64,000 nt of DNA from positions 23,714 to 87,713 of the forward strand of contig NZ_BRVM01000004.1 of the NCBI RefSeq assembly GCF_026011715.1, read 5' to 3'. Origin of the DNA: Cytobacillus sp. NCCP-133. GTDB taxonomy: Bacteria > Bacillota > Bacilli > Bacillales > Cytobacillaceae. Below are positions 1 through 64,000 of the stretch, in pieces. The notes below the pieces were generated by a model. It was not told where the DNA came from and did no database searches. It saw only the letters and a program-made list of their open reading frames with translations. A program made the position numbers and the translations under genes. Each line of letters begins with the position of its first letter. Positions within the stretch are counted from its first letter, which is position 1.

Positions 1-407
1 TGTCCATCACAGCAGTAATGCTTTTCCCAAACAACTTGCTTAGACACTGGCAAAAATGGGGCAATTTCACTGATGCAATCGGGTTATCCGCATTTGCAAT
101 TCAAGGTGCTGTATACGCAACTGAAATGAGCCATCCTTTAAGTGCAGTTATTGTAGCTGCTGTATTAACAGGAAGCGGCGGCGGAATCATCCGTGATTTG
201 CTTGCCCGCAGAAAGCCGCTCGTTTTGCGGGCAGAAATCTATGCTGTTTGGGCGATCCTTTGCGGTGCAGCAATTGGCCTTGGAATCGCCGTTTCTTCAT
301 TTGAGCTGTATACACTGTTTATCATGATTACCGCGCTAAGGGTCTTATCTTACACATACAAATGGAAGCTCCCGGTTAAAAGCCTGGGAACAAAAGCATC
401 GGTCTAG
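1..407 (+). CDS. Trimeric intracellular cation channel (TRIC) family protein, 5' end missing
   Basis: The reading frame is already open at the left edge, so only the last 134 or so residues are present; an internal ATG at 18 is not taken as the start. What remains is strongly hydrophobic, with about four membrane segments, and carries the GSGGGIIRDLL stretch typical of the bacterial TRIC (YadS/UPF0126) family. Family members are about 200 residues and form trimeric potassium-permeable channels in the cytoplasmic membrane; that role is known for the family and not shown here. The stop codon lies inside a perfect terminator palindrome. It is convergent with the glutaredoxin gene. Confidence 0.85.
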   Translation, partial: SITAVMLFPNNLLRHWQKWGNFTDAIGLSAFAIQGAVYATEMSHPLSAVIVAAVLTGSGGGIIRDLLARRKPLVLRAEIYAVWAILCGAAIGLGIAVSSFELYTLFIMITALRVLSYTYKWKLPVKSLGTKASV

Positions 408-420
408 ACCGATGCTTTTG
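391..420 (+). terminator. Terminator of the TRIC gene, containing its stop codon
   Basis: A perfect 30-bp palindrome with AAAAGCATCGGTC as left arm and its exact complement as right arm. The TAG stop (405-407) lies in the centre. Because it is symmetrical and flanked by A/T runs it could work in both directions, but the only nearby gene end is that of the TRIC gene. Confidence 0.8.
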
Positions 421-440
421 TCTATTAGAAGAAAACATCG

Positions 441-653
441 CTACACGATCGTCAAAGTCGGATTCTGAATTCCAGGCGAATTCCCATAAATTTTGTTCAG
501 GAGCTGCAAAATAAGCCGTCCGCCCTTCCCAAACGAATCACTTGGTTCACCCTGGATTTTACCGCCTGCTTCCTATATATTTTCTTTTGTAAAATTAAAT
601 TCATCCGGAGTGTCTACATAATTGCGTGGGCATGCTTGTGAACAGTTCAATCC
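441..653 (-). pseudogene. Possible decayed coding remnant downstream of the glutaredoxin gene
   Basis: On the minus strand, one frame reads a protein-like sequence of about 70 residues (including PRNYVDTPDEFNFTKENI and SFGKGGRLILQLLNKIYG) interrupted by one TAG codon at 573-575, where a single base change would restore Tyr. It ends at a TAG at 441-443. There is no start codon with a ribosome binding site. I do not recognise the protein. It may be the 3' remnant of a gene lost by deletion, or simply a fortuitous open frame. Confidence 0.35.
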
Positions 654-658
654 CAAAA

Positions 659-892
659 TTATTGGTTAACATTCGCCATGATGCTGTTAGGGTCAAACCC
701 TAATACCCATTTGCCATTAACATGAATCTGCGGCACACCCATCTGGCCAGTTGTTTCAACCAGCTTTTGCGCCTCACTCTGATCATTTTGTACATTTACC
801 TCTTTGTACTCTAACCCTTGCTGATCCAGAAAGTTCTTTACCATTGTACAGTAAGGACATGTGTTAGTCGTATAAACAGTAATATCATTCAT
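659..892 (-). CDS. Glutaredoxin family protein
   Basis: A 77-residue thioredoxin-fold protein with the redox motif CPYC at about residues 12-15, the cis-proline segment GVPQIHVNG and a C-terminal GFDP turn, as in small Grx/NrdH-like proteins that reduce disulfides or mixed thiols in the cytoplasm. Two in-frame ATGs exist; the one at 892 is chosen because GAGAGG lies 9 bases upstream of it, whereas the ATG at 901 abuts that site. It stands alone, with its own consensus promoter and a 16-bp palindrome over the transcription start, so it is probably repressor-controlled. Bacillaceae generally use bacillithiol rather than glutathione, so the physiological partner is open. Confidence 0.88.
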   Translation of the reverse strand: MNDITVYTTNTCPYCTMVKNFLDQQGLEYKEVNVQNDQSEAQKLVETTGQMGVPQIHVNGKWVLGFDPNSIMANVNQ

Positions 893-919
893 GTATACCA
901 TCCTCTCGATTTTTATTTT

Positions 920-962
920 ATACCTATATAGGTATTTTAACTTAGTAAAAAAACAATGTCAA
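920..962 (-). promoter_or_regulatory. Sigma-A promoter with overlapping palindromic operator of the glutaredoxin gene
   Basis: On the minus strand there is TTGACA (962-957), a 17-base spacer and TAAAAT (939-934). Overlapping the last bases of the -10 box and covering the expected start site is the perfect 16-bp palindrome ATACCTATATAGGTAT (920-935). Its ATACC...GGTAT ends resemble operators of the CsoR/CstR repressor family; that assignment is inference. Confidence 0.7.
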
Positions 963-1000
963 CACTGACTGACACTGTCTTTTTACTTTATAAAGTTCCT

Positions 1001-1951
1001 CTAAACTTCTTCATCAAACACTAAATCATTGCTTCTGATGGTCATTAAATCGTGCTTATCATAGCTGTTTTGCATGAGCAGGCGCATGGCCTGTACCCGG
1101 ATTGACTTTTCTATTATATTCCTGATATACCGTCCATTCGAGAAACTATTTGGACTTAAGTTATTCTTTACATAGTATAAGTGTTCTCTCAGCTTCTTTT
1201 CAGACTCATGGCTTAATGTATATTCCCGCTCTTTCAGCATCCGCTTGCCGATTTCCATGAGCTGGTCTATTGAGTAATCCGGAAAATCAACTACCAGCGG
1301 AAAGCGGGAGTGGAGACCTGGATTCAGGGTAAGGAAATAATCCATTTCTCTTGAATATCCTGCCAGAATCAGAATGAATTCGTGCTGGCGGTCTTCCATA
1401 TGTTTCACGAGTGTGTCGATCGCTTCTTTACCGAAGTCCTTTTCCCCTCCCCGGCCAAGCGAATAGGCTTCATCTATGAAAAGGATTCCCCCTATCGACT
1501 TTTTTACAAGGTCTCTTGTCTTTTGGGCTGTATGGCCAATATATTCCCCGACAAGGTCGGCACGCTCCGCTTCAATCAAATGTCCTTTCGATAATACGTT
1601 CATTTTTTGAAAAAGCTTGCCGATTAATCGGGCAACCGTTGTTTTGCCAGTGCCCGGATTCCCTTTAAACATCATATGAAGCGCTTGCTTCCCTGCTTTT
1701 AGCCCGGCTTCTTCACGCTTTTTATTTACATAGATCCAGGCATAAATCTCCTTGATCATTTTTTTCATCTCATCCATTCCTACAAGAGCGCCAAGTTCTT
1801 CTTCAATTTCCTTCAGGGCTGCATGCTCAGGCGGAATGGCCTTTGGAACCACTTTGGATTCTGGAAGTTCTTTTGTGTATGTTTTTCGCTTTTGTGAATT
1901 AAGCACGATGCTGATCTGTCCGTTATTTTTTAAGCGAATCGGCTGTTCCAA
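1001..1951 (-). CDS. spoVK: Stage V sporulation protein K, AAA+ ATPase
   Basis: A 316-residue single-domain AAA+ protein of the CbbX/SpoVK type. The Walker A motif GNPGTGKTT is at about residues 97-105, Walker B is ILFIDEAY, and the sensor/arginine-finger region follows (LNPGLHSRFP). In B. subtilis SpoVK is needed for spore maturation in the mother cell and lies next to hfq and miaA, as here. The start is a TTG at 1951, supported by GAGGTGAT about six bases upstream. No terminator hairpin is obvious at its 3' side, and the next gene is the glutaredoxin. Confidence 0.93.
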   Translation of the reverse strand: MEQPIRLKNNGQISIVLNSQKRKTYTKELPESKVVPKAIPPEHAALKEIEEELGALVGMDEMKKMIKEIYAWIYVNKKREEAGLKAGKQALHMMFKGNPGTGKTTVARLIGKLFQKMNVLSKGHLIEAERADLVGEYIGHTAQKTRDLVKKSIGGILFIDEAYSLGRGGEKDFGKEAIDTLVKHMEDRQHEFILILAGYSREMDYFLTLNPGLHSRFPLVVDFPDYSIDQLMEIGKRMLKEREYTLSHESEKKLREHLYYVKNNLSPNSFSNGRYIRNIIEKSIRVQAMRLLMQNSYDKHDLMTIRSNDLVFDEEV

Positions 1952-2293
1952 AAGCTATCACCTCACATTCTTAGCACAGTATACGCATAGAAGTAATCGT
2001 TGTGACAAAAGCCTATATGATACCGCTTGAACACAGTTTAAAGGCTAATCAACGACAAATTTCCGCTCTTTACAGCAGCAGATGATAAAAAAGTGTCGCT
2101 TCATGCGGTTTCCCGAGAAATAAAGTGAAATATCCGTTAGGAAGGCCTAGAAAGGGTTAGTTGTTCATGCGGAAAAAAGGAAAATGAAGCCGCCCTTTCA
2201 AAAGCAGAATCTTTCCCATATCTATATGTATTCAAGCTATCATGATTTCATTAAAGATTTTTGCCTTTCGTTGTGCTTAGTTGTGCTTATTAG
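1952..2293. other. Intergenic region between hfq and spoVK
   Basis: No supported gene. It must hold the spoVK promoter; in B. subtilis that is a sigma-E type, but I could not place -35/-10 boxes with confidence here. A short direct duplication (TTGTGCTTA) occurs near 2270-2288. Short open frames have no ribosome binding site. Confidence 0.5.
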
Positions 2294-2326
2294 AAAATAA
2301 AAATAACCCGCTCAATCGGAGCGGGC
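2294..2326 (-). terminator. Terminator of the miaA-hfq unit
   Basis: A CCCGCTC/GAGCGGG stem with a four-base loop. On the minus strand it is followed by a T-rich tail (TTATTTTTATTTTC). It lies about 20 bases after the hfq stop. Confidence 0.85.
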
Positions 2327-2347
2327 TTCCTTTATTAGAACTTTTAT

Positions 2348-2581
2348 TTATTGCTGGCTATCCAAATCCAGCTGAATATTTCGGGAAGGTACGAAGGTAG
2401 AAATGGCATGCTTATAAACAAGCTGCTGCTTGCCTTCAGATTCAAAAAGAACAGTAAAATTATCAAAGCCTTTAATACAGCCTCTAATTTGGAATCCATT
2501 TAACAAGAAAACAGTACAATTTGTGTTGTCTTTGCGTAGCTGGTTAAGAACCTGATCCTGAATATTGATTGCTGATTTCAT
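2348..2581 (-). CDS. hfq: RNA chaperone Hfq
   Basis: A 77-residue Sm-like protein with Sm1 ([22 protein letters not shown]) and Sm2 ([14 protein letters not shown], the YKHA-type motif) in order. Hfq forms a hexameric ring that binds U-rich and A-rich RNA; its effects in Bacillus are mild compared with enterobacteria. It lies 27 bases downstream of miaA in the conserved miaA-hfq pair and ends at a strong terminator. The length is typical for Firmicutes, without the long C-terminal tail found in E. coli. Confidence 0.95.
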
Positions 2582-2608
2582 AATAATCCTCCTCTTTTAT
2601 CTCTATCA

Positions 2609-3571
2609 TTATGTATTCGATTTTATTTTCAGCTTTCCTTCAATATGAGCAGAAATTTCCGCGAATTTTTTTTCAAACTCATTCGGGTCGGCTGTATTGG
2701 ACATATCAAACCATTCCACATTCATCTTATTTCGAAACCAGGTTAGCTGCCTTTTTGCAAATCTTCTTGAATTTTGCTTCAGATTTCCTATAGCGTCTTC
2801 AAGAGATACACGCCCATTGAAGTATTCATAAAGCTCTTTATACCCAATGGCCTGGATGGATTGGCAATCCTTTAACTCCTGATCAAATAAGGATTTCACT
2901 TCTTCTATAAGCCCTTCTTCCATCATGATATCAACACGAAGATTTATACGTTCATATAATTTCTCCCGGTCCATTGCCAAACCAATCAATGCTGTATCAT
3001 AAAGAAGCTCAGGACTCTGATTTTTCTGGTATTCGGACATCGTTTTGCCTGTGCAATGGTAAATTTCCAGTGCACGGATGACTCGGCGGACATTGTGTGG
3101 ATGGATATTTTCAGCGCTAGCCGGATCAATGTCCGTTAGTTCTTTATATAGCGCCCCATTGCCTTCCTGTTCTGCGCGTCTTTCCAGTATATTTCTGAAC
3201 TCTTCATCTGATGGAGTCTCTGAAAACTGGTAATCGTAAATGACGGACTGGATATACAATCCTGTGCCCCCTACAATCATCGGAAGCTTGCCTTTTGATG
3301 TGATTTCAGAGACTTTGCTGCGGACCATCTCCTGAAATTCGGCAACCGAAAAAGGATCTTCCGGATTTCTGATATCAATCAGATGATGCGGAATGTTTTC
3401 CATTTCTTCTTTTTTTATCTTTGCGGTCCCGATGTCCATACACTTATAAATCTGCATGGAATCACCGCTGATAATTTCAGCATTATACTTTTTGGCAAGA
3501 AGAATGCTTAATTTCGTTTTCCCGACTGCTGTAGGGCCAATCAGCACTACAACCTTTTCTTTTTCACTCAT
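2609..3571 (-). CDS. miaA: tRNA dimethylallyltransferase
   Basis: A 320-residue enzyme that transfers a dimethylallyl group to N6 of A37 in tRNAs reading UNN codons, giving i6A. The P-loop GPTAVGKTK is at residues 12-20, followed by the family motifs SGDSMQIY and MDIGTAK, GGTGLY and a central HPHNVRRVIRALE segment. Its product is the substrate of MiaB, encoded about 11 kb away on the same strand. It forms a two-gene unit with hfq. Confidence 0.96.
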   Translation of the reverse strand: MSEKEKVVVLIGPTAVGKTKLSILLAKKYNAEIISGDSMQIYKCMDIGTAKIKKEEMENIPHHLIDIRNPEDPFSVAEFQEMVRSKVSEITSKGKLPMIVGGTGLYIQSVIYDYQFSETPSDEEFRNILERRAEQEGNGALYKELTDIDPASAENIHPHNVRRVIRALEIYHCTGKTMSEYQKNQSPELLYDTALIGLAMDREKLYERINLRVDIMMEEGLIEEVKSLFDQELKDCQSIQAIGYKELYEYFNGRVSLEDAIGNLKQNSRRFAKRQLTWFRNKMNVEWFDMSNTADPNEFEKKFAEISAHIEGKLKIKSNT

Positions 3572-3889
3572 CTGTTCACTGCCTTTACTGCCGTTCTATT
3601 TATCCCGCATGAAACGGGCAGCAGCTTCCCATGTGGAAGCTTCACTTTATAATCCTACCATAAAGCAGTAAAATGTTTCAGGTCTTATCTTCCCATCTTC
3701 ATAAAACAGAACATTTAAGCAGTATAAACAGATTTCTCCCTTCCTATTCGACAAGTTCCCTAAAATTTTCATAAAGTATTACATTTTTTTAACGATTTGA
3801 TAACAACTTAAGCTTGGCCCCCATATTCATGTTAATTTATTAGAAGGTTATATTGTGACAATATAAATGAGAATTGGGTGAATAATTTT
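3572..3889. other. Divergent intergenic region between miaA and mreBH
   Basis: It contains the promoters of both genes. A perfect inverted repeat TATATTGT-G-ACAATATA (3849-3865) sits 24 bases before the mreBH start and could be an operator or a leader hairpin. Upstream of mreBH a CCCCC tract at 3818-3822 recalls the -35 of sigma-I promoters, known for B. subtilis mreBH, but I see no convincing CGAA-type -10, so this remains a guess. Confidence 0.45.
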
Positions 3890-4897
3890 ATGATAAATAC
3901 TTCTGAAATTGGAATTGATTTAGGGACTGCTAATATCCTTGTATACAGCAAAACAAAAGGCATTATTTTAAATGAACCATCTGTCGTAGCAATTGATACA
4001 GATACGAAAAAAGTGTTAGCTGTCGGTAAAGAAGCGAAAGAAATGATCGGAAAGACACCAGGCCGCATCGTTGCCATTCGTCCTCTTAAAGACGGCGTTA
4101 TTGCCGATTATGATACAACGACGGAAATGCTGCGCCAAGTAATGAGAAAAGCTTCAAAAAAAGTCGGATTCGCAATTAGAAAGCCAAATGTCGTAGTTTG
4201 TACACCATCAGGTTCTACAAGCGTTGAAAGAAGAGCCATCCATGATGCGGTACGTAATGCGGGTGCGAAAAAAGTTCATTTAATTGAAGAACCTGTTGCA
4301 GCTGCAATCGGTGCTGGCATGCCTGTTGACGAACCAGTAGCAAACGTTGTTGTCGATATAGGCGGCGGTTCAACTGAAGTAGCCATCATCTCATTCGGCG
4401 GTGTTGTTGCATGCCACTCCATTCGGGTTGGCGGCGACAGATTGGATGATGACATCATTCAGCATGTCCGCAAAGAATACAATGTTCTGATCGGGGAAAG
4501 AACAGCAGAACACATCAAAATGGAAATCGGGTATGCATTAATCGACCATGAAGAATTGACGATGGAAGTACGCGGCCGTGACTTAGTAACTGGCCTTCCA
4601 AAGACTATAACATTGTCATCCTATGAAATTCGTGATGCAATCAAGGAATCGCTTCTTCACATCCTTGAAGCGATTCGTGCTACCTTAGAAGACAGCCCTG
4701 CTGAACTAAGCGGTGACATCGTCGACCGCGGGGTGATCCTTTCAGGCGGCGGCGCCCTATTAAATGGCATGCAGGACTGGCTGTCACAAGAGATCGTTGT
4801 ACCAGTACATCTTGCGCCAAGCCCGCTTGAATCCGTAGCAATCGGTACAGGAAAAGCATTGAAATTTATTGATAAGCTGCACACTGCTGTGAGATAA
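3890..4897 (+). CDS. mreBH: MreB-like actin homologue, most like MreBH
   Basis: A 335-residue actin-fold ATPase that forms membrane-associated filaments guiding lateral wall synthesis; in B. subtilis MreBH also directs the hydrolase LytE. Phosphate-binding loops are visible: DLGTANIL near the N-terminus, [12 protein letters not shown] in the middle and [11 protein letters not shown] near the C-terminus. The ATG at 3890 is chosen over the GTG at 3878 because GGGTG lies nine bases before it and the protein then begins [15 protein letters not shown], matching the family. It is a single plus-strand gene among minus-strand neighbours, with its own terminator. Mbl is the alternative, but the N-terminus fits MreBH better. 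Confidence 0.88.
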
Positions 4898-4908
4898 GAT
4901 GATCGAAT

Positions 4909-4943
4909 AAAAGCATCCATTTTTCGGAATGGATGTTTTTTTC
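4909..4943 (+). terminator. Terminator of mreBH
   Basis: A CATCCATT/AATGGATG stem with a short loop followed by an unbroken run of T. It starts about a dozen bases after the stop codon. Confidence 0.88.
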
Positions 4944-5039
4944 ATTTATTTGAGTAGAGTCGCTGGTACTTCACTGTTGAATTAAATTAATCCTTATCTT
5001 TCCGATTAAATGATTTTCCGCCCTCTCGCTGCCGCTTAG

Positions 5040-5210
5040 GGATGAGGTTCCCTCTGGTTAACATCCGTTTGCCTCTGACTCTCCCTCATTTCGTCGTGAA
5101 TCGCTCGGATTATCTTCCCTTTGCACCCGCCTCTTCCTATTTCGTCGTTAATTCCCCTTATCTACTACCTTTATCCTCTACTCACCCGTTTTCGTCACTA
5201 ATTTCAGAAA
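5040..5210. repeat. Degenerate tandem-like repeat with about 50-bp period
   Basis: The core TTTCGTC(G/A)(T/C)(G/T)AAT occurs at 5089, 5140 and 5190, spaced 51 and 50 bases, and a more diverged version may lie near 5048. Sequences between the cores are pyrimidine-rich on the plus strand and only loosely alike. A short open frame runs through it but has no ribosome binding site. It fills most of the gap between mreBH and mutL (4898-5319). Confidence 0.55.
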
Positions 5211-5273
5211 CCAATCAACTTCTCGCTGATTAGTTTACATAATAATATTATTGTCTATATAATAACAAACACA

Positions 5274-5307
5274 ATAAAAACGCCAAACCCCTTCAAGGTT
5301 TAGCGTT
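5274..5307 (-). terminator. Terminator of mutS-mutL
   Basis: On the minus strand ACGCTAAACC pairs with GGTTTGGCGT (one G-U pair), followed by TTTTTATT. It lies directly after the mutL stop. Confidence 0.85.
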
Positions 5308-5319
5308 TCTTCCTCTTTC

Positions 5320-7275
5320 CTACATAACCCTCTTAAACATTTTCTCCATTTCATAAGTGGAATAATGAATAATAATTGGCCGACCATGCGGGCATGTGAA
5401 CGGATCCGATGACCTCCGCAATTCATCGAGCAGCGCCTGGATTTCATCATTGCGCAGATGATGGTTCGCTTTGATGGAAGCTTTGCAGCTCATCATGATA
5501 GCCGCTTCTTCGCGCAGCTTTTTAATATCGACTCGCTTCATTGCTAAAAGCTGCTCAATCATGTCCTCAATGATTTCCTGCTCCTCGCCTTTTGGCAGCC
5601 ATTGGGGATGGGAGCGGACAATGAAGCTGTTGTGGCCAAAGGCTTCAAGAAAAACCCCTACTTTTTCAAGTTCATCTTTATATTCGTTGATTTTAATATA
5701 ATCATCTGTTGAGTATTCAAACGTCATCGGCAGAAGCATCTCCTGCAATTCGCTTTCAACCTGGCCAACTTTTTCCCTAAAATACTCATATTTAATTCGT
5801 TCCTGGGCAGCATGCTGATCGATGATATATAATCCTCTATCATTTTGGGCAAAAATATACGTCCCATGCATTTGACCAATTGGATAAAGCGGCGGAACCC
5901 TAGATGGTCCCTGCTGTTCTTCACGCTCGGCATAAAGCATGTCAAGGCCTGCAGCTCTTGGCTCTTCTTTCTCAAACAAATGCTGATCCTCATTCGGACG
6001 CTCTTCAGCTTGAGAAACAAATTCCTCCGTCGTAGTTCCCTGAACCGAAACAGGATCTCGAACAGCCGGTTCAGCAGAAAAATGGCTTTGCTGGGCTGAA
6101 GCTGGTAATCCTGGTTCAAAAGAATAACTCAATGGTGCGTTATTCTGAACATCTTCCTCCCGTGTTTCGCGTACATAGGAAGGTACGGCTGGTTTCAGCT
6201 TTTCCCTCTCCTGCAGATGATCCAGGTCGAGAGCAGTCTGCTCAGACTTCGGCTTCATGCTTTTCGGCTGTGTTAAACCGGCTGGAATTAACTCTTCCTT
6301 TTTAAACGCCGCCTTTAAAGCGCCTGAAACCAGCTCATTCAACTCATGCTCCTTGCTCAGGCGCACTTCCATTTTAGATGGGTGGACATTAACGTCAACA
6401 AGCAGCGGGTCCATTTTAATATTCAATAGAACGATTGGATAGCGGCCAATCGGCAAAAGTGTATGATACCCTTCCTGAATGGCCTTTGCCAGAGAATAAT
6501 TCTTGATAAAGCGGCCATTGATCATGGTTGAAATATAGTTGCGTGAAGCCCTCGTAATCTCAGGCAACGCTGCATACCCGCTAATGTTAAAATCAAGCGA
6601 GTTTGCTTCAAACGGTACCATCTTTTTTACGATATTCAGTCCATAAATCGCTGCAAGCACTTGCCGGACATCACCGTTTCCATTCGTTTGCAGGAGCTTG
6701 CGGTCATTATGAATCAGGCGGATGGCTACCTCCGGATGGGCAAGCGCCAAGCGGTTGACTACATCCGTAATATTGCCGAGCTCTGTATGGATCGTCTTCA
6801 TATATTTCAGGCGGGCAGGCGTGTTGAAAAATAAATCTGTTACGGTCAAATCGGTCCCTTTTCTGCCGGGCGCCTTTTCTACCACTTCCGTTTTTCCGCC
6901 TTCAATGACAAGTCTAGTGCCGGCTTCCCCTGTTGATGTTTTCATCTCAATTCTGGAAACGGATGCGATACTCGGCAATGCCTCACCGCGGAATCCGAGC
7001 GTGCGTATGCGGAAAAGGTCATTTTCGTCTTTTATCTTACTGGTGGCATGGCGATGAAAAGCGTTGAGGACATCGTCTTCTTCGATTCCGTCGCCGTTGT
7101 CGATGATGCGGATCTTTGCCAGTCCCGCCTCTTCCACTTCTATTTCAATAATCGTGCTTCCGGCATCAATCGAGTTTTCCATTAATTCCTTTACAACCGA
7201 TGCAGGCCGCTCAACCACCTCACCTGCAGCTATTTTATTCGAAAGTGAATCATCGAGCTGAATGATTTTCCCCAT
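5320..7275 (-). CDS. mutL: DNA mismatch repair protein MutL
   Basis: A 651-residue GHKL ATPase and latent endonuclease. The N-terminal ATPase motifs are [14 protein letters not shown] and [15 protein letters not shown] long, variable acidic linker (about residues 330-470) follows. The C-terminal dimerisation/nuclease domain has [22 protein letters not shown] and CPHGRP, the metal-binding set of strand-nicking MutL proteins, plus a QEMLLPMTF segment fitting the beta-clamp-binding site. So strand discrimination here should be MutH-independent. It lies 16 bases after mutS and is co-transcribed with it. Confidence 0.97.
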
Positions 7276-7291
7276 CTCGTCACCCCCTGCT

Positions 7292-9910
7292 TTAATTCTT
7301 TAATTTTTTATGCAGCTCATAGAGCGTATTCAATGCCTGCATTGGCGTCATATCAAGGATATCAAGCCCTTTTACTTTATCAATGATCTTCTTTTCCTTA
7401 GAGCTCATCGAGGCTTTCTTAACCTCTTCACCCGGCTCTTCAAAAAAGGATAGCTGAGCAGCAGAATCTGCTGCTTTCTGAGCTGCATGAGCAGGTGTTT
7501 CCTGCTGCGGAACATTGTCTGAAACAGAATCTTTAGACTCCAGCCCTATTAAAATTTCATTTGCTCTTATAATCAGCTCATTCGGAAGTTCTGCAAGCTG
7601 GGCCACATGAATCCCATAACTCTTGTCAGCTGCTCCTTCTTTAATTTTATGAAGAAATACGACCCTGCCATTTTGCTCAACCGCGCTGACATGGACGTTT
7701 TTCAATTTTGGCAGCTCTTCTTCCAGCACGGTCAATTCATGATAGTGTGTTGAAAATAAAGTCTTCGCACCAATCCGGTTATGGATGTACTCAATAATGG
7801 CCTGTGCCAGCGCCATGCCATCATAAGTTGATGTACCACGGCCGATCTCATCAAAAAGAATCAAGCTATTTTGAGTAGCATTCACAATTGCATTTCGGGC
7901 CTCAAGCATCTCAACCATGAACGTACTTTGGCCGGATATAAGATCATCTGCAGCCCCGATACGGGTAAATACTTGATCAAAAATCGGCAGGACTGCTTCA
8001 GAGGCAGGCACATAACAGCCGATTTGCGCTAAAATCGCTGTCAATGCAATTTGGCGCATATACGTACTTTTACCGGACATATTTGGCCCCGTAATCAGGA
8101 GCATTTCACGGTCGGCATCCATGTAGCAGTCATTCGGCACATATTCCTGTGCATTCATAACTTTCTCGACTACAGGATGGCGGCCGTCTTTCATATACAC
8201 TCGCCTTTCATCTGAAAAAACAGGCTTTATATAATGCCTTTGCTCACTGACAGCGGCAAAGCACTGAAGTACATCCAATTCGCTCACGGTTTTAGCGAGC
8301 TTTTGCAATCTCGGAATATATTCTTTTACATACTCTCGGACATTGGTAAAAAGATCATACTCAAGCTCGACACATTTTTCCTGTGCTTCAAGGATTAAGG
8401 CTTCTTTATCCTTCAGCTCAGGTGTGATAAATCTTTCCGCATTTGTCAGCGTTTGTTTTCGTTCATACTGCCCTTCTTTTAAAAGGTGCAAGTTGGCGCG
8501 TGTTACTTCGATATAATAGCCAAACACGCGGTTATAGCCGATTTTCAAGGATTTGATGCCTGTTTTTTCCCGCTCCTGTTTCTCAAGCTGGGCAATCCAG
8601 GTTTTTCCGTTTCGGCTGGCGTCTCGGAATTTATCCAACTCCGCGTGATAGCCGTCCTTAATAATATTGCCATCTTTCAATGAAAGCGGCGGGTTTTCCA
8701 TAATGGCATTTTCAAGAGTATCCGTGACTTCTTCACAGGCATCAAGCCTCTCCGCAAGTTTCACAGCTTCTTCATTTGGAAGAACTCTGACCATTTCTTT
8801 TAAAATCGGTATCTGCTGCAGGGATCTCTTAAGCTGCACCAAATCACGTGCATTCACATTACCAAACGCCACTCTTCCCGCAAGGCGCTCCAAATCGTAG
8901 ACTTCTTTCAGCTTCTCGCGAATCTCTTCGCGTTCAAAGTAATAGCCGATTAATGTTTCTACAAGGGAATGACGGCGCTCGATTTCATTTGCATCAATGA
9001 GCGGCCTGTCAATCCATTGCTTTAAAAGCCGTCCCCCCATGGCCGTCTTTGTTTCATCCAGAAGCCAAAGGAGTGAACCTTTCTTGCCTTTGCTGCGAAT
9101 GGTTTCTGTAAGCTCAAGGTTCTTTTTCGAAAAGTAATCAATCTTCATATATTGGTTAATTTGATAGGTTGCTACTTTTTGAAGATGATCAAGGCTTCTT
9201 TTCTGAGTCCGATACAGATAGTTAATTAATCGGGCAGAGGTAATTCTATGCTTATCCTGATTTAATTCAGTGAGAAGTTCTTTGAAAGAATCCCGTATCT
9301 CGCAATCATCCTCAATTGAAATAGCCATGACGGTACGCTCTTTCATTATACGCTGCCAGTCACCGCTGAAATCCGAGGGAAGGACCACTTCCTTTGCCCC
9401 TGACAAGGAAAGCTCATTCAAGGCTTCATCAAAACTGCCGCTCAGCATCGTTACCTTTGTTTCACCTGTCGACAAATCATTGGTGGCAAAACCAAATGTT
9501 TCATCTTCAAAAACAGAAATCGAGGCAATATAGTTATTTTCTTTTTCCTGAAGGCCCTTGCCTTCCATCATCGTTCCAGGCGTGATGAGCTGTACCACTT
9601 CCCGCTTTACGACGCCTTTTGCCTGTTTGGGGTCCTCTGTCTGCTCACAGATGGCCACTTTAAAGCCTTTTTCAATTAATTGTTCAATATAGACCGGGGC
9701 TGAATGATACGGCACACCGCACATAGGAATTCGTTCTTCCGTGCCGCCTTCCCGGCTGGTTAAAGTAATCTCAAGCTCCTGTGATGCCTTAAGCGCATCA
9801 TCAAAAAACATTTCATAAAAATCGCCAAGGCGAAAAAATAAAAAGGCATCCTGATATTCTGCCTTTACCCGTAAATATTGCTGTATCATAGGCGTGTATG
9901 CTGCTGCCAT
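7292..9910 (-). CDS. mutS: DNA mismatch recognition protein MutS
   Basis: An 872-residue mismatch sensor. The N-terminal mismatch-binding domain has the Phe-x-Glu signature ([10 protein letters not shown]), then core and clamp domains, then the C-terminal ABC-type ATPase with P-loop GPNMSGKST and [23 protein letters not shown] motif near the C-terminus matches the beta-clamp-binding site described for B. subtilis MutS. An in-frame TTG at 9925 would extend the protein, but GGAGG lies between it and the ATG at 9910, so the ATG is taken as the start ([12 protein letters not shown]). Confidence 0.97.
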
Positions 9911-10035
9911 AACTTCCTCCAACAATCCATAATCTATTATTTTCTAAGCCTGTCATCAAAGATTGCCCTTGAAAACGTCCCTTCTATTATAGCATAGATT
10001 ATTTCATAGCTCAGACGTGCAAATTTTGGGGTAAA

Positions 10036-10067
10036 ACAAAACAGCTCCCCCTTCAGAGAGCTGCTTA
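10036..10067 (-). terminator. Terminator of the PH-domain gene
   Basis: A CAGCTC/GAGCTG stem; on the minus strand it continues into TTTTGTTTTACC. It sits a few bases beyond the stop at 10074. Confidence 0.75.
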
Positions 10068-10073
10068 TCAATC

Positions 10074-10691
10074 TTAGGTATTAATATATTTTTCAAAAAC
10101 ATAGCCGAAATCTTTTACATTGTACTTCTTGCGACTATTCATCAGCCAATTGAAGGCTGTTTCATTTAGTACGCGGAAGTTATCCACAACATTTGAATCC
10201 TGGCTGGAAGCGGATCGACCCAGTGTTCTGGAAGCGAGATTCAAGCTTTTTTCAGCATATTCCATAGAGACTTCATTTTCACGGCAAATTTCGGAGATGC
10301 GGATTAAGGCTTTATATAAATCTTTCAATTCTTCAATATGCTTTTTATGTACATCAATTGAAAAAGCTTCAGAACCAATCACAAACTTAATTTCAATATC
10401 CAAGTCTACTGTACCTGCAGTTTCAAGTATAACGTTTGAAATGCTATGCTCCTTGTAGCTATAGCGTCTCAGTGTGCGCTTTTTGCTGACTGCACTCCTT
10501 CCATCCAAATGAATAAGCGCCTTATTTGTAAAGCAATATTCATCCGATTTTGATTTAATCAGAAAATAAATCTTTTCATTATCTTCATGCAGCACATAAT
10601 CATCCGCATCTACTTTATCATAATCTGCCGGCTGGATGACGCTTCCTACATCACTCAGGCCTAATACATCAGAAGCCACTTTTTTAAACAT
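10074..10691 (-). CDS. yvbH: PH domain-containing protein, YvbH-like
   Basis: A 205-residue soluble protein. Residues 1-125 fit the bacterial pleckstrin-homology fold (bPH_1 type), with GSEAFSIDVHKKH near its end. The C-terminal part is helical and matches the YvbH extension (EYAEKSLNLASRTLGRSAS and FNWLMNSRKKYNVKDFGYVFE). No function is established. There is no signal peptide or membrane segment. It is a single gene with its own terminator between mutS and a VOC gene; B. subtilis carries yvbH elsewhere, so this position is specific to this lineage. Confidence 0.75.
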   Translation of the reverse strand: MFKKVASDVLGLSDVGSVIQPADYDKVDADDYVLHEDNEKIYFLIKSKSDEYCFTNKALIHLDGRSAVSKKRTLRRYSYKEHSISNVILETAGTVDLDIEIKFVIGSEAFSIDVHKKHIEELKDLYKALIRISEICRENEVSMEYAEKSLNLASRTLGRSASSQDSNVVDNFRVLNETAFNWLMNSRKKYNVKDFGYVFEKYINT

Positions 10692-10816
10692 AGATCCTCA
10701 ACCTTTCATCAGTCAATTTAATACTTTGCTATTTTAAGGAAATGGCAGCTTAAGCTATTTATATTTGAGACATAAATTTAAGCTTGGAAAAAGCCTTCAA
10801 AAATCGAAGCCTTTCT

Positions 10817-11866
10817 TTAAATCCCTGCTGTATTCATCAAAACGATCCGCCAGCCATCCGGATCTTCTATCGTTACTCCTCCCCTGCCCCAGTAAGGATT
10901 TTCAGGTTCCGTCGGTCCATACCCCATGGCAAAAAGCCGATTGGCAATTTCATCCCGTTCATATCGGTTCGCAACATAAAAAACTAATAAATGTTCTTTT
11001 GTGGGATCAGGAAGCTCCATTTTTTCTTCCGATTGTGTGAATTCCAGATGATATTGGCGGTCTGGCATGCCCAGCATAATGCCATCATAGCTTTCATGCT
11101 GCCAAAATTCCCCGACCCGTTTCAGGCCCAGACCCTTTTCGTAAAAGTCAATTAGCTTATCCAGCTGGTTTGTGGGCCGGGCAATGCGAAATTGGACGGC
11201 TGGCACCACTCCTGGCCATTCACTTCTGATAATTATTTCATATGGATAATGTTCATGCTTAAAATAAGCTTCTCTGTCTCCAGAGGCAACTATTTTAATA
11301 GGAAAAATTACGGCAGGCCTTTCAGTGGGATTCCAGTGGCGGCCTTCCTTAACGAGTACAAACACTCCCTTCGTGTCCCCATAAAAAGCGAATGTCTCAC
11401 TGGAATCTATCTGTTCATTTTTCAAATAGACATCCAGTTCTTCTTCCATGCGGGCTACATCCTGTACAGGCATTCCGATTTCACCCACATCATGCCAGCC
11501 AAAACGGTTTTTGCCTCCGCCTTCAAGAGGCCGTTCCAGCATTTCAATGATATTTCCATCCGGATCTGCAAAGTAGGCCTGTTTCCCCTTCCAAAACATA
11601 CTGTACTCCCCATTTTCATTTGGCAGCAGCACACTTTCCTTGCCAAGTTTTTGAAACATATAATCGTAGAAATCTGCGTTTGTACGGAAACATACATGAT
11701 AAAAAGGCAAGCTATCATCCTTTTCAAAAAGGATTTTAGTCGTGCCGGCCATGATGATAAAAAATTGTTCCGATTCCGAAATTAACTCCATCTCGAGCAC
11801 GTTTGTATAAAAATCCTTCATTCGCTCTAAATTATGGCATTTTACATTCAGCTGAACTATTTTCAT
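10817..11866 (-). CDS. VOC (glyoxalase-fold) family protein with at least two domains
   Basis: A 349-residue protein built from vicinal-oxygen-chelate modules. Residues 1-115 form one unit (KIVQLNVKCHNLERMKDFY ... AYFADPDGNIIEML). The segment after about residue 220 forms another (FRIARPTNQLDKLIDFYEKGLGL ... VTIEDPDGWRIVLMN) and closely resembles B. subtilis YycE, a stand-alone protein of about 140 residues. The middle (about 120-215) may be a degenerate third unit. VOC proteins are metal-dependent lyases, dioxygenases or resistance proteins, and the substrate cannot be read from the sequence. It looks monocistronic. Confidence 0.72.
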   Translation of the reverse strand: MKIVQLNVKCHNLERMKDFYTNVLEMELISESEQFFIIMAGTTKILFEKDDSLPFYHVCFRTNADFYDYMFQKLGKESVLLPNENGEYSMFWKGKQAYFADPDGNIIEMLERPLEGGGKNRFGWHDVGEIGMPVQDVARMEEELDVYLKNEQIDSSETFAFYGDTKGVFVLVKEGRHWNPTERPAVIFPIKIVASGDREAYFKHEHYPYEIIIRSEWPGVVPAVQFRIARPTNQLDKLIDFYEKGLGLKRVGEFWQHESYDGIMLGMPDRQYHLEFTQSEEKMELPDPTKEHLLVFYVANRYERDEIANRLFAMGYGPTEPENPYWGRGGVTIEDPDGWRIVLMNTAGI

Positions 11867-11986
11867 CTTTGTCCTCTCCTTCGCGTTTTCTATATCTCCA
11901 TTTTAAGGAGAGACTCATAAGATGAATTCAGACTAAAGGCTGAACAATCCATCGTTAATTCGCTTGAAAACTGGCCGGTTTTTATA

Positions 11987-12021
11987 CAAAAAGAAAAACT
12001 AGGAAGCAAAACCTCCTAGTT
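11987..12021 (-). terminator. Terminator of cotE
   Basis: On the minus strand AAACTAGGA pairs with TCCTAGTTT and is followed by TTCTTTTTG. It begins within ten bases of the cotE stop. Confidence 0.85.
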
Positions 12022-12026
12022 TACAT

Positions 12027-12575
12027 TTACTCTTCTTCGGTTCCAACTAAGAAATCAGGATTTAGATCCTCGAATTCTTCATCTTCTACGTCAAGGCCCC
12101 AAACGTCGTCGTCATCACAGTCGCATTTATCTGGATAAACGGCTATACAAACCTTTGTTTCACCGATTACCTCAACCATGAACTCCCTTTCAACCGAGAC
12201 AATAATTTTGTTTCCGTTTGGGGAAATGACCGCTTCACAGCAATTTGGCTGCTGCAGTACGCGGGCAATGACATCATGGTCATCCAAACAGTCCGGATCA
12301 CGGTATTTTAACTTAATGACATCTTTATACTCAACCCGTTCGGTTACTACTTCAGTTTTTGTATTATTGTTGAAAGAGTACCAAACGTTAATGTCATAAC
12401 GGCCGCAGATTTCTACTGTTTTTCCAACCTTTTTCGCCTCGTACGTATGGTTTATGATCCAGCAGCCAAGAATGCTTGACGGATGGTGTGATGGGCAGAT
12501 CGTATGATTGGACTGTGTAAATTTACGTCCTTTCGCAACGACTGCTTTCGTAATAATCTCTCTGTAATCTCCCAT
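12027..12575 (-). CDS. cotE: Outer spore coat morphogenetic protein CotE
   Basis: A 182-residue protein that organises assembly of the outer coat on the mother-cell side of the forespore. The N-terminus [18 protein letters not shown], the central [15 protein letters not shown] stretch and [18 protein letters not shown] are near-identical to known CotE. The C-terminus is very acidic ([19 protein letters not shown]), as in the family. The frame extends upstream to 12605, but that extension contains the ribosome binding site (GAGGAGGG), so the ATG at 12575 is used. It is divergent from the small-gene trio at 12925. Confidence 0.95.
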
Positions 12576-12866
12576 TGCGAGCGAACCCTCCTCATTCATT
12601 TTCAATTCATCCTATGCGGGATATTAGACTAGTGTGCGATAATTTTTGATGAATGTTAGGCAAAAGTATTGGCATGATTTATAGTATGCCGGGGGCGGGC
12701 GAATGTTCCGGTTTATGCATTTTCATGGAAAGCCTTAACTGGCTCTAAAGCTTGGATTCCCTCATTTCCTCTTATAAATGAGGCAAATGCCCACACAAAA
12801 GATTGCCATTCTCAAGTCCTTTAGGTATATATTTAAAAATTGCACGTTTGTCCTCTTACATTTGCG
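12576..12866. other. Divergent region upstream of cotE
   Basis: It must contain the cotE promoters (sigma-E and sigma-K types in B. subtilis); I could not define their boxes. No other structure or gene was seen apart from the plus-strand promoter listed next. Confidence 0.4.
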
Positions 12867-12897
12867 GATACAGCTTGGCTCATTTATCCATATAATG
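12867..12897 (+). promoter_or_regulatory. Candidate promoter of the three-gene cassette
   Basis: GATACA (12867-12872) and CATATAATG (12889-12897) are separated by 16 bases. The second box fits a sigma-K-like CATANNNT(A) -10 with one mismatch and also contains a perfect TATAAT for sigma-A, whose -35 would be poor. It is about 10 bases upstream of a strong ribosome binding site. The choice of sigma factor is unresolved. Confidence 0.5.
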
Positions 12898-12924
12898 AAA
12901 TGAACGAGAAGGAGGTGAACAGGA

Positions 12925-13299
12925 ATGGCAGAGAAAGAGAACTCCAATTATAATGTTTCTATCAATGGCAAAGAACTTACAGGAGAAGAAGCAAAAGAAT
13001 ATGCAGAAAAAATGATAGCCAAGCTCTCAGACTCCTTAGGCGGTTTGTACTCCAAAGGCCTGGGAAAATTCCAGTCAGATGAGTTAAGAGAAAGCCTTAA
13101 GGACTCTCTGAAACATATAAAGAACCTGGAAGGGCTCTATACGAAAAATTCCTCCGGGATCGGCAATATAATACCTTCGCTAAAAGATCTGCTGCCTGTT
13201 GTAGAAACATCCGAGGATTATAAGCAGGTAAAACTTTCTGTGAATGGGAAAACACTTTTAGATATGGATCTCTCAAACTTAACGAAAAAGGATTCTTAG
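12925..13299 (+). CDS. Unrecognised small protein 1 of the cotE-ricA cassette
   Basis: 124 residues, strong ribosome binding site GAAGGAGGTGAAC before the ATG. I do not recognise the family. The protein is charged and mostly helical in the middle, with no signal peptide or membrane segment. It has internal symmetry: VSINGKEL at residues 11-18 and LSVNGKTL at 104-111 flank a core that holds GLYSK (40-44) and GLYTK (70-74), 30 residues apart. The two NGK motifs look like short beta-hairpins closing the two ends. It is the first of three co-directional genes on the plus strand against the general direction, next to cotE, which suggests but does not prove a role in sporulation. Confidence 0.72.
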   Translation: MAEKENSNYNVSINGKELTGEEAKEYAEKMIAKLSDSLGGLYSKGLGKFQSDELRESLKDSLKHIKNLEGLYTKNSSGIGNIIPSLKDLLPVVETSEDYKQVKLSVNGKTLLDMDLSNLTKKDS

Positions 13300-13344
13300 C
13301 TGATAAACAAAACCCAGTTCAATTCAATGGAGGAGGTGATATCC

Positions 13345-13638
13345 ATGCTATCCAGATGTTATGAAGAAAATGAAAACAACAGCATCTTGCCTTTTGGCGA
13401 TAATGTAAATGGAACTGATAGCGGTGACGAAGCTGAAGCCTTCACTTTTGCAGCTCAGGCGAACCTGCCGCAAACAAGCTTTAATGGCCAGCTGCCAATT
13501 TCTGTTGGCGGATTTGCCGTTAACGCCGCGCTAATTAACATTCCTATACTTTCAGCTCAATACAACATTGCTAACGGCGGCGATTCAACATCCATTGCTG
13601 TTAACGGTACTACTCAGCAGCAAAGCAACAAAGCGTAA
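13345..13638 (+). CDS. Unrecognised small protein 2 of the cotE-ricA cassette
   Basis: 97 residues from the ATG at 13345; an in-frame ATG at 13327 precedes the ribosome binding site GGAGGAGGTGAT and is rejected. The composition is rich in Asn, Gly, Ala, Ser and Thr with little Lys or Arg: an acidic N-terminus with one Cys (residue 5), then a moderately apolar, beta-prone core (PISVGGFAVNAALINIPIL), and a polar tail (VNGTTQQQSNKA). Such composition is seen in self-assembling surface or coat proteins. There is no signal peptide. Gene 1 ends 45 bases upstream. Function unknown. Confidence 0.68.
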   Translation: MLSRCYEENENNSILPFGDNVNGTDSGDEAEAFTFAAQANLPQTSFNGQLPISVGGFAVNAALINIPILSAQYNIANGGDSTSIAVNGTTQQQSNKA

Positions 13639-13697
13639 ATAGAATGACTATTTTCTATGCAGAATCATCAATGTCCAGAAAGAAGGGAGGGAGTACC

Positions 13698-14048
13698 ATG
13701 CTGAATAATTACATTCAAAAGCTTGATCTTGACCCAGAGGTCCTAAAGCAGCTGGGTATTCCAGAGGAGCTCATTGCTGCTGCGGCAGAAGCCGGAATAC
13801 CATCGATCAACAATCATGCCGCTGGCGGTACAGGCGGACGGGCTATCAACCTCACATATGTAGATAACTACTCAACATTGCTTCTCGTTTATACTTTTCT
13901 CCTAAACTTTTTGGACAAAGAATCAGACGATATTGGAACAAAAATGCTAAATCAATCTCTTTTATCAACGCTGAATACTGCTCTTGCTGAGCAGCAGGAA
14001 TATCGAAAAGAATTTTTAAAGGCAGTTGAATTATTGCGAAACCAATAA
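13698..14048 (+). CDS. Unrecognised small protein 3 of the cotE-ricA cassette
   Basis: 116 residues from the ATG at 13698, chosen because AAGGGAGGGAG lies just before it; an upstream ATG at 13644 lacks a site. The N-terminal third is acidic and Ala-rich (LGIPEELIAAAAEAGIP), then a Gly-rich turn (AAGGTGGRAINL), an apolar segment (STLLLVYTFLLNFL, about residues 55-70, too short and isolated for a clear membrane anchor) and a C-terminal amphipathic helix (EQQEYRKEFLKAVELL). Not recognised. It is last of the trio and ends at a bidirectional terminator shared with ricA. Confidence 0.68.
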   Translation: MLNNYIQKLDLDPEVLKQLGIPEELIAAAAEAGIPSINNHAAGGTGGRAINLTYVDNYSTLLLVYTFLLNFLDKESDDIGTKMLNQSLLSTLNTALAEQQEYRKEFLKAVELLRNQ

Positions 14049-14104
14049 GCGGCCTCCCCCCACAACCCAGGCCCATTGATTTTTCCTCCCTTTATATAGA
14101 ACGT

Positions 14105-14138
14105 AAAAAACACCCTGAACCTTTGTTCAGGGTGTTTC
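14105..14138. terminator. Bidirectional terminator between the cassette and ricA
   Basis: AAACACCCTGAA (14108-14119) pairs perfectly with TTCAGGGTGTTT (14126-14137). A-runs on the left and T-runs on the right let it serve the plus-strand trio and the minus-strand miaB-ricA unit. Confidence 0.85.
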
Positions 14139-14149
14139 TATGCCTTTGA

Positions 14150-14575
14150 TCAGTGGGAACAGCTGCTGTTTTTAATCTTTGAGCCTGTTTCCCCGCTTAG
14201 CAGGTTGCCGCCAGTAGATGTTATGACTTCGTCTGTGACAGTATTCGAAATTGCATTTGCGACAATTTGAAGCAGCTCATTTACATCGATTTGAGACTGT
14301 TTAAATTCCTGTACAACTGGAATTTCATCCAGCTGCTGTTCCAATGAAGCAATTTTATCTTCCGTTTTCTTCAAAGCTTCCGCTTTACCGTAATGCTGAA
14401 GATTTACTGCCTGTTTTTGCAATCCTTTAATCGCTGTAATGGTTGCACTTACTTTTTCGTTTCCGTTAATCTGCGCTTCTGCTCGTTTGAAGAAGTCTAC
14501 TTCTTCTGTTTCGGCAATCATGCGCGCCAATTCTTTCGCACGCTCTACAATATCGTCTTTTGTATACTTAGCCAT
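14150..14575 (-). CDS. ricA: RicA (YmcA), regulator of RNA maturation and development
   Basis: A 141-residue YlbF/YmcA-family helical protein, nearly colinear with B. subtilis YmcA (EEVDFFKRAEAQIN, LQKQAVNL, STGGNLLSGETGSK). In B. subtilis RicA, RicF and RicT form a complex that carries Fe-S clusters, acts with RNase Y in mRNA maturation, and influences biofilm formation, competence and sporulation. The C-terminal CSH tail (Cys139) fits the cluster-ligand region. It starts two bases after the miaB stop, so the two are co-transcribed. RNase Y is encoded about 8 kb away. Confidence 0.94.
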   Translation of the reverse strand: MAKYTKDDIVERAKELARMIAETEEVDFFKRAEAQINGNEKVSATITAIKGLQKQAVNLQHYGKAEALKKTEDKIASLEQQLDEIPVVQEFKQSQIDVNELLQIVANAISNTVTDEVITSTGGNLLSGETGSKIKNSSCSH

Positions 14576-14577
14576 TA

Positions 14578-16122
14578 TTATTTCACCTCTACCGCGTCTC
14601 GTTCTTCAACCATTTCTCCGTTTAGTGACCATGTTTTTGCGTCTGTCACTTTTACTCTAACAATCTTGCCTATGGCAGTCTTTGGACCTTTGAAGTTAAC
14701 CAATTTGTTCTTTCTTGTATACCCGGCAAGAATATCAGGATTGTTCTTGCTTTCCCCTTCAACAAGAACTTCAACAGTCTGTCCTTGATATTTTTTCATC
14801 GCTTCTGCTGAAAACTCATTCACAAGAGCATTCAGGCGCTGGAGACGCTCCTTCTTTACTTCCATCGGCACATTATCTACCATTTTGGCAGCTGGTGTAC
14901 CTTCACGCGGTGAATAAATGAACGTATAAGCAGCCTCGAATCCTACCTCACGATACAGTGATAATGTTTCTTCAAATTGCTCTTCTGTTTCATTCGGATA
15001 GCCGACAATGATGTCAGTAGTAAAAGTCGCTTCAGGAATCGAAACCTTGATTTTGCGGACAAGCTCTAAATATTGCTCTCTTGTATATTTGCGTGCCATG
15101 ATTTTTAGTATATCAGTTGAACCTGATTGTACAGGCAGATGGATGTGCTCGACAAGGTTGCCGCCTTTTGCAAGCACTTCAATCAGATGACCATCAAAAT
15201 CGCGAGGATGGCTTGTTGTAAAGCGGACACGCGGGATATCGATTTTGCGGATTTCATCCATTAAATCGCCAAGACCGTATTTCATACCCTCAAAATCTTT
15301 TCCATAAGCGTTTACGTTTTGACCAAGAAGGGTAATTTCCTGATAGCCTTGTGCTGCCAATTGGCGCACTTCCTGTATAATGTCTTCAGGACGGCGGCTT
15401 CTTTCTTTACCGCGAGTATAAGGCACGATGCAATACGTACAAAACTTATCGCAGCCGTACATAATGTTTACCCATGCTTTTATATTGCCGCGGCGCACCT
15501 TTGGAAGGTTCTCAATGACATCGCCTTCCTTTGACCATACTTCAATTACCATTTCTTTGGACATATAGGCCTCTTGAAGAATGTTCGGAAGCCGATGGAT
15601 GTTGTGTGTTCCAAAAATCATGTCAACCTGGTTATAGGTTTTAAGAATCTTGTTTACAACAGATTCTTCCTGGGACATGCATCCGCAAACACCTAGAAGA
15701 AGATCCGGATTTTCTTTTTTCAAATGTTTTAGATGACCAAGTTCGCCAAATACTTTATTTTCGGCATTTTCACGGATGGCACAAGTGTTAAGCAAAATGA
15801 CATTAGCATCTTCAACAGCATCTGTTGGTTCATATCCAAGGCCAAGAAAGATACCTGCTATAACTTCAGTATCATGTTCATTCATTTGGCAGCCATATGT
15901 GCGGATATAAAACTTGCGGCCTTTGCCCATGCCATGGAATTCTTCTGGAATATCAAAATCTTTATGGTACTTCACTTCTTCTTTGCCGCGTTTTTTCGCT
16001 TCTTTTAATGAAGGAGCCGTATAAACAGTTTCAAAATATTTGCTGTAATCTTTGGCGGATTTTTTGTCCGAAGGATTTGCCGTTTGCACTTGCTGACTTT
16101 CTATACGTTGTTTTTCGTTCAT
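14578..16122 (-). CDS. miaB: tRNA-2-methylthio-N6-dimethylallyladenosine synthase MiaB
   Basis: A 514-residue radical-SAM methylthiotransferase that converts i6A37 to ms2i6A37 in tRNA. The auxiliary cluster Cys are 78 (YGCQMN), 114 (NTCAIR) and 148 (CGCMS); the radical-SAM triad CDKFCTYC is at 224-231. A TRAM RNA-binding domain closes the C-terminus. The first 65 or so residues are an extra N-terminal extension typical of Bacillus orthologues. It acts after MiaA and depends on Fe-S clusters; a ferredoxin-linked oxidoreductase (korAB) is encoded just upstream. Confidence 0.97.
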
Positions 16123-16557
16123 TTTTATCCCCTTTCTACTTCTTCTAAGTAAGCATCTATCATTTTAGCTTGATTTGGCTGTAAGTAGAAGTGTGCCTAT
16201 AAATCTGTGCACATTATTATAGTATAAGGCTTTCACCGAGTTAAAACAATAGAAAACCGAATCCTGCCACTCATCAGGCAGCTATTACTTGTATGTACGA
16301 TAAGGGTTATTTTTAATCCTGCACAAATACTAATACTAAACAAAATAAAACTTTTTGTGTGTGATAAGTGTCACAATCAAATGTCTGTCTCCTTGGAATA
16401 GGCCCCAATTTCGTTTCCGCTGAATGCTTTTCCTCCATTTTTAAGATTTATTTCTGGTCTTTGTATACCCTTCCTTATTTACGCACTGGTTATCCTCAAA
16501 TTCGGCATTCATTTCCCCAGTTTGAATTTTTATTCCCTAATCCATTCACATCTACCT
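16123..16557. other. Intergenic region between korB and miaB
   Basis: No gene supported. It holds the miaB promoter, not located with confidence, and a small CTGCC/GGCAG hairpin at about 16265-16283. A plus-strand open frame here has no ribosome binding site and no protein-like composition. Confidence 0.4.
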
Positions 16558-16597
16558 CAAAAAAAGAAGCCCGGGAGTCCCGGCCTTCTTTTTTATT
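16558..16597 (-). terminator. Terminator of korAB
   Basis: AAAAAGAAGCCCGGGA pairs with TCCCGGCCTTCTTTTT (one small bulge) and ends in T on the minus strand. It adjoins the korB stop. Confidence 0.88.
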
Positions 16598-17462
16598 ACA
16601 TAAATTCAGCTGCAAGTTTATCAAAATGAGCTTGATCAAGGTTAAGATCTGCTTTTGATAAAGGAGTTTCAGAATATCCTGAAAGCAATTCCTGATAAGA
16701 TTTGCGCTCAGTATTCTGATAGATTAAACCTGTTACAAGACCGTCGTGCTTCATAAGCGTCTGCATAGCCAATTCGCGGTTGGATTTGTCATAGCCTTCG
16801 ATGTCACTTAATTTAGTAAGGTTCTCTTTGAACCAGTCATAAGTGTTTACTTTGTTATAAGTAACACATGGGCTGAATACGTTGATTAAAGAGAATCCAT
16901 CATGCTGGATTCCTGCTTCGATTAATGCTGTCAAATCCTTCAAGTCTGTTGAAAAGCTTTGCGCAACGAAAGTCGCACCTGCAGTCAAAGCCATTTCCAT
17001 TGGTGAAATAGCCTGTTCAATAGAACCTAGAGGTGTTGACTTTGTTTTGAAACCAGCCGCAGAACGCGGAGAAGTTTGACCTTTTGTTAAACCATAGATC
17101 TGGTTATCCATAACGATATAAGTAATATTTACATTACGGCGGATCGCATGGATCGTATGGCCCATACCGATTGCGAATCCATCCCCATCACCGCCGGAAG
17201 CGATAACAGTTAAATCTCGGTTAGCCATTTTAACACCTTGGGCGATCGGCAATGAACGTCCATGGATGCCGTGGAAGCCGTATGAATTGATGTAGCCGGA
17301 AATACGTCCGGAACATCCGATACCTGAAACAACCGCTAAGTTCTCAGGCTCTAAACCAACATTCGCAGCCGCACGCTGAATCGCCGCCTGCACGGAGAAG
17401 TCCCCACAGCCTGGGCACCAGTTTGGTTTAACATTATTTCTAAAATCTTTAAACGTGGCCAT
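16596..17462 (-). CDS. korB: 2-oxoacid:ferredoxin oxidoreductase, beta subunit
   Basis: A 288-residue thiamine-diphosphate-binding subunit. WCPGCGDF near residue 16 supplies Fe-S cluster cysteines, and GDGDGFAIG ... VMDNQIYGLTKGQ is the ThDP/magnesium motif. With KorA it oxidatively decarboxylates a 2-oxoacid (2-oxoglutarate in characterised relatives) to an acyl-CoA and reduces ferredoxin. The substrate is not decided by sequence. It abuts korA with no intergenic base. B. subtilis lacks this position for the pair; related bacilli such as B. cereus carry it. Confidence 0.93.
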   Translation of the reverse strand: MATFKDFRNNVKPNWCPGCGDFSVQAAIQRAAANVGLEPENLAVVSGIGCSGRISGYINSYGFHGIHGRSLPIAQGVKMANRDLTVIASGGDGDGFAIGMGHTIHAIRRNVNITYIVMDNQIYGLTKGQTSPRSAAGFKTKSTPLGSIEQAISPMEMALTAGATFVAQSFSTDLKDLTALIEAGIQHDGFSLINVFSPCVTYNKVNTYDWFKENLTKLSDIEGYDKSNRELAMQTLMKHDGLVTGLIYQNTERKSYQELLSGYSETPLSKADLNLDQAHFDKLAAEFM

Positions 17463-19199
17463 TTAGAACAACTCCTTGCATTTTGTGTGAATTTCATGTG
17501 GCAAGAATGGATTTCCGTCGTACTTTAATAGCTTGTGAACTTTCTCAGCATGTCCGACGTTCATCTTCATGATATTCGCTAATTGCCCTGTAGCATTGTT
17601 TTCAACTACAGCAATTTTCTTAGCAGATTTCACAAGCGGCAATAATTCATCAGTTGGGAAAGGATGAATCAAACGAACTTGTGCATGGTTAACTTTAACG
17701 CCATCGTTTTCCAAGCGGCCCATCGCTTCTTCAATAGCGCCGCGAGTTGAGTTAAATCCTACGATTAACAAGTCTGCTTCTTCATGAGGAGCATACTTGT
17801 GAACAGGTGTATTGAATTTAACGTTTTCAACTTTACGGAAACGCTTATCCATTTGCGCGTTACGATTAGCAGCTGATTCTGAAGGTTTTCCAGTCTCATC
17901 ATGCTCAACACCAGTCACATGGTGGATCCCGTTCTTCATACCAGGGATTACACGAGGAGAAACTCCATCTTCAGTAACTTCAAAGCGCTTGAAGTAGCCT
18001 TTGTTTTCAATTTCAGGAAGCTCTTCTGTTGCAAGCTTTCCGCGGCGGATTTCCACTTTGCTGAAATCAAGCGGCTCTACTGTTTGCTTTCCTAGAGAAA
18101 GCTGCAAGTCTGTAAGAACAATAACAGGGCACTGATATTCCTCAGCAAGGTTGAATGCTTCAGCAGTATCATAGAATGCTTCCTGTACAGTACTTGGCGC
18201 AAGAACGATTTTGGGAATCTCACCATGAGTACCATAAATCATTGCCATTAAGTCTGATTGTTCCTGTTTAGTAGGAAGTCCTGTTGAAGGGCCTCCACGC
18301 TGAGTATCTACAATTACAAGCGGAGTTTCGGTAATGCCTGAAAGGCCGATTGCTTCCATTTTAAGAGAAAGTCCAGGACCTGCAGATGCTGTAATAGCAC
18401 GAACTCCCGCATAGTTGGCACCAATAGCCATAGTAGCTGCAGCGATTTCGTCTTCTGTCTGGATAACAGATCCGCCAAGCGCTGGAAGCTTTTTAATTAA
18501 ATATTCCATGATTTCGGATGCAGGTGTGATTGGATATGCTGCCATGAAACGGCATCCTCCTGCAAGTGCTCCAAGAGCGATCGCATCGTTTCCAATCATG
18601 AATAATCGCTTCATGCCATCCGCTTTTTCAAGCTCCATTAATTCAGTGTCATCGCTAAGCTTTTCTTTCATGAAGTCAAAACCAGCCTGGATTGCTTCCA
18701 TGTTCTTGTCTACAACCTGCTGTCCTTTGCGACCAAAAATCTCTTGTACAACTTCTTCAAACACCTTAATATCTAAGTTTAGCACTGCACAAGTTGCACC
18801 CACAGCAACCATGTTTTTCATTAGGGATGTTCCCAGTTCCGTAGCAATCTCTGTAAATGGAACCGCATATAAAGATGCTTCCGTATCTTCTGGCTGTTTA
18901 GGATTAAACTTTGCGTCTGCAATCATGATCCCTTTATCATGAAGTTCTTTGTAGTTCAATTCAATTGTCTCTTGGTCAAATGCTACCAGAATATCTAAAT
19001 CGTCAGAAATTGAGCGAATTTGTGACGTGCTTACGCGAATTTTATTATTCGTGTGCCCGCCTTTAATGCGTGATGAAAAGTGGCGGTAACCGTACAGGTA
19101 ATAGCCTAAACGATTTAATGCAATGGAAAAAATTTCCCCGGTACTTTCAATACCTTCCCCTTGCTGTCCTCCAACTTTCCATGAAAGTTGATTGATCAT
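17463..19199 (-). CDS. korA: 2-oxoacid:ferredoxin oxidoreductase, alpha subunit (gamma-alpha fusion)
   Basis: A 578-residue subunit in which the gamma domain (about residues 1-185; WKVGGQQGEGIESTGEIFS) is fused ahead of the pyrimidine-binding alpha domain (AAYPITPASEIMEYL ... ATMAIGANYAGVRAITASAGPGLSL). A C-terminal transketolase-like domain completes it. It is cytoplasmic, partners KorB and delivers electrons to ferredoxin. It is the first gene of the two-gene operon; the start ATG has GGGGTG upstream. Confidence 0.93.
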   Translation of the reverse strand: MINQLSWKVGGQQGEGIESTGEIFSIALNRLGYYLYGYRHFSSRIKGGHTNNKIRVSTSQIRSISDDLDILVAFDQETIELNYKELHDKGIMIADAKFNPKQPEDTEASLYAVPFTEIATELGTSLMKNMVAVGATCAVLNLDIKVFEEVVQEIFGRKGQQVVDKNMEAIQAGFDFMKEKLSDDTELMELEKADGMKRLFMIGNDAIALGALAGGCRFMAAYPITPASEIMEYLIKKLPALGGSVIQTEDEIAAATMAIGANYAGVRAITASAGPGLSLKMEAIGLSGITETPLVIVDTQRGGPSTGLPTKQEQSDLMAMIYGTHGEIPKIVLAPSTVQEAFYDTAEAFNLAEEYQCPVIVLTDLQLSLGKQTVEPLDFSKVEIRRGKLATEELPEIENKGYFKRFEVTEDGVSPRVIPGMKNGIHHVTGVEHDETGKPSESAANRNAQMDKRFRKVENVKFNTPVHKYAPHEEADLLIVGFNSTRGAIEEAMGRLENDGVKVNHAQVRLIHPFPTDELLPLVKSAKKIAVVENNATGQLANIMKMNVGHAEKVHKLLKYDGNPFLPHEIHTKCKELF

Positions 19200-19499
19200 G
19201 TCTTACACCCCTTTAGATACGTTAAGAAATTATGTAAAAACGGTTCATTAAAATAAGTGTAGTACTTGTCCAGTCAATCCGTTGGTTTCACTCTGCTTTA
19301 AGGCTATTTTTCGGAGGATGGATGGGTACTAAACGCTTTCAATTCTAGACCTATGCGTCTAAAAAAGCAACCCTTTCTAAATATTTATTGGCTAAAAGAT
19401 GAATATTTTTTTATTTTTAGAAAAATAATAAATAGATTGTCTTTCCAAGGATTGAACCTTGCTTTTCAAACCACTGACATATCGTTTTTTTTACTATTA
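19200..19499. other. Intergenic region between the dipeptidase gene and korA
   Basis: It holds the korAB promoter, not located with confidence. A CAAGG/CCTTG hairpin at about 19443-19461, reading toward korA on the minus strand, is a possible weak terminator of the dipeptidase transcript read-through. It is very AT-rich from 19370 to 19440. Confidence 0.35.
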
Positions 19500-20423
19500 T
19501 CACCTTGGAAAGCGGTTATAAAAATTCCTAAATAAAAACTTTTCAGCCTGTATATCAGAATAATATTTTGTGAGTTCATTCAGCAGATAATCGTATTTTC
19601 TTGCATTCTCCAGCCCTGCTACTCTTCCATCTGTACCGTCAAAATCTGAACCAAAGCCGACATGGTTCTCTCCGCCCAGTGAACATACATGCTCGAGGTG
19701 CCTCAGTATATCTGTAACAGTGGCAGTTTGTTTGCCGGATAAAAATTCATTTACAAACGTAATCCCGGTAACACTATCCCTATCAATCAGAGCTTGAATC
19801 TGCTCATTTGACAAATTGCGTGGATGTGGACAGAGGGAGTAGCAATTCGAATGGGAGGCAAAGGGATTGTCGCTCCATTCCATCACGTCCCAAAAACCTC
19901 GTTCAGATAGATGGGATACATCGCACCATGCACCTGCATCGTTCAAGACAGAGACCACTTGTTTGCCAAAAGAGGATAGCCCCGCACCCCTTTTTTCCAG
20001 CACTCCGTCTGCGGCACAGTTTCCGTAGTTCCAGGTCAAGCCAACTGAAGATACACCAAGCCTGAGAAGTGTTTTTAACTTAAGGAGATCGCAGCCAATT
20101 GCATCACACCCTTCCAGTGTCAGCACTGCACCTATTTCATCCTCTTTCAGCCGGCTGATATCCTGGCGGCTCAAAATAAGCTTTAATTGCGGATGAGGTT
20201 TCATCACTTTTCCATAAAACAGGTCGGCCATATACAATGCAGCACTAAACTTCATTTCAGGATGAACCGTTTCAGGAACATAAATGGCAAAGCACTGGAC
20301 CTTTAGTTGAGATGCTTCTAGCCCTTCCAGATTAACTTGCAGCTTGCCTGAATCTGCAAAATTGATCTTTCTATCCATAAACATCTTATATAAAACGTCA
20401 CAATGCGCATCAAAAATTTTCAT
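19500..20423 (-). CDS. Membrane-dipeptidase-like (peptidase family M19) protein
   Basis: A 307-residue amidohydrolase-fold enzyme. Zinc ligands expected for renal-dipeptidase-type proteins are visible: HCD at residues 7-9, TLEG in the first third, DVSHLS and SHSN in the middle, and GFGSDFDGT near the C-terminus. Relatives hydrolyse dipeptides, often with broad or D-residue specificity. There is no signal peptide, so it is probably cytoplasmic. It is monocistronic between spoVS and korA. A role in recycling cell-wall or spore peptides is only a possibility. Confidence 0.85.
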   Translation of the reverse strand: MKIFDAHCDVLYKMFMDRKINFADSGKLQVNLEGLEASQLKVQCFAIYVPETVHPEMKFSAALYMADLFYGKVMKPHPQLKLILSRQDISRLKEDEIGAVLTLEGCDAIGCDLLKLKTLLRLGVSSVGLTWNYGNCAADGVLEKRGAGLSSFGKQVVSVLNDAGAWCDVSHLSERGFWDVMEWSDNPFASHSNCYSLCPHPRNLSNEQIQALIDRDSVTGITFVNEFLSGKQTATVTDILRHLEHVCSLGGENHVGFGSDFDGTDGRVAGLENARKYDYLLNELTKYYSDIQAEKFLFRNFYNRFPR

Positions 20424-20494
20424 CAGACATCTCCCCCTTTTCCTTATCTTATTAAAAAAGGCTCTTTTCTCATAGATTGTTGTTTTTGCTTATT

Positions 20495-20640
20495 AATTTA
20501 GCCCGTTGATTTCAGCACGGGGCACTTGCTTTCCGCGGGGAGGGACAGAGCTCCCCGCCGCTCTGAGCCATGGGGTCTCCCGCTCCTCCCGCAGGACATT
20601 GAATAATCTTCCTCTAATCAACTCAGCAAATTCAACTAAG
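20495..20640. repeat. GC-rich dispersed repeat, family B, full copy
   Basis: It shares a frame of blocks with 30554-30720: TTTAGCCCGT at the left, then CACTTGCTTTCCGCGG, a GC-rich variable centre, CTCCTCCCGCAGGA and a right-hand CTAATCAACTCA-type end. The centre contains a CGGGGAG/CTCCCCG inverted repeat. No coding potential was seen. Confidence 0.6.
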
Positions 20641-20676
20641 TTATTGTAAAGCAACATACTTTACGAAAAAAGCCTT

Positions 20677-20715
20677 AAAAAAAGAACCTGTTTGCCTATT
20701 GCCGCAAACAGGTTT
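20677..20715 (-). terminator. Terminator of spoVS
   Basis: AACCTGTTTG (20685-20694) pairs perfectly with CAAACAGGTT (20704-20713). The minus-strand transcript continues into CTTTTTTT. Confidence 0.88.
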
Positions 20716-20791
20716 TATGATCTTTGACTGAAATGTAACCAATACTTTTTATGCATATGGCAATGGATGAGTCCTAATTTCGCCGTTTTCG

Positions 20792-21052
20792 CTACCTTGG
20801 TTCAACAATCAGTTTGATTGCCGTCCGTTCTTCGCCGTCAATCAGAATATCCGTGAATGCCGGGATACAAATTAAGTCCACTCCGCTAGGCGCTACGAAT
20901 CCTCTTGCGATCGCTACTGCCTTAACAGCCTGGTTCAATGCACCCGCACCAATGGCCTGGATCTCTGCATTCCCTCTTTCGCGAAGAACTCCAGCAAGCG
21001 CACCAGCTACAGAATTAGGATTAGATTTTGCCGAAACTTTTAATATTTCCAT
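20792..21052 (-). CDS. spoVS: Stage V sporulation protein S
   Basis: An 86-residue small protein of the highly conserved SpoVS/Alba-like family (LKVSAKSNPNSVAGALAGVLRE, GAGALNQAVKAVAIARGFVAPSG). In B. subtilis it is needed for septation, engulfment and coat assembly during sporulation; the fold suggests nucleic-acid binding. It lies downstream of ymdB as in B. subtilis, with a ribosome binding site and a strong terminator of its own. Confidence 0.97.
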   Translation of the reverse strand: MEILKVSAKSNPNSVAGALAGVLRERGNAEIQAIGAGALNQAVKAVAIARGFVAPSGVDLICIPAFTDILIDGEERTAIKLIVEPR

Positions 21053-21510
21053 TCCTAGCTCCTCCTCGTTTTACCTACCCCTAATGAATGCCTTGCTCAA
21101 AGCACCGGCTGCCCTCCAGCTGGCTTGAAACCCTTCCTACAAGGCCTTAAACTCTCACCTTTCTTTTCGGGCTTACACAAGACTGCTTTGATGGAATTTC
21201 AGCATCAGGTATATATATCATTCCATTGCTACTATATTCAGTATCAAAATCACATATTCCGGCTCGGACAAAAAAATCAAAGATTCTCACTTATTTTTAT
21301 TTTATTCGTTTTTTGCGCTAGCTCGCACCTTTTGAGGAAGTTAATCACATACAGATCACTGTCACTGAGAAATTCATTATAGTATTGGGATTTTGTATTA
21401 GACCACCTCATCATTTATGGACCAATCCGCGCTAAAACGTTTCACTTTTTAAATTTGTAACTTATTTCTCCAGACAACTTTGCATCAGCTGCTTTCGAAT
21501 CCCCTCTAAA
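21053..21510. other. Intergenic region between ymdB and spoVS
   Basis: It holds the spoVS promoter (sigma-H in B. subtilis; boxes not assigned here). Plus-strand frames in it lack ribosome binding sites. No repeat of the families seen elsewhere. Confidence 0.4.
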
Positions 21511-21545
21511 TAAAAAACTGCATCCGGGTAATTTCGAATGCAGTA
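21511..21545 (-). terminator. Terminator of ymdB
   Basis: ACTGCAT pairs with ATGCAGT around a loop of about 14 bases. On the minus strand it is followed by TTTTTTATT. Confidence 0.8.
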
Positions 21546-21551
21546 AAGGTC

Positions 21552-22349
21552 TTATGAATAAAAAGGATGATCATCATTAATTAAAATCCGGTCGATTTTT
21601 TTGGCTAATCCCGTTTTTGGATTCAGCTCAATCAGTGCTGCGCTTAGCTGGGTCCTGCCTTCCTTAGGGACTTCAAAGCGGACCGGCAATCCAGTTATAA
21701 ATCGTTTAAGAACAGCTTCTTTTTCAACACCCAGAATGCCATCATAAGGGCCTGTCATGCCTACATCAGACATGAACGCTGTCCCGCCAGGCAGAATTCG
21801 GTTATCAGCTGTCTGTACATGTGTGTGCGTGCCCACTACTGCAGAAACCTTGCCGTCCAGGTGCCAGCCCATTGCCTGCTTTTCACTTGTTGCTTCCGCA
21901 TGGAAATCGACAAATATAAACGGAGTCCGTTCCCTGGCTTCTTTTATTAGCTGATCCGCCTTTTGGAAAGGGCAATCACTTGGATTCATAAATGTTCTGC
22001 CCTGAAGGCTAATGACCGCCACTTCCTGTGCATTGTATTTTAAATAAACAATCCCCTTTCCGGGATTATTGGAAGGGAAATTCGCCGGACGCACCATATA
22101 TTTGGCACGGTCGATAAATTCGAAAATCTCCTTGTTATCCCACGTATGGTTTCCAAGAGTGACTGCTTGTGCGCCAGCTTCCAAAAACCCGCGATAAATC
22201 TTTTCATTAATTCCTTTTCCACCTGCCGCATTTTCCCCGTTAATGATAGTGATTTGCGGACGGTATTTTTCTTTCAGTTTTGGAACATATTCACGAATCG
22301 TGTCGCGTCCCAGGGAGCCTACAACATCTCCGACAAACAAAATATTCAT
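21552..22349 (-). CDS. ymdB: YmdB metallophosphoesterase
   Basis: A 265-residue dinuclear metal phosphoesterase. Metal ligands sit in GDVVG (residues 7-11), INGENAAGGKGI, LGNHTWDN, VDFHAEATSEK and GTHTHVQTAD. In B. subtilis YmdB hydrolyses cyclic nucleotides in vitro and controls the switch between motile and biofilm states. It lies next to rny in both genomes. The start is the ATG of MNILFVGDVVG. Confidence 0.95.
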   Translation of the reverse strand: MNILFVGDVVGSLGRDTIREYVPKLKEKYRPQITIINGENAAGGKGINEKIYRGFLEAGAQAVTLGNHTWDNKEIFEFIDRAKYMVRPANFPSNNPGKGIVYLKYNAQEVAVISLQGRTFMNPSDCPFQKADQLIKEARERTPFIFVDFHAEATSEKQAMGWHLDGKVSAVVGTHTHVQTADNRILPGGTAFMSDVGMTGPYDGILGVEKEAVLKRFITGLPVRFEVPKEGRTQLSAALIELNPKTGLAKKIDRILINDDHPFYS

Positions 22350-22389
22350 ATCATTACCCTTTCTGCTTTTAAAATTAATGGCTTTGCTA

Positions 22390-22455
22390 AACTTATATGT
22401 TGATTTTGCTCAAGACACTTAGCGGACAGCGGGCTTCCACTCCAATCAACATAAT
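22390..22455. repeat. Possible truncated family B repeat
   Basis: TGTTGATTTTGCTCAAGACACTTAG...CTTCCACTCCAATCAAC resembles the outer ends of the repeats at 20495 and 24588, with the centre missing. Weak on its own. Confidence 0.3.
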
Positions 22456-22580
22456 GCTAAAAACAAAATTGGCTTTTAGCCAAACTTTTATATGTAAAAA
22501 GTCACGCAAATGCATGCCTCTTATCTCTTTCCTATAAGTTTAACACAGATTCCGCCCGCCTTATGCAAACACACCCTCTA

Positions 22581-22616
22581 AAAAGAGATAAAGCGATGCA
22601 TGTGCATCGCTTTATT
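22581..22616 (-). terminator. Terminator of rny, containing its stop codon
   Basis: ATAAAGCGATGCA (22588-22600) and TGCATCGCTTTAT (22603-22615) form a perfect 13-bp stem with a two-base spacer. The minus-strand tail is CTCTTTTTA. The rny stop (22612-22614) is in the first arm. Confidence 0.88.
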
Positions 22617-24177
22617 TTGCATATTCAACAGCCCTTGTTTCACGGATAACCGTGACTTTAATATGGCCTGGATAATCAAGCTCTTCTTCAATCTTCTTGC
22701 GGATATCCCTGGCCAAACGATGAGCTTCAAGATCATCAATTTGTTCAGGTTTAACCATAATGCGAATTTCGCGTCCTGCTTGAATAGCGAATGATTTTTC
22801 AACACCATCATAGGACTCGGAAATCTCTTCAAGCTTTTCAAGACGGCGAATATAGTTTTCAAGTGTCTCTCTTCTAGCTCCGGGTCTTGCTGCCGATAAA
22901 GCATCTGCTGCAGCGACAAGTACGGAAATGATCGATGTTGGTTCTGTGTCGCCATGGTGGGAAGCGATACTGTTGATGACAACAGGATGTTCCTTATACT
23001 TAGTGGCAAGTTCCACACCGATCTCAACATGGCTTCCTTCTACTTCGTGGTCAATTGCTTTACCGATATCATGAAGCAATCCTGCACGGCGGGCCAATAT
23101 CTCGTCTTGTCCCAATTCCGCAGCCAGCAAGCCTGAAAGCTGTGCCACTTCCATTGAATGCTTTAATACATTCTGGCCATAGCTTGTACGGAATTTTAAA
23201 CGGCCAAGGATTTTGATCAAATCTGGATGCAGACCATGGACACCAACCTCGAAAGTTGTCTGTTCACCTATTTCACGGATATGCTCATCCACTTCACGGC
23301 GGGCTTTATCAACCATTTCCTCAATCCGTGCAGGATGAATGCGTCCGTCCTGAACCAGTTTGTCTAAAGCTAAGCGGGCTGTCTCACGTCGTATCGGATC
23401 AAAACCGGATAAAATAACCGCTTCCGGTGTATCATCGATAATGAGATCAATTCCAGTAAGAGTTTCAAGAGTTCTGATATTGCGGCCCTCACGGCCAATA
23501 ATGCGCCCTTTCATCTCATCATTTGGCAGGTTGACAACTGAAACCGTCGTTTCTGCAACATGGTCAGCTGCACATCTTTGGATAGCCAGTGACAAGATTT
23601 CTCTCGCTTTCTTATCTGCGTCCTCTTTCGCTCTAATCTCGCTCTCTTTTACCATAATAGCGACTTCGTGAGCCACTTCCTGCTCCGTGCGCTCTAAAAT
23701 GATGGACTTTGCCTCTTCACGAGTTAAGCCTGAGATACGTTCGAGCTCAGCTTGTTGTTCTTTAACCATCTCGTCCACTTTGCTTTCCATCTCTTCAATA
23801 TGCTGTTGTCTTTTGCTAAGAGAATCGTCCCTCTTTTCTAAAAGTGCTTCACGTTTATCTAACGTTTCATCTTTGCGATCAAGATTCTCTTCTTTTTGCA
23901 TTAAACGATTTTCTTGTTTTTGCAGTTCATTTCTTCGATCACGAATTTCACTTTCCGCATCTGTGCGAAGCTTGTGAATTTCATCCTTCGCTTCAAGCAA
24001 GGCTTCTTTCTTAATAGCCTCTGCCTCCCGCTTTGCGTCTTCCAAAATCTGCTCAGCAGCATCTTTAGCTCCTGCGATTTTAGCTTCGGCAATGGATTTG
24101 CGAACAAAATAGCCAACAAAAGCACCGACGATTAGGCCAAGCAAAATGGAGATGATTGCTGTTAAAAAATCCATCAT
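22612..24177 (-). CDS. rny: Ribonuclease Y
   Basis: A 521-residue membrane-anchored endoribonuclease that starts bulk mRNA decay in Firmicutes. In order: an N-terminal membrane helix (about residues 5-25), a long coiled coil (about 30-200, [16 protein letters not shown]), a KH domain ([17 protein letters not shown]) and an HD domain ([17 protein letters not shown]). Two adjacent ATGs compete, at 24177 and 24174; AGGAGGTG favours either, and the second has the more usual spacing. RicA (this window) with RicF/RicT modulates its specificity in B. subtilis. Confidence 0.97.
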
Positions 24178-24587
24178 TTCACCTCCTCTTGCTATGAACT
24201 TGTTTGTGTTACGTTTTTCAAAGTGTCGGCATGTACATTGTCCAATTCAATATACAGCACTAAGGCTTTTAAACGTTTTATTCTTTAAAAAACACTGGGG
24301 TTCCCGATCGGCTGCAAGCATAAATTTCCCGCTTCCGTACCGGAGCGAATACCTTATAAGTTCTGCCGATGGAACCTTGAGCCGGACAAAAGTCTAACTC
24401 AGAAAAAATTCCTCACATAGTAAAATATAAAATATACATGTTTAATTGTAAAGCTGAGGAATTTTATTGTCAAGGGGTTGTCCTGAAGGCTTTTCTTAAT
24501 ATTTTGATTGATTTGAACTCTTCAGATAATTGCTTCTACACTTTGTTAAAAGAATTTGTGTTTAAAAATAGTAAACGACTGTTTGCG
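24178..24587. other. Region upstream of rny with an inverted repeat
   Basis: It holds the rny promoter, not assigned. A perfect 11-bp inverted repeat, AAAATTCCTCA (24405-24415) and TGAGGAATTTT (24455-24465), encloses an AT-rich 39-base loop. No gene supported. Confidence 0.45.
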
Positions 24588-24652
24588 GAGGTGTCGATTT
24601 TCGCTGCAGTCACTCGCTTTCCGCTCCAATCAGCACGTGCCAAATATGTAAT
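24588..24652. repeat. Truncated family B repeat
   Basis: TCGATTTTCGCTGCAGTCACTCGCTTTCCGC followed by TCCAATCAGC matches the left half and right end of the longer copies at 20495 and 30554, without the GC-rich centre. Confidence 0.45.
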
Positions 24653-24740
24653 AAGCTTCTCACAGCATTACTGAATCGGCTAAATTAAACAATCTTAACA
24701 AAAGGTAATTTTCCTGCTAGAATCATACACTTTTAATTGC

Positions 24741-24777
24741 TATACAAAAAGCAAAGCCTTTGGTGGCTTTGCTTTTC
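24741..24777. terminator. Terminator of recA, probably bidirectional
   Basis: AAAAGCAAAGCC pairs perfectly with GGCTTTGCTTTT around a six-base loop. A and T runs flank both sides; it lies 9 bases beyond the recA stop. Confidence 0.88.
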
Positions 24778-24785
24778 TCTTTGTA

Positions 24786-25826
24786 TTAGTCGATTAGCTC
24801 AAATTCATCCTGACCTTCGTCTCCGTTTATCACTTTTTCCTCATCAAGACCATAGTGTTCACGGATTTGCTTTTGAATAGTAAGGCGGATATCAGGGTTT
24901 TCTTTCAGGAATACCTTGGCATTTTCACGGCCCTGGCCAAGGCGCTCTTCATTATACGAATACCATGAACCGCTTTTTTGGACGATGTCCAGTTCAGAAC
25001 CAAGGTCGATAATTTCGCCTTCTTTGGAGATTCCCTCACCATACATGATATCTACTTCAGCTACACGGAACGGAGGAGCAACTTTATTTTTAACAACCTT
25101 AATCTTTGTTTTATTTCCGACCATTTCATTGCCTTGCTTTAACGTCTCAGCACGGCGAACTTCTAAACGAACAGATGAATAGAATTTCAATGCGCGTCCG
25201 CCAGGTGTTGTTTCAGGGTTACCGAACATAACGCCGACTTTTTCACGAATCTGGTTAATGAAAATGGCAATTGTTTTAGACTTGTTGATTGCACCCGATA
25301 GTTTCCGAAGCGCCTGGGACATTAAACGAGCCTGCAAACCAACATGGGAATCTCCCATTTCCCCTTCAATTTCAGCCTTTGGCACAAGGGCTGCAACAGA
25401 GTCAATTACTAGAATATCAACTGCTCCGCTTCGCACAAGCGCTTCAGCAATTTCAAGAGCCTGCTCACCTGTATCTGGCTGGGAAAGAAGAAGCTCGTCA
25501 ATATTTACGCCTAAATTTTGTGCATAAACAGGATCCAAAGCATGTTCAGCATCAATGAATGCTGCTTGTCCGCCGCCTGCCTGAACCTCCGCGATTGCAT
25601 GCAGAGCTACAGTTGTTTTACCTGAACTTTCAGGTCCATAGATTTCAATAATACGGCCTCGTGGATAGCCGCCTACCCCAAGAGCTGCATCAAGAGCAAG
25701 GGATCCGCTTGGAGCAGTAGAAATTTTGCGGTCCGTTTGTTCACCGAGCTTCATGATTGAACCTTTACCAAATTGCTTTTCTATTTGTTTTAACGCCATT
25801 TCAAGTGCTGCTTGACGATCACTCAC
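24786..25826 (-). CDS. recA: Recombinase RecA
   Basis: A 346-residue DNA strand-exchange ATPase and SOS co-protease. Walker [10 protein letters not shown] is at residues 64-72, Walker B is [13 protein letters not shown], and loop L2 ([18 protein letters not shown]) is intact. The acidic C-terminal tail ([13 protein letters not shown]) is typical. It has its own promoter with an SOS box upstream, and terminates alone, although cinA lies just beyond the repeat-containing spacer. The pbpX gene found near here in B. subtilis is absent. Confidence 0.98.
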
Positions 25827-25900
25827 TAATAGTTCCTCCTTTTATATAGACGAATCTATCTTTTGCAAGATTCGTTTGTCTCATCTCAAAACCTATCTTT

Positions 25901-25952
25901 ACTATAAACCTTTTCCCAGCATTTGTCGAGCAAAAAATCGAACATCCATTCG
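25901..25952 (-). promoter_or_regulatory. recA promoter with LexA (DinR) SOS box
   Basis: On the minus strand, TCGACA (25929-25924) and TATAGT (25906-25901) are 17 bases apart. Ten bases upstream of the -35 is CGAATGGATGTTCG (25952-25939), which matches the Gram-positive SOS box CGAACRNRYGTTYC at all but one or two positions and resembles the known B. subtilis recA box. Confidence 0.8.
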
Positions 25953-26077
25953 TTTTTTTTATGCACTAATTCTGCTTGAAAATTGCAAAACCTGCAGGTG
26001 AAAATCGGATTTCCGCCTGTAAAAGAAAGTCAAAAATAGCATTTCCATATAAAGTCTGTCTATTTTTAACGCCTAAA

Positions 26078-26240
26078 AAAAGCGAGAGGCGCCCGCCTAT
26101 GGGCGACAAGCATAAGACGAGCCGGCTGAAAGGCTGTTTTTTAACCTTTTGGACAGATTGGCTTAGACACGAGAGCAGATGGTGCCTGGAGCTAGACAGT
26201 TATCTAGGTTCAAAAGGATATAAATTCTGATATCATAAAA
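26078..26240. repeat. Dispersed intergenic repeat, family A, copy 1
   Basis: It contains GCGAGAGGCGCCCGCC, GACAAGCATAAGACGAGCC, GTGCCTGGAGCTAGACAG, TTATCTAGGTTCAAAAGGA and TATAAATTCTGATATCATAA in this order, all shared with the copy at 44513. No frame is protein-like. Confidence 0.75.
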
Positions 26241-26273
26241 AAAATCAGAACGCCTGCTTAGGCACTCTGATCC
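26237..26273 (-). terminator. Terminator of cinA, with the stop codon in its loop
   Basis: On the minus strand ATCAGAGTGCC pairs with GGCGTTCTGAT and is followed by eight T. The stem begins inside the last codons of cinA and the TAA (26258-26260) is in the loop. Confidence 0.85.
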
Positions 26274-27508
26274 TCTTTTAATGCTTTTATTAAAAAATGA
26301 CATCCATATTTTACGGTTCGGACTCTATTGGCAGTTCTAGATCCGCCAAGATGAAGCTTTTCCGCATGGACCGGCCTTCCTTTAATCCAAATACCGATAT
26401 ATACCGTTCCGACAGGTTTCCCTTCAAGTTCTTCCGGACCTGCGACTCCGGTAAAACTGATTCCGATGTCCGCATTTGTCAGCGCGGCAACATTTTCAGC
26501 AAGTTCTTCTGCACATCGCGCACTGACAACTCCATCCTTTTCAATCGTTTCCTGGCTTACTTTGAGAACCTCTGCTTTTACCTCATTTGTATAACAGACC
26601 ACTCCGCCTTTCAGAAGACCGCCGGCTCCCGGAATCGAAGTAAGCTCTTGCTCGAACATACCGCCTGTTAAGCTTTCCGCAGCCGAAATTGTCATTTTCT
26701 TTTCTTTAATCAGCTTGGTAAGTTCATACATTAATGACGTGTCATCGTACCCATAGAAAAATTTGCCGACGCGTTCCATGATTTGTGCTTCAGCCTCATC
26801 AATCAGCATAATGGCTGTTGCCGCCTGGTTATGCTTCGCTGTTAATCGCAAAGTAACCTCCCCATCGGATGCAAGCGGGGCAATAGTTGGGTTGCTTTGT
26901 GCATCAATAATGTCCTCTATTTCTGTCTCTAGCATCGCTTCCCCAATACCAAAGAAGCGCAGTACACGGGAAGTGATTACATCATCCGTTTCAAGCTTGG
27001 ATTGAAGGGCAGGAAAGGCATGTTTTAGGAACATTGGTTCCATTTCTTTGGGCGGTCCCGGCAGCAGCATGTAAACATGTTTGCCCGAATCGGTGATCAT
27101 CCCCGGGGCCATTCCATGCTCATTGGGAAGTACCTGGGCATCTTCCAGTACCAGTGCCTGCTTTTTATTATTTTCGGTCATTTCTCTCTTGGTCCGCTTA
27201 AAATAGAGCTTAATAGACTCAAGAGCATGCTCATCCATGACCAGTTCTTTGCCCAAGTGGCGGGCAATTGTTTCTTTTGTTAAGTCATCCTTTGTTGGTC
27301 CGAGACCGCCTGTTAAGATAATCAGATTTGAACGTTCTTCAGCAATTTTCAAAACAGACTTTAATCGTTCAGAATTATCCCCCACTACAGTATGATAAAA
27401 AACATTAATGCCCAGTTCAGCAAGCTGCCGCGAAAGAAAGCGGGCATTTGTATTAACAATTTGCCCTAGCAAAAGCTCGGACCCGACAGCTATGATTTCT
27501 GCGTTCAT
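26258..27508 (-). CDS. cinA: CinA: ADP-ribose pyrophosphatase / nicotinamide-nucleotide amidase
   Basis: A 416-residue two-domain protein. The N-terminal MoCF-like domain ([30 protein letters not shown]) is the COG1058 pyrophosphatase part. The C-terminal domain ([21 protein letters not shown], the Ser-containing active site of the PncC amidase) deamidates NMN in NAD recycling. In naturally competent bacteria it is competence-induced and associated with RecA. It lies 22 bases downstream of pgsA and on the recA-distal side of that gene order as in B. subtilis. Confidence 0.95.
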
Positions 27509-27530
27509 TCAATACCCCCCTTTGATCTGA

Positions 27531-28109
27531 TCATTTTGAGTTAAGAAAAGCTTGCTTATTTTTTGCGAAGTAGTCCCATCCAGACCAGATTGTAAAGAAC
27601 ATAGCCACCCATAGGGCAATCATATCAAATGGGATTGAAGCCATTTCAAAGATTATATTATGCAGAAGCAATACAGAAATAGCTACGATTTGTGCCCACG
27701 TTTTAATTTTTCCAAGCTGATTCGCAGCGACTACTTCTCCTTCCCCCGCAAGTACAAGTCTTAAACCTGTCACAGCAAATTCACGGCTAATAATGATAAT
27801 AACCATCCAGGAAGGAGCAAATCCAAGTTCGACCAGGACGATCAGCGCAGCAGAAACAAGGAGCTTGTCTGCAAGCGGATCCAGGAATTTTCCCAGATTC
27901 GTAACGAGATTGTATTTGCGTGCATAGTAGCCGTCAACCCAATCGGTAACCGAAGCAACGATGAATATCAGTGCTCCAGCCAGATGGGTAACCGGAAGTT
28001 CAGTACCTAAGAGCGCTACTTCACCCCATGAAAAAGGAACAAGCATTACCAGTAGAAAAATTGGAATCAGCATGATGCGTGAAACAGTAATTTTATTTGG
28101 CAGATTCAT
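27531..28109 (-). CDS. pgsA: CDP-diacylglycerol-glycerol-3-phosphate 3-phosphatidyltransferase
   Basis: A 192-residue integral membrane enzyme for the committed step to phosphatidylglycerol. The CDP-alcohol phosphotransferase signature D-G-x2-A-R-x8-G-x3-D-x3-D is present as DGYYARKYNLVTNLGKFLDPLAD, about residues 60-80. About five to six apolar segments surround it. It is followed closely by cinA; upstream, a terminator-like hairpin separates it from rodZ. Confidence 0.95.
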   Translation of the reverse strand: MNLPNKITVSRIMLIPIFLLVMLVPFSWGEVALLGTELPVTHLAGALIFIVASVTDWVDGYYARKYNLVTNLGKFLDPLADKLLVSAALIVLVELGFAPSWMVIIIISREFAVTGLRLVLAGEGEVVAANQLGKIKTWAQIVAISVLLLHNIIFEMASIPFDMIALWVAMFFTIWSGWDYFAKNKQAFLNSK

Positions 28110-28156
28110 GATTTACCTCCATATATTAATACCTTATAATGTTAATTTTTACATTA

Positions 28157-28193
28157 AAATCGAAAATAGTCATCTCATGAAGATGACTATTCG
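28157..28193 (-). terminator. Terminator of ymfK-rodZ, with the stop codon in its stem
   Basis: AATAGTCATCT (28165-28175) pairs with AGATGACTATT (28181-28191) around five bases; on the minus strand TTTTCGATTTTAA follows. The TAG of the rodZ-like gene (28187-28189) lies in the first arm. Confidence 0.78.
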
Positions 28194-29110
28194 GTCTTCG
28201 GCGCATACCTGATGGTTATAGCCTGCCGGACTGATTGAGAAGGCGGCACCTGGTACTGAATTTTTTCTCCGTTTACGTAGATTTCCGTTTGAGTGGAATT
28301 GCCCACAACGATGGAGGCTTCAGTCTCTTTAGAAAAGTCAGCATTGTGGCTTTTTTTACCTTCAGTGGTCAGCATACCCTGGAAGAGGGAAGTTCCTTTT
28401 CCGTTCTTGATATTCACCCAAGTCTCCCCGGTAGATACGACTTCGAGATTAAACTTGTCCGCATTTTTCAATTCATAAACCGTGTTTTGGCCGCTGGATT
28501 TCACTACTGCAACTTCCTGTTTCGTTTCTTTCTCAGCTTCTCGCCCTTCAATATTTTCATCAGTGGAATCAATTTCCTCTGCTGGTTTTTCCTGTTCGCC
28601 GGAAGAATCTTCCTTGCTTTCCTCTGTTCCTTGGTCTTTAGCAAGGTCTTCTGACTCTTCAATGACCGTTTGCTCATCTGTCAGATCACCAGGCTTTTCG
28701 CCATCATCGGTCTGATCTTTGGCTCCAAGGAAATTATAGAGTACTACTATAAGGCCAACAATAAAGGCACCGATAAGAATTTTCGGCAATACATCAAACA
28801 CCTTTGATGTTCGTCCGGAAAGATCCTTCCTTGATTGGACACGTGATAACTTTTCTGGTATATCGTCATTCAAGGTCACAGGAATCTCACCTTTATATTG
28901 TTCAAAGATTTCTTCTGGTTCAATCCCCACTGCCTCGGCATATTGTTTGATAAACGCCCTGATATAGAATTTTCCGGGCATCATGCTGTAATCGCCCTCT
29001 TCAATCCCTATCAGGTAGCGTTTTTGTATTTTAGTAACCTTTTGCAGATCATCTAAACTCATGTCTTTTGCCAAACGAGCTTCTTTTAAAAGACTTCCTA
29101 GTTCTGTCAA
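28187..29110 (-). CDS. rodZ: RodZ-like cytoskeletal/cell-shape protein (YmfM)
   Basis: 307 residues. An N-terminal helix-turn-helix of Xre type (GSLLKEARLAKDMSLDDLQKVTKI, residues 5-70) binds MreB in studied RodZ proteins; one membrane helix follows (KILIGAFIVGLIVVLYNF, about 110-128). A Glu/Asp/Lys-rich extracellular linker (about 133-200) leads to a DUF4115 domain at the C-terminus. The start is a TTG at 29110 with GGAAGGTG upstream. It probably partners MreB-type filaments such as the MreBH encoded at 3890. Confidence 0.88.
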   Translation of the reverse strand: MTELGSLLKEARLAKDMSLDDLQKVTKIQKRYLIGIEEGDYSMMPGKFYIRAFIKQYAEAVGIEPEEIFEQYKGEIPVTLNDDIPEKLSRVQSRKDLSGRTSKVFDVLPKILIGAFIVGLIVVLYNFLGAKDQTDDGEKPGDLTDEQTVIEESEDLAKDQGTEESKEDSSGEQEKPAEEIDSTDENIEGREAEKETKQEVAVVKSSGQNTVYELKNADKFNLEVVSTGETWVNIKNGKGTSLFQGMLTTEGKKSHNADFSKETEASIVVGNSTQTEIYVNGEKIQYQVPPSQSVRQAITIRYAPKTE

Positions 29111-29131
29111 TTTGCAACACCTTCCAACTTA

Positions 29132-29926
29132 CTAAAAATCAAAGCCTCCAAAATCGGATTCAGAGAACATGTTGTTCTTTTCCACAATGTCATATTTAAT
29201 CTCTTCATCAGGATCGTGGCGAAGCTCAATTATATAATCGAAATCATTAAGGGAGTATTCAGTATTTTGCACAAAAATATCTGGATGCTCTACTACTTTT
29301 ACTGCAGGAAGGCGCATGATTTCACGGACCAGCTGCCAGTGACGTTCGTTCGCACGTCTGGTTGAGACAATGCCGTCTATTATAAACAGATTGTTTTCAT
29401 TGTATTCGTCTTCGATCAGCTGATTGCGGATCGTTTGCTTCAAGAGCGTCGATGAAACAAATAGCCAGCGCTTGTTCGCACAAACACTTGAAGCCACAAT
29501 GGATTCAGTCTTACCAACTCTTGGCATTCCCCTAATTCCTATTAGCTTGTGCCCTTCCTGTTTAAATAATTCAGCCATAAAATCGACTAATAGTCCAAGC
29601 TCGTCCCTGACAAACCTGAACGTTTTTTTATCATCCGCATCTCTTTGTATATATCTTCCATGGCGTACAGCTAGACGATCTCTCAGCTTTGGTTCACGAA
29701 GCTTGATCACTTTAATCGTATCCATTGTATTTAGGATTGACTTCAAGCGTTCAATTTGTTCATAATCTTTCGCCAGGATCAGTAGTCCCCTCCGTCCTTG
29801 GTCTACACCATTAATGGTTACAATATTGATTGAAAGCATCCCAAGCAGGGAAGAAATATCACCAAGCAAACCGGGCCGGTTCTTTTGAATTTCATATTCC
29901 AAATACCATTCTGTTTTTACTACCAC
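29132..29926 (-). CDS. ymfK: YmfK family protein (DUF3388)
   Basis: 264 residues of unknown function. The N-terminal part is ACT-like (NRPGLLGDISSLLGMLSINIVTINGVDQGRRGLL). The C-terminal part contains a P-loop-like GIRGMPRVGKTES, compatible with nucleotide binding. The upstream ATG at 29947 includes the ribosome binding site GGAGGAGG in its own codons, so the GTG at 29926 (then VKTEWYLEYE) is chosen, in line with the usual family start. It lies 21 bases before rodZ, in the conserved ymfJ-ymfK-ymfM order. Confidence 0.85.
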   Translation of the reverse strand: MVVKTEWYLEYEIQKNRPGLLGDISSLLGMLSINIVTINGVDQGRRGLLILAKDYEQIERLKSILNTMDTIKVIKLREPKLRDRLAVRHGRYIQRDADDKKTFRFVRDELGLLVDFMAELFKQEGHKLIGIRGMPRVGKTESIVASSVCANKRWLFVSSTLLKQTIRNQLIEDEYNENNLFIIDGIVSTRRANERHWQLVREIMRLPAVKVVEHPDIFVQNTEYSLNDFDYIIELRHDPDEEIKYDIVEKNNMFSESDFGGFDF

Positions 29927-30111
29927 CAGAATAACCTCCTCCGGCATAATTGCGCCTTGTGCGCCTTTTTATATGTATAAATAATTGCAATTCTTTTATG
30001 TAAAATATTTTGAAGCATATCCTATTTTTTCATCTAGGTTCTATAATATATGATTTTTTGTCAAGATGAAAGGAAAAACCCGTTTAGGCTGGAATGAAAT
30101 CTATTTGAAGA

Positions 30112-30147
30112 AAAAACGAAAGAGAGAGGGGAGTCCTCTCTCTTTCA
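30112..30147 (-). terminator. Terminator of ymfJ
   Basis: GAAAGAGAGAGG (30118-30129) pairs perfectly with CCTCTCTCTTTC (30135-30146). The minus-strand tail is GTTTTTTC. Confidence 0.85.
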
Positions 30148-30167
30148 GTCATGTGTTTATAAATTTC

Positions 30168-30425
30168 TTAATGGGCACCGTCGTTTTGGACAAGCTTAAC
30201 CATTATGTTGGCAATGGCATGCTGCTCATCAGGTGAAGCAACAGACCATAGATCAGCAAGAATGCGCTCCTGGTCATTCTTTGGCTCCACTTGCTTGGCT
30301 AAGTAATCGCCAATTTGATATGCAAGGTCATTAACAGTATCTTTGTTCATTCCTTGATCCATTCCCTGATGAAGACGATCGCCTAGGAAGTCTTTCCACT
30401 GCTGCCAGTTGTCTAGTACAGACAT
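30168..30425 (-). CDS. ymfJ: YmfJ family protein (DUF3243)
   Basis: An 85-residue, probably all-helical cytoplasmic protein (WQQWKDFLGDRLHQGMDQGM, IGDYLAKQVEPKNDQERILADLW). It is conserved beside ymfI and ymfK in Bacillus, and its function is unknown. It has its own terminator. Confidence 0.9.
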   Translation of the reverse strand: MSVLDNWQQWKDFLGDRLHQGMDQGMNKDTVNDLAYQIGDYLAKQVEPKNDQERILADLWSVASPDEQHAIANIMVKLVQNDGAH

Positions 30426-30553
30426 AATTATTGCCTCCTTTTAATGTTGTACAATTATATTGTGCTTAGAGGGCGAATAAAATATACATGTACAAAGGAG
30501 GGTAAAAACAAAAATAAGTGACAATTATTTGAACAAGGCTGTTTTCATTGTTG

Positions 30554-30720
30554 TTTTAGCCCGTCAATGAATCCCTTTGATTTCCGCTTGCAGGCACTTG
30601 CTTTTCGCGGAGAGGAATGAAAACGTCCTCGGCTCCTCCCGAGGAGTGTCTCACTCCCTCTCCTCCCGCAGGAGTCAAGTGAACTCCGCACCAATCCACT
30701 CATCTGATTAAACCTAGTCT
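30554..30720. repeat. GC-rich dispersed repeat, family B, full copy
   Basis: Shares TTTAGCCCGT, TTGATTTCCGC, CACTTGCTTTTCGCGG and CTCCTCCCGCAGGA with 20495-20640, in the same order. The centre contains the inverted repeat CCTCGG...CTCCTCCCGAGGAG. It fills most of the ymfI-ymfJ gap. Confidence 0.6.
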
Positions 30721-30776
30721 AACTTGAAAAAGCGGACAAAACGATAAGAAATATAACAAAGGTACCAAGCACCATT

Positions 30777-31499
30777 TTAAGTATACCATCCCCCATTTAC
30801 AGCAAGGACTTGGCCAGTAATATAGGAAGACTTGTCCGAAAGCAGGAAAGAAACGGAGCTGGCTATATCCTCAGGAAGGGCAAGCCTGCCCATTGGGATT
30901 TCACTTTTTACCGTTTCAAGCTCTTCTTCTGTAAAGTCATTCAGCATGGCAGTCTGAACGGCACCAGGGGCCACCGCATTCACTTTCACTCCATTCAGGG
31001 CTACTTCCTTGCTTAAAGCTTTAACAAAGGCAATTTGGGCACCTTTAGCAGTTGAATAAGCCACTTCGCAGGCTGCTCCAGTCTGGCCCCAAATAGATGA
31101 AACAACCACAATATTTCCGCTTCCTTTTTTTAAAAGCTTGGGGAGGAGCTCCTTTGTCAGCAGAAGCGGACTTGTAACATGCAAATTCATTAGCTTTTCT
31201 GTTTCAGCCTCGGTAAGCTCTGTCAGCAGGCCATATTGCGATGATCCGCTATTATGGACAATGGCATCAAGGGAAAAGATATTTTCGGCAATTTTTTTAT
31301 AACCATCCTTTGCAGCTAAATCTGCCTGTATCGGCATATATTCACCACTAAACTCCTGAAGGCTGTCCATTAGTCTGTCTATAGCCTGCCGATTCTGATT
31401 GTAATGCAGGTATAGGGAATATCCTTCCTCTGCCAGTTTAATGCTGATTGCCCGTCCTATTCCTCCGCTCGCACCTGTTACTAAAGCAAATTTCTTCAT
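30777..31499 (-). CDS. ymfI: EF-P 5-aminopentanone reductase YmfI (SDR family)
   Basis: A 240-residue short-chain dehydrogenase. The cofactor loop TGASGGIG is near the N-terminus, the NAG-type position reads VHNSGSS, and the catalytic set is Ser in VVSSIWG with YSTAK; GAVQTAML and AVNGGW complete the fold. In B. subtilis YmfI reduces 5-aminopentanone on Lys32 of elongation factor P. Generic FabG-like reductase is the alternative; synteny with the ymf block supports YmfI. The ATG at 31499 is preferred over a GTG three codons earlier because GGAG precedes it at good spacing. Confidence 0.85.
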   Translation of the reverse strand: MKKFALVTGASGGIGRAISIKLAEEGYSLYLHYNQNRQAIDRLMDSLQEFSGEYMPIQADLAAKDGYKKIAENIFSLDAIVHNSGSSQYGLLTELTEAETEKLMNLHVTSPLLLTKELLPKLLKKGSGNIVVVSSIWGQTGAACEVAYSTAKGAQIAFVKALSKEVALNGVKVNAVAPGAVQTAMLNDFTEEELETVKSEIPMGRLALPEDIASSVSFLLSDKSSYITGQVLAVNGGWYT

Positions 31500-31535
31500 T
31501 CTGCACACTCCGTTACGTTTGTTGCACGAAAAAGC

Positions 31536-31556
31536 AAAGCGCCATATTGGCGCTCT
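31536..31556 (-). terminator. Weak hairpin between ymfH and ymfI
   Basis: AGCGCCA pairs with TGGCGCT; the minus-strand continuation TTGCTTTTTCG is only partly T-rich. It may attenuate rather than stop transcription into ymfI. Confidence 0.45.
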
Positions 31557-31566
31557 GCAGAATAGT

Positions 31567-32856
31567 TTATTTTTTCGGGACCACCTGACAAACCGTGAAG
31601 CGATCTTCGCTTATCAAGTCCACAGCTGCATTTTTGACATCATTAAGAGTAATGCTTTCGAGTGTTGGAACAACGTCAAACAAATCCATTTCATTAAAAG
31701 CATACCGTGTAAATTGGTTGGCGATATATTCAGGCGAGTTAACCGCACGAAGGAATGCACCGATCTTTTTCTTTTTCGTCCGTTCCAGCGTTTCCTGCGA
31801 GATTGCTCCTTTTGCTTTGGCATCCAGGAGCATTTTTTGCAGCACTTCTGCCAAGCGTTCCGGATCATTCGTATCTCCGCCTACCATCGCAAAGCCAAAA
31901 CCTTGTTCCTGGGTATAATCAAAGGAGAAGGTATCATCAATTAACCCTTCGTTATACAGTGAGCTGTAATGATCGGAACTTTTGCCGAATAGGATATCCA
32001 GCAGCACATTTACGCTCAGTTCGTTCTTCAGCATCGCCTTGCCTGTCTGGCTGACGTTTTTGCTTTTTATTCCTACTAGGCATTTGGACGTCTGGACATT
32101 CATTTCCAGCACTTTTTTCTTCTCAGCCGCTTCCGCAGATTCTTCATTAAATTCCCGCTTGATCTCAGGCTGTTCCTTATAATCTTTGTTGTTTTGATTA
32201 TCCCTCACCAAATCCATGGTTTGAACAGGGTCGACTGGTCCAACTATGAATAGCAGCATATTGCTTGGATGATAGAAGGTCTCATAGCATTCATACAGCA
32301 TATCCTTGGTAATATGGGAAATGGATTCAACCGTTCCGGCAATATCAATCTTAACAGGATGGTTTTTATACATATTTTCAATTAAGCCAAAATATAGGCG
32401 CCAATCCGGATTATCATCATACATCGTAATTTCCTGTCCAATGATGCCTTTTTCTTTTTCAACAGTCTTTTCTGTAAAATATGGCTCTTGGACAAAGTCA
32501 AGCAATGTGACAAGATTCTGTTCTACATTTGAGGTACTTGAAAATAAGTAGGCCGTTCTTGTAAAAGATGTAAAGGCATTCGCGGAAGCCCCTTGCTTAC
32601 TGAACTGTTGGAATACATCCCCGTCTTCTTTTTCAAAGAGCTTATGCTCCAAAAAGTGTGCGATCCCATCAGGAACCTTAACAAATTCTTCTTTGCCCGG
32701 CGGCAAGAAATGGTTATCAATCGAACCATACTTCGTTGTAAAGGTTGCATAAGTCTTGTTGAAACCCCTTTTCGGCAAAATGTAGACGTCGAGGCCATTG
32801 TTCAGCTTTTCATAATACATTTCTTCCTGCAGCTGATCAAAAGTGATTTTTTCCAT
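31567..32856 (-). CDS. ymfH: M16-family zinc metalloprotease YmfH
   Basis: 429 residues with the inverted zinc motif HFLEHKLFE (about residues 67-75) and the downstream Glu region, followed by two insulinase-type domains. Paralogous to YmfF, with which it probably forms a heterodimer of one active and one inactive half; this arrangement is known for related M16 pairs and is inferred here. The start overlaps the ymfF stop by one base (TAATG), so the two are translationally coupled. Confidence 0.92.
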   Translation of the reverse strand: MEKITFDQLQEEMYYEKLNNGLDVYILPKRGFNKTYATFTTKYGSIDNHFLPPGKEEFVKVPDGIAHFLEHKLFEKEDGDVFQQFSKQGASANAFTSFTRTAYLFSSTSNVEQNLVTLLDFVQEPYFTEKTVEKEKGIIGQEITMYDDNPDWRLYFGLIENMYKNHPVKIDIAGTVESISHITKDMLYECYETFYHPSNMLLFIVGPVDPVQTMDLVRDNQNNKDYKEQPEIKREFNEESAEAAEKKKVLEMNVQTSKCLVGIKSKNVSQTGKAMLKNELSVNVLLDILFGKSSDHYSSLYNEGLIDDTFSFDYTQEQGFGFAMVGGDTNDPERLAEVLQKMLLDAKAKGAISQETLERTKKKKIGAFLRAVNSPEYIANQFTRYAFNEMDLFDVVPTLESITLNDVKNAAVDLISEDRFTVCQVVPKK

Positions 32857-34136
32857 TACTTGCCCGCCTCCTTTCCAGTTAAGAAATACACTGTATCCAA
32901 GCTGACCTTTTTGGCAACCTCAGCGATTTCTTCACTCGTCACCTTATCCATTTCTTCCATCCATGTTTGAAGTGTAATATCTTTTCCGGATACGACATTA
33001 TGATATAATACTTCAACAATTCCCCTGGCTGTATCCACTGTTTCAAGAAGCTGATTTTTAATAACTGCTTGCGTCTGATCAATTTCCTGTTCAGTAAAGT
33101 CGCCGTTTTTCATTGCTTCCAACTGTTCTTTTATAATGTTCACAGCCTGGTCGTAGTTCTTGTTATCGATCCCGGACATCACCATCATCAAGCCTTTATG
33201 GCTTTCAAGACGGCTTGCCACATAGTAGGCAAGGCTTGCTTTTTCCCGGACATTCAAGAAAAGCTTTGAATGTGAAAACCCCCCGAAAATCCCGTTAAAA
33301 ACCTGCAATGCATAGTAATCAGGATCCCCATACACTACATTTGTACGATAGCCAATATTCAATTTGCCCTGTTTGACATCCTGCTCTTCCCTTACCTCGT
33401 TTACGTCATTTTTGCTACTTCCAGGTCTGGGTTCTGAAGTTTTAGGAGTTCTTTCTTCAAATGATAGAAGCTCACCTGCATAGGATTCTGCATCTGCTTC
33501 ATTGACATCGCCTATTACATACAAATCCAGTTCATCCTCTGAAAGGGCAGTTTGATAATATTGATATAAACTTTCAGGCGTAATTGGATCAACATCTTCT
33601 TTATCACCATGAACATGTAATTCATAAGGCTCGCCTTTGCACATTTCCTGTACAAGGCGGAAATTGGAGTAGCGCATTTTATCATCATATACAGATTGAA
33701 TCCGCTGTTTGAGCGTCCTTTTTTCCTTTGCGACCGTTTCTTTTTCAAAAGCAATCCCCTGCACATTCGGCTTCGTTAAGATTTCAGATAAAAACTGGAA
33801 GGCTTTTTTCAGCAAAGGTGTATTATCAGAGAGAAATTTTTCGTTGGCAATTTCAACTGACATTGTAATGACATGGTATTCTCCTTTTTTGGCAAGATCC
33901 ACAAACAAGGTTGCTCCATATAGTTCATCAAGAGAAGAACGCAGCTTGCCGGTAGACGGGTAAGATGCGCTATTACTTTGCAGGACATGCGGCAAAAGCG
34001 ATCTAATCGTCACTGTTTCTTTATTAAGTGGCGCCTTCATCTTCCAGACCAGGGTATTGGTTTTATATTTTTCCGTTTTTACAACATGAAGCTTAAAGCC
34101 TTTCATTGCTTTCACCGATTCAGAAATTACATCCAT
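32856..34136 (-). CDS. ymfF: Inactive M16-like subunit YmfF
   Basis: 426 residues with the insulinase fold but no HxxEH: the equivalent segment reads LLPHVLQSNSAS, so zinc binding and catalysis should be lost. The C-terminal half keeps the substrate-groove features. The stop overlaps the ymfH start. It is probably the non-catalytic partner of YmfH. There is no signal peptide. Confidence 0.9.
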   Translation of the reverse strand: MDVISESVKAMKGFKLHVVKTEKYKTNTLVWKMKAPLNKETVTIRSLLPHVLQSNSASYPSTGKLRSSLDELYGATLFVDLAKKGEYHVITMSVEIANEKFLSDNTPLLKKAFQFLSEILTKPNVQGIAFEKETVAKEKRTLKQRIQSVYDDKMRYSNFRLVQEMCKGEPYELHVHGDKEDVDPITPESLYQYYQTALSEDELDLYVIGDVNEADAESYAGELLSFEERTPKTSEPRPGSSKNDVNEVREEQDVKQGKLNIGYRTNVVYGDPDYYALQVFNGIFGGFSHSKLFLNVREKASLAYYVASRLESHKGLMMVMSGIDNKNYDQAVNIIKEQLEAMKNGDFTEQEIDQTQAVIKNQLLETVDTARGIVEVLYHNVVSGKDITLQTWMEEMDKVTSEEIAEVAKKVSLDTVYFLTGKEAGK

Positions 34137-34325
34137 TTGGTTTCCTCCTGTCGAATATTGAAGAGTCCATAGCTTATTATACTTTTGCCAAGAAAGTGCA
34201 TTCTCTATAACTATGTAAACACTTTGGTGCTAATTTCTATAATCTCCTTTGTTTTAAATCATATTCTTACTATAACTTGCCCTATTTCCTTATTTCAAGT
34301 TATTGGCTATGCTGGAAGGATTATT

Positions 34326-34515
34326 AAAAAAATGAATGCGTCTTGCCGGCCCCCGACAAGCACAAGACAAGCCCTGTAAGAAGGTGTTCTTTCTTTCTGT
34401 AAGGGATTGGCTTATGACCCCGAGTCCCTAGAAGCCGCAACTAGAAAAGATTGTGACCTCGAGGGGATAGGCTTTTTCTTAAAATTCAAAGGGATATAAA
34501 TTCTGATATCATAAA
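34326..34515. repeat. Dispersed intergenic repeat, family A, copy 2 (diverged)
   Basis: It carries GACAAGCACAAGACAAGCCC, GACCTCGAGGGGATAGGC and AAATTCAAAGGGATATAAATTCTGATATCATAAAA, matching the left block and the right end of copies 1 and 3. The GGAGCTAGACAG block is missing or replaced. Confidence 0.65.
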
Positions 34516-34547
34516 AAAAGCCCCATTTCAAATGAAATGAGGCTTTT
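34512..34547 (-). terminator. Terminator of the nup operon
   Basis: On the minus strand AAAGCCTCATTTCA pairs with TGAAATGGGGCTTT (wobble pairs) and seven T follow. It begins just after the nupQ stop. Confidence 0.85.
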
Positions 34548-34550
34548 TGA

Positions 34551-35510
34551 TTAGCGATTTCCTTTGATATACGGAGTTCCTGATGCCTTTGGCGCATCGG
34601 CACGTCCAATGAAGCCTGTTAAAGCCAGGATTGTCAGGACGTATGGTGCAATAAGAAGGTATACATTTGGAATGTTCTCCAGGAACGGCAAGCTTGAACC
34701 AATGATGCTTAAGCTTTGCGCAAATCCAAAGAACAATGCTGCTCCCATAACTCCAAGCGGGTGCCATTTACCAAAGATTAGTGCCGCCAAAGCCATAAAC
34801 CCTTGTCCGCTGATTGTAGCATGTCCGAAATCCGAAGAGATGGATTGAGCGTAAACTCCTCCTCCAATTCCTGCAAGGGCACCTGAAATGAGAACACCGA
34901 TGTATCTCATTCTTGTTACATTGATCCCCATTGTATCTGCAGCCATTGGGTGTTCCCCCACCGCACGCAATCTTAAACCAAATGGAGTTTTAAACATGAC
35001 AAACCAAGCAAGGAAAGCGACAGCTATCGCCACAAAAGATGTATAATATGTGTTTGAGAATAGCAGCTTACCGATTACCGGAATATCGCTTAAAAATGGA
35101 ATATCAATTTTGCTGAAACCTTTTTGGATGATATCAGTTTGTCCTTTTCCATAAATGAACTTAACTAGGAATAGGGCAGCTCCAATAGCAAGGAGATTAA
35201 TGGCAACACCCGATACAACCTGGTCTGACCTGAACGTAATCGAAGCAACCGCATGAAAAATGGATAATAGTGCTCCAACAACCATGGCTGCAAGAAGGGC
35301 AACCCAAGGGGTCCAGCTTCCAAGAACATCTACGAAAGTTAAGTTAAAAACGATGGCTGTAAAGGCTCCAATCACCATCAAACCTTCCAAACCAATATTT
35401 ACAACACCGGAGCTTTCCGAAAAGTTTCCGCCCAATCCAGTGAAAATAAGCGGGGCTGCCCAAAGCAATGTGGATGGAATGATAATTAATAAAATTTCCA
35501 TTAAGCCCAC
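34551..35510 (-). CDS. nupQ: Nucleoside ABC transporter permease NupQ
   Basis: A 319-residue membrane protein of the branched-chain/BMP-type permease family with about eight helices (LLIIIPSTLLWAAPLIFTGLG at the start; GLEGLMVIGAF). It pairs with NupP to make the channel. The start is a GTG immediately after the nupP stop with GGGGGTG upstream; an ATG three codons later is less well placed. In B. subtilis NupNOPQ takes up guanosine and other nucleosides. Confidence 0.9.
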   Translation of the reverse strand: MGLMEILLIIIPSTLLWAAPLIFTGLGGNFSESSGVVNIGLEGLMVIGAFTAIVFNLTFVDVLGSWTPWVALLAAMVVGALLSIFHAVASITFRSDQVVSGVAINLLAIGAALFLVKFIYGKGQTDIIQKGFSKIDIPFLSDIPVIGKLLFSNTYYTSFVAIAVAFLAWFVMFKTPFGLRLRAVGEHPMAADTMGINVTRMRYIGVLISGALAGIGGGVYAQSISSDFGHATISGQGFMALAALIFGKWHPLGVMGAALFFGFAQSLSIIGSSLPFLENIPNVYLLIAPYVLTILALTGFIGRADAPKASGTPYIKGNR

Positions 35511-36557
35511 TTACTTCACCCCCTTTTTACTTATACGGTCAATAAAGATGCGAATCATGTAGCTCGCTGCTACAAAGAAAACGATAAGAGCAATGATAAT
35601 ATCTACTAGTTCGTTTGGAACTCCAGCTTCAAGCGGCATATTCAATGCGCCTACCTTTAAACTGCCAAATAGCAATGCTGCAAAGATAATCCCAATTGGT
35701 CCGTTTCCGCCAAGAAGGGCAACGGCGATCCCGTCAAATCCAACTCCGGTAAATCCGCCTTTAATGGCTGCATAACCGAATGTTCCCAATCCTTCCATTG
35801 CTCCTGCAAGACCTGCAAAAGCACCGGAAATAACCATTGAAAGAATGATATTTCGGCTTACATTCATCCCTGCATATTCAGAGGCATGCTGGTTGAAGCC
35901 GACTGCTCTCAATTCATAGCCCTTAGAAGTCTTTTCTAATAAAAACCACATAATAAAGACACATGTCAAAGCAATTAGGATTCCCCAGTGAAGACGGGAA
36001 TAATCTGTCAGACCTTCGAGGAATGGCGAACGCAATGAAGATGATTCTGAAATCATTTCTGTGCGGTCACTCTTATCCGAGAGGACAGTACGGATAAAGT
36101 AGTTTGTCACATGCAATGCAACATAGTTCATCATAATTGTTACAATTACCTCGTGGACTTTAAACTTTGCTTTAAGCAAGCCAGGGATGAAACCCCAGAA
36201 TGCTCCTGCTGCAGCTGCTGCAAGCACAGCGAGCGGAAGATGAATAACTTTAGGAAGGTCAAAAGCAACCCCAACCCAAACAGCAGCAAGCCATCCTACG
36301 ATCAGCTGTCCCTCTACACCAATGTTAAATAGCCCAGTCCTAAAAGCAAACGCTACTGCCAAGCCTGCTAAAATATATGGAGTAACCTGCCTGACCACTT
36401 CACCAGAATAGTAGATTTCTCCAAAAGCACCGTTCCAAAGGGCAATAAATGCTGCCCCGGCATTATACCCTGTTGCAATCATGATGATGGTACCGACGAG
36501 TACGCCGAGGAGAACGGCAACCAGAGGTACGATTATGTTTTTCATGCGATTAGACAT
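35511..36557 (-). CDS. nupP: Nucleoside ABC transporter permease NupP
   Basis: A 348-residue permease of the same family with about nine helices, the first near residues 8-30. The AGMNVSRNIILSMVISGAFAGLAGAMEGLG segment is the conserved cytoplasmic coupling region. It overlaps the end of nupO by eight bases, so it is translated in step with it. Confidence 0.91.
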   Translation of the reverse strand: MSNRMKNIIVPLVAVLLGVLVGTIIMIATGYNAGAAFIALWNGAFGEIYYSGEVVRQVTPYILAGLAVAFAFRTGLFNIGVEGQLIVGWLAAVWVGVAFDLPKVIHLPLAVLAAAAAGAFWGFIPGLLKAKFKVHEVIVTIMMNYVALHVTNYFIRTVLSDKSDRTEMISESSSLRSPFLEGLTDYSRLHWGILIALTCVFIMWFLLEKTSKGYELRAVGFNQHASEYAGMNVSRNIILSMVISGAFAGLAGAMEGLGTFGYAAIKGGFTGVGFDGIAVALLGGNGPIGIIFAALLFGSLKVGALNMPLEAGVPNELVDIIIALIVFFVAASYMIRIFIDRISKKGVK

Positions 36558-38085
36558 GGTTTTCGCCTCCCGCTTCCTTCCGTTTTGAACCGGCCATCAA
36601 TAAACCTAATTCTTGTTCAGTTGTTTCTTTCGGGTTCACTACTGCTACAATTTCGCCCTCATAAATAACGGCAATTCTGTCGCTTACATTCATAATTTCA
36701 TCCAGCTCAAAAGAAATAAGCAGAACAGCCTTCCCATGGTCACGCTGTTCAATCAGGCGCTTATGGATATATTCAATTGCCCCTACATCCAATCCTCGTG
36801 TCGGCTGTGCTGCAATGAGTAAGTCCGGATTACGGTCGATTTCACGTCCGATGATGGCTTTTTGCTGGTTACCGCCTGACAGCGCCCTTGCATGCGTATA
36901 TTCGCTAGGTGTTCTTACATCAAATTCCTTAATCAATGTCTTCGCTTTACTGTAGATCTCTTTAAAACTCAGGACGCCTCTCTTTGAAAAAGGAGATTTG
37001 TAATAGGTTTGAAGCACCATATTTTCCCCAATCGGAAAATCAAGGACAAGCCCGTGTTTATGCCGGTCCTGAGGAATATGTCCAACACCTGTTTCCGTAA
37101 CTTTTCGAGGGGCCATATTCATGATTTCTTTACCATTCATTTTAATTGAACCGCTTTCAGACTTTCTAAGTCCTGTGATGGCTTCAATTAATTCTGTCTG
37201 CCCGTTGCCGTCAACACCGGCAATCCCGACAATCTCTCCTGCCTTTACATGCAGATTAAGATTATTAATAACACCAAGCCCGCGTGAATCTTTTACCTTC
37301 AGATCCTTGATATCCAATACATCCTGCTGCGGTTTGGATTCCGTTTTATCTGTCTTGAATGTAACTTCTCTTCCGACCATCAAGCTGGCTAGCTCATTCG
37401 GATTGGTCTCGCTGACATTGACAGTTCCGATTCCCGCACCTTTACGGATAACCGTAACCCTGTCACACACTTCCATAATTTCTTTCAGCTTATGCGTAAT
37501 AAGAATAATAGACTTTCCTTCTTTAATAAGGGTTTTCAAGATTTGAATAAGTTCTTTAATTTCCTGCGGTGTTAAAACAGCCGTCGGCTCATCAAAAATA
37601 AGAATCTCCGCTCCGCGGTATAAGGTCTTTAGAATCTCCACTCTTTGCTGCATACCTACAGAAATATCTGAAATCTTCGCTTGCGGATCTACCGCAAGCC
37701 CGTATCTTTCAGAAATTTCTCTAACATCTTTTTCGGCCTTCTTAATATCGATTTTTCCGCCTTTAGTCGTTTCTTTTCCGAGAATGATATTTTCAGTAAT
37801 AGTAAAGCGGTCTACTAGCATGAAATGCTGGTGAACCATCCCGATTCCCAAATCATTTGCTACATTTGGATCTGTAATGCGAACCGGTTTGCCTTTCACT
37901 TTTATTTCACCCTTTTCCGGCTGATATAAGCCAAAAAGGACGTTCATTAGGGTTGATTTGCCCGCACCGTTTTCCCCAAGTAATGCATGGATTTCACCTG
38001 GTTTCAATTGAAGTGTGATATTATCATTTGCAACAATCCCAGGGAACTCTTTACGTATGTTGAGCATTTCAATAACATATTCCAT
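36550..38085 (-). CDS. nupO: Nucleoside ABC transporter ATPase NupO (two ATPase domains)
   Basis: 511 residues comprising two ABC domains. Domain 1 has Walker A GENGAGKST, signature ISVGMQQRVEIL and LIFDEPTAVLT. Domain 2 has a degenerate P-loop GVDGNGQTEL but an intact LSGGNQQKAIIGRE signature and LLIAAQPTRGLD. This asymmetry is usual for sugar/nucleoside importers of this family. A 470-base gap separates it from the binding-protein gene nupN. Confidence 0.94.
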   Translation of the reverse strand: MEYVIEMLNIRKEFPGIVANDNITLQLKPGEIHALLGENGAGKSTLMNVLFGLYQPEKGEIKVKGKPVRITDPNVANDLGIGMVHQHFMLVDRFTITENIILGKETTKGGKIDIKKAEKDVREISERYGLAVDPQAKISDISVGMQQRVEILKTLYRGAEILIFDEPTAVLTPQEIKELIQILKTLIKEGKSIILITHKLKEIMEVCDRVTVIRKGAGIGTVNVSETNPNELASLMVGREVTFKTDKTESKPQQDVLDIKDLKVKDSRGLGVINNLNLHVKAGEIVGIAGVDGNGQTELIEAITGLRKSESGSIKMNGKEIMNMAPRKVTETGVGHIPQDRHKHGLVLDFPIGENMVLQTYYKSPFSKRGVLSFKEIYSKAKTLIKEFDVRTPSEYTHARALSGGNQQKAIIGREIDRNPDLLIAAQPTRGLDVGAIEYIHKRLIEQRDHGKAVLLISFELDEIMNVSDRIAVIYEGEIVAVVNPKETTEQELGLLMAGSKRKEAGGENHV

Positions 38086-38109
38086 TTAATTCACTCCTTG
38101 CTCAAAATA

Positions 38110-38340
38110 AAGTAAAACTTCAATCAGCAGGAAGTTTTACCCTGCTGATTGTTAGTTGAGGCCCCACAGGAAGTGGGTCACAAAGACGTTGCCGCAGGAC
38201 GTGGCATTCTTTGTCTTTGTTCTGCTTTTCGAGCCTTATCGGGCCTTTACGGGCAGTTTGGCCCCCACATATCCTCCATTGATTCCTCAGGATCTTCTAA
38301 CGGAGGACTTACTGACGGTTAAACTGCGATAAAAGGAAAT
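38110..38340. repeat. Structured non-coding element between nupN and nupO
   Basis: Several inverted pairs are nested here: CAAAGAC (38181-38187) with GTCTTTG (38213-38219), TCCTCC (38272-38277) with GGAGGA (38302-38307), and the CAGCAGG/CCTGCTG pair at about 38126-38146. No frame is protein-like and there is no ribosome binding site. I have an impression of similar intergenic elements in other Bacillaceae but cannot verify it. Confidence 0.5.
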
Positions 38341-38351
38341 TTTCAGTAGTA

Positions 38352-38366
38352 AGAGGTCAGACCTTG
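38352..38366. promoter_or_regulatory. Candidate second regulator site upstream of nupO
   Basis: The minus strand reads AAGGTCTGACCTCTT, in which AGGTC-T-GACCT is a perfect palindrome. It shares AGGTCTGA with the palindrome upstream of nupR (40491-40508). Confidence 0.4.
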
Positions 38367-38502
38367 GAAATTCTTAGAAAAACCTGGCGTATTGCCAAAC
38401 TCTTCATTTAAAAAAGGAATAATGAAAGAAATAATGGCTAATGCGTTAAAACTCTAATTGAAAAGCAGAAACCGTTCTGCGTTTCAATTAAACTTCTAAT
38501 CC

Positions 38503-38548
38503 CAAAAAAAGGAATAAGAGGCCGCAGTGCAACCTGTTTATTCCTTCC
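38503..38548 (-). terminator. Terminator after nupN
   Basis: AAGGAATAA (38509-38517) pairs with TTATTCCTT (38538-38546) around a 20-base loop; the minus-strand tail is TTTTTTTGGG. Partial read-through here would give more binding protein than transporter, as is common for such systems. Confidence 0.75.
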
Positions 38549-38555
38549 TATTTAT

Positions 38556-39662
38556 TTATTCAGCTGAGAATGTTGCTAACTCATCTTTAGTAGATGGAAC
38601 AGTTAGATCTCCACTCTTGATCTTCTCTTGCCACTCTTGAACTGCAGCTTCGATGTCAGCTTTTGCAGAAACTTCTTCGTTGATTGGAGCAAGGCCTACG
38701 CCATCTTCAGCCAACCCGTAAGTAGTTGTTTCTCCGCCAGGAAAGTTGCCTTCCTGTGCTTTTGCTGAAAGGTCCTTTACTGCGTTGTCAACACGCTTAA
38801 GAGCAGAAGTAATAATAACATTATGCTCTTTGCCATCAATTTCAACTACACCTTCAGCAGATTGATCAGAGTCAACACCAATTGCCCAGATTTCTCTTGC
38901 TGGATCTTTTTTCTTCAGGTCACGAGCTTCTTTGAATAGACCGTTACCTGTTCCGCCTGCTGCGTGGAAAATCACGTCAACGCCAGAAGAGTACATTTTA
39001 GAAGCAATTGTTTGGCCAAGTTCAGCTTTATCAAATGCACCAGCATATTGAACTTCAACTTTAATATCAGGGTTTACCGCTTGAACACCAGCAAGGAATC
39101 CAGACTCAAAACGCTCGATAACTGGGATTTCCATACCGCCGATGAAACCAATTTTGTTCTCTTTAGTTGCTTTTGCTGCAGCAACACCTGCAAGGAATGC
39201 AGCTTCTTGTTCTTTGAACATGATGCTAGCTACGTTTGGCTGATCAACAACAGCATCCACGATACCAAAATGAGAATCTTTTTGCTGCTGTGCAATTTCG
39301 TTGATCGCACCTTCCATCAAGTAACCGATACCGAATACAAGATCAAAATCTTGGCGTGCTAGATTGTTAAGGTTCGTAGAATAGTCAGCGTCAGATTGTG
39401 ATTGAAGGTAGTCAAATCCGCCTTTCCCTTTTTCAAGGCCATTCTCTTTACCAAATGCCTTTAAGCCTTCCCAGGCAGATTGGTTAAATGATTTATCATC
39501 AACACCGCCGACATCCGTTACCATCGCTACAGAGAATGCATTTTCCTTTTCGTCTCCGCCAGCTGTTTCTCCGCCGTTTTCTTCACTTTTGCCGCAAGCA
39601 CCTAAAATTGTTCCTGCTGCAAGTACTAAAGACAGCGCCAATCCAAATTTACGCTTTTTCAA
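38556..39662 (-). CDS. nupN: Nucleoside-binding lipoprotein NupN (BMP family)
   Basis: A 368-residue substrate-binding protein. Signal peptide with lipobox ILGAC and acylated Cys at residue 23, then an acidic linker and the BMP/PnrA fold ([22 protein letters not shown]). It is tethered outside the membrane and delivers nucleosides to NupPQ. The start is TTG at 39662 with AGGGGGT upstream. The sequence and the linked GntR regulator agree with a purine-nucleoside system; guanosine specificity is taken from B. subtilis. Confidence 0.93.
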
Positions 39663-39735
39663 GGTTGGTACCCCCTAAGAGTTTGTTTTTTACATTAGCG
39701 GAATGAATTGTTGCGTTCTCATGCTTCTGAAATTG

Positions 39736-40461
39736 TTAAATTCTTTTTCTGAGTACATGGAAACTGAACTTATCAGCTCTGAAGTAATTAACCGAATATA
39801 GTATCGGCATATCCGCTTCATCGAAATGCATCTGCTTTAGAACAAGCAAAGCTGTTTCTGGGTCACATTCCAGGACAGGAGAAATCTTTTCGTGATAGCC
39901 TATAGGCTCGATTTGGGCTACTGCGTATGTGATTTTCCGGTTTGCTTCCTCTTCAAGCATGTTGAAGATGGATTCTTGTTCGTGGGAGAAAGTATCTGGC
40001 AGAATATTCTCAGGAACTTTATCCACACAATATACGACCGGCTCACCATTAGCTGTTCTAACCCTTTCAATCACAGCAATTCCCTCGTCAGCGGAACATG
40101 AAAAGCGGCGGATGTCTTCTTCAGTCGGCCCCATTGTCACTGAGCTTAGGAAAATGGTTCCAGGCTTCATGCCTGCCTGCAAAATCATATTTGTCACACT
40201 ATTGAGCTGTTCGATTCCTGATGTAAACAGCGGCTGTGCATTTACAAAAGTCCCTACTCCATGGCGGCGTATAATTACGTTTTCTTCTTCAAGAATCCGC
40301 AATGCCTCCCTAAGTGTAGCTCTGCTGACACCAAGCTGTTTGGCAAGATCAAATTCCGATGGTAGCTTCTCTTTTTCTTTATAAACTCCATTTTCAATAT
40401 CTTGCTTTAAACGATCGATGACTTGCAAATATAAATGCCGGTTATCTGACTTAATAGACAT
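39736..40461 (-). CDS. nupR: GntR/HutC-family regulator, NupR (YmfC)-like
   Basis: 241 residues: an N-terminal winged helix ([39 protein letters not shown], residues 12-50) and a C-terminal UTRA ligand domain. The ATG at 40461 is used; a TTG five codons upstream overlaps the GGAGGA ribosome binding site. YmfC lies next to spoIIIE in B. subtilis too. Here nupN follows after 73 bases with no terminator seen, so autoregulation with the transporter is likely. The ligand is presumably a nucleoside. Confidence 0.85.
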
Positions 40462-40490
40462 GCAGGGTTCCTCCAACTTCAGTTCTCAAG

Positions 40491-40508
40491 ACATCAGACC
40501 TCTGATGT
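40491..40508 (-). promoter_or_regulatory. Palindromic operator upstream of nupR
   Basis: ACATCAGA-CC-TCTGATGT is a perfect 8+8 inverted repeat with two central bases. It lies between a TATAGT-type -10 (40539-40534 on the minus strand) and the nupR start, where a GntR repressor could block transcription. Confidence 0.6.
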
Positions 40509-40617
40509 TCAATCATTCCTACTAATCGAAAATACTATAACACTTTTTACCCAATAAAGAAATAGAATATCTTGAATTTGTCGAAAAAAAGTGAATACAA
40601 AAAATTGTTGCAATTTC

Positions 40618-40858
40618 CTTGTTTATCAATCCTTTTTTTCTGATATAATAGTACACTGAAAACGATTACATTCCTATATTTTTGTTCCCAATTATATTTT
40701 GGAAATACCTTTTTTCGATGGGATGGAAGTACCATACCTCTTTCATATTATGAAAGCGTTTTTAATAGTAAGGCACATTTTCCAACATGACCGGCTCTAT
40801 CTTAGAAAATTTGATCGTACATAGAGAAAAATGGCCGTACGGAGACGGCCATTTTTTC
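40618..40858 (+). ncRNA. Candidate plus-strand small RNA between nupR and ftsK
   Basis: An extended -10 (TGATATAAT, 40641-40649) with a weak -35 (TTTATC, 16-base spacing) points rightward. A transcript from about 40656 would run to the strong stem-loop ending at 40857 with six T, about 200 bases. An internal hairpin CTTTCATATTATGAAAG followed by TTTTT (about 40740-40762) could give a shorter form. No good ribosome binding site or protein frame. Confidence 0.3.
40825..40858. terminator. Terminator of ftsK, bidirectional
   Basis: AAAAATGGCCGT pairs with ACGGCCATTTTTT around a short loop, with A and T runs on the two sides. It lies about 23 bases past the ftsK stop on the minus strand. Confidence 0.88.
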
Positions 40859-40880
40859 AATCAGGCTACCTTATTTAATA

Positions 40881-43229
40881 TTATGAACTTGCTTCTTCAG
40901 AGGAAGAAGATTTTCCTTGCAAGACTGATCTTGGTTTGCTTCCTTCATAAGGACCGACGATGCCTCTTGCTTCCATTTCATCTATCAGCCTTGCTGCCCT
41001 CGTGTATCCAATTCTAAATCTCCGCTGAAGCATGGAGACAGAAGCTGTTTGCATTTCCAGTATTAGTTCAACTGCTTCATCATATAAATCGTCTTCCACT
41101 TCCCCTGCTGCTTCAGGGATATCCTCTGGAATCATCTCTTCCTGGTATTGGGCTTTCTGCTGACCAATGACAAAATCAACGATTTCCTCAACTTCATCAT
41201 CTGATAAAAATGCGCCCTGGACTCGAACTGGCTTGGATGCGCCAACCGGAAGAAAGAGCATATCCCCTCTCCCCAGAAGCTTTTCCGCTCCACCCATATC
41301 CAAAATTGTTCTTGAATCGGTCATAGATGAAACAGCGAAGGCGATCCTGGAAGGGATATTCGCTTTAATTACACCTGTAATTACGTCTACTGACGGACGC
41401 TGTGTGGCAATAATTAAATGGATACCGGCAGCACGTGCCATTTGTGCAAGTCGGGTAATCGCATCCTCAACATCTGACGAAGCGACCATCATTAAGTCAG
41501 CAAGCTCGTCCACTATGACAACAATGTATGGAAGCAGTGGCTGCTGGGCTTCCTCGACGGCATTTTGCCTTTTGATATACTCATTGTATCCTTCAATATT
41601 CCTTGTGCCGGTATGGGAGAAAAGCTCATATCGCCTTTCCATCTCACTGACAACCTTTTGAAGAGCCTGTGCGGCTTTTTTAGGATTTGTCACAACAGGC
41701 ACAAGCAAATGCGGAACTCCGTTATATACGTTTAATTCAACCATTTTGGGGTCAATCATCATGAGTTTTACTTCATGCGGCTTCGCCCTCATTAGTATGC
41801 TTGTAATAATGCCGTTAATGCAGACACTTTTCCCGCTACCTGTTGCTCCGGCAACAAGTAAATGCGGCATTTTATTCAGCTCAGCCAGGACGGCTTCGCC
41901 AGTTATATCACGGCCAAGCCCGATCAGAAGCTTGGAGTCCGGCTTGTCATTTTGTTTGGATTCAATTACTTCTCTTAGAGAAACCATTGCCACTTCTGAG
42001 TTTGGAACCTCAATCCCGATCGCTGATTTTCCGGGAATAGGTGCTTCTATCCGGATGTCTTTTGCTGCAAGGGCAAGAGCCAGATCATCATTAAGACTGA
42101 CAATTTTACTTACTTTTACGCCAACATCTGGATGGACCTCGTACTTTGTGACGGCAGGGCCTAAGTGGACCTGTGTCACTCTCGCTTTGACCCCAAAGCT
42201 TTGAAATGTTCTTTCAAGCTTTGCGGCATTGGCATGGATCAGTTCATATTCACCGCTTTGATCTGTCTGTCGAGGCAATTTAAGCAGCCTAATAGGAGGC
42301 AGCTCATAATCCTTATTCTCTACCTCTGTAAATGTGATAGGAGGTGCTTTTATCTCCTCTGGCTCATGGGCTGCTTCATCTTTTTCAGGTTCAGGTACTG
42401 CCGCTTCCTGCGGTTCCTCCTGATAGGCCCTCTCAGCAAAGCTTGAGATGATAGGCTCGGGCATCGGTTCTGCAACAGTTTCAGAAGAATTGTTAATGGT
42501 GATGATTGTCTCTGTTTCTTCCTCTTCCTGGACACGAGCTTGTTCCTCTTCTCTTTGAACTCGCCTTTCTTCACGTTTTTCCCTGTTCTTTTGTCTCCAT
42601 TCCTTCATATCATTGATAAATGCTTCCCATTGCTTTTTGCAGAAATTCAGGATTGAAGCCATCATCTTACCCGCGGCATCCCCGAATGTTTTGCCTGTAA
42701 TCAGGACAAAACCAATAATAATCAGCAAAAAGGCAACGATTTTGGAACCAGCTTCATCAAATAGATAGTAGAAAAGGGCAAAAAGAACGGCCCCGATCAT
42801 ACCGCCTCCTAAATCAGTGGTGCTTGTTTCCCCCCCCACTTCCATGCGGAAAAGCTCCCATGTATTCGCAATGACGCTTGGGTCTTCAAATTTCCCTCCA
42901 TTCGAAAGGAGCTGAAAAAGTGTGACATGACTTAACAGCAGCAAAGAGCCAATAATTAAATATGTACCGATTAATTTTGTATGGAATAGAAATGGAAGGG
43001 TCCTCTTCCACATAAGATAACCTGCAAAGATTACTAATCCTATCAAGCTGACCATGTACCATTCACCCATAAAAAACCTGAAAAACAGAACTGTTGCTTT
43101 GCCTGCGGCTCCGAGCCTAGCCATTGATATAACAGCAAGCGCCAATAAAACCAGCGCAATCAGTTCAAATTTCATTGTGCGTTTGAGCGTTTCATTTTTT
43201 TTAGATTTTCTTCTCTTCTTTTTGGCCAT
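40881..43229 (-). CDS. ftsK: DNA translocase FtsK/SpoIIIE
   Basis: 782 residues. Four membrane helices occupy about residues 20-170, then a charged Glu/Gln-rich linker (about 190-300), the RecA-like motor with Walker [10 protein letters not shown] and Walker [15 protein letters not shown], and a C-terminal gamma winged helix ([32 protein letters not shown]) that reads oriented DNA sequences. By position next to ymfC and tepA it is the SpoIIIE orthologue, which pumps the chromosome into the forespore. The length matches. Confidence 0.96.
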
Positions 43230-43306
43230 TTTATCACCTTATTAATTTTCTTATTAACATCATCATCATTTTTCCATTATGTATACATTCTTCCTGCTAT
43301 GAAAGA

Positions 43307-43334
43307 AGAAGCAGCCATTTTTTGGCTGCTTCTA
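43307..43334 (-). terminator. Probable terminator of tepA-ylzJ
   Basis: AGAAGCAGCCA pairs perfectly with TGGCTGCTTCT around five bases; the minus-strand tail is TCTTTC, so release may be inefficient and some read-through into ftsK is possible. Confidence 0.6.
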
Positions 43335-43399
43335 AAATTACTTTTATTATATCACAATGCTTCTCGCGACGGTGATGTTAATTCGCTAAAAGGTTTATT

Positions 43400-43621
43400 T
43401 CAGCTGAGCTGCGTTAATGTAATCATTGACCCTGGCGTGTATCTTTCGTCCATGAAATGGGCAGGATCGCTACTCATTACCCTTAATATGCGGCATTCCT
43501 GCCCTGCATTCATTTCTACGAGAAGAGGGATCCCTTCGTATGAGACTATTCTCTGCTTCCCGAAATCCTCATTCTCATTTTGATATATCAGTTCCTTTGG
43601 CATCATGGTATATAAAATCAT
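43400..43621 (-). CDS. ylzJ: YlzJ-like protein
   Basis: A 73-residue protein of unknown function, recognisable by [13 protein letters not shown] and the [10 protein letters not shown] end. It overlaps the tepA stop in an ATGA arrangement, so it is translationally coupled. This pair between rnjB and spoIIIE is conserved in Bacillus. Confidence 0.88.
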
Positions 43622-44370
43622 TGTACAATCACTTCTTCTTTCGGCTTATTTATTTCAATCAGCTCGTTCAGCTTTGCGAGTGCCGGGCCTACTCCCCCAA
43701 CTGCATCAATCAGGCCATATTCAACTGCATCTTTTCCGACTACATTTGTACCAATATCCCTCGTCAGATTGCCTTTTTCAAACATAAGGTCTTTGAACTT
43801 CTGTTCTGAAACATTTGAATGCTTGGTAACAAAGTTTATGACGCGATCCTGCATTTTATCCATGTATTCAAAAGTTTGCGGAACTCCAATCACCAGGCCA
43901 GTCAGCCTGATTGGATGGATAGTCATCGTAGCTGTTTCCGCTATAAATGAATAATCGCATGACACAGCAATAGGCACACCAATAGAATGACCTCCCCCCA
44001 GGATGATGGAGACGGTTGGCTTGGATAGTGATGATAGCATTTCCGATATTGCCAGCCCAGCTTCCACATCTCCTCCTACAGTATTCAAAATGACGAGGAG
44101 CCCTTCAATTTTAGGATTTTGTTCAATAGCAACAATTTGAGGAATTAAGTGCTCATATTTTGTCGTTTTATTTTGCGGCGGGAGCTGAAGATGCCCTTCG
44201 ACTTGCCCCACAATCGTTAAACAGTGAATCTTGGAATCCTGGGACAGCTGCGGCACGTTCGTTTGGCCAAGCTGCTGGATTTTTTCCATCAGCCCTGACG
44301 GCTTATCCTCTTTTGGCTGCTCTTGACCTTCTCCGCCCTCATTTCGGTTATTTTTTATATCGTTATCCAT
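43618..44370 (-). CDS. tepA: ClpP-like germination/translocation protease TepA
   Basis: A 250-residue member of the ClpP/crotonase fold. The nucleophile is Ser129 in GGGHSIG and the His is in TIHPIRLTG (His152). In B. subtilis TepA has been linked to protein export and to degradation of small acid-soluble spore proteins at germination. The frame is open to 44559, but the ATG at 44370 (MDNDIKN) has AAGGGAG upstream, while the extension reads through a dispersed repeat and is rejected. Confidence 0.9.
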
Positions 44371-44512
44371 CCTTATTTCTCCCTTCAAGCAATATATTGT
44401 TAGTATGAACGTTGGATAGTTTTTCATGCGCATATTGTTGAAGGAGAATAAAAAGCGCCTTATCGATCTCACCAGCACCCCGAAAAGCCCTAAAAGTTTA
44501 CGGATTTTGTGC

Positions 44513-44690
44513 GTATAATAAGAAAAGCGCAAGGCGCCTTGTCCACCTCCGACAAGCACAAGACGAGCCTCTCGGAAAGGCGTCCTTTGCCTTTTTGGGA
44601 GGCTCGTCTTGTAACCTCGAGGGGGTATGCGCCTGGAGCTAGACAGTTATCTAAGTTCAAAAGGATATAAATTATGATATAACGAAAAAA
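44513..44690. repeat. Dispersed intergenic repeat, family A, copy 3 (most complete)
   Basis: It contains GCGCAAGGCGCCTTG, CCGACAAGCACAAGACGAGCC, an inverted GAGGCTCGTCTTGT match to the preceding block, ACCTCGAGGGGG, GCGCCTGGAGCTAGACAG and TTATCTAAGTTCAAAAGGATATAAATT. The internal inverted repeat AAGACGAGCCTC/GAGGCTCGTCTT would fold as a strong hairpin. Confidence 0.75.
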
Positions 44691-44714
44691 CAGCCCGGCA
44701 AATGCAGGACTGCT
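44684..44714 (-). terminator. Terminator of rnjB
   Basis: On the minus strand CAGTCC pairs with GGGCTG (one wobble) in a larger imperfect stem, then TTTTTTCG. It is just after the rnjB stop and abuts the repeat. Confidence 0.7.
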
Positions 44715-44724
44715 TATGCGGCGC

Positions 44725-46392
44725 TTAGCCTTCCATAAGAATTGGAAGGATCATCGGTCTGCGTTTCGTTTTTTCATAAAGATACTGGTTAAGGCTGTCT
44801 CGCATATCCTGTTTGATGCCGGACCAGTCAAAGAACTCTCTGGCCAGGTTCTGCTCAACCGCTTCTTTGACGATTTTTACAGCTTCTTCAAGAAGCTTCT
44901 CTGATTCCCTTACATAAACAAAGCCTCTTGTAATAACTTCAGGGCCTGCAGAAATTTTCTTTTCCTTTTTATTCAAAGTGACCACTACTAATAAAACTCC
45001 GTCTTGTGAAAGAAGTTTCCGATCTCTTAGGACAATATTTCCAACATCGCCAACGCCAATCCCGTCAATGAGTACATTGCCACAAGGAATTTTTCCTCCT
45101 GTTATAAGTTTGCCACTTTTGATTTCAGCGACTTCGCCTTTATCCGGGATGAAGATTTGACCACTTGATAATCCGAATTCCCTTGCAATACCGGCATGTG
45201 CTTTTAACATACGGTACTCACCATGGACCGGAATAAAGAATTTAGGATTCATAAGATTCATCATAAATTTAAGCTCTTCCTGGCTCCCATGGCTGGAGGT
45301 ATTAAAAGTCCCTTTGCCAGAAATAACTTCTGCACCCGCTCGAAGTAACATATCAACGGTTTTAAAAATAAATACCTCCGTCCCCCTAAGCGGTGATGCA
45401 GCTAATAAAACGGTATCCCCTTGTTTAATATTAACCTGCCTGTGGGACTGCTTAGCCATTTTTTGAAGAGCTTCAATCGGCTCTCCCTGTGAACCAGTAG
45501 CAAGAACAACTAGTTGATTGTCAGAGAACTTTCCTATATCCGCCACAGGGATTATAAGATCTTCTCCTGCTTGCAGATATCCTAATTGAAGGGCGATATC
45601 ATAGATTTTCTGCAGGCTTTTCCCGACTACTGCCACTTTCCTTCCAGTTTCCATAGCGGAATCAAAAATATGCTGAATACAGATTATATCTGAAGCAAAC
45701 GATGCAGCAATAACCCTGCCTTTCGCAGCATAAAAGGCTGCCGTCATTTCTCTGGCTACTTTAGCTTCAGAATTTGTGTAGCCTGGCTTCTCTGCTTCTG
45801 TACTATCAGAAAGCAGGCAAAGTACCCCCTCTTCTCCCAAGCGAGCCATTTTTCCAATTTCGGGTTTGTAAAGTGCGGTTGCCGCCTGGTCAAACTTAAA
45901 GTCTCCGGTATAAACAATTGCCCCTTCTGAGGTATGGATGGCAACCCCCACACTATCCGGAATGCTATGTCCCGTTTTAAAGAAGGTTACATGTGCCGAA
46001 TCAAATTCCAATTTCGTATCTGAATTAATTTCAATAAACTGCGCTTTTCCTCTGTATTCCTGTTCTCTCAATTTTGCTTTTGTAAGAGCTAGCGTCAACT
46101 TCGTCCCATAAACAGGTACATTGACCCTTGCCAAAACATAAGAAAGGCCCCCAATATGATCTTCATGTCCATGTGTTAAAAATATTCCCTGCACTCTTTC
46201 TTTATTTTGAACTAAATATGTAATATCCGGAATCACGATGTCAATTCCGAGCATTTCATTTTCAGGGAACATTAAGCCGGCATCGATCACATAGATATCC
46301 TCATCCACTTCAGCCAGGAACATATTCTTCCCCAGTTCTCCGACTCCTCCAAGTGCTGCTATCTTGATGTTTTCATTCTGACTCTTTTTCAA
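44725..46392 (-). CDS. rnjB: Ribonuclease J2
   Basis: A 555-residue metallo-beta-lactamase/beta-CASP nuclease. The metal motif HGHEDH (residues 74-79) is complete, followed by GHSIPDSVG, YTGDFKF, LLSDST and the C-terminal HGEYRM. The end (KRRPMILPILMEG) and the neighbours tepA and dapA identify it as the J2 orthologue; J2 acts with J1 in 5'-3' decay and maturation. The TTG at 46392 is chosen as start, with GGGAGGA eight or so bases upstream; an ATG at 46413 lies before that site and is rejected. Confidence 0.92.
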   Translation of the reverse strand: MKKSQNENIKIAALGGVGELGKNMFLAEVDEDIYVIDAGLMFPENEMLGIDIVIPDITYLVQNKERVQGIFLTHGHEDHIGGLSYVLARVNVPVYGTKLTLALTKAKLREQEYRGKAQFIEINSDTKLEFDSAHVTFFKTGHSIPDSVGVAIHTSEGAIVYTGDFKFDQAATALYKPEIGKMARLGEEGVLCLLSDSTEAEKPGYTNSEAKVAREMTAAFYAAKGRVIAASFASDIICIQHIFDSAMETGRKVAVVGKSLQKIYDIALQLGYLQAGEDLIIPVADIGKFSDNQLVVLATGSQGEPIEALQKMAKQSHRQVNIKQGDTVLLAASPLRGTEVFIFKTVDMLLRAGAEVISGKGTFNTSSHGSQEELKFMMNLMNPKFFIPVHGEYRMLKAHAGIAREFGLSSGQIFIPDKGEVAEIKSGKLITGGKIPCGNVLIDGIGVGDVGNIVLRDRKLLSQDGVLLVVVTLNKKEKKISAGPEVITRGFVYVRESEKLLEEAVKIVKEAVEQNLAREFFDWSGIKQDMRDSLNQYLYEKTKRRPMILPILMEG

Positions 46393-46675
46393 TGTACGTT
46401 TCCTCCCATGCATGTTCAGCCGATCAAGATCAGTTATCCATATTATACTTTATATCATAAAACCGTGACAACCAAATTTATACATGGCTAGGGTTTTTCA
46501 CCAGCTGCATTGCTAATTTAAATGATTGAATTCGGGAGAAATTCAGGAGAGTTGACAACTGCAAAAATTTAAATGAAGAATAATGAGTTCAACAAACAGG
46601 GGAAACAGATTTTAACTCATAAGACAGGTTACATAGAAGTTTCTTCTTGATGGAATTGATATTTTGGATTTTTGA

Positions 46676-46740
46676 AGACTCCAAGGAGGGGTTGGCGCCT
46701 GGAGCTAGACAGTTCTCTAATAAATTTTGATATTACAAGA
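46676..46740. repeat. Dispersed intergenic repeat, family A, copy 4 (right end only)
   Basis: GGCGCCTGGAGCTAGACAG followed by TTCTCTAATAAATTTTGATATTACAAGAAAA matches the right third of copies 1 and 3. The remaining bases of the rnjB-dapA gap (46393-46675) show no gene or repeat. Confidence 0.65.
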
Positions 46741-46769
46741 AAAGCCAACCAGCATACACTGATTGGCAA
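46741..46769 (-). terminator. Terminator of dapA
   Basis: GCCAA(C)CAG pairs with CTGATTGGC with one bulge; the minus-strand tail is TTTTCTTG, abutting repeat copy 4. Confidence 0.7.
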
Positions 46770-46779
46770 AAAAAATAAA

Positions 46780-47646
46780 TTATTTAAATAGAGCAACTAT
46801 GGCATTTCGTTCCTGTTCAGTTAAAGGCACCATTGGCAGGCGGACGGACCCGACATCAAGCCCCTTTAATTGAAGAGCTGTTTTTACAGGCACAGGGCTT
46901 GGTGCAGCAAAAAGCCCTTCCATGATTGGAAGAATCTGCTGATGAATCTTCGCAGCCTTTTCGTTTTCACCGCTAAGGTATGCCTTTACCATTTCCTGCA
47001 TTTCGTTTCCAATCACATGAGAAGCAACAGATACGATGCCTGTTCCTCCAATCGCCATGCATGGAAGTGTAAGGCCATCATCACCGCTATACAGCAAGAA
47101 GCCTTCATCTGTCCCCGCTATGATTTTTGCCATTGCATTAAGATCTCCACTTGCTTCTTTCACTGCTGCGATGTTTGGAATCTTAGAAAGGCGGATAATC
47201 GTGTCCGGCTGAATATTAACGGAAGAGCGGCCTGGAATGTTATAAACCATAACAGGAAGCTTCGTATTTTGAGCAATTGCCTTGAAGTGCTGATAGAGCC
47301 CTTCCTGGTTTGGCTTATTGTAATATGGCGCAACAATCATGATGGCATCTACACCAATTTGCTCTGCTTTCTTGGTTAACTCAATTGATTCATACGTATT
47401 ATTGCTGCCTGTTCCTGCAATGACAGGAACGCGTTTATCAGCTACTTTTACTGCATGCTGGAATAAAGCCAGCTTTTCTTCTTTTGTCAGGGTAGGCGAC
47501 TCACCAGTTGTTCCAGCGACAACTAATGATTCGGTGCCATTTTCAATAAGATGGTTGATTAGCTGTGTCGTTTTAGGAAAATCAATATGTCCCTTGTGAT
47601 CGAACGGCGTCACCATTGCTGTAGATATTCGGCCAAATAGAACCAT
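46780..47646 (-). CDS. dapA: 4-hydroxy-tetrahydrodipicolinate synthase
   Basis: A 288-residue TIM-barrel lyase condensing pyruvate with aspartate semialdehyde. GTTGESPTL holds the catalytic Thr pair, YNIPGRSSV the Tyr, and AAVKEASGDL the Schiff-base Lys. Its product feeds both lysine/diaminopimelate and, via SpoVFAB, dipicolinate. It is downstream of asd and dapG as in B. subtilis. Confidence 0.96.
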   Translation of the reverse strand: MVLFGRISTAMVTPFDHKGHIDFPKTTQLINHLIENGTESLVVAGTTGESPTLTKEEKLALFQHAVKVADKRVPVIAGTGSNNTYESIELTKKAEQIGVDAIMIVAPYYNKPNQEGLYQHFKAIAQNTKLPVMVYNIPGRSSVNIQPDTIIRLSKIPNIAAVKEASGDLNAMAKIIAGTDEGFLLYSGDDGLTLPCMAIGGTGIVSVASHVIGNEMQEMVKAYLSGENEKAAKIHQQILPIMEGLFAAPSPVPVKTALQLKGLDVGSVRLPMVPLTEQERNAIVALFK

Positions 47647-47778
47647 TTTTACACTCCTTGCAATTGTTCAAAAAGCCCGGGAAAATACGGGCAGATCTGC
47701 CGCACATAATGCTGATCCGTCGATCGCCGCATCATAGGCTTTTCTTCCCCTTTTTGAACATTTATTTTTATAAATAAA

Positions 47779-49023
47779 TTAAATATCTGTTCTCTCGTAC
47801 TCTGTCAGATCTTGTTCCAGATGAAAAGCATCATGCAATGCATTTACTGCTTTTGACAGATCTTCCTGTTTTACAAGAACCCAGATGGTTGTATGACTGT
47901 CTGCAGATTGGAGAATTCGGATGCCCTGCTCGGACAGTGCCGTCACGATACGGGAAGCCACTCCTGGCACTCCCTGCATCCCTGCACCGACAACAGATAC
48001 TTTGGCGCATGCTCTTTCGACTAACGGAATATGGCCAAGGCCCTCTAATATATTGATCGCTTTATCGGTCATTTCCTCTGAGACCGTATAGTTCACTCCA
48101 TTTGGGTAAATGTTGATAAAGTCGACACTGATGCCTTGGTTTGCCATTGCCTTAAATACCTCTGATTGCAGATCATATTGGTCCTTCTTGGCAAGGACTT
48201 TAATCTGCGTCACATTAGAAAGATGCGCAATGCCAGTAACGGGACGTTCTTTAATATCTGTACCCCGTCTGTTTTTGTTAAGAGTAGTCACAAGTGTTCC
48301 GGGACTTTCTAAATAGGTAGAGCGGATCCGGATCGGAATTTTAGCCTGCATGGCAATTTCCACAGCACGGGGATGAATAACTTTTGCCCCCTGGTAAGCC
48401 ATGTTGCAGACTTCTGTATAGGTAACCACCGAAAGCGGACGTGCATTTGCAGCAATGCGAGGATCCGCAGTCATGATGCCTTCTACATCGGTAAAAATAT
48501 CAATCCACTCAGCATTTAAGGCTGCCCCAAGAGCAGCAGCGGAGGTATCGCTGCCTCCTCTGCCAATTGTGGTAACATCCCCAAGCTTGGAGGTTCCCTG
48601 GAACCCTGCCACGACAATGACATCATGCTCCTCCAATTCTTTCAGGAGCCTGTCACATTTCATATCAATAATTTTTGCGTTTGTATGATCATTATTTGTT
48701 CTGAAACCTGCTTGGGCACCGGTCAAGGCAGCTGCAGTGATGCCATTTTCCTTAAGCATGCTGGAAAAAACAACACTGGAAATGACTTCTCCGCAGGATA
48801 GAAGAAGGTCTGTTTCCCGTTTGCTGATCTTGCTGCAGTTCCCATCTACAAGGGAAAGCAAGGTATCTGTCGCATATGGATCACCTTTTCTGCCCATTGC
48901 TGATACGACAACTACAACCTTATATCCTTCAGACAGCGCTCTTTGAATATGTTTTAGCGCATGTTCACGGCTATTTTGGTCGCGTACTGATGTGCCTCCA
49001 TATTTTTGAACGATAATATTCAT
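47779..49023 (-). CDS. dapG: Aspartokinase I
   Basis: 414 residues: N-terminal kinase domain (VQKYGGTSV at residues 4-12, TIGRGGSDTSAAALGAAL) and two C-terminal ACT domains (NPNGVNYTVSEE region and GVASRIVTALSEQGIRI). In B. subtilis DapG is the diaminopimelate-inhibited isozyme that supplies sporulation. It lies 45 bases downstream of asd. Confidence 0.95.
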   Translation of the reverse strand: MNIIVQKYGGTSVRDQNSREHALKHIQRALSEGYKVVVVVSAMGRKGDPYATDTLLSLVDGNCSKISKRETDLLLSCGEVISSVVFSSMLKENGITAAALTGAQAGFRTNNDHTNAKIIDMKCDRLLKELEEHDVIVVAGFQGTSKLGDVTTIGRGGSDTSAAALGAALNAEWIDIFTDVEGIMTADPRIAANARPLSVVTYTEVCNMAYQGAKVIHPRAVEIAMQAKIPIRIRSTYLESPGTLVTTLNKNRRGTDIKERPVTGIAHLSNVTQIKVLAKKDQYDLQSEVFKAMANQGISVDFINIYPNGVNYTVSEEMTDKAINILEGLGHIPLVERACAKVSVVGAGMQGVPGVASRIVTALSEQGIRILQSADSHTTIWVLVKQEDLSKAVNALHDAFHLEQDLTEYERTDI

Positions 49024-49068
49024 TAAAACACCTCTAACTTCTCTTTTACATGAAGAGAAACTCGTTAA

Positions 49069-50118
49069 CTATTTTACTAACCCAAGCTTAATTAAGCTTT
49101 CGGCAATTTGTACGGAGTTCCATGCTGCCCCTTTAAGAAGATTATCAGAAACAACCCACATATGGAAGCCTTTATCCTCATCCAGATCTTTGCGGATACG
49201 GCCGACAAATACATCATTTTTTCCGACACAATCAGCAGGCATAGGGTAGACCTGGTTTTTCGGATCATCCTGAAGGACAATCCCAGGTGCATTTTCTAAA
49301 AGGCCCTTGATGTCATTTGCTGTTACATCAATTGTCTCCACTTCAAAATAAAGCGATTCTGAGTGGCCTGTTGCCACTGGAAGGCGCACACATGTTGCAG
49401 CTACTTGAAGCTCCGGCATATGCATAATTTTCTTCGTTTCATTTATCATTTTCATTTCTTCAAAAGTGTAGCCATTATCCTGGAATTTATCGATTTGTGG
49501 AATCGCATTGAAAGCAATTTGATAATGTTTTTTGTCGCCTTTTACCGGAAGGATTTCCGGCTCAAACTCTTCACTATTTATAATTGCTTTTGTTTGTTCA
49601 TTTAATTCCTGTACTGCAGCAGCTCCTGAACCTGATACTGCCTGGTAAGTAGATACAATGACTTTCTTCAATCCGTACTTTTCTTTAACTGGCTGCAAAG
49701 CAACAACCATTTGAATTGTAGAGCAGTTTGGATTGGCGATAATGCCGTTATGCTTAAGGAGATCATCTTCATTCACTTCAGGTACGACAAGAGGCACATT
49801 TGAATCCATTCGGTAAGCACTTGTGTTATCTACCACAATCGCACCATGTTCAACAGCATGGGGAGCAAGTTCTTGCGACACGCTTCCTCCAGCGCTGAAT
49901 AATGCTATATCTACACCCTTAAAGCTCTCGGGCTTTGCTTCCTGCACAGTATACTCTTGGCCTTTGAACATTACCTTGTTGCCAGCAGAACGGGCTGATG
50001 ATAAAAGAGTTAATTGAGAGATCGGAAAATCTCTGTTTTCAAGTGTTTGAACCATTTGCTGACCTACTGCGCCAGTTGCTCCTAATACCGCTACATGAAA
50101 TCCTTGTTTTTGTTCCAA
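49069..50118 (-). CDS. asd: Aspartate-semialdehyde dehydrogenase
   Basis: 349 residues. The NADP-binding [10 protein letters not shown] is at residues 14-23, the catalytic Cys is in [10 protein letters not shown] and the His in [14 protein letters not shown]. It makes the common precursor of lysine, threonine, methionine and dipicolinate. It is first of the asd-dapG-dapA group, downstream of spoVFB across a 295-base gap without an obvious terminator. Confidence 0.96.
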
Positions 50119-50413
50119 TTTCCTTTTCCCCTTCCAGTACCAATATATTTTTCTAGCAAAATTAGTTATTAGCGATAAGCAATACGCCCAAAATTCATAG
50201 AACGGCGTCCAATATGATTTGGCAGCCGTTTATCTGCCCACTTGTTTCTAAAGGCAGGTTTCCATGTATATCATCAGCATATTGACCATAAGCTCCAAGT
50301 TGTTATTATTAAAATATTTTTAAACTCAGCTTGGAGGTTGGTTATCTTAGTAACCTTTATTCTAACATATTCGTTCACTAAAGGACTAAATTTTTTGCTA
50401 GAAAAAACAGGGG
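50119..50413. other. Intergenic region between asd and spoVFB
   Basis: No gene and no clear terminator. It presumably includes a vegetative promoter for asd-dapG-dapA. Confidence 0.35.
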
Positions 50414-51013
50414 TTAATTACCGTCTTTATATCTTTCTACTACAACAGGCTGAAGCTGCTTTCCTTCCATCGCATGAAGTACGGTATCTGACAAGGCTGT
50501 CATTCGTGCAACCATGGAATTTGGCTTCTTAACTGGATCATCCTGGCCATATGGGATAAAATAAATATTTTTGGTAGCCATCAGCCTCATTAAGTTTACT
50601 CCATTCAATCCAAGTGCATCATTTGTAGAAATCCCGAGAATCACAGGTTTTCCATTTCTCAAAGTCGCTTTGGCTGCCATAAGCACCGGTGAATCGGTCA
50701 TGGCATTAGCAAATTTGCTCATGGAATTTCCAGTTAACGGTGCAATCACCATACAATCCAGCGGGATTTTTGGTCCCAGCGGCTCCGCTTTAACAATCGA
50801 ATCAATCACTTTATGGCCTGTTAAATCTTCAATTCTTTGGACCCAGTCTTCCCCTTTGCCAAATCTTGTTTCTGTATTCTTGACTGTAAAAGTTACCACA
50901 GGGAGCACCTCCGCCCCTGCATTAACCAGCTTTTCTATTTCCGGAAAAACAGCATCATACGTACAATGTGATCCGGTTAACCCAAATCCGATTCTCTTCC
51001 CTTTAAAACTCAT
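50414..51013 (-). CDS. spoVFB: Dipicolinate synthase subunit B
   Basis: A 199-residue flavoprotein-like subunit (GFGLTGSHCTYDAVFPEIEKLV, VIAPLTGNSMSKFANAMTDSPVLMAAKATLRN) of the mother-cell enzyme that makes dipicolinic acid. It overlaps spoVFA by an ATGA, so the subunits are made together. Confidence 0.95.
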   Translation of the reverse strand: MSFKGKRIGFGLTGSHCTYDAVFPEIEKLVNAGAEVLPVVTFTVKNTETRFGKGEDWVQRIEDLTGHKVIDSIVKAEPLGPKIPLDCMVIAPLTGNSMSKFANAMTDSPVLMAAKATLRNGKPVILGISTNDALGLNGVNLMRLMATKNIYFIPYGQDDPVKKPNSMVARMTALSDTVLHAMEGKQLQPVVVERYKDGN

Positions 51014-51912
51014 ATTGTATTCCCCTTTCTCTTTTGCAAGTCTTCCTTAATCAATTGAGAAAGAACATTTGCCAATATTTGCCCTGCTGTTTTCGGAGCA
51101 ACGATTCCAGGCAGGCCTGGAGCAAGCAAAGCTTTCACTCCTCGCTTTTCCGCATAGCGGAAGTCTGTTCCGCCAGGCTTTGAAGCCAGATCAATAATAA
51201 GCGTATGTGCAGGCATTTTTGAAATGACTGACGCAGTCACTACTAGATGGGGGGCTGTATTGATGCAAATATCCAGATCTTTAACCGCATCCTCGATATC
51301 TTTTAAGTGAAATGGAGTAAGACCCATTTCTGTTATCCTCGCTATATGTTCACTCTTCCTGGCCCCAACTTTCACTTTCGCACCCAATGCGTGGAAAGTT
51401 CTGGCTACACTCATGCCAACTCTCCCCAAGCCAATCACTCCTATTTTAGAGCCATGAATGGTAAAATCCGTATGCTGGATTGCCATCATAATGGTTCCCT
51501 CAACAGTTGGGATTGAATTGTAAATGGCCACATCATCTCTCTCAAATAATTGCACCAAACGCCGGTCTGCCTGCTTTGTAATTCCTGTTAAATATGAATT
51601 TGTGATGCCTGAATAAACCGTACAGTGAGCAGGTGTTTGTGAAAGAATGTCCTCCTCAAAAACAACTTTTTCATTCGAGAAAATCGTTTCTATTTGGCCC
51701 TCCAGACCCGTGCCAGGCACTGGGAGGATAATAGCGTCTATATTCGTAAAGTCCACTTCATCTATTTTTTCTTTTACCGCACCAGAGAACGCATGATCCA
51801 GCTGCTCGAAACCAATCAATGAGAGCTTTGCATCAAGCTCGGTTAGTTTCCGGATGATTTCCAGCTGCCTTGCATCACCGCCGATAACTGCTATTTGGGT
51901 TCCTGTCAGCAT
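51010..51912 (-). CDS. spoVFA: Dipicolinate synthase subunit A
   Basis: A 300-residue NAD(P)-binding dehydrogenase subunit with Rossmann loop GVIGLGRVGMS in the centre and a first half specific to the family. It oxidises the product of DapA to dipicolinate during sporulation. The frame is open to 52038, but the ATG at 51912 is preceded by AAGGTGAG and gives the family N-terminus MLTGTQIAVIGGDARQ; the 42-residue extension is rejected. Confidence 0.94.
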   Translation of the reverse strand: MLTGTQIAVIGGDARQLEIIRKLTELDAKLSLIGFEQLDHAFSGAVKEKIDEVDFTNIDAIILPVPGTGLEGQIETIFSNEKVVFEEDILSQTPAHCTVYSGITNSYLTGITKQADRRLVQLFERDDVAIYNSIPTVEGTIMMAIQHTDFTIHGSKIGVIGLGRVGMSVARTFHALGAKVKVGARKSEHIARITEMGLTPFHLKDIEDAVKDLDICINTAPHLVVTASVISKMPAHTLIIDLASKPGGTDFRYAEKRGVKALLAPGLPGIVAPKTAGQILANVLSQLIKEDLQKRKGNTI

Positions 51913-52289
51913 GCAACACTCACCTTCTTTTTTCTTTCTTTTTGGAAGAAAGCATTTATTTTTGAAGCCGTTTGCCATCATGACTTCGGGCAAAAATCTC
52001 CTCGTACCGGCAACGCCACTGTACAATAGCTGAGGCACGAGACAGCAATTGCTTAGGAAGCTTCTGATTTAAACAATGTGTGGCGTGTTTCTTGGCCGGC
52101 AACTCCAATTAAATACGTATGTGGATTGTTATATTAAACTACTTCAACATCTTATGTACGAAAAGAGGAATAGGTGAGTTTTCCATTAAAAAGAAATGGG
52201 TTTATAAGGGGGATAAATATTGGGAAAACGTTTGCTGGAGGCTGTTGACAAGCTAACTTCTAACTTGATAGCAAAACATACTTCTTTAC
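51913..52289. other. Intergenic region between ymxH and spoVFA
   Basis: It must contain the sporulation promoter (sigma-K in B. subtilis) of spoVFAB. I found no -35/-10 pair good enough to list. No repeats. Confidence 0.4.
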
Positions 52290-52321
52290 ATTGAAAAAAG
52301 GACCTTCTGAAGGCCCTCTTG
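52290..52321 (-). terminator. Terminator of ymxH
   Basis: On the minus strand GGGCCTTC pairs with GAAGGTCC (one wobble) and TTTTTTC follows, directly after the stop. Confidence 0.78.
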
Positions 52322-52328
52322 CTCTGGT

Positions 52329-52586
52329 TTATTTTGGTTCTTCTTCACCTTCCGGTATATCTATGATAATCATATCATTGCCTATCTTTCTGATATGCTG
52401 CCAGGCAACTCGTATTTCATCTCCTTGACGCTTAAAGCCAAACCATTTCAGTGAAGGAATCAGCAAAGCCTGAATTTGCCCGCTTTTTTCATTAATCTCC
52501 AAATCTGTCTGTCCGAGAACCCCCAACCGTTCCGCCCTTTTTACATCAACGATCTCTTTTCCGCTCAACTCGCTTAATCTCATCAT
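52329..52586 (-). CDS. ymxH: YlmC/YmxH family PRC-barrel protein
   Basis: An 85-residue PRC-barrel protein (MMRLSELSGKEIVDVKRAERLG, then AWQHIRKIGNDMIII). The function is unknown; the position between mlpA and spoVFA is conserved in Bacillus. Own terminators on both sides suggest a single-gene unit. Confidence 0.9.
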   Translation of the reverse strand: MMRLSELSGKEIVDVKRAERLGVLGQTDLEINEKSGQIQALLIPSLKWFGFKRQGDEIRVAWQHIRKIGNDMIIIDIPEGEEEPK

Positions 52587-52652
52587 TTGCCCCCCTTTCT
52601 TCTTCTATATATCTTTATCTGTTAAAAGCCGCTTTTAGAAGTCTTGGACAAA

Positions 52653-52687
52653 ATAAAACAGCCCGCATGCAATACAGGCTGTTTTTA
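52653..52687 (-). terminator. Terminator of mlpA
   Basis: AACAGCC pairs with GGCTGTT around 13 bases; the minus-strand tail is TTATTTTG. Confidence 0.75.
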
Positions 52688-52701
52688 GGAAATATATAAT
52701 T

Positions 52702-53937
52702 TTAAAGATTTTTCGGAAGTTCCCCATCCGGGCTGATTAGGGCAACTGAGTATTTACCTGTGAAAATAGTGTTCGCCATACCATTTACTCCTTGCATGGA
52801 TACTGCATCAATTTCCTCAATAATTTCATCCATGGAACGATGGCGGCCCAGCAGGAGCTCATTTTTGCCGTTTCGGCTCATGCGGCTGTTTGTGCTTTCC
52901 AGGCTTAGCATCAAGCCGCCCTTCAGCTGTTCTTTGCTGTTGTTCAGCTCTTTGTCAGTAATGCCTTCCTTTTTAAGGGTAGCCAGCGTTTCCTGAATGG
53001 TATCAAACAGGACGTCCAGCTGCTTAGCACCTGTTCCCCCATAAAGTGTCACAATGCCGCTATCCTGGAAAGCAGAATGATACGAAAAGACTGAATAAGC
53101 CAATCCCCTTTGCTCCCTGACATCCTGGAACAACCGGCTGCTCATGCTTCCGCCTAGAATATTATTAAGCACAATCAGATTGTAAATACCTTTATGTCCA
53201 ACTTTCAAGCCTTCAAATCCAATGCATAGGTGGGCTTGCTCAGTATCCTTCTTGCGTGCGAAGTTGTTAGAATGAAACTCAGGCTTTTGCTCCGTTCTTT
53301 CTCTTTTGCCGCCTTTATAGGAACCAAAGTATTTTTCTACTTCCTTAATAAAGGACTCGTTTATATTTCCTGCAATAGAAATAACAACATTCTCTGGCGT
53401 GTATGTTTCATGCATATACTGCTTCAATGTATCTCCATTGAAGGTACCTAAAGTGTCTTCCGTCCCAAGAATTGGATATCCGAGCGAGTGATTTTCGTAA
53501 ATCGCCTTGCTTAAAAGATCATGTACAATATCATCAGGTGTATCCTCGTACATTTTGATCTCTTCATATACAACATTTTTCTCTTTGTTTAATTCTTCAT
53601 CAATAAAGGTAGAGTTAAAAAACATATCGGAGAGTACTTCAAGAGCAAAATCCGAATGTGTATCCAGCACCTTGGCATAATAACAAGTATACTCTTTTGA
53701 AGTAAAGGCGTTTACCTGGCCGCCTATGCTATCGAAACTCTCTGCAATTTCTCGCGCACTTCTAGTTTTGGTTCCTTTAAAAAACATATGCTCCAAGAAA
53801 TGAGAGATTCCGTTATTTGCGGTATCTTCATTCCGTGAGCCTGTTCCGATCCAAACTCCTATCGCCACAGAACGGACGGTTGGAATATTTTCTAGTACGA
53901 CTCTTACTCCGTTTTGGCAAGTATATTTCTTTATCAA
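52702..53937 (-). CDS. mlpA: M16-family metallopeptidase MlpA (YmxG)
   Basis: A 411-residue processing-peptidase-like enzyme. The inverted zinc motif HFLEHMFFKGT is at about residues 47-57 with the second Glu in EEIKMYEDTPDD. Relatives are homodimeric proteases; in B. subtilis MlpA affects extracellular protease expression. It follows ylxY by 40 bases. Confidence 0.94.
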   Translation of the reverse strand: MIKKYTCQNGVRVVLENIPTVRSVAIGVWIGTGSRNEDTANNGISHFLEHMFFKGTKTRSAREIAESFDSIGGQVNAFTSKEYTCYYAKVLDTHSDFALEVLSDMFFNSTFIDEELNKEKNVVYEEIKMYEDTPDDIVHDLLSKAIYENHSLGYPILGTEDTLGTFNGDTLKQYMHETYTPENVVISIAGNINESFIKEVEKYFGSYKGGKRERTEQKPEFHSNNFARKKDTEQAHLCIGFEGLKVGHKGIYNLIVLNNILGGSMSSRLFQDVREQRGLAYSVFSYHSAFQDSGIVTLYGGTGAKQLDVLFDTIQETLATLKKEGITDKELNNSKEQLKGGLMLSLESTNSRMSRNGKNELLLGRHRSMDEIIEEIDAVSMQGVNGMANTIFTGKYSVALISPDGELPKNL

Positions 53938-53977
53938 GTAAATTCCTCCTGTCTGAAACCTTAAACCCTGTGCTCCA

Positions 53978-54994
53978 TTAGTTTAAATCATTATTGTTAT
54001 TTTTTCCAAAATCATAATTATTATTTTCTCGTTTCCGGATTCTCTCTTCGCTCAATAGTTCTGAAACTGTTCCAATTTGGAGATTTTTCTGTTTAAGGGC
54101 CAGAATCAATTGATCCAGTGATTTTTCAGTAGAGTCAGTCGGGTGCATGAGGATTAATGCACCATTATGAACCTTGCTCAAGACCCGACTAATAAGCACT
54201 TGCGGAGCCGGGTTTTTCCAATCCACTGTGTCTACCGTCCACATAACTGTTCCTAGTTTCTCTTGGGCAGCAATCTTAACAATCTCATCTCTGTAACTTC
54301 CGCTCGGTGGTGCAAACCAAGTGATTGGCTTTCTCACTTTTTCATCCATCGTTGCTTCGATCACATTGTTCGTCTTCTGAATTTCTTCTCTTGCCTTTGC
54401 GGAAGAGATCACTTTCATATCTGGATGAGTATAAGAATGGTTGCCTACTTCATGCCCTGCATCCAAAATCATTCTGGCTAGCTCCGGATTATTCTTTACC
54501 CATCTTCCCTCGAGAAAAAAACTCGCAGATACATTATGTTCCTTCAAAGTAGACAGCATTCCGGACAAATATTCATTTCCCCAGGCAACATTAATAATGA
54601 AACTGACCATCGGCTTATCAGGATGGCCCTTATATACCGGTGCCGGAGGAAGATCTCTTAACTTTACTTTTGGTTCAACTTGTTTAAAAACAAGCTTTTC
54701 TTCGGAAAACTTCTGTTTAGGCTTCATTTTTTTATAGGATGCCTCGACATCTACTTCTATTCCATTGTACCCCGGTATAGCTTTCCAAACGGGATCTATT
54801 TTCGCATCCTGAGCAGGTATGCGGTATTTAGCTGCCTTTGCTTCGATTTCATCATACAGGGAGTCCTTTGGCTTTGAGACAGCCACAGCCCCTGATTCTT
54901 TCTTAAGACCAGCAACATACTGATCTGTCAGTGGATTATTGACAAACGCTAATGCAAAAACAAACATAATCGCAATATGGATATACTTCCTCAT
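53978..54994 (-). CDS. ylxY: Sporulation-associated polysaccharide deacetylase-like protein YlxY
   Basis: 338 residues: N-terminal signal/anchor (residues 3-22), a linker, and a NodB-like domain (about 130-310). The HSYTHPD metal motif is present, but the usual first motif with paired Asp is replaced by INVAWGN, so canonical deacetylase activity is doubtful. The C-terminus is Asn-rich (NNNYDFGKNNNNDLN). ATG 54994 is chosen; a TTG six codons upstream overlaps the AAGGAGG site. Lies between pnpA and mlpA as in B. subtilis. Confidence 0.88.
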   Translation of the reverse strand: MRKYIHIAIMFVFALAFVNNPLTDQYVAGLKKESGAVAVSKPKDSLYDEIEAKAAKYRIPAQDAKIDPVWKAIPGYNGIEVDVEASYKKMKPKQKFSEEKLVFKQVEPKVKLRDLPPAPVYKGHPDKPMVSFIINVAWGNEYLSGMLSTLKEHNVSASFFLEGRWVKNNPELARMILDAGHEVGNHSYTHPDMKVISSAKAREEIQKTNNVIEATMDEKVRKPITWFAPPSGSYRDEIVKIAAQEKLGTVMWTVDTVDWKNPAPQVLISRVLSKVHNGALILMHPTDSTEKSLDQLILALKQKNLQIGTVSELLSEERIRKRENNNYDFGKNNNNDLN

Positions 54995-55104
54995 TAAACA
55001 TGCCTCCTTCAATTCATTTTATGAGTTAAAGGGACAAGGTAGAACGGAAGCGTTTTGTTAAGGTATGCAACATAAGGCCGAATCCTGCAGAAAAACCTGA
55101 ATAT

Positions 55105-55132
55105 GTAAAAAGCCAGGGTTTCCCCTGGCTCA
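55105..55132 (-). terminator. Terminator of pnpA
   Basis: AGCCAGGG pairs perfectly with CCCTGGCT around a four-base GAAA loop on the minus strand, then TTTTTAC. Confidence 0.87.
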
Positions 55133-55185
55133 TAGGAATGGCCAGCCACATACAAAGCGCCTCTTATAGAAGCCTGCTTTTAGTA

Positions 55186-57306
55186 TTACTGCTGAGCTTT
55201 TTCCTTTTGCTCGCGCTGTTCACGCAATACTGCTTTGCGGGAAAGGTTTACGCGTCCCTGCTTATCTATTTCTGTTACTTTTACAAGTAATTCATCACCA
55301 AGGGATACAACATCCTCCACTTTTCCAACACGCTCTTCAGCCAGTTCGGAAATATGGACTAATCCGTCTTTTCCTTGGAATATTTCAACAAATGCACCGA
55401 ACTTTTCAATGCGCTTTACTTTGCCAAGGTACATCTGTCCGGTCTCGACTTCACGCACGATGTCTTCAATAATCTTTTTCGCCTTTTGGTTCATTGCTTC
55501 ATCTATAGAAGAAATGAATACTGTACCATCTTGCTCGATATCGATCTTAACGCCTGTTTCTTCAATGATTTTATTGATTTGCTTACCGCTTGGTCCAATG
55601 ACATCACGGATTTTATCAGGATTGATTGACATCATTAAAATTTTAGGAGCAAACTTGGAAAGCTCTTTTTTCGGCTGGTCTATAGTGCTCAGCATGGAAT
55701 CAAGGATTTGCATGCGGCCTTTCTTGGCCTGCTGCAATGCTTCTTCAAGAATTTCACGGGATAAGCCATCGATCTTTATATCCATTTGAAGGGCAGTTAC
55801 ACCATTGGAAGTTCCGGCAACTTTGAAGTCCATGTCGCCAAGGTGATCTTCCATGCCTTGGATATCAGTCAAAATCGAATAATGCTCACCTGACTTAATT
55901 AGGCCCATTGCAATTCCAGCAACTGGTGCTTTAATTGGCACCCCGGCGTCCATCATTGCCAATATGCTCGCACAAATACTCGCCTGGGATGTAGAGCCGT
56001 TAGACTCTAATACCTCTGATACAAGACGGATAGTATATGGGAAGTCATTTTCAGATGGAATGATTGGTTCCAGCGCACGCTCACCCAAAGCACCATGCCC
56101 GATTTCCCGGCGGCCTGGTCCTCTGATCGGGCCTGTTTCCCCCACACTGAAGTTAGGGAAGTTGTAATGGTGCATAAATCTCTTTTCTTCTTCTATTCCC
56201 AAACCATCAAGGATTTGGACATCGCCAAGAGCCCCTAATGTACATATGCTAAGGGCCTGCGTTTGGCCGCGCGTAAATAATCCTGATCCATGTGTACGAG
56301 GAAGTAATCCTATCTCTGAAGAAAGAGGGCGGATGACATCTAGTCCCCGGCCATCAGGACGTACTTTATCCTCTGTAATAAGACGGCGCACTTCAGCTTT
56401 TACAATCTTATCAAGGATTTGCTTGATTTGCTTAAGCTTATTTTCGTCCGCTTCTTCAGCTACATATTTAGCTGTAATTTCATCTTTTACTGCTTTAATA
56501 GCAGATTCACGGGCATTCTTTTCCTGAACCTGGATTGCTGTAATCATATCCTTCTCACAGATGCCTCGCACTTCAGCCTCAAGATCTTGGTCAACCTGGT
56601 ATAAAACAACTTCTATTTTCTCTTTGCCAATCTCAGAGACAATCTCTTCCTGGAAAGCGATCAGGCGTTTAATTTCTTCATGGCCGTACATGATGGCTTC
56701 AAGCATAATTTCTTCAGGAACTTCATCTGCTCCGGCTTCAACCATGTTGATTGCATCTTTCGTTCCGGCAACCACAAGGCTGATATCGCTCTTTTCAGCC
56801 TGCTCTACAGATGGATTGATTATGAAATCTCCATCAATGCGGCCCACGCTTACACCTGCAATCGGTCCTCCGAAAGGAATATCAGATACGCATAACGCCA
56901 ATGATGAACCAAACATCGCAGCCATTTCAGATGAACAGTTTTGATCAACACTCATGACCATGCTAACTACTTGTACATCATTTCTGAAGCCGTCCGCGAA
57001 TAATGGACGAATTGGCCTATCGATCAAGCGGCTAGCCAAAATAGCCTTCTCGCTTGGACGGCCCTCTCTTTTAATAAATCCGCCCGGAATCTTACCTACT
57101 GCATATAAACGTTCCTCATAGTTAACGGTCAGTGGAAAGAAATCCAGGTTTTTCGGTTCTTTTGATGCTGTAGCTGTACTAAGTACAACAGTATCGCCAT
57201 AGCGCACTAATACTGCACCGTTGGCCTGTTTAGCCAGCTGGCCAACCTCAACGGTCAATTTGCGCCCAGCCCACTCAAGGCTGTAGACATTTTTATCTTG
57301 TCCCAT
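55186..57306 (-). CDS. pnpA: Polynucleotide phosphorylase
   Basis: A 706-residue 3'-5' phosphorolytic exoribonuclease: two RNase PH domains separated by a helical domain, then KH ([20 protein letters not shown]) and S1 ([21 protein letters not shown]) RNA-binding domains. The second RNase PH domain has RRREIGHG-like [12 protein letters not shown] and the active-site segment [18 protein letters not shown]. The ATG at 57306 follows GAGAGGGG; a GTG eight codons earlier precedes that site and is rejected. The 5' leader is long, consistent with autoregulation in other bacteria. Confidence 0.97.
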
Positions 57307-57687
57307 ATTTGTACCCCTCTCTGCATTCACTTAAAGACCGGCGACTTTCCGCCTGGTCCATTCAATCATTATTTATCCTGCAATGGCTGCCGGTAATCCT
57401 GCAAAACACTTAGAGTACTCTGCGGGCACCTTCAGCTCATACAGCTTTTTAATATACAAAAGCAATAATGCTCTTTAATCATTTTTAAAATATGCATATT
57501 ATAGTATGCACAATTTTGCCGTCCGCTAAAATAAGAATAGATTATGTATGTACAATAAGAATAGCGTAAGGCGCAGCTTATCGGAGACTAGCATAAGACG
57601 TTCGGCCTTGAACCGATGGCACCAGAAGCTAGACAGTTCATGCAAAAAACTCATATTCTGGAACAAAATTCAACTTTTTAAAGCTAA
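57307..57687. other. Leader region of pnpA, including repeat family A copy 5
   Basis: 57556-57640 carries a diverged family A copy: AGCGTAAGGCGCAGCTTATCGG, GACTAGCATAAGACG, GGCACCAGAAGCTAGACAG. The rest (57307-57555) includes a possible pnpA promoter and leader; no gene supported. Confidence 0.5.
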
Positions 57688-57714
57688 TAAAAAAGCGGGA
57701 AAAAATCCCGCTTC
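57688..57714 (-). terminator. Terminator of rpsO
   Basis: AAGCGGGA pairs perfectly with TCCCGCTT around five bases, then TTTTTTATT on the minus strand. It starts 7 bases after the stop. Confidence 0.87.
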
Positions 57715-57720
57715 TGTTGA

Positions 57721-58002
<282 letters not shown>

Positions 58003-58099
58003 CTAAATTTCCAATCCCCTGTTACTGAGCAAGCGTCGGTGACTCGACTTGCCAAGCAAAGGTTCATTTGGTACGTTACTAAGAATACAACTATTTATG

Positions 58100-58125
58100 A
58101 CAAAAAGCAAGGCTAAACCTTGTTT
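58100..58125 (-). terminator. Terminator of ribC, with the stop codon in its loop
   Basis: CAAGG pairs with CCTTG, extended by A-T pairs; the minus-strand tail is CTTTTTGTC. The TAG (58113-58115) is in the loop. Confidence 0.75.
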
Positions 58126-59063
58126 TTCTCAAAATATTGCTGTGCCTCCAGTTTATCTTTCCCGATTTGGTCAATGAGCTTCTGAATGCCGGAAAATTTT
58201 TGCTCACTTCTCAGATGCTTATGCCATTCAACGGTGACTTTTCTGCCATATATTTCTTCATCAAAATCAAATACATGGACTTCAATAGATGGCTTGTCTC
58301 CCTTTTCCTTATTGAAAGTAGGTTTGTGGCCAACATTGCAAACACCTTCATGCCACTTGCCATCGGTTAGAAGCCTTACGGAGTATACACCAAGCGGAGG
58401 GATGATGTATTCTTCCAAAAGGTCAATATTTGCGGTTGGAAAACCGATCGTTCTTCCTCTTTTATCCCCATGCACTACCAGTCCGGATGTTGTATAATGC
58501 CTTCCCAGCAGGTCCGGCAATTCATCTGTCTTCCCTTCCCGGATGTATTTCCTGATAAGCGTGGAGCTTATTTTTTCGTCTCCGTTTGAGAGCTTGTCAA
58601 TGATAGAATATTCAAACTGGTTCCTTGAATGGAACAAAAGTGTTTCCATTGTACCCCGGCCCATACGTCCGTATGAATAGTCAAAGCCTGCGACAACATG
58701 CTTTGCATTAAGTCCAATTAAATATTGGTCAACAAATTCCTGCGGCAGGAGATTTGCAAACTCCCTCGTAAAACGGACAATAAACAAATAATCGATGCCC
58801 AAACTGGCCATAACGCTAATTTTATCCTGAGGAGGTGTTATATATTCTACATGCTGAACACTTTTTCCCAATACAACTGACGGATGGGGATCAAATGTCA
58901 TCACAGCACTTTTTAAGCCCTTTTGTCCGGCAATTGCTTTTGCTTCTAATATGACTTTTTGATGGCCCCGATGAACTCCATCAAAATATCCAAGTGCTAT
59001 TGCCATCTTGGGCATATCGTTTTTTTCTACTTCATGGGGATGAGATATATGAATTACTTCCAT
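58113..59063 (-). CDS. ribC: Bifunctional riboflavin kinase/FAD synthetase
   Basis: 316 residues. The N-terminal FMN adenylyltransferase domain has ALGYFDGVHRGHQKVI (GxFDGxHxGH-type nucleotidyl-transferase motif, residues 25-38) and ISSTLIRKYIREG. The C-terminal riboflavin kinase domain has GRTIGFPTANID and GVYSVRLLTDGKWHEGVCNVG. It converts riboflavin to FMN and FAD. It follows truB, as in most Bacillus. Confidence 0.96.
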   Translation of the reverse strand: MEVIHISHPHEVEKNDMPKMAIALGYFDGVHRGHQKVILEAKAIAGQKGLKSAVMTFDPHPSVVLGKSVQHVEYITPPQDKISVMASLGIDYLFIVRFTREFANLLPQEFVDQYLIGLNAKHVVAGFDYSYGRMGRGTMETLLFHSRNQFEYSIIDKLSNGDEKISSTLIRKYIREGKTDELPDLLGRHYTTSGLVVHGDKRGRTIGFPTANIDLLEEYIIPPLGVYSVRLLTDGKWHEGVCNVGHKPTFNKEKGDKPSIEVHVFDFDEEIYGRKVTVEWHKHLRSEQKFSGIQKLIDQIGKDKLEAQQYFEKNKV

Positions 59064-59144
59064 GCTATTATTTCACCTTTTCTCTACAGAGCCTAGACCT
59101 TTAAAAAAATAACAAAAAGAAAACCTTCTTTTTATATAAGTGTT

Positions 59145-60074
59145 TTATTGATCATTCCTTAATACTTTGACAGGCTTCATCAAACCTGGTTTTCGGGGAT
59201 GATGTTCATATATAGCCAGCACCCGGCCTTCATTTGTCTCTACAGCAATCGGTCCTTTAGTATCAAGCAAATGGTCAGGGATAGTTAATACAGCCCCATT
59301 TTTTACTTTCTCTGCTACTTTATCACTTATTTGAAATTTCGGCAAATGAGAAAGCGCGGCTTCCATAGGAAGAAGAACATCTGCGATAGTACGTTGCTCC
59401 ATCCTTTCTTCTATCTCCTCAAAAGTAAGGCAATCATCAAGTGTAAGAGAAGCTGATTTTATCCTGATAAGCTCTGACATATGTGCCGGGTAACCGAGTG
59501 CGCTTCCAATCATGACAGCAAGTGTCCGGATATACGTACCTTTACTGCAGGCTACACGGAAGCGGAATGTAATGTTTTCACCATTAAGAATTTCTCTGTC
59601 ATCCAAAAGCTCAATCGAATAAATATGGACTTTCCTGGACGGCCTTTCTACTTCAATTCCCTGCCTGGCATACTCATATAACCGTTTGCCATTTACTTTT
59701 ACTGCAGAAAACATCGGCGGAGTCTGGGTAATCTCACCGGTTAAGCTCTTTAATACACTTTCGATTTTTTTGCGTGTAATCGGCATAGTAACATCTTGCT
59801 TCTCAACAACTTCTCCTGAGGCATCTTCTGTCGTTGTAGAGAAGCCCAGTGTTACTTCCCCTTCATACGCTTTTCCTGACTCAGTTATATATTCAGCCAC
59901 CTTTGTTGCCCTGCCGAGGCATATTGGCAGCACTCCCGTTACGTCAGGGTCAAGCGTGCCAGTATGGCCGATTTTTTTCATTCTCAAAATTTTGCGCAGC
60001 CTGAAAACACAATCATGGGATGTCATACCTCTTGGTTTAAATAGCGGTAAAATTCCTTCCATATTATGTACCAC
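59145..60074 (-). CDS. truB: tRNA pseudouridine-55 synthase
   Basis: 309 residues. The catalytic Asp is in HTGTLDPDVTGVLP (about residue 43); KPRGMTSHDCVF, GVEVERP and the PUA-like C-terminal domain are present. It makes the T-arm pseudouridine of tRNAs. A strong terminator separates it from rbfA, so it probably has its own promoter in the 60080-60180 gap. Confidence 0.96.
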   Translation of the reverse strand: MVHNMEGILPLFKPRGMTSHDCVFRLRKILRMKKIGHTGTLDPDVTGVLPICLGRATKVAEYITESGKAYEGEVTLGFSTTTEDASGEVVEKQDVTMPITRKKIESVLKSLTGEITQTPPMFSAVKVNGKRLYEYARQGIEVERPSRKVHIYSIELLDDREILNGENITFRFRVACSKGTYIRTLAVMIGSALGYPAHMSELIRIKSASLTLDDCLTFEEIEERMEQRTIADVLLPMEAALSHLPKFQISDKVAEKVKNGAVLTIPDHLLDTKGPIAVETNEGRVLAIYEHHPRKPGLMKPVKVLRNDQ

Positions 60075-60183
60075 CTTATTTATTGTTTGGCTCTGTTAAC
60101 CTTGCCTGTTTATTTCCGCTCCGGAGATCTCCTCAACAGGGTGCTACTAATCAACAACCAGTACTAACATAGCCTATGTTTAG

Positions 60184-60218
60184 AAAAAAATGGATAGACA
60201 ATTGTGTCTATCCATTCA
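60184..60218 (-). terminator. Terminator of the infB-ylxP-rbfA unit
   Basis: ATGGATAGACA (60190-60200) pairs perfectly with TGTCTATCCAT (60205-60215); the minus strand then has seven T. Confidence 0.9.
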
Positions 60219-60221
60219 AGA

Positions 60222-60602
60222 TTATTCTTTGTCAGTTGAACTGTCTTCATCCTTCGAACGGCCTTCATCCTGAATCTGATGAAGCAATGACTCAATGCGG
60301 TTTCCATAATCAATGGATTCATCAAATTCAAAAAGGATTTCCGGTGTTTTTCGAAGCCGGATTCTCTGGCCAATTTCAGACCGGATAAAGCCTTTCGCTT
60401 TAGCCAATCCGCGAAGTGTATTTTCCCTTTGTTCTTCATCTCCTAATACAGAGATAAATACAGTTGCCTGCTGGAGATCACCGGTTACTTGAACATCCGT
60501 TACAGTAACAAATCCTATACGCGGATCCTTGATTTTTCGGCCGATGATTTCGCCCAGTTCTTTTTTCATTTGTTCTCCAACTCGATTTGCTCTAAGGCTC
60601 AT
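60222..60602 (-). CDS. rbfA: 30S ribosome-binding factor RbfA
   Basis: 126 residues with a KH-like fold ([35 protein letters not shown], then ATVFISVLG). It assists maturation of 16S rRNA and release of the small subunit. The ATG at 60602 has AAGAGGTGA upstream; an in-frame start nine codons earlier precedes the site. The C-terminus ([15 protein letters not shown]) is acidic and probably disordered. Confidence 0.95.
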
Positions 60603-60619
60603 TTCTATTTCACCTCTTC

Positions 60620-60901
60620 TTAAAGCCACTCTAAATCAGTAATCGTACGTTCAATTTCGGGGAACGAATCGATCATTTTCAGCGCATTTTGCAGCTCATG
60701 TTCTGTTGAAACCTGGGTGGATGAAACAGTGACAATGGCAATTTTTGTTCTTTGCCAAAGATCCTGATAGTCCACCTCCGATACAGATATATTGTATCTC
60801 TGCTTCAAGCGGATTATGATACGCTGCAAAACAGCCCGCTTTTCTTTTAATGAATGTGTGTCATAAATGATGCATTCACAGGCAGCAAGGCCAATTACCA
60901 T
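60620..60901 (-). CDS. ylxP: YlxP family protein (DUF503)
   Basis: 93 residues, small alpha/beta fold ([40 protein letters not shown]). Function unknown; conserved between infB and rbfA. Its ATG overlaps the infB stop by one base (TAATG). Confidence 0.93.
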
Positions 60902-63126
60902 TAACGTTCCACTTCCTGCATTATATATGCTTCAATAACGTCGCCATCTTTTACGTCATTGAAGTTTTTAATGGTAATACCGCACTCATATCCCTGTGAA
61001 ACTTCTTTAGCGTCATCTTTGAAACGCTTAAGGGCATCTACTTCCCCTTCAAAGATAACAACGCCGTCGCGGATTAGACGGACACCGCTGTCACGAGTGA
61101 TTTTTCCATCTGTGACATACGACCCTGCAATCGTACCGATTTTGGAAACTTTGAAAGTTTGGCGGACTTCAGCTTGCCCGATGATTTTTTCTTCGAACTC
61201 TGGATCAAGCATGCCCTGCATCGCCAATTCAATTTCCTCAATCACTTTGTAAATAATGCGGTGCAAGCGGATATCTACGTCTTCTGCATCTGCTGCACGC
61301 TTCGCATTATTGTCAGGTCGGACGTTGAATCCAATTACAATGGCATTGAAGGCTGCAGCCAATGTGATATCGGACTCATTAATGGCACCCACACCTGTAT
61401 GAAGGATACGAACATTTACGCCTTCTACATCGATTTTATTAAGGGCAGCTGTTAATGCTTCAGCTGAACCTTGAACATCGGCTTTTACAACGATGTTTAA
61501 GTCTTTCATTTCCCCTTGTTTCATGTGTTCAAACAAGTTATCAAGACTTACGCGCGTTTTTTCATTGCGCTGAGCCTGCAATGCCTGTGAAGCACGGGCT
61601 TCTCCTACTTGGCGGGCTGTCTTCTCATCTTCAAGAACAACGAATCGGTCTCCGGCTTGAGGAACATCGTTAAGACCTGTAATTTCTACTGGTGTTGAAG
61701 GTCCGGCGGTTTTAACACGGCGGCCTAGATCATTCACCATTGCGCGAACACGGCCAAATGTATTTCCGACAACGATTGGATCTCCAACTTTTAATGTACC
61801 GTTTTGGACAAGAAGTGTTGCAACGGAGCCTCGGCCTTTATCAAGCTGGGCTTCAATAACAGTACCTACTGCATTGCGGCCCGGGTTTGCTTTGTATTCT
61901 TCCACTTCACCTACAAGCAAAATCATTTCAAGAAGCTCATCAATTCCGTCGCCATTAATAGCTGAAATCGGAACAAAGATTGTTTCTCCGCCCCATGCTT
62001 CAGGTACAAGTCCATGCTCGGTCAATTCCTGCATAACGCGGTCCGGATTTGCTGCTTCTTTATCCATTTTGTTTACTGCGACGATGATTGGCACTTCGGC
62101 TGCTTTGGCATGGTTGATTGCTTCAACTGTTTGAGGCATTACACCGTCATCAGCTGCAACAACCAGAATTGTAATATCCGTGATTTTCGCACCGCGTGCA
62201 CGCATTGTTGTAAAAGCGGCATGCCCTGGTGTATCAAGGAATGTAATTTTTTTGCCGTTTTCTTCAACCTGGTAAGCACCGATATGCTGAGTGATGCCGC
62301 CTGCCTCTCCAGCTGTTACCTTCGTATTGCGGATGGAGTCAAGCAAAGTTGTTTTACCGTGGTCAACGTGGCCCATGATTGTTACAATAGAAGGACGCTC
62401 GATTAAATTAGCATCATCATCTTCAGTAAAATACACTTCAAGATCAGTAGTATCCACTAATATTTCCTCTTCAACTTCAACACCATATTCACCGGCAATC
62501 AATTCGATCGCATCTTTGTCAAGATCCTGGTTGATGGTTGCCATAACCCCAAGCATGAATAGCTTTTTAATGATTTCAGAAGGTTCGCGGTGCAGCTTCT
62601 TTGCCAATTCCGCTACTGTCAGTGATTCGCTGAAAGTAATTTTTGAAGGAAGCTCCTTCACTTTCCTAGGAGCTGGGGCTGCCTGTGTCTGCTGCTGTTG
62701 TCTGCCTTTATTGTTCTTATTCTTATTGTTGTTTCGGTTATTGTTTCTGTTGTTATTGTTTCGATTGTTGTTATTGCCTCGATTATTGCCGGAGAAGCTT
62801 TTGCCTGGCTGGTTTCCCTGGCCTTGGCTTCTGTTTTCACCGGATTTTTGAGGCATGGCTTTAGGTCCTGAAGAATTTTTATCATCAGCCATATTAGCAG
62901 CCGGCTTTTGGTTCCCCTGTGGCTTTTGCTGATTTTGAGCTTTATTTTGCCTTTGAGTCTGCCCCTCATTCTTTGTGAAGATGCCGTCAAGCTTTTGAAC
63001 AGCAGCCGGCTCTATCATTGTCATATGGTTTGAAACCTCAATATTCATATCTTTTAATTTTGTAATAACATCCTTGCTTGAGATGTTATGTTTTTTCGCA
63101 TATTCATATACGCGCATTTTACTCAT
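60901..63126 (-). CDS. infB: Translation initiation factor IF-2
   Basis: 741 residues: an N-terminal IF2-N domain ([24 protein letters not shown]), a disordered Asn/Gln/Arg/Lys-rich linker (about 55-150), a second IF2-N, the G domain ([21 protein letters not shown]) and domains II-IV. It delivers initiator tRNA to the ribosome. It follows ylxQ by 19 bases in the nusA-infB operon. Confidence 0.98.
62690..62800 (-). repeat. Low-complexity codon repeat in the infB linker
   Basis: On the minus strand this is a run of AAC, AAT, CGN and AAA codons giving alternating poly-Asn and single Arg/Lys (about residues 110-145 of IF-2). It is a simple-sequence tract prone to length change. Confidence 0.75.
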
Positions 63127-63145
63127 ACTTTCACCCCCGCTAGTA

Positions 63146-63448
63146 TTAATCGAGCAACGTTAACAGCTTCTTTGCAAATCCGACATCTAATACTGCCACA
63201 ACAACGCGGGTTTCTTTTCCTATAGCCTGGCCGAGCAACTCCCGGTTTTCAATTAGCTTATAAGGAACCCCGAATGATTTACATTTATCTGTAACTTTTT
63301 TTGCCGTATTTGCGGATGCATCTGCAGACAGCAATACAAGCTTTGCTTTACCGTTTCTGATCTTTTTAACAGCAAGCTCTTCTCCCGAAGTAATTTTCCG
63401 TGCCCGATTGGCTAAGCCAAGCAATGACATCCATTGATTTGATTTCAT
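63146..63448 (-). CDS. ylxQ: L7Ae-family RNA-binding protein YlxQ
   Basis: 100 residues with the L7Ae/L30e fold ([43 protein letters not shown]). It binds kink-turn RNA in studied relatives. It overlaps ylxR by four bases and precedes infB. Confidence 0.95.
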
Positions 63449-63735
63449 TTGGATTGCCGTTTCTCCTTCTCTATTAACTCCAAGAGTTCTTCATAGATAG
63501 ATTCATCTATAGAAACTTCTAAATGATTGGCTAAGACATTCTTCTTTTTAGCTAATAAAACTGCTTCCTTTTCCTTGGAAAGATAAGCGCCGCGCCCTGA
63601 TTTCTTACCGGTCGGGTCAACAGAAACTTCTCCTTCTTTTGAGCGAACGATGCGAACGAGTTCTTTTTTTGGCTTCATTTCACCAGTAGCGACACATTTT
63701 CGCAAAGGAACTTTTTTACGATTGTTCACGATCAT
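63445..63735 (-). CDS. rnpM: YlxR/RnpM family RNA-binding protein
   Basis: 96 residues ([26 protein letters not shown]). YlxR has been reported as RnpM, a modulator of RNase P in B. subtilis. Between nusA and ylxQ as usual, with a GAGGTGA ribosome binding site. Confidence 0.94.
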
Positions 63736-63747
63736 TCACCTCTTTCT

Positions 63748-64000
63748 CTATTCTTTTTCCTCTAAAAGTTCATCCTGAAAATCGAAGTCTGCATCATTGC
63801 CATACTCTTCGTCTTCATATTCATCATTGTCGAAGCTTAACAATGTTTCGTCACGCGGATAAATGCCGGAGTCACGGGCTTCCTTTTCTGACTTGATGTC
63901 AATCTTCCAGCCTGTTAGCTTAGCTGCCAGCCTTGCATTTTGACCACGCTTTCCAATTGCCAATGAAAGCTGATAGTCTGGGACAACAACCGTTGTCGCT
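63748..64000 (-). CDS. nusA: Transcription factor NusA, C-terminal part
   Basis: Only the last 83 or so residues are present; the frame continues past the right edge. [30 protein letters not shown] is the end of KH2, followed by an acidic tail ([22 protein letters not shown]). NusA affects pausing and termination. First gene of the run to rbfA in this window. Confidence 0.95.

Follow-up and report, generated by a model that had tools for sequence, protein, structure and literature searches.

What are the three small genes that lie between cotE and ricA in Cytobacillus sp. NCCP-133, and do their products belong to the spore? The outermost layer of the spore governs adhesion, hydrophobicity and the contact of the spore with hosts and surfaces. 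To our knowledge, the parts of this layer are little known beyond B. subtilis and the B. cereus group. We analysed the genes, here named p1, p2 and p3, in a window of 64,000 nucleotides (the whole stretch of DNA under study, taken from a genome of 4.3 Mb) and compared them with related genomes. Our conclusion is that they probably form a structural module of the spore crust or exosporium, made from three undescribed protein families. If this is right, three families without a profile in the searched libraries gain a likely regulon and a likely scaffold.

The features of the locus are collected in Table 1. The reading frames and the flanking families confirm the preliminary description of three small plus-strand genes placed between cotE and ricA against the local direction. 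The minus-strand PF06133 gene adjoins miaB, and for that reason we take it to be ricA. The intergenic gaps are 45 bases between p1 and p2 and 59 bases between p2 and p3. Shine-Dalgarno-like sequences stand upstream of p1 (AAGGAGGTG), p2 (GGAGGAGGTGAT) and p3 (AAGGGAGGGAG), in keeping with the three strong ribosome binding sites first described, and the cotE-ricA interval of the window holds no further gene-sized plus-strand reading frame. Comparisons with other copies in the genus gave dN/dS values of 0.09-0.30 for p1 (9 of 9 comparisons), 0.02-0.20 for p2 (5 of 9, dS being not computable in the other four) and 0.04-0.10 for p3 (6 of 8, dS being not computable in the other two). These low values indicate purifying selection, and therefore real coding genes rather than chance reading frames.

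Table 1. Features of the cotE-ricA interval and its flanks, in window coordinates.
Feature	Position	Strand	Description
cotE	12027-12605	-	PF10628, E 1.8e-88; divergent from the cassette
Conserved upstream element	12846-12873	+	GTTTG..CT..T......GCGGATACAG; ends in the -35-like ACAG; seen by eye in most Cytobacillus/Niallia p1 upstream regions
Sigma-K-type promoter motif	12870-12897	+	ACAG-N15-CATATAATG; ACAG at 12870-12873, spacer of 15 nt, CATATAATG at 12889-12897
p1	12925-13299	+	124 aa; NGK-type motif near each end, with a variable helical stretch between; no known family
p2	13345-13638	+	97 aa; rich in Asn, Ala and Gly; GGDxxxxAVN-like motif in the C-terminal part; no known family
p3	13698-14048	+	116 aa; best-conserved member; conserved core and C-terminal helix; no known family
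Hairpin, 13 pairs	14108-14137		-21.3 kcal/mol, z -6.24; 0 of 200 shuffles as good; possible bidirectional terminator
ricA/ymcA	14150-14575	-	YlbF/YmcA family PF06133, E 6.2e-23; convergent with the cassette

The three proteins had been called unrecognised, and no library that we searched offers a credible match. Against Pfam, NCBIfam and PHROGs, p1-p3 gave chance-level matches only, and PDB sequence searches with the single proteins and with profiles returned nothing below E 0.09. Pfam scans of 36, 35 and 16 members (sets A5, A4 and A3, respectively) revealed no family common to more than four members, judged for A5 on the best 25 of 49 families listed. Isolated matches to RRF (E 1.3e-4) and DUF1389 (E 5.8e-4), each in 1 of 36 members, were set aside as single cases. 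Coat_X (PF07552) matches neither p1-p3 nor the members of the three sets, and the own genome contains no match to it. CotZ/CotY (PF10612) does not match p1-p3, which are not Cys-rich and contain zero, one and zero cysteines, respectively. Pfam gave p1-p3 no match to the profile of the endospore appendage subunit Ena (DUF3992), nor is this profile one of the families listed for A5, A4 and A3 (for A5, the best 25 of 49). Homologues with an assigned non-sporulation role, which would speak against a place on the spore, were likewise not found in the libraries searched. A literature search found no paper on these genes among the titles and the starts of abstracts listed, and none in the searched library that joins cotE, ymcA and the exosporium. 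The word undescribed is used here in the sense set by this literature search and the Pfam, NCBIfam, PHROGs and PDB searches.

p1 carries an NGK-type motif close to each end, which matches the internal symmetry first ascribed to it. In its AlphaFold model (mean pLDDT 56.4) these motifs are placed, with low confidence, in short strands near both ends, with helices between. p2 is rich in Asn, Ala, Ser and Gly, as its earlier description as Asn/Gly/Ala-rich had it; it keeps its position in the cassette and often retains a GGDAxxxAVN-like end. p3 had been described as helical with a central apolar segment, and its model, although of low confidence (mean pLDDT 61.6), agrees. Helices are predicted at residues 13-18, 23-31, 37-40, 53-72 and 79-115, of which the fourth spans the apolar segment and the fifth forms a long C-terminal helix. 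The core motif of p3 is GGxGGxAIxLTYVDNYSTLLLVYTFLL. It is the most conserved of the three proteins: the copy in the window shares 48-58% identity with those of other genera and 37-42% with those of Brevibacillus. Both p1 (about 20-35%) and p2 (10-33%) are poorly conserved between genera. Foldseek searches of the PDB with the low-confidence models of p1 and p3 gave nothing below E 0.7.

The genes occur together. Of 151 related genomes, 35 have p3, 32 have p1 and 24 have p2. Every genome with p2 (24 of 24) also carries the other two, and every genome with p1 (32 of 32) carries p3; the set proposed in the preliminary description is thus conserved. The cassette is dispensable, as p3 is absent from 9 of 36 genomes of the same genus. 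In all nine, cotE adjoins ricA across 211-1008 bases with no p1-p3 match between; the three genes thus behave as a cassette, and the view of a self-contained unit holds. Short unmatched reading frames are present in the two widest of these empty gaps. Related species pairs with and without the cassette offer a natural comparison. The pairwise distances of the three members correlate with one another at r 0.95-0.97 (29-31 loci). The same distances correlate with those of cotE at r 0.93-0.94 (25 loci) and with those of ricA at r 0.75-0.82 (26 loci); the decayed loci L119 and L134 were left out, and all these figures partly reflect common descent. Further afield, 8 of 397 genomes of the order gave a match to the p3 profile, six with a proper p3 and two with Asp-Ala-repeat proteins. 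A draw over the phylum gave 1 match in 398 genomes, that of the own genome, which suggests a narrow family, although absence from this sample is not absence from the phylum. Two of the related genomes carry a decayed cassette: G009 (L096), with p1 and p3 interrupted and no p2 found, and G031 (L095), with a split p3.

We then looked at where the cassette resides. The scan used exact peptide patterns only and named 36 loci, many from the same genomes as the other set, and neighbours were scanned in 33; the loci are related rather than independent, and the majority are from Cytobacillus. The closest named relatives of the own genome are mostly listed as Cytobacillus, some under other names such as 'Pseudomonas sp. 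ISL-84'. The cassette lies between cotE and ricA in 26 of the 33, including the two decayed loci. Only one flank was seen in three (L102, at a contig end, and L121 and L122, with ricA present and cotE not found) and neither flank in four (L129, L130, L132 and L133). Pfam identifies the neighbours in L129, L130 and L133 as CotO (PF14153, E 2.3e-26 to 2e-27) and CotZ (PF10612, E 2.3e-32 to 1e-39), and the arrangement in L132 looks alike by eye. The cassette thus has a second home beside the CotO and CotZ genes, in Mesobacillus foraminis and Heyndrickxia. Two of the four genomes of this type were examined at the first home, and in both (Mesobacillus foraminis, G071, and Heyndrickxia, G131) the cotE-ricA gap lacks p1-p3. 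The own genome has CotO and CotZ genes side by side (L162), with no cassette there. In B. subtilis the cotO-cotZ neighbourhood is the place of cotVWXYZ, and the cassettes of Mesobacillus foraminis and Heyndrickxia occupy the equivalent position.

Some loci depart from the simple triad. Bacillus chungangensis (L128:142-7807) has five tandem p1-p2 units, of which two are accompanied by an intact p3, one by a p3 with an altered end, one by a remnant and one by no p3 that we could find. The p2-p3 pair is doubled in L093/L131. Such amplification fits a structural part. In three of the 36 named loci (L128, L136 and L137), CotE, CotO and CotZ were not recognised within about 6 kb, which counts against a spore-surface role. 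The Mesobacillus foraminis locus includes a second, separate p2-type gene (L130:4159-4572) beside a fabI-like gene that lies upstream of the cassette; the stretch before this p2-type gene closely resembles that of p1, as if the promoter were of the same type. In Brevibacillus (L136 and L137), p3 lies among Gly-rich reading frames near APH-type kinase genes. Candidate p1-like genes there (L137:5077-5406 and L136:3971-4348) end in an 'NG' motif as p1 does, but profile comparison does not support their homology to p1 (probability 0.6), and we do not claim a full triad for Brevibacillus.

The region before p1 carries a conserved motif. Sigma-K promoters have the consensus AC..-N15/16-CATAnnnTA. 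The preliminary description had reported a promoter-like pair; the conserved motif stands but is of the sigma-K type, and a sigma-70 scan yielded no convincing pair (four found against 3.6 expected, the level of chance). Of 46 distinct regions upstream of p1, 41 contain the loose pattern AC[AG][GCA]-N13-17-nATAnnnT[AG] at a distance of 52-58 nt from the start, where base shuffles give an expectation of 2.3; the other five lack it. The spacer between ACAG, or a sequence close to it, and nATAnnnT[AG] measures 15 to 17 nt. The same loose pattern precedes 1 of 39 p2 genes and 4 of 44 p3 genes. Because the pattern was composed after inspection of these very p1 upstream regions, which are mutually related, the strength of the motif lies in its constant position across genera. 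The strict form CATAnnnTA occurs before 5 of 46 p1 genes (0.5 expected), 4 of 39 p2 genes and 7 of 44 p3 genes, and so does not set p1 apart; an earlier scan with the strict form found it before 7 of 45 p1 genes. The window site, CATATAATG, deviates from CATAnnnTA at its final base. As a mark of the sigma-K regulon, then, the motif before the first gene is found in loose form. The conserved element that overlaps its -35-like end may be bound by a sporulation regulator. It did not define a regulon: the own genome has one zero-mismatch site, that of the window, and three sites with three mismatches, against six for the reversed control.

At the other end of the cassette, a terminator shared with ricA had been claimed. 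The hairpin itself is strong. Its T-run lies on the ricA (minus) side, which makes a terminator shared by p3 and ricA plausible, and a simple terminator scan does not include the hairpin in its list.

The preliminary description had taken the three proteins for a set of partners, perhaps of a spore-surface structure. The CotO/CotZ neighbourhood and the sigma-K-type motif in 41 of 46 upstream regions support this reading, from which the following scheme is inferred. Sigma-K would transcribe p1-p2-p3 late in sporulation, in the mother cell. The products would be positioned on the spore via the CotE-CotO-CotY/CotZ scaffold and would assemble with one another into an element of the outermost layer (crust or exosporium), in analogy to the fibres of CotV and CotW. 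They may thereby fill the place held by CotV, CotW and CotX in B. subtilis. A division of labour can be sketched tentatively, and we would not press it: p2, with its Asn/Gly/Ala-rich sequence, could be the main filament- or sheet-forming subunit and supply the bulk, p3 could be an anchoring or oligomerising helical part that serves as a foot, and p1 could be the partner linking p2 and p3.

We compared this scheme with known outer-layer proteins. In B. subtilis, according to PMC4950064, CotV and CotW are clustered with cotXYZ, and CotV together with CotW makes fibres. The products of p1-p3 resemble those of B. subtilis cotV, cotW and cotX in being small, probably late mother-cell proteins that probably co-assemble. 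They differ from them in having no match to Coat_X (PF07552, the CotX/CotV family) and in their place in Cytobacillus and Niallia, which is between cotE and ricA or beside ricA. Among the 151 genomes, Coat_X is present in 42 and p3 in 35, and no genome has both (Fisher p 2e-6, a value that overstates the exclusion because the genomes are related). Without the genus of the window, which leaves eight p3 genomes, the value is p 0.049, and by genus it is p 0.25, with overlap in one of six. The exclusion fits replacement without proving it, and that the cassette replaces CotVWX is a possibility that we favour somewhat less than its contrary. Whether p1-p3 substitute for crust proteins in Cytobacillus, Niallia and Heyndrickxia is a question that can now be tested, and in strains that are not pathogenic.

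The nap and basal exosporium proteins of the B. cereus group (BclA, BxpB/ExsF and ExsY/CotY) provide a second comparison. The SigK sites of Bt exosporium genes, as presented in PMC4750369, share the form of the p1 upstream motif, and this promoter form is a likeness between the two systems. PMC8546674 reports that the placement of CotY and ExsY in B. cereus requires CotE; by analogy, dependence of p1-p3 on a CotE/CotO scaffold is plausible. Unlike these exosporium proteins, p1-p3 contain no collagen-like Gly-X-Y repeats on reading, are not Cys-rich and have no Pfam match.

Instead of being structural parts of the outer layer, p1-p3 could act in germination or coat permeability, in the manner of GerP, or as morphogenetic helpers. 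A small operon whose short products have no known domains, preceded by a sigma-K-type motif and adjoining morphogenetic genes, would suit such a role. We nevertheless consider it unlikely, since no germination or coat family of Pfam was found for p1-p3 or, among the families listed, for members of A5, A4 and A3, and since the tandem amplification and the variable, Asn/Gly-rich p2 suit a structural surface protein better. It is more improbable still that a mobile or phage-derived cassette settled beside cotE by chance. Its presence or absence at a fixed site is compatible with such an origin, as is the weak likeness (E 0.11) that p2 and p3 show to virion structural proteins in PHROGs; this likeness is not above chance, however, and a search of 72,556 plasmid records gave no match to p3. 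Nor does the cotE-ricA interval of the window offer any accompanying gene-sized plus-strand frame. The distances of p1-p3 follow those of cotE, which fits mainly vertical inheritance, and the second home of the cassette is again a coat locus. A vegetative function tied to ricA (the Y-complex and RNA maturation) we regard as the least probable of all: the cassette adjoins ricA in 28 of 33 loci, but the two lie on opposite strands and are separated by a hairpin, the cassette is found away from ricA, at cotO/cotZ, in Mesobacillus foraminis and Heyndrickxia, and its distances correlate less well with ricA than with cotE.

p3 also has a probable distant relationship. The matches to the two Asp-Ala-repeat proteins of the order were weak, at E 5.9e-4 and 9.6e-4 per genome; about 0.4 such matches are expected by chance in 397 genomes, so that on their own they are thin evidence. 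In both, the match is to the C-terminal end of the protein. When the profile was enlarged with these two, seven more genomes were found, at E 8.8e-5 to 1.5e-23, and in all seven the domain is preceded by an acidic repeat tract rich in Ala, with a gene for about 111-126 residues next in line. A profile made from p3 only (A4) finds four of the nine at E 7e-7 to 1e-4 among 424 reading-frame ends, with no other match. Profile-profile comparison of p3 with the Asp-Ala C-termini aligned 72 C-terminal columns with a probability of 92 and E 5.6e-7; two unrelated comparisons reached E 0.05 and 0.22. Homology of p3 to the C-terminal domain of the Asp-Ala-repeat proteins is therefore likely, though not certain, from these alignments. 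This relationship points to p3 as a docking or assembly domain, one that may be common to repeat-rich surface proteins.

The Asp-Ala-repeat proteins (L144/L145 and L178-L186) differ from the triad in that a long acidic repeat tract stands in place of separate p1 and p2 proteins, with the protein of about 111-126 residues encoded next. A wider proposal, which we find doubtful, sees p1-p2-p3 as an undescribed layer or fibre on the outside of the spore, one that has replaced CotVWX in several Bacillaceae genera. Under this proposal p3 would be a general docking domain of the spore surface, standing alone in the triad and, in other families of the order, serving long Asp-Ala brush proteins as their C-terminal foot. 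A sigma-K-type motif was seen upstream of one of four Asp-Ala genes examined (L179), and the other three are without it. Matches of the Asp-Ala-repeat proteins to MSCRAMM profiles were rejected as an effect of low-complexity composition, far under the cut-offs. The partners of the Asp-Ala proteins, of which seven of nine were scanned, have no Pfam match above the cut-off. Five of the nine Asp-Ala-repeat loci are interrupted by a contig end. In other families of the order (L178-L186, from G295, G170, G402, G359, G457, G441, G164, G340 and G423), the arrangement is that of a two-gene unit: a protein with Asp-Ala (or Glu/Ser-Ala) repeats and a C-terminal domain like p3, followed by the partner protein, which starts with an NVSRCxIP-like sequence.
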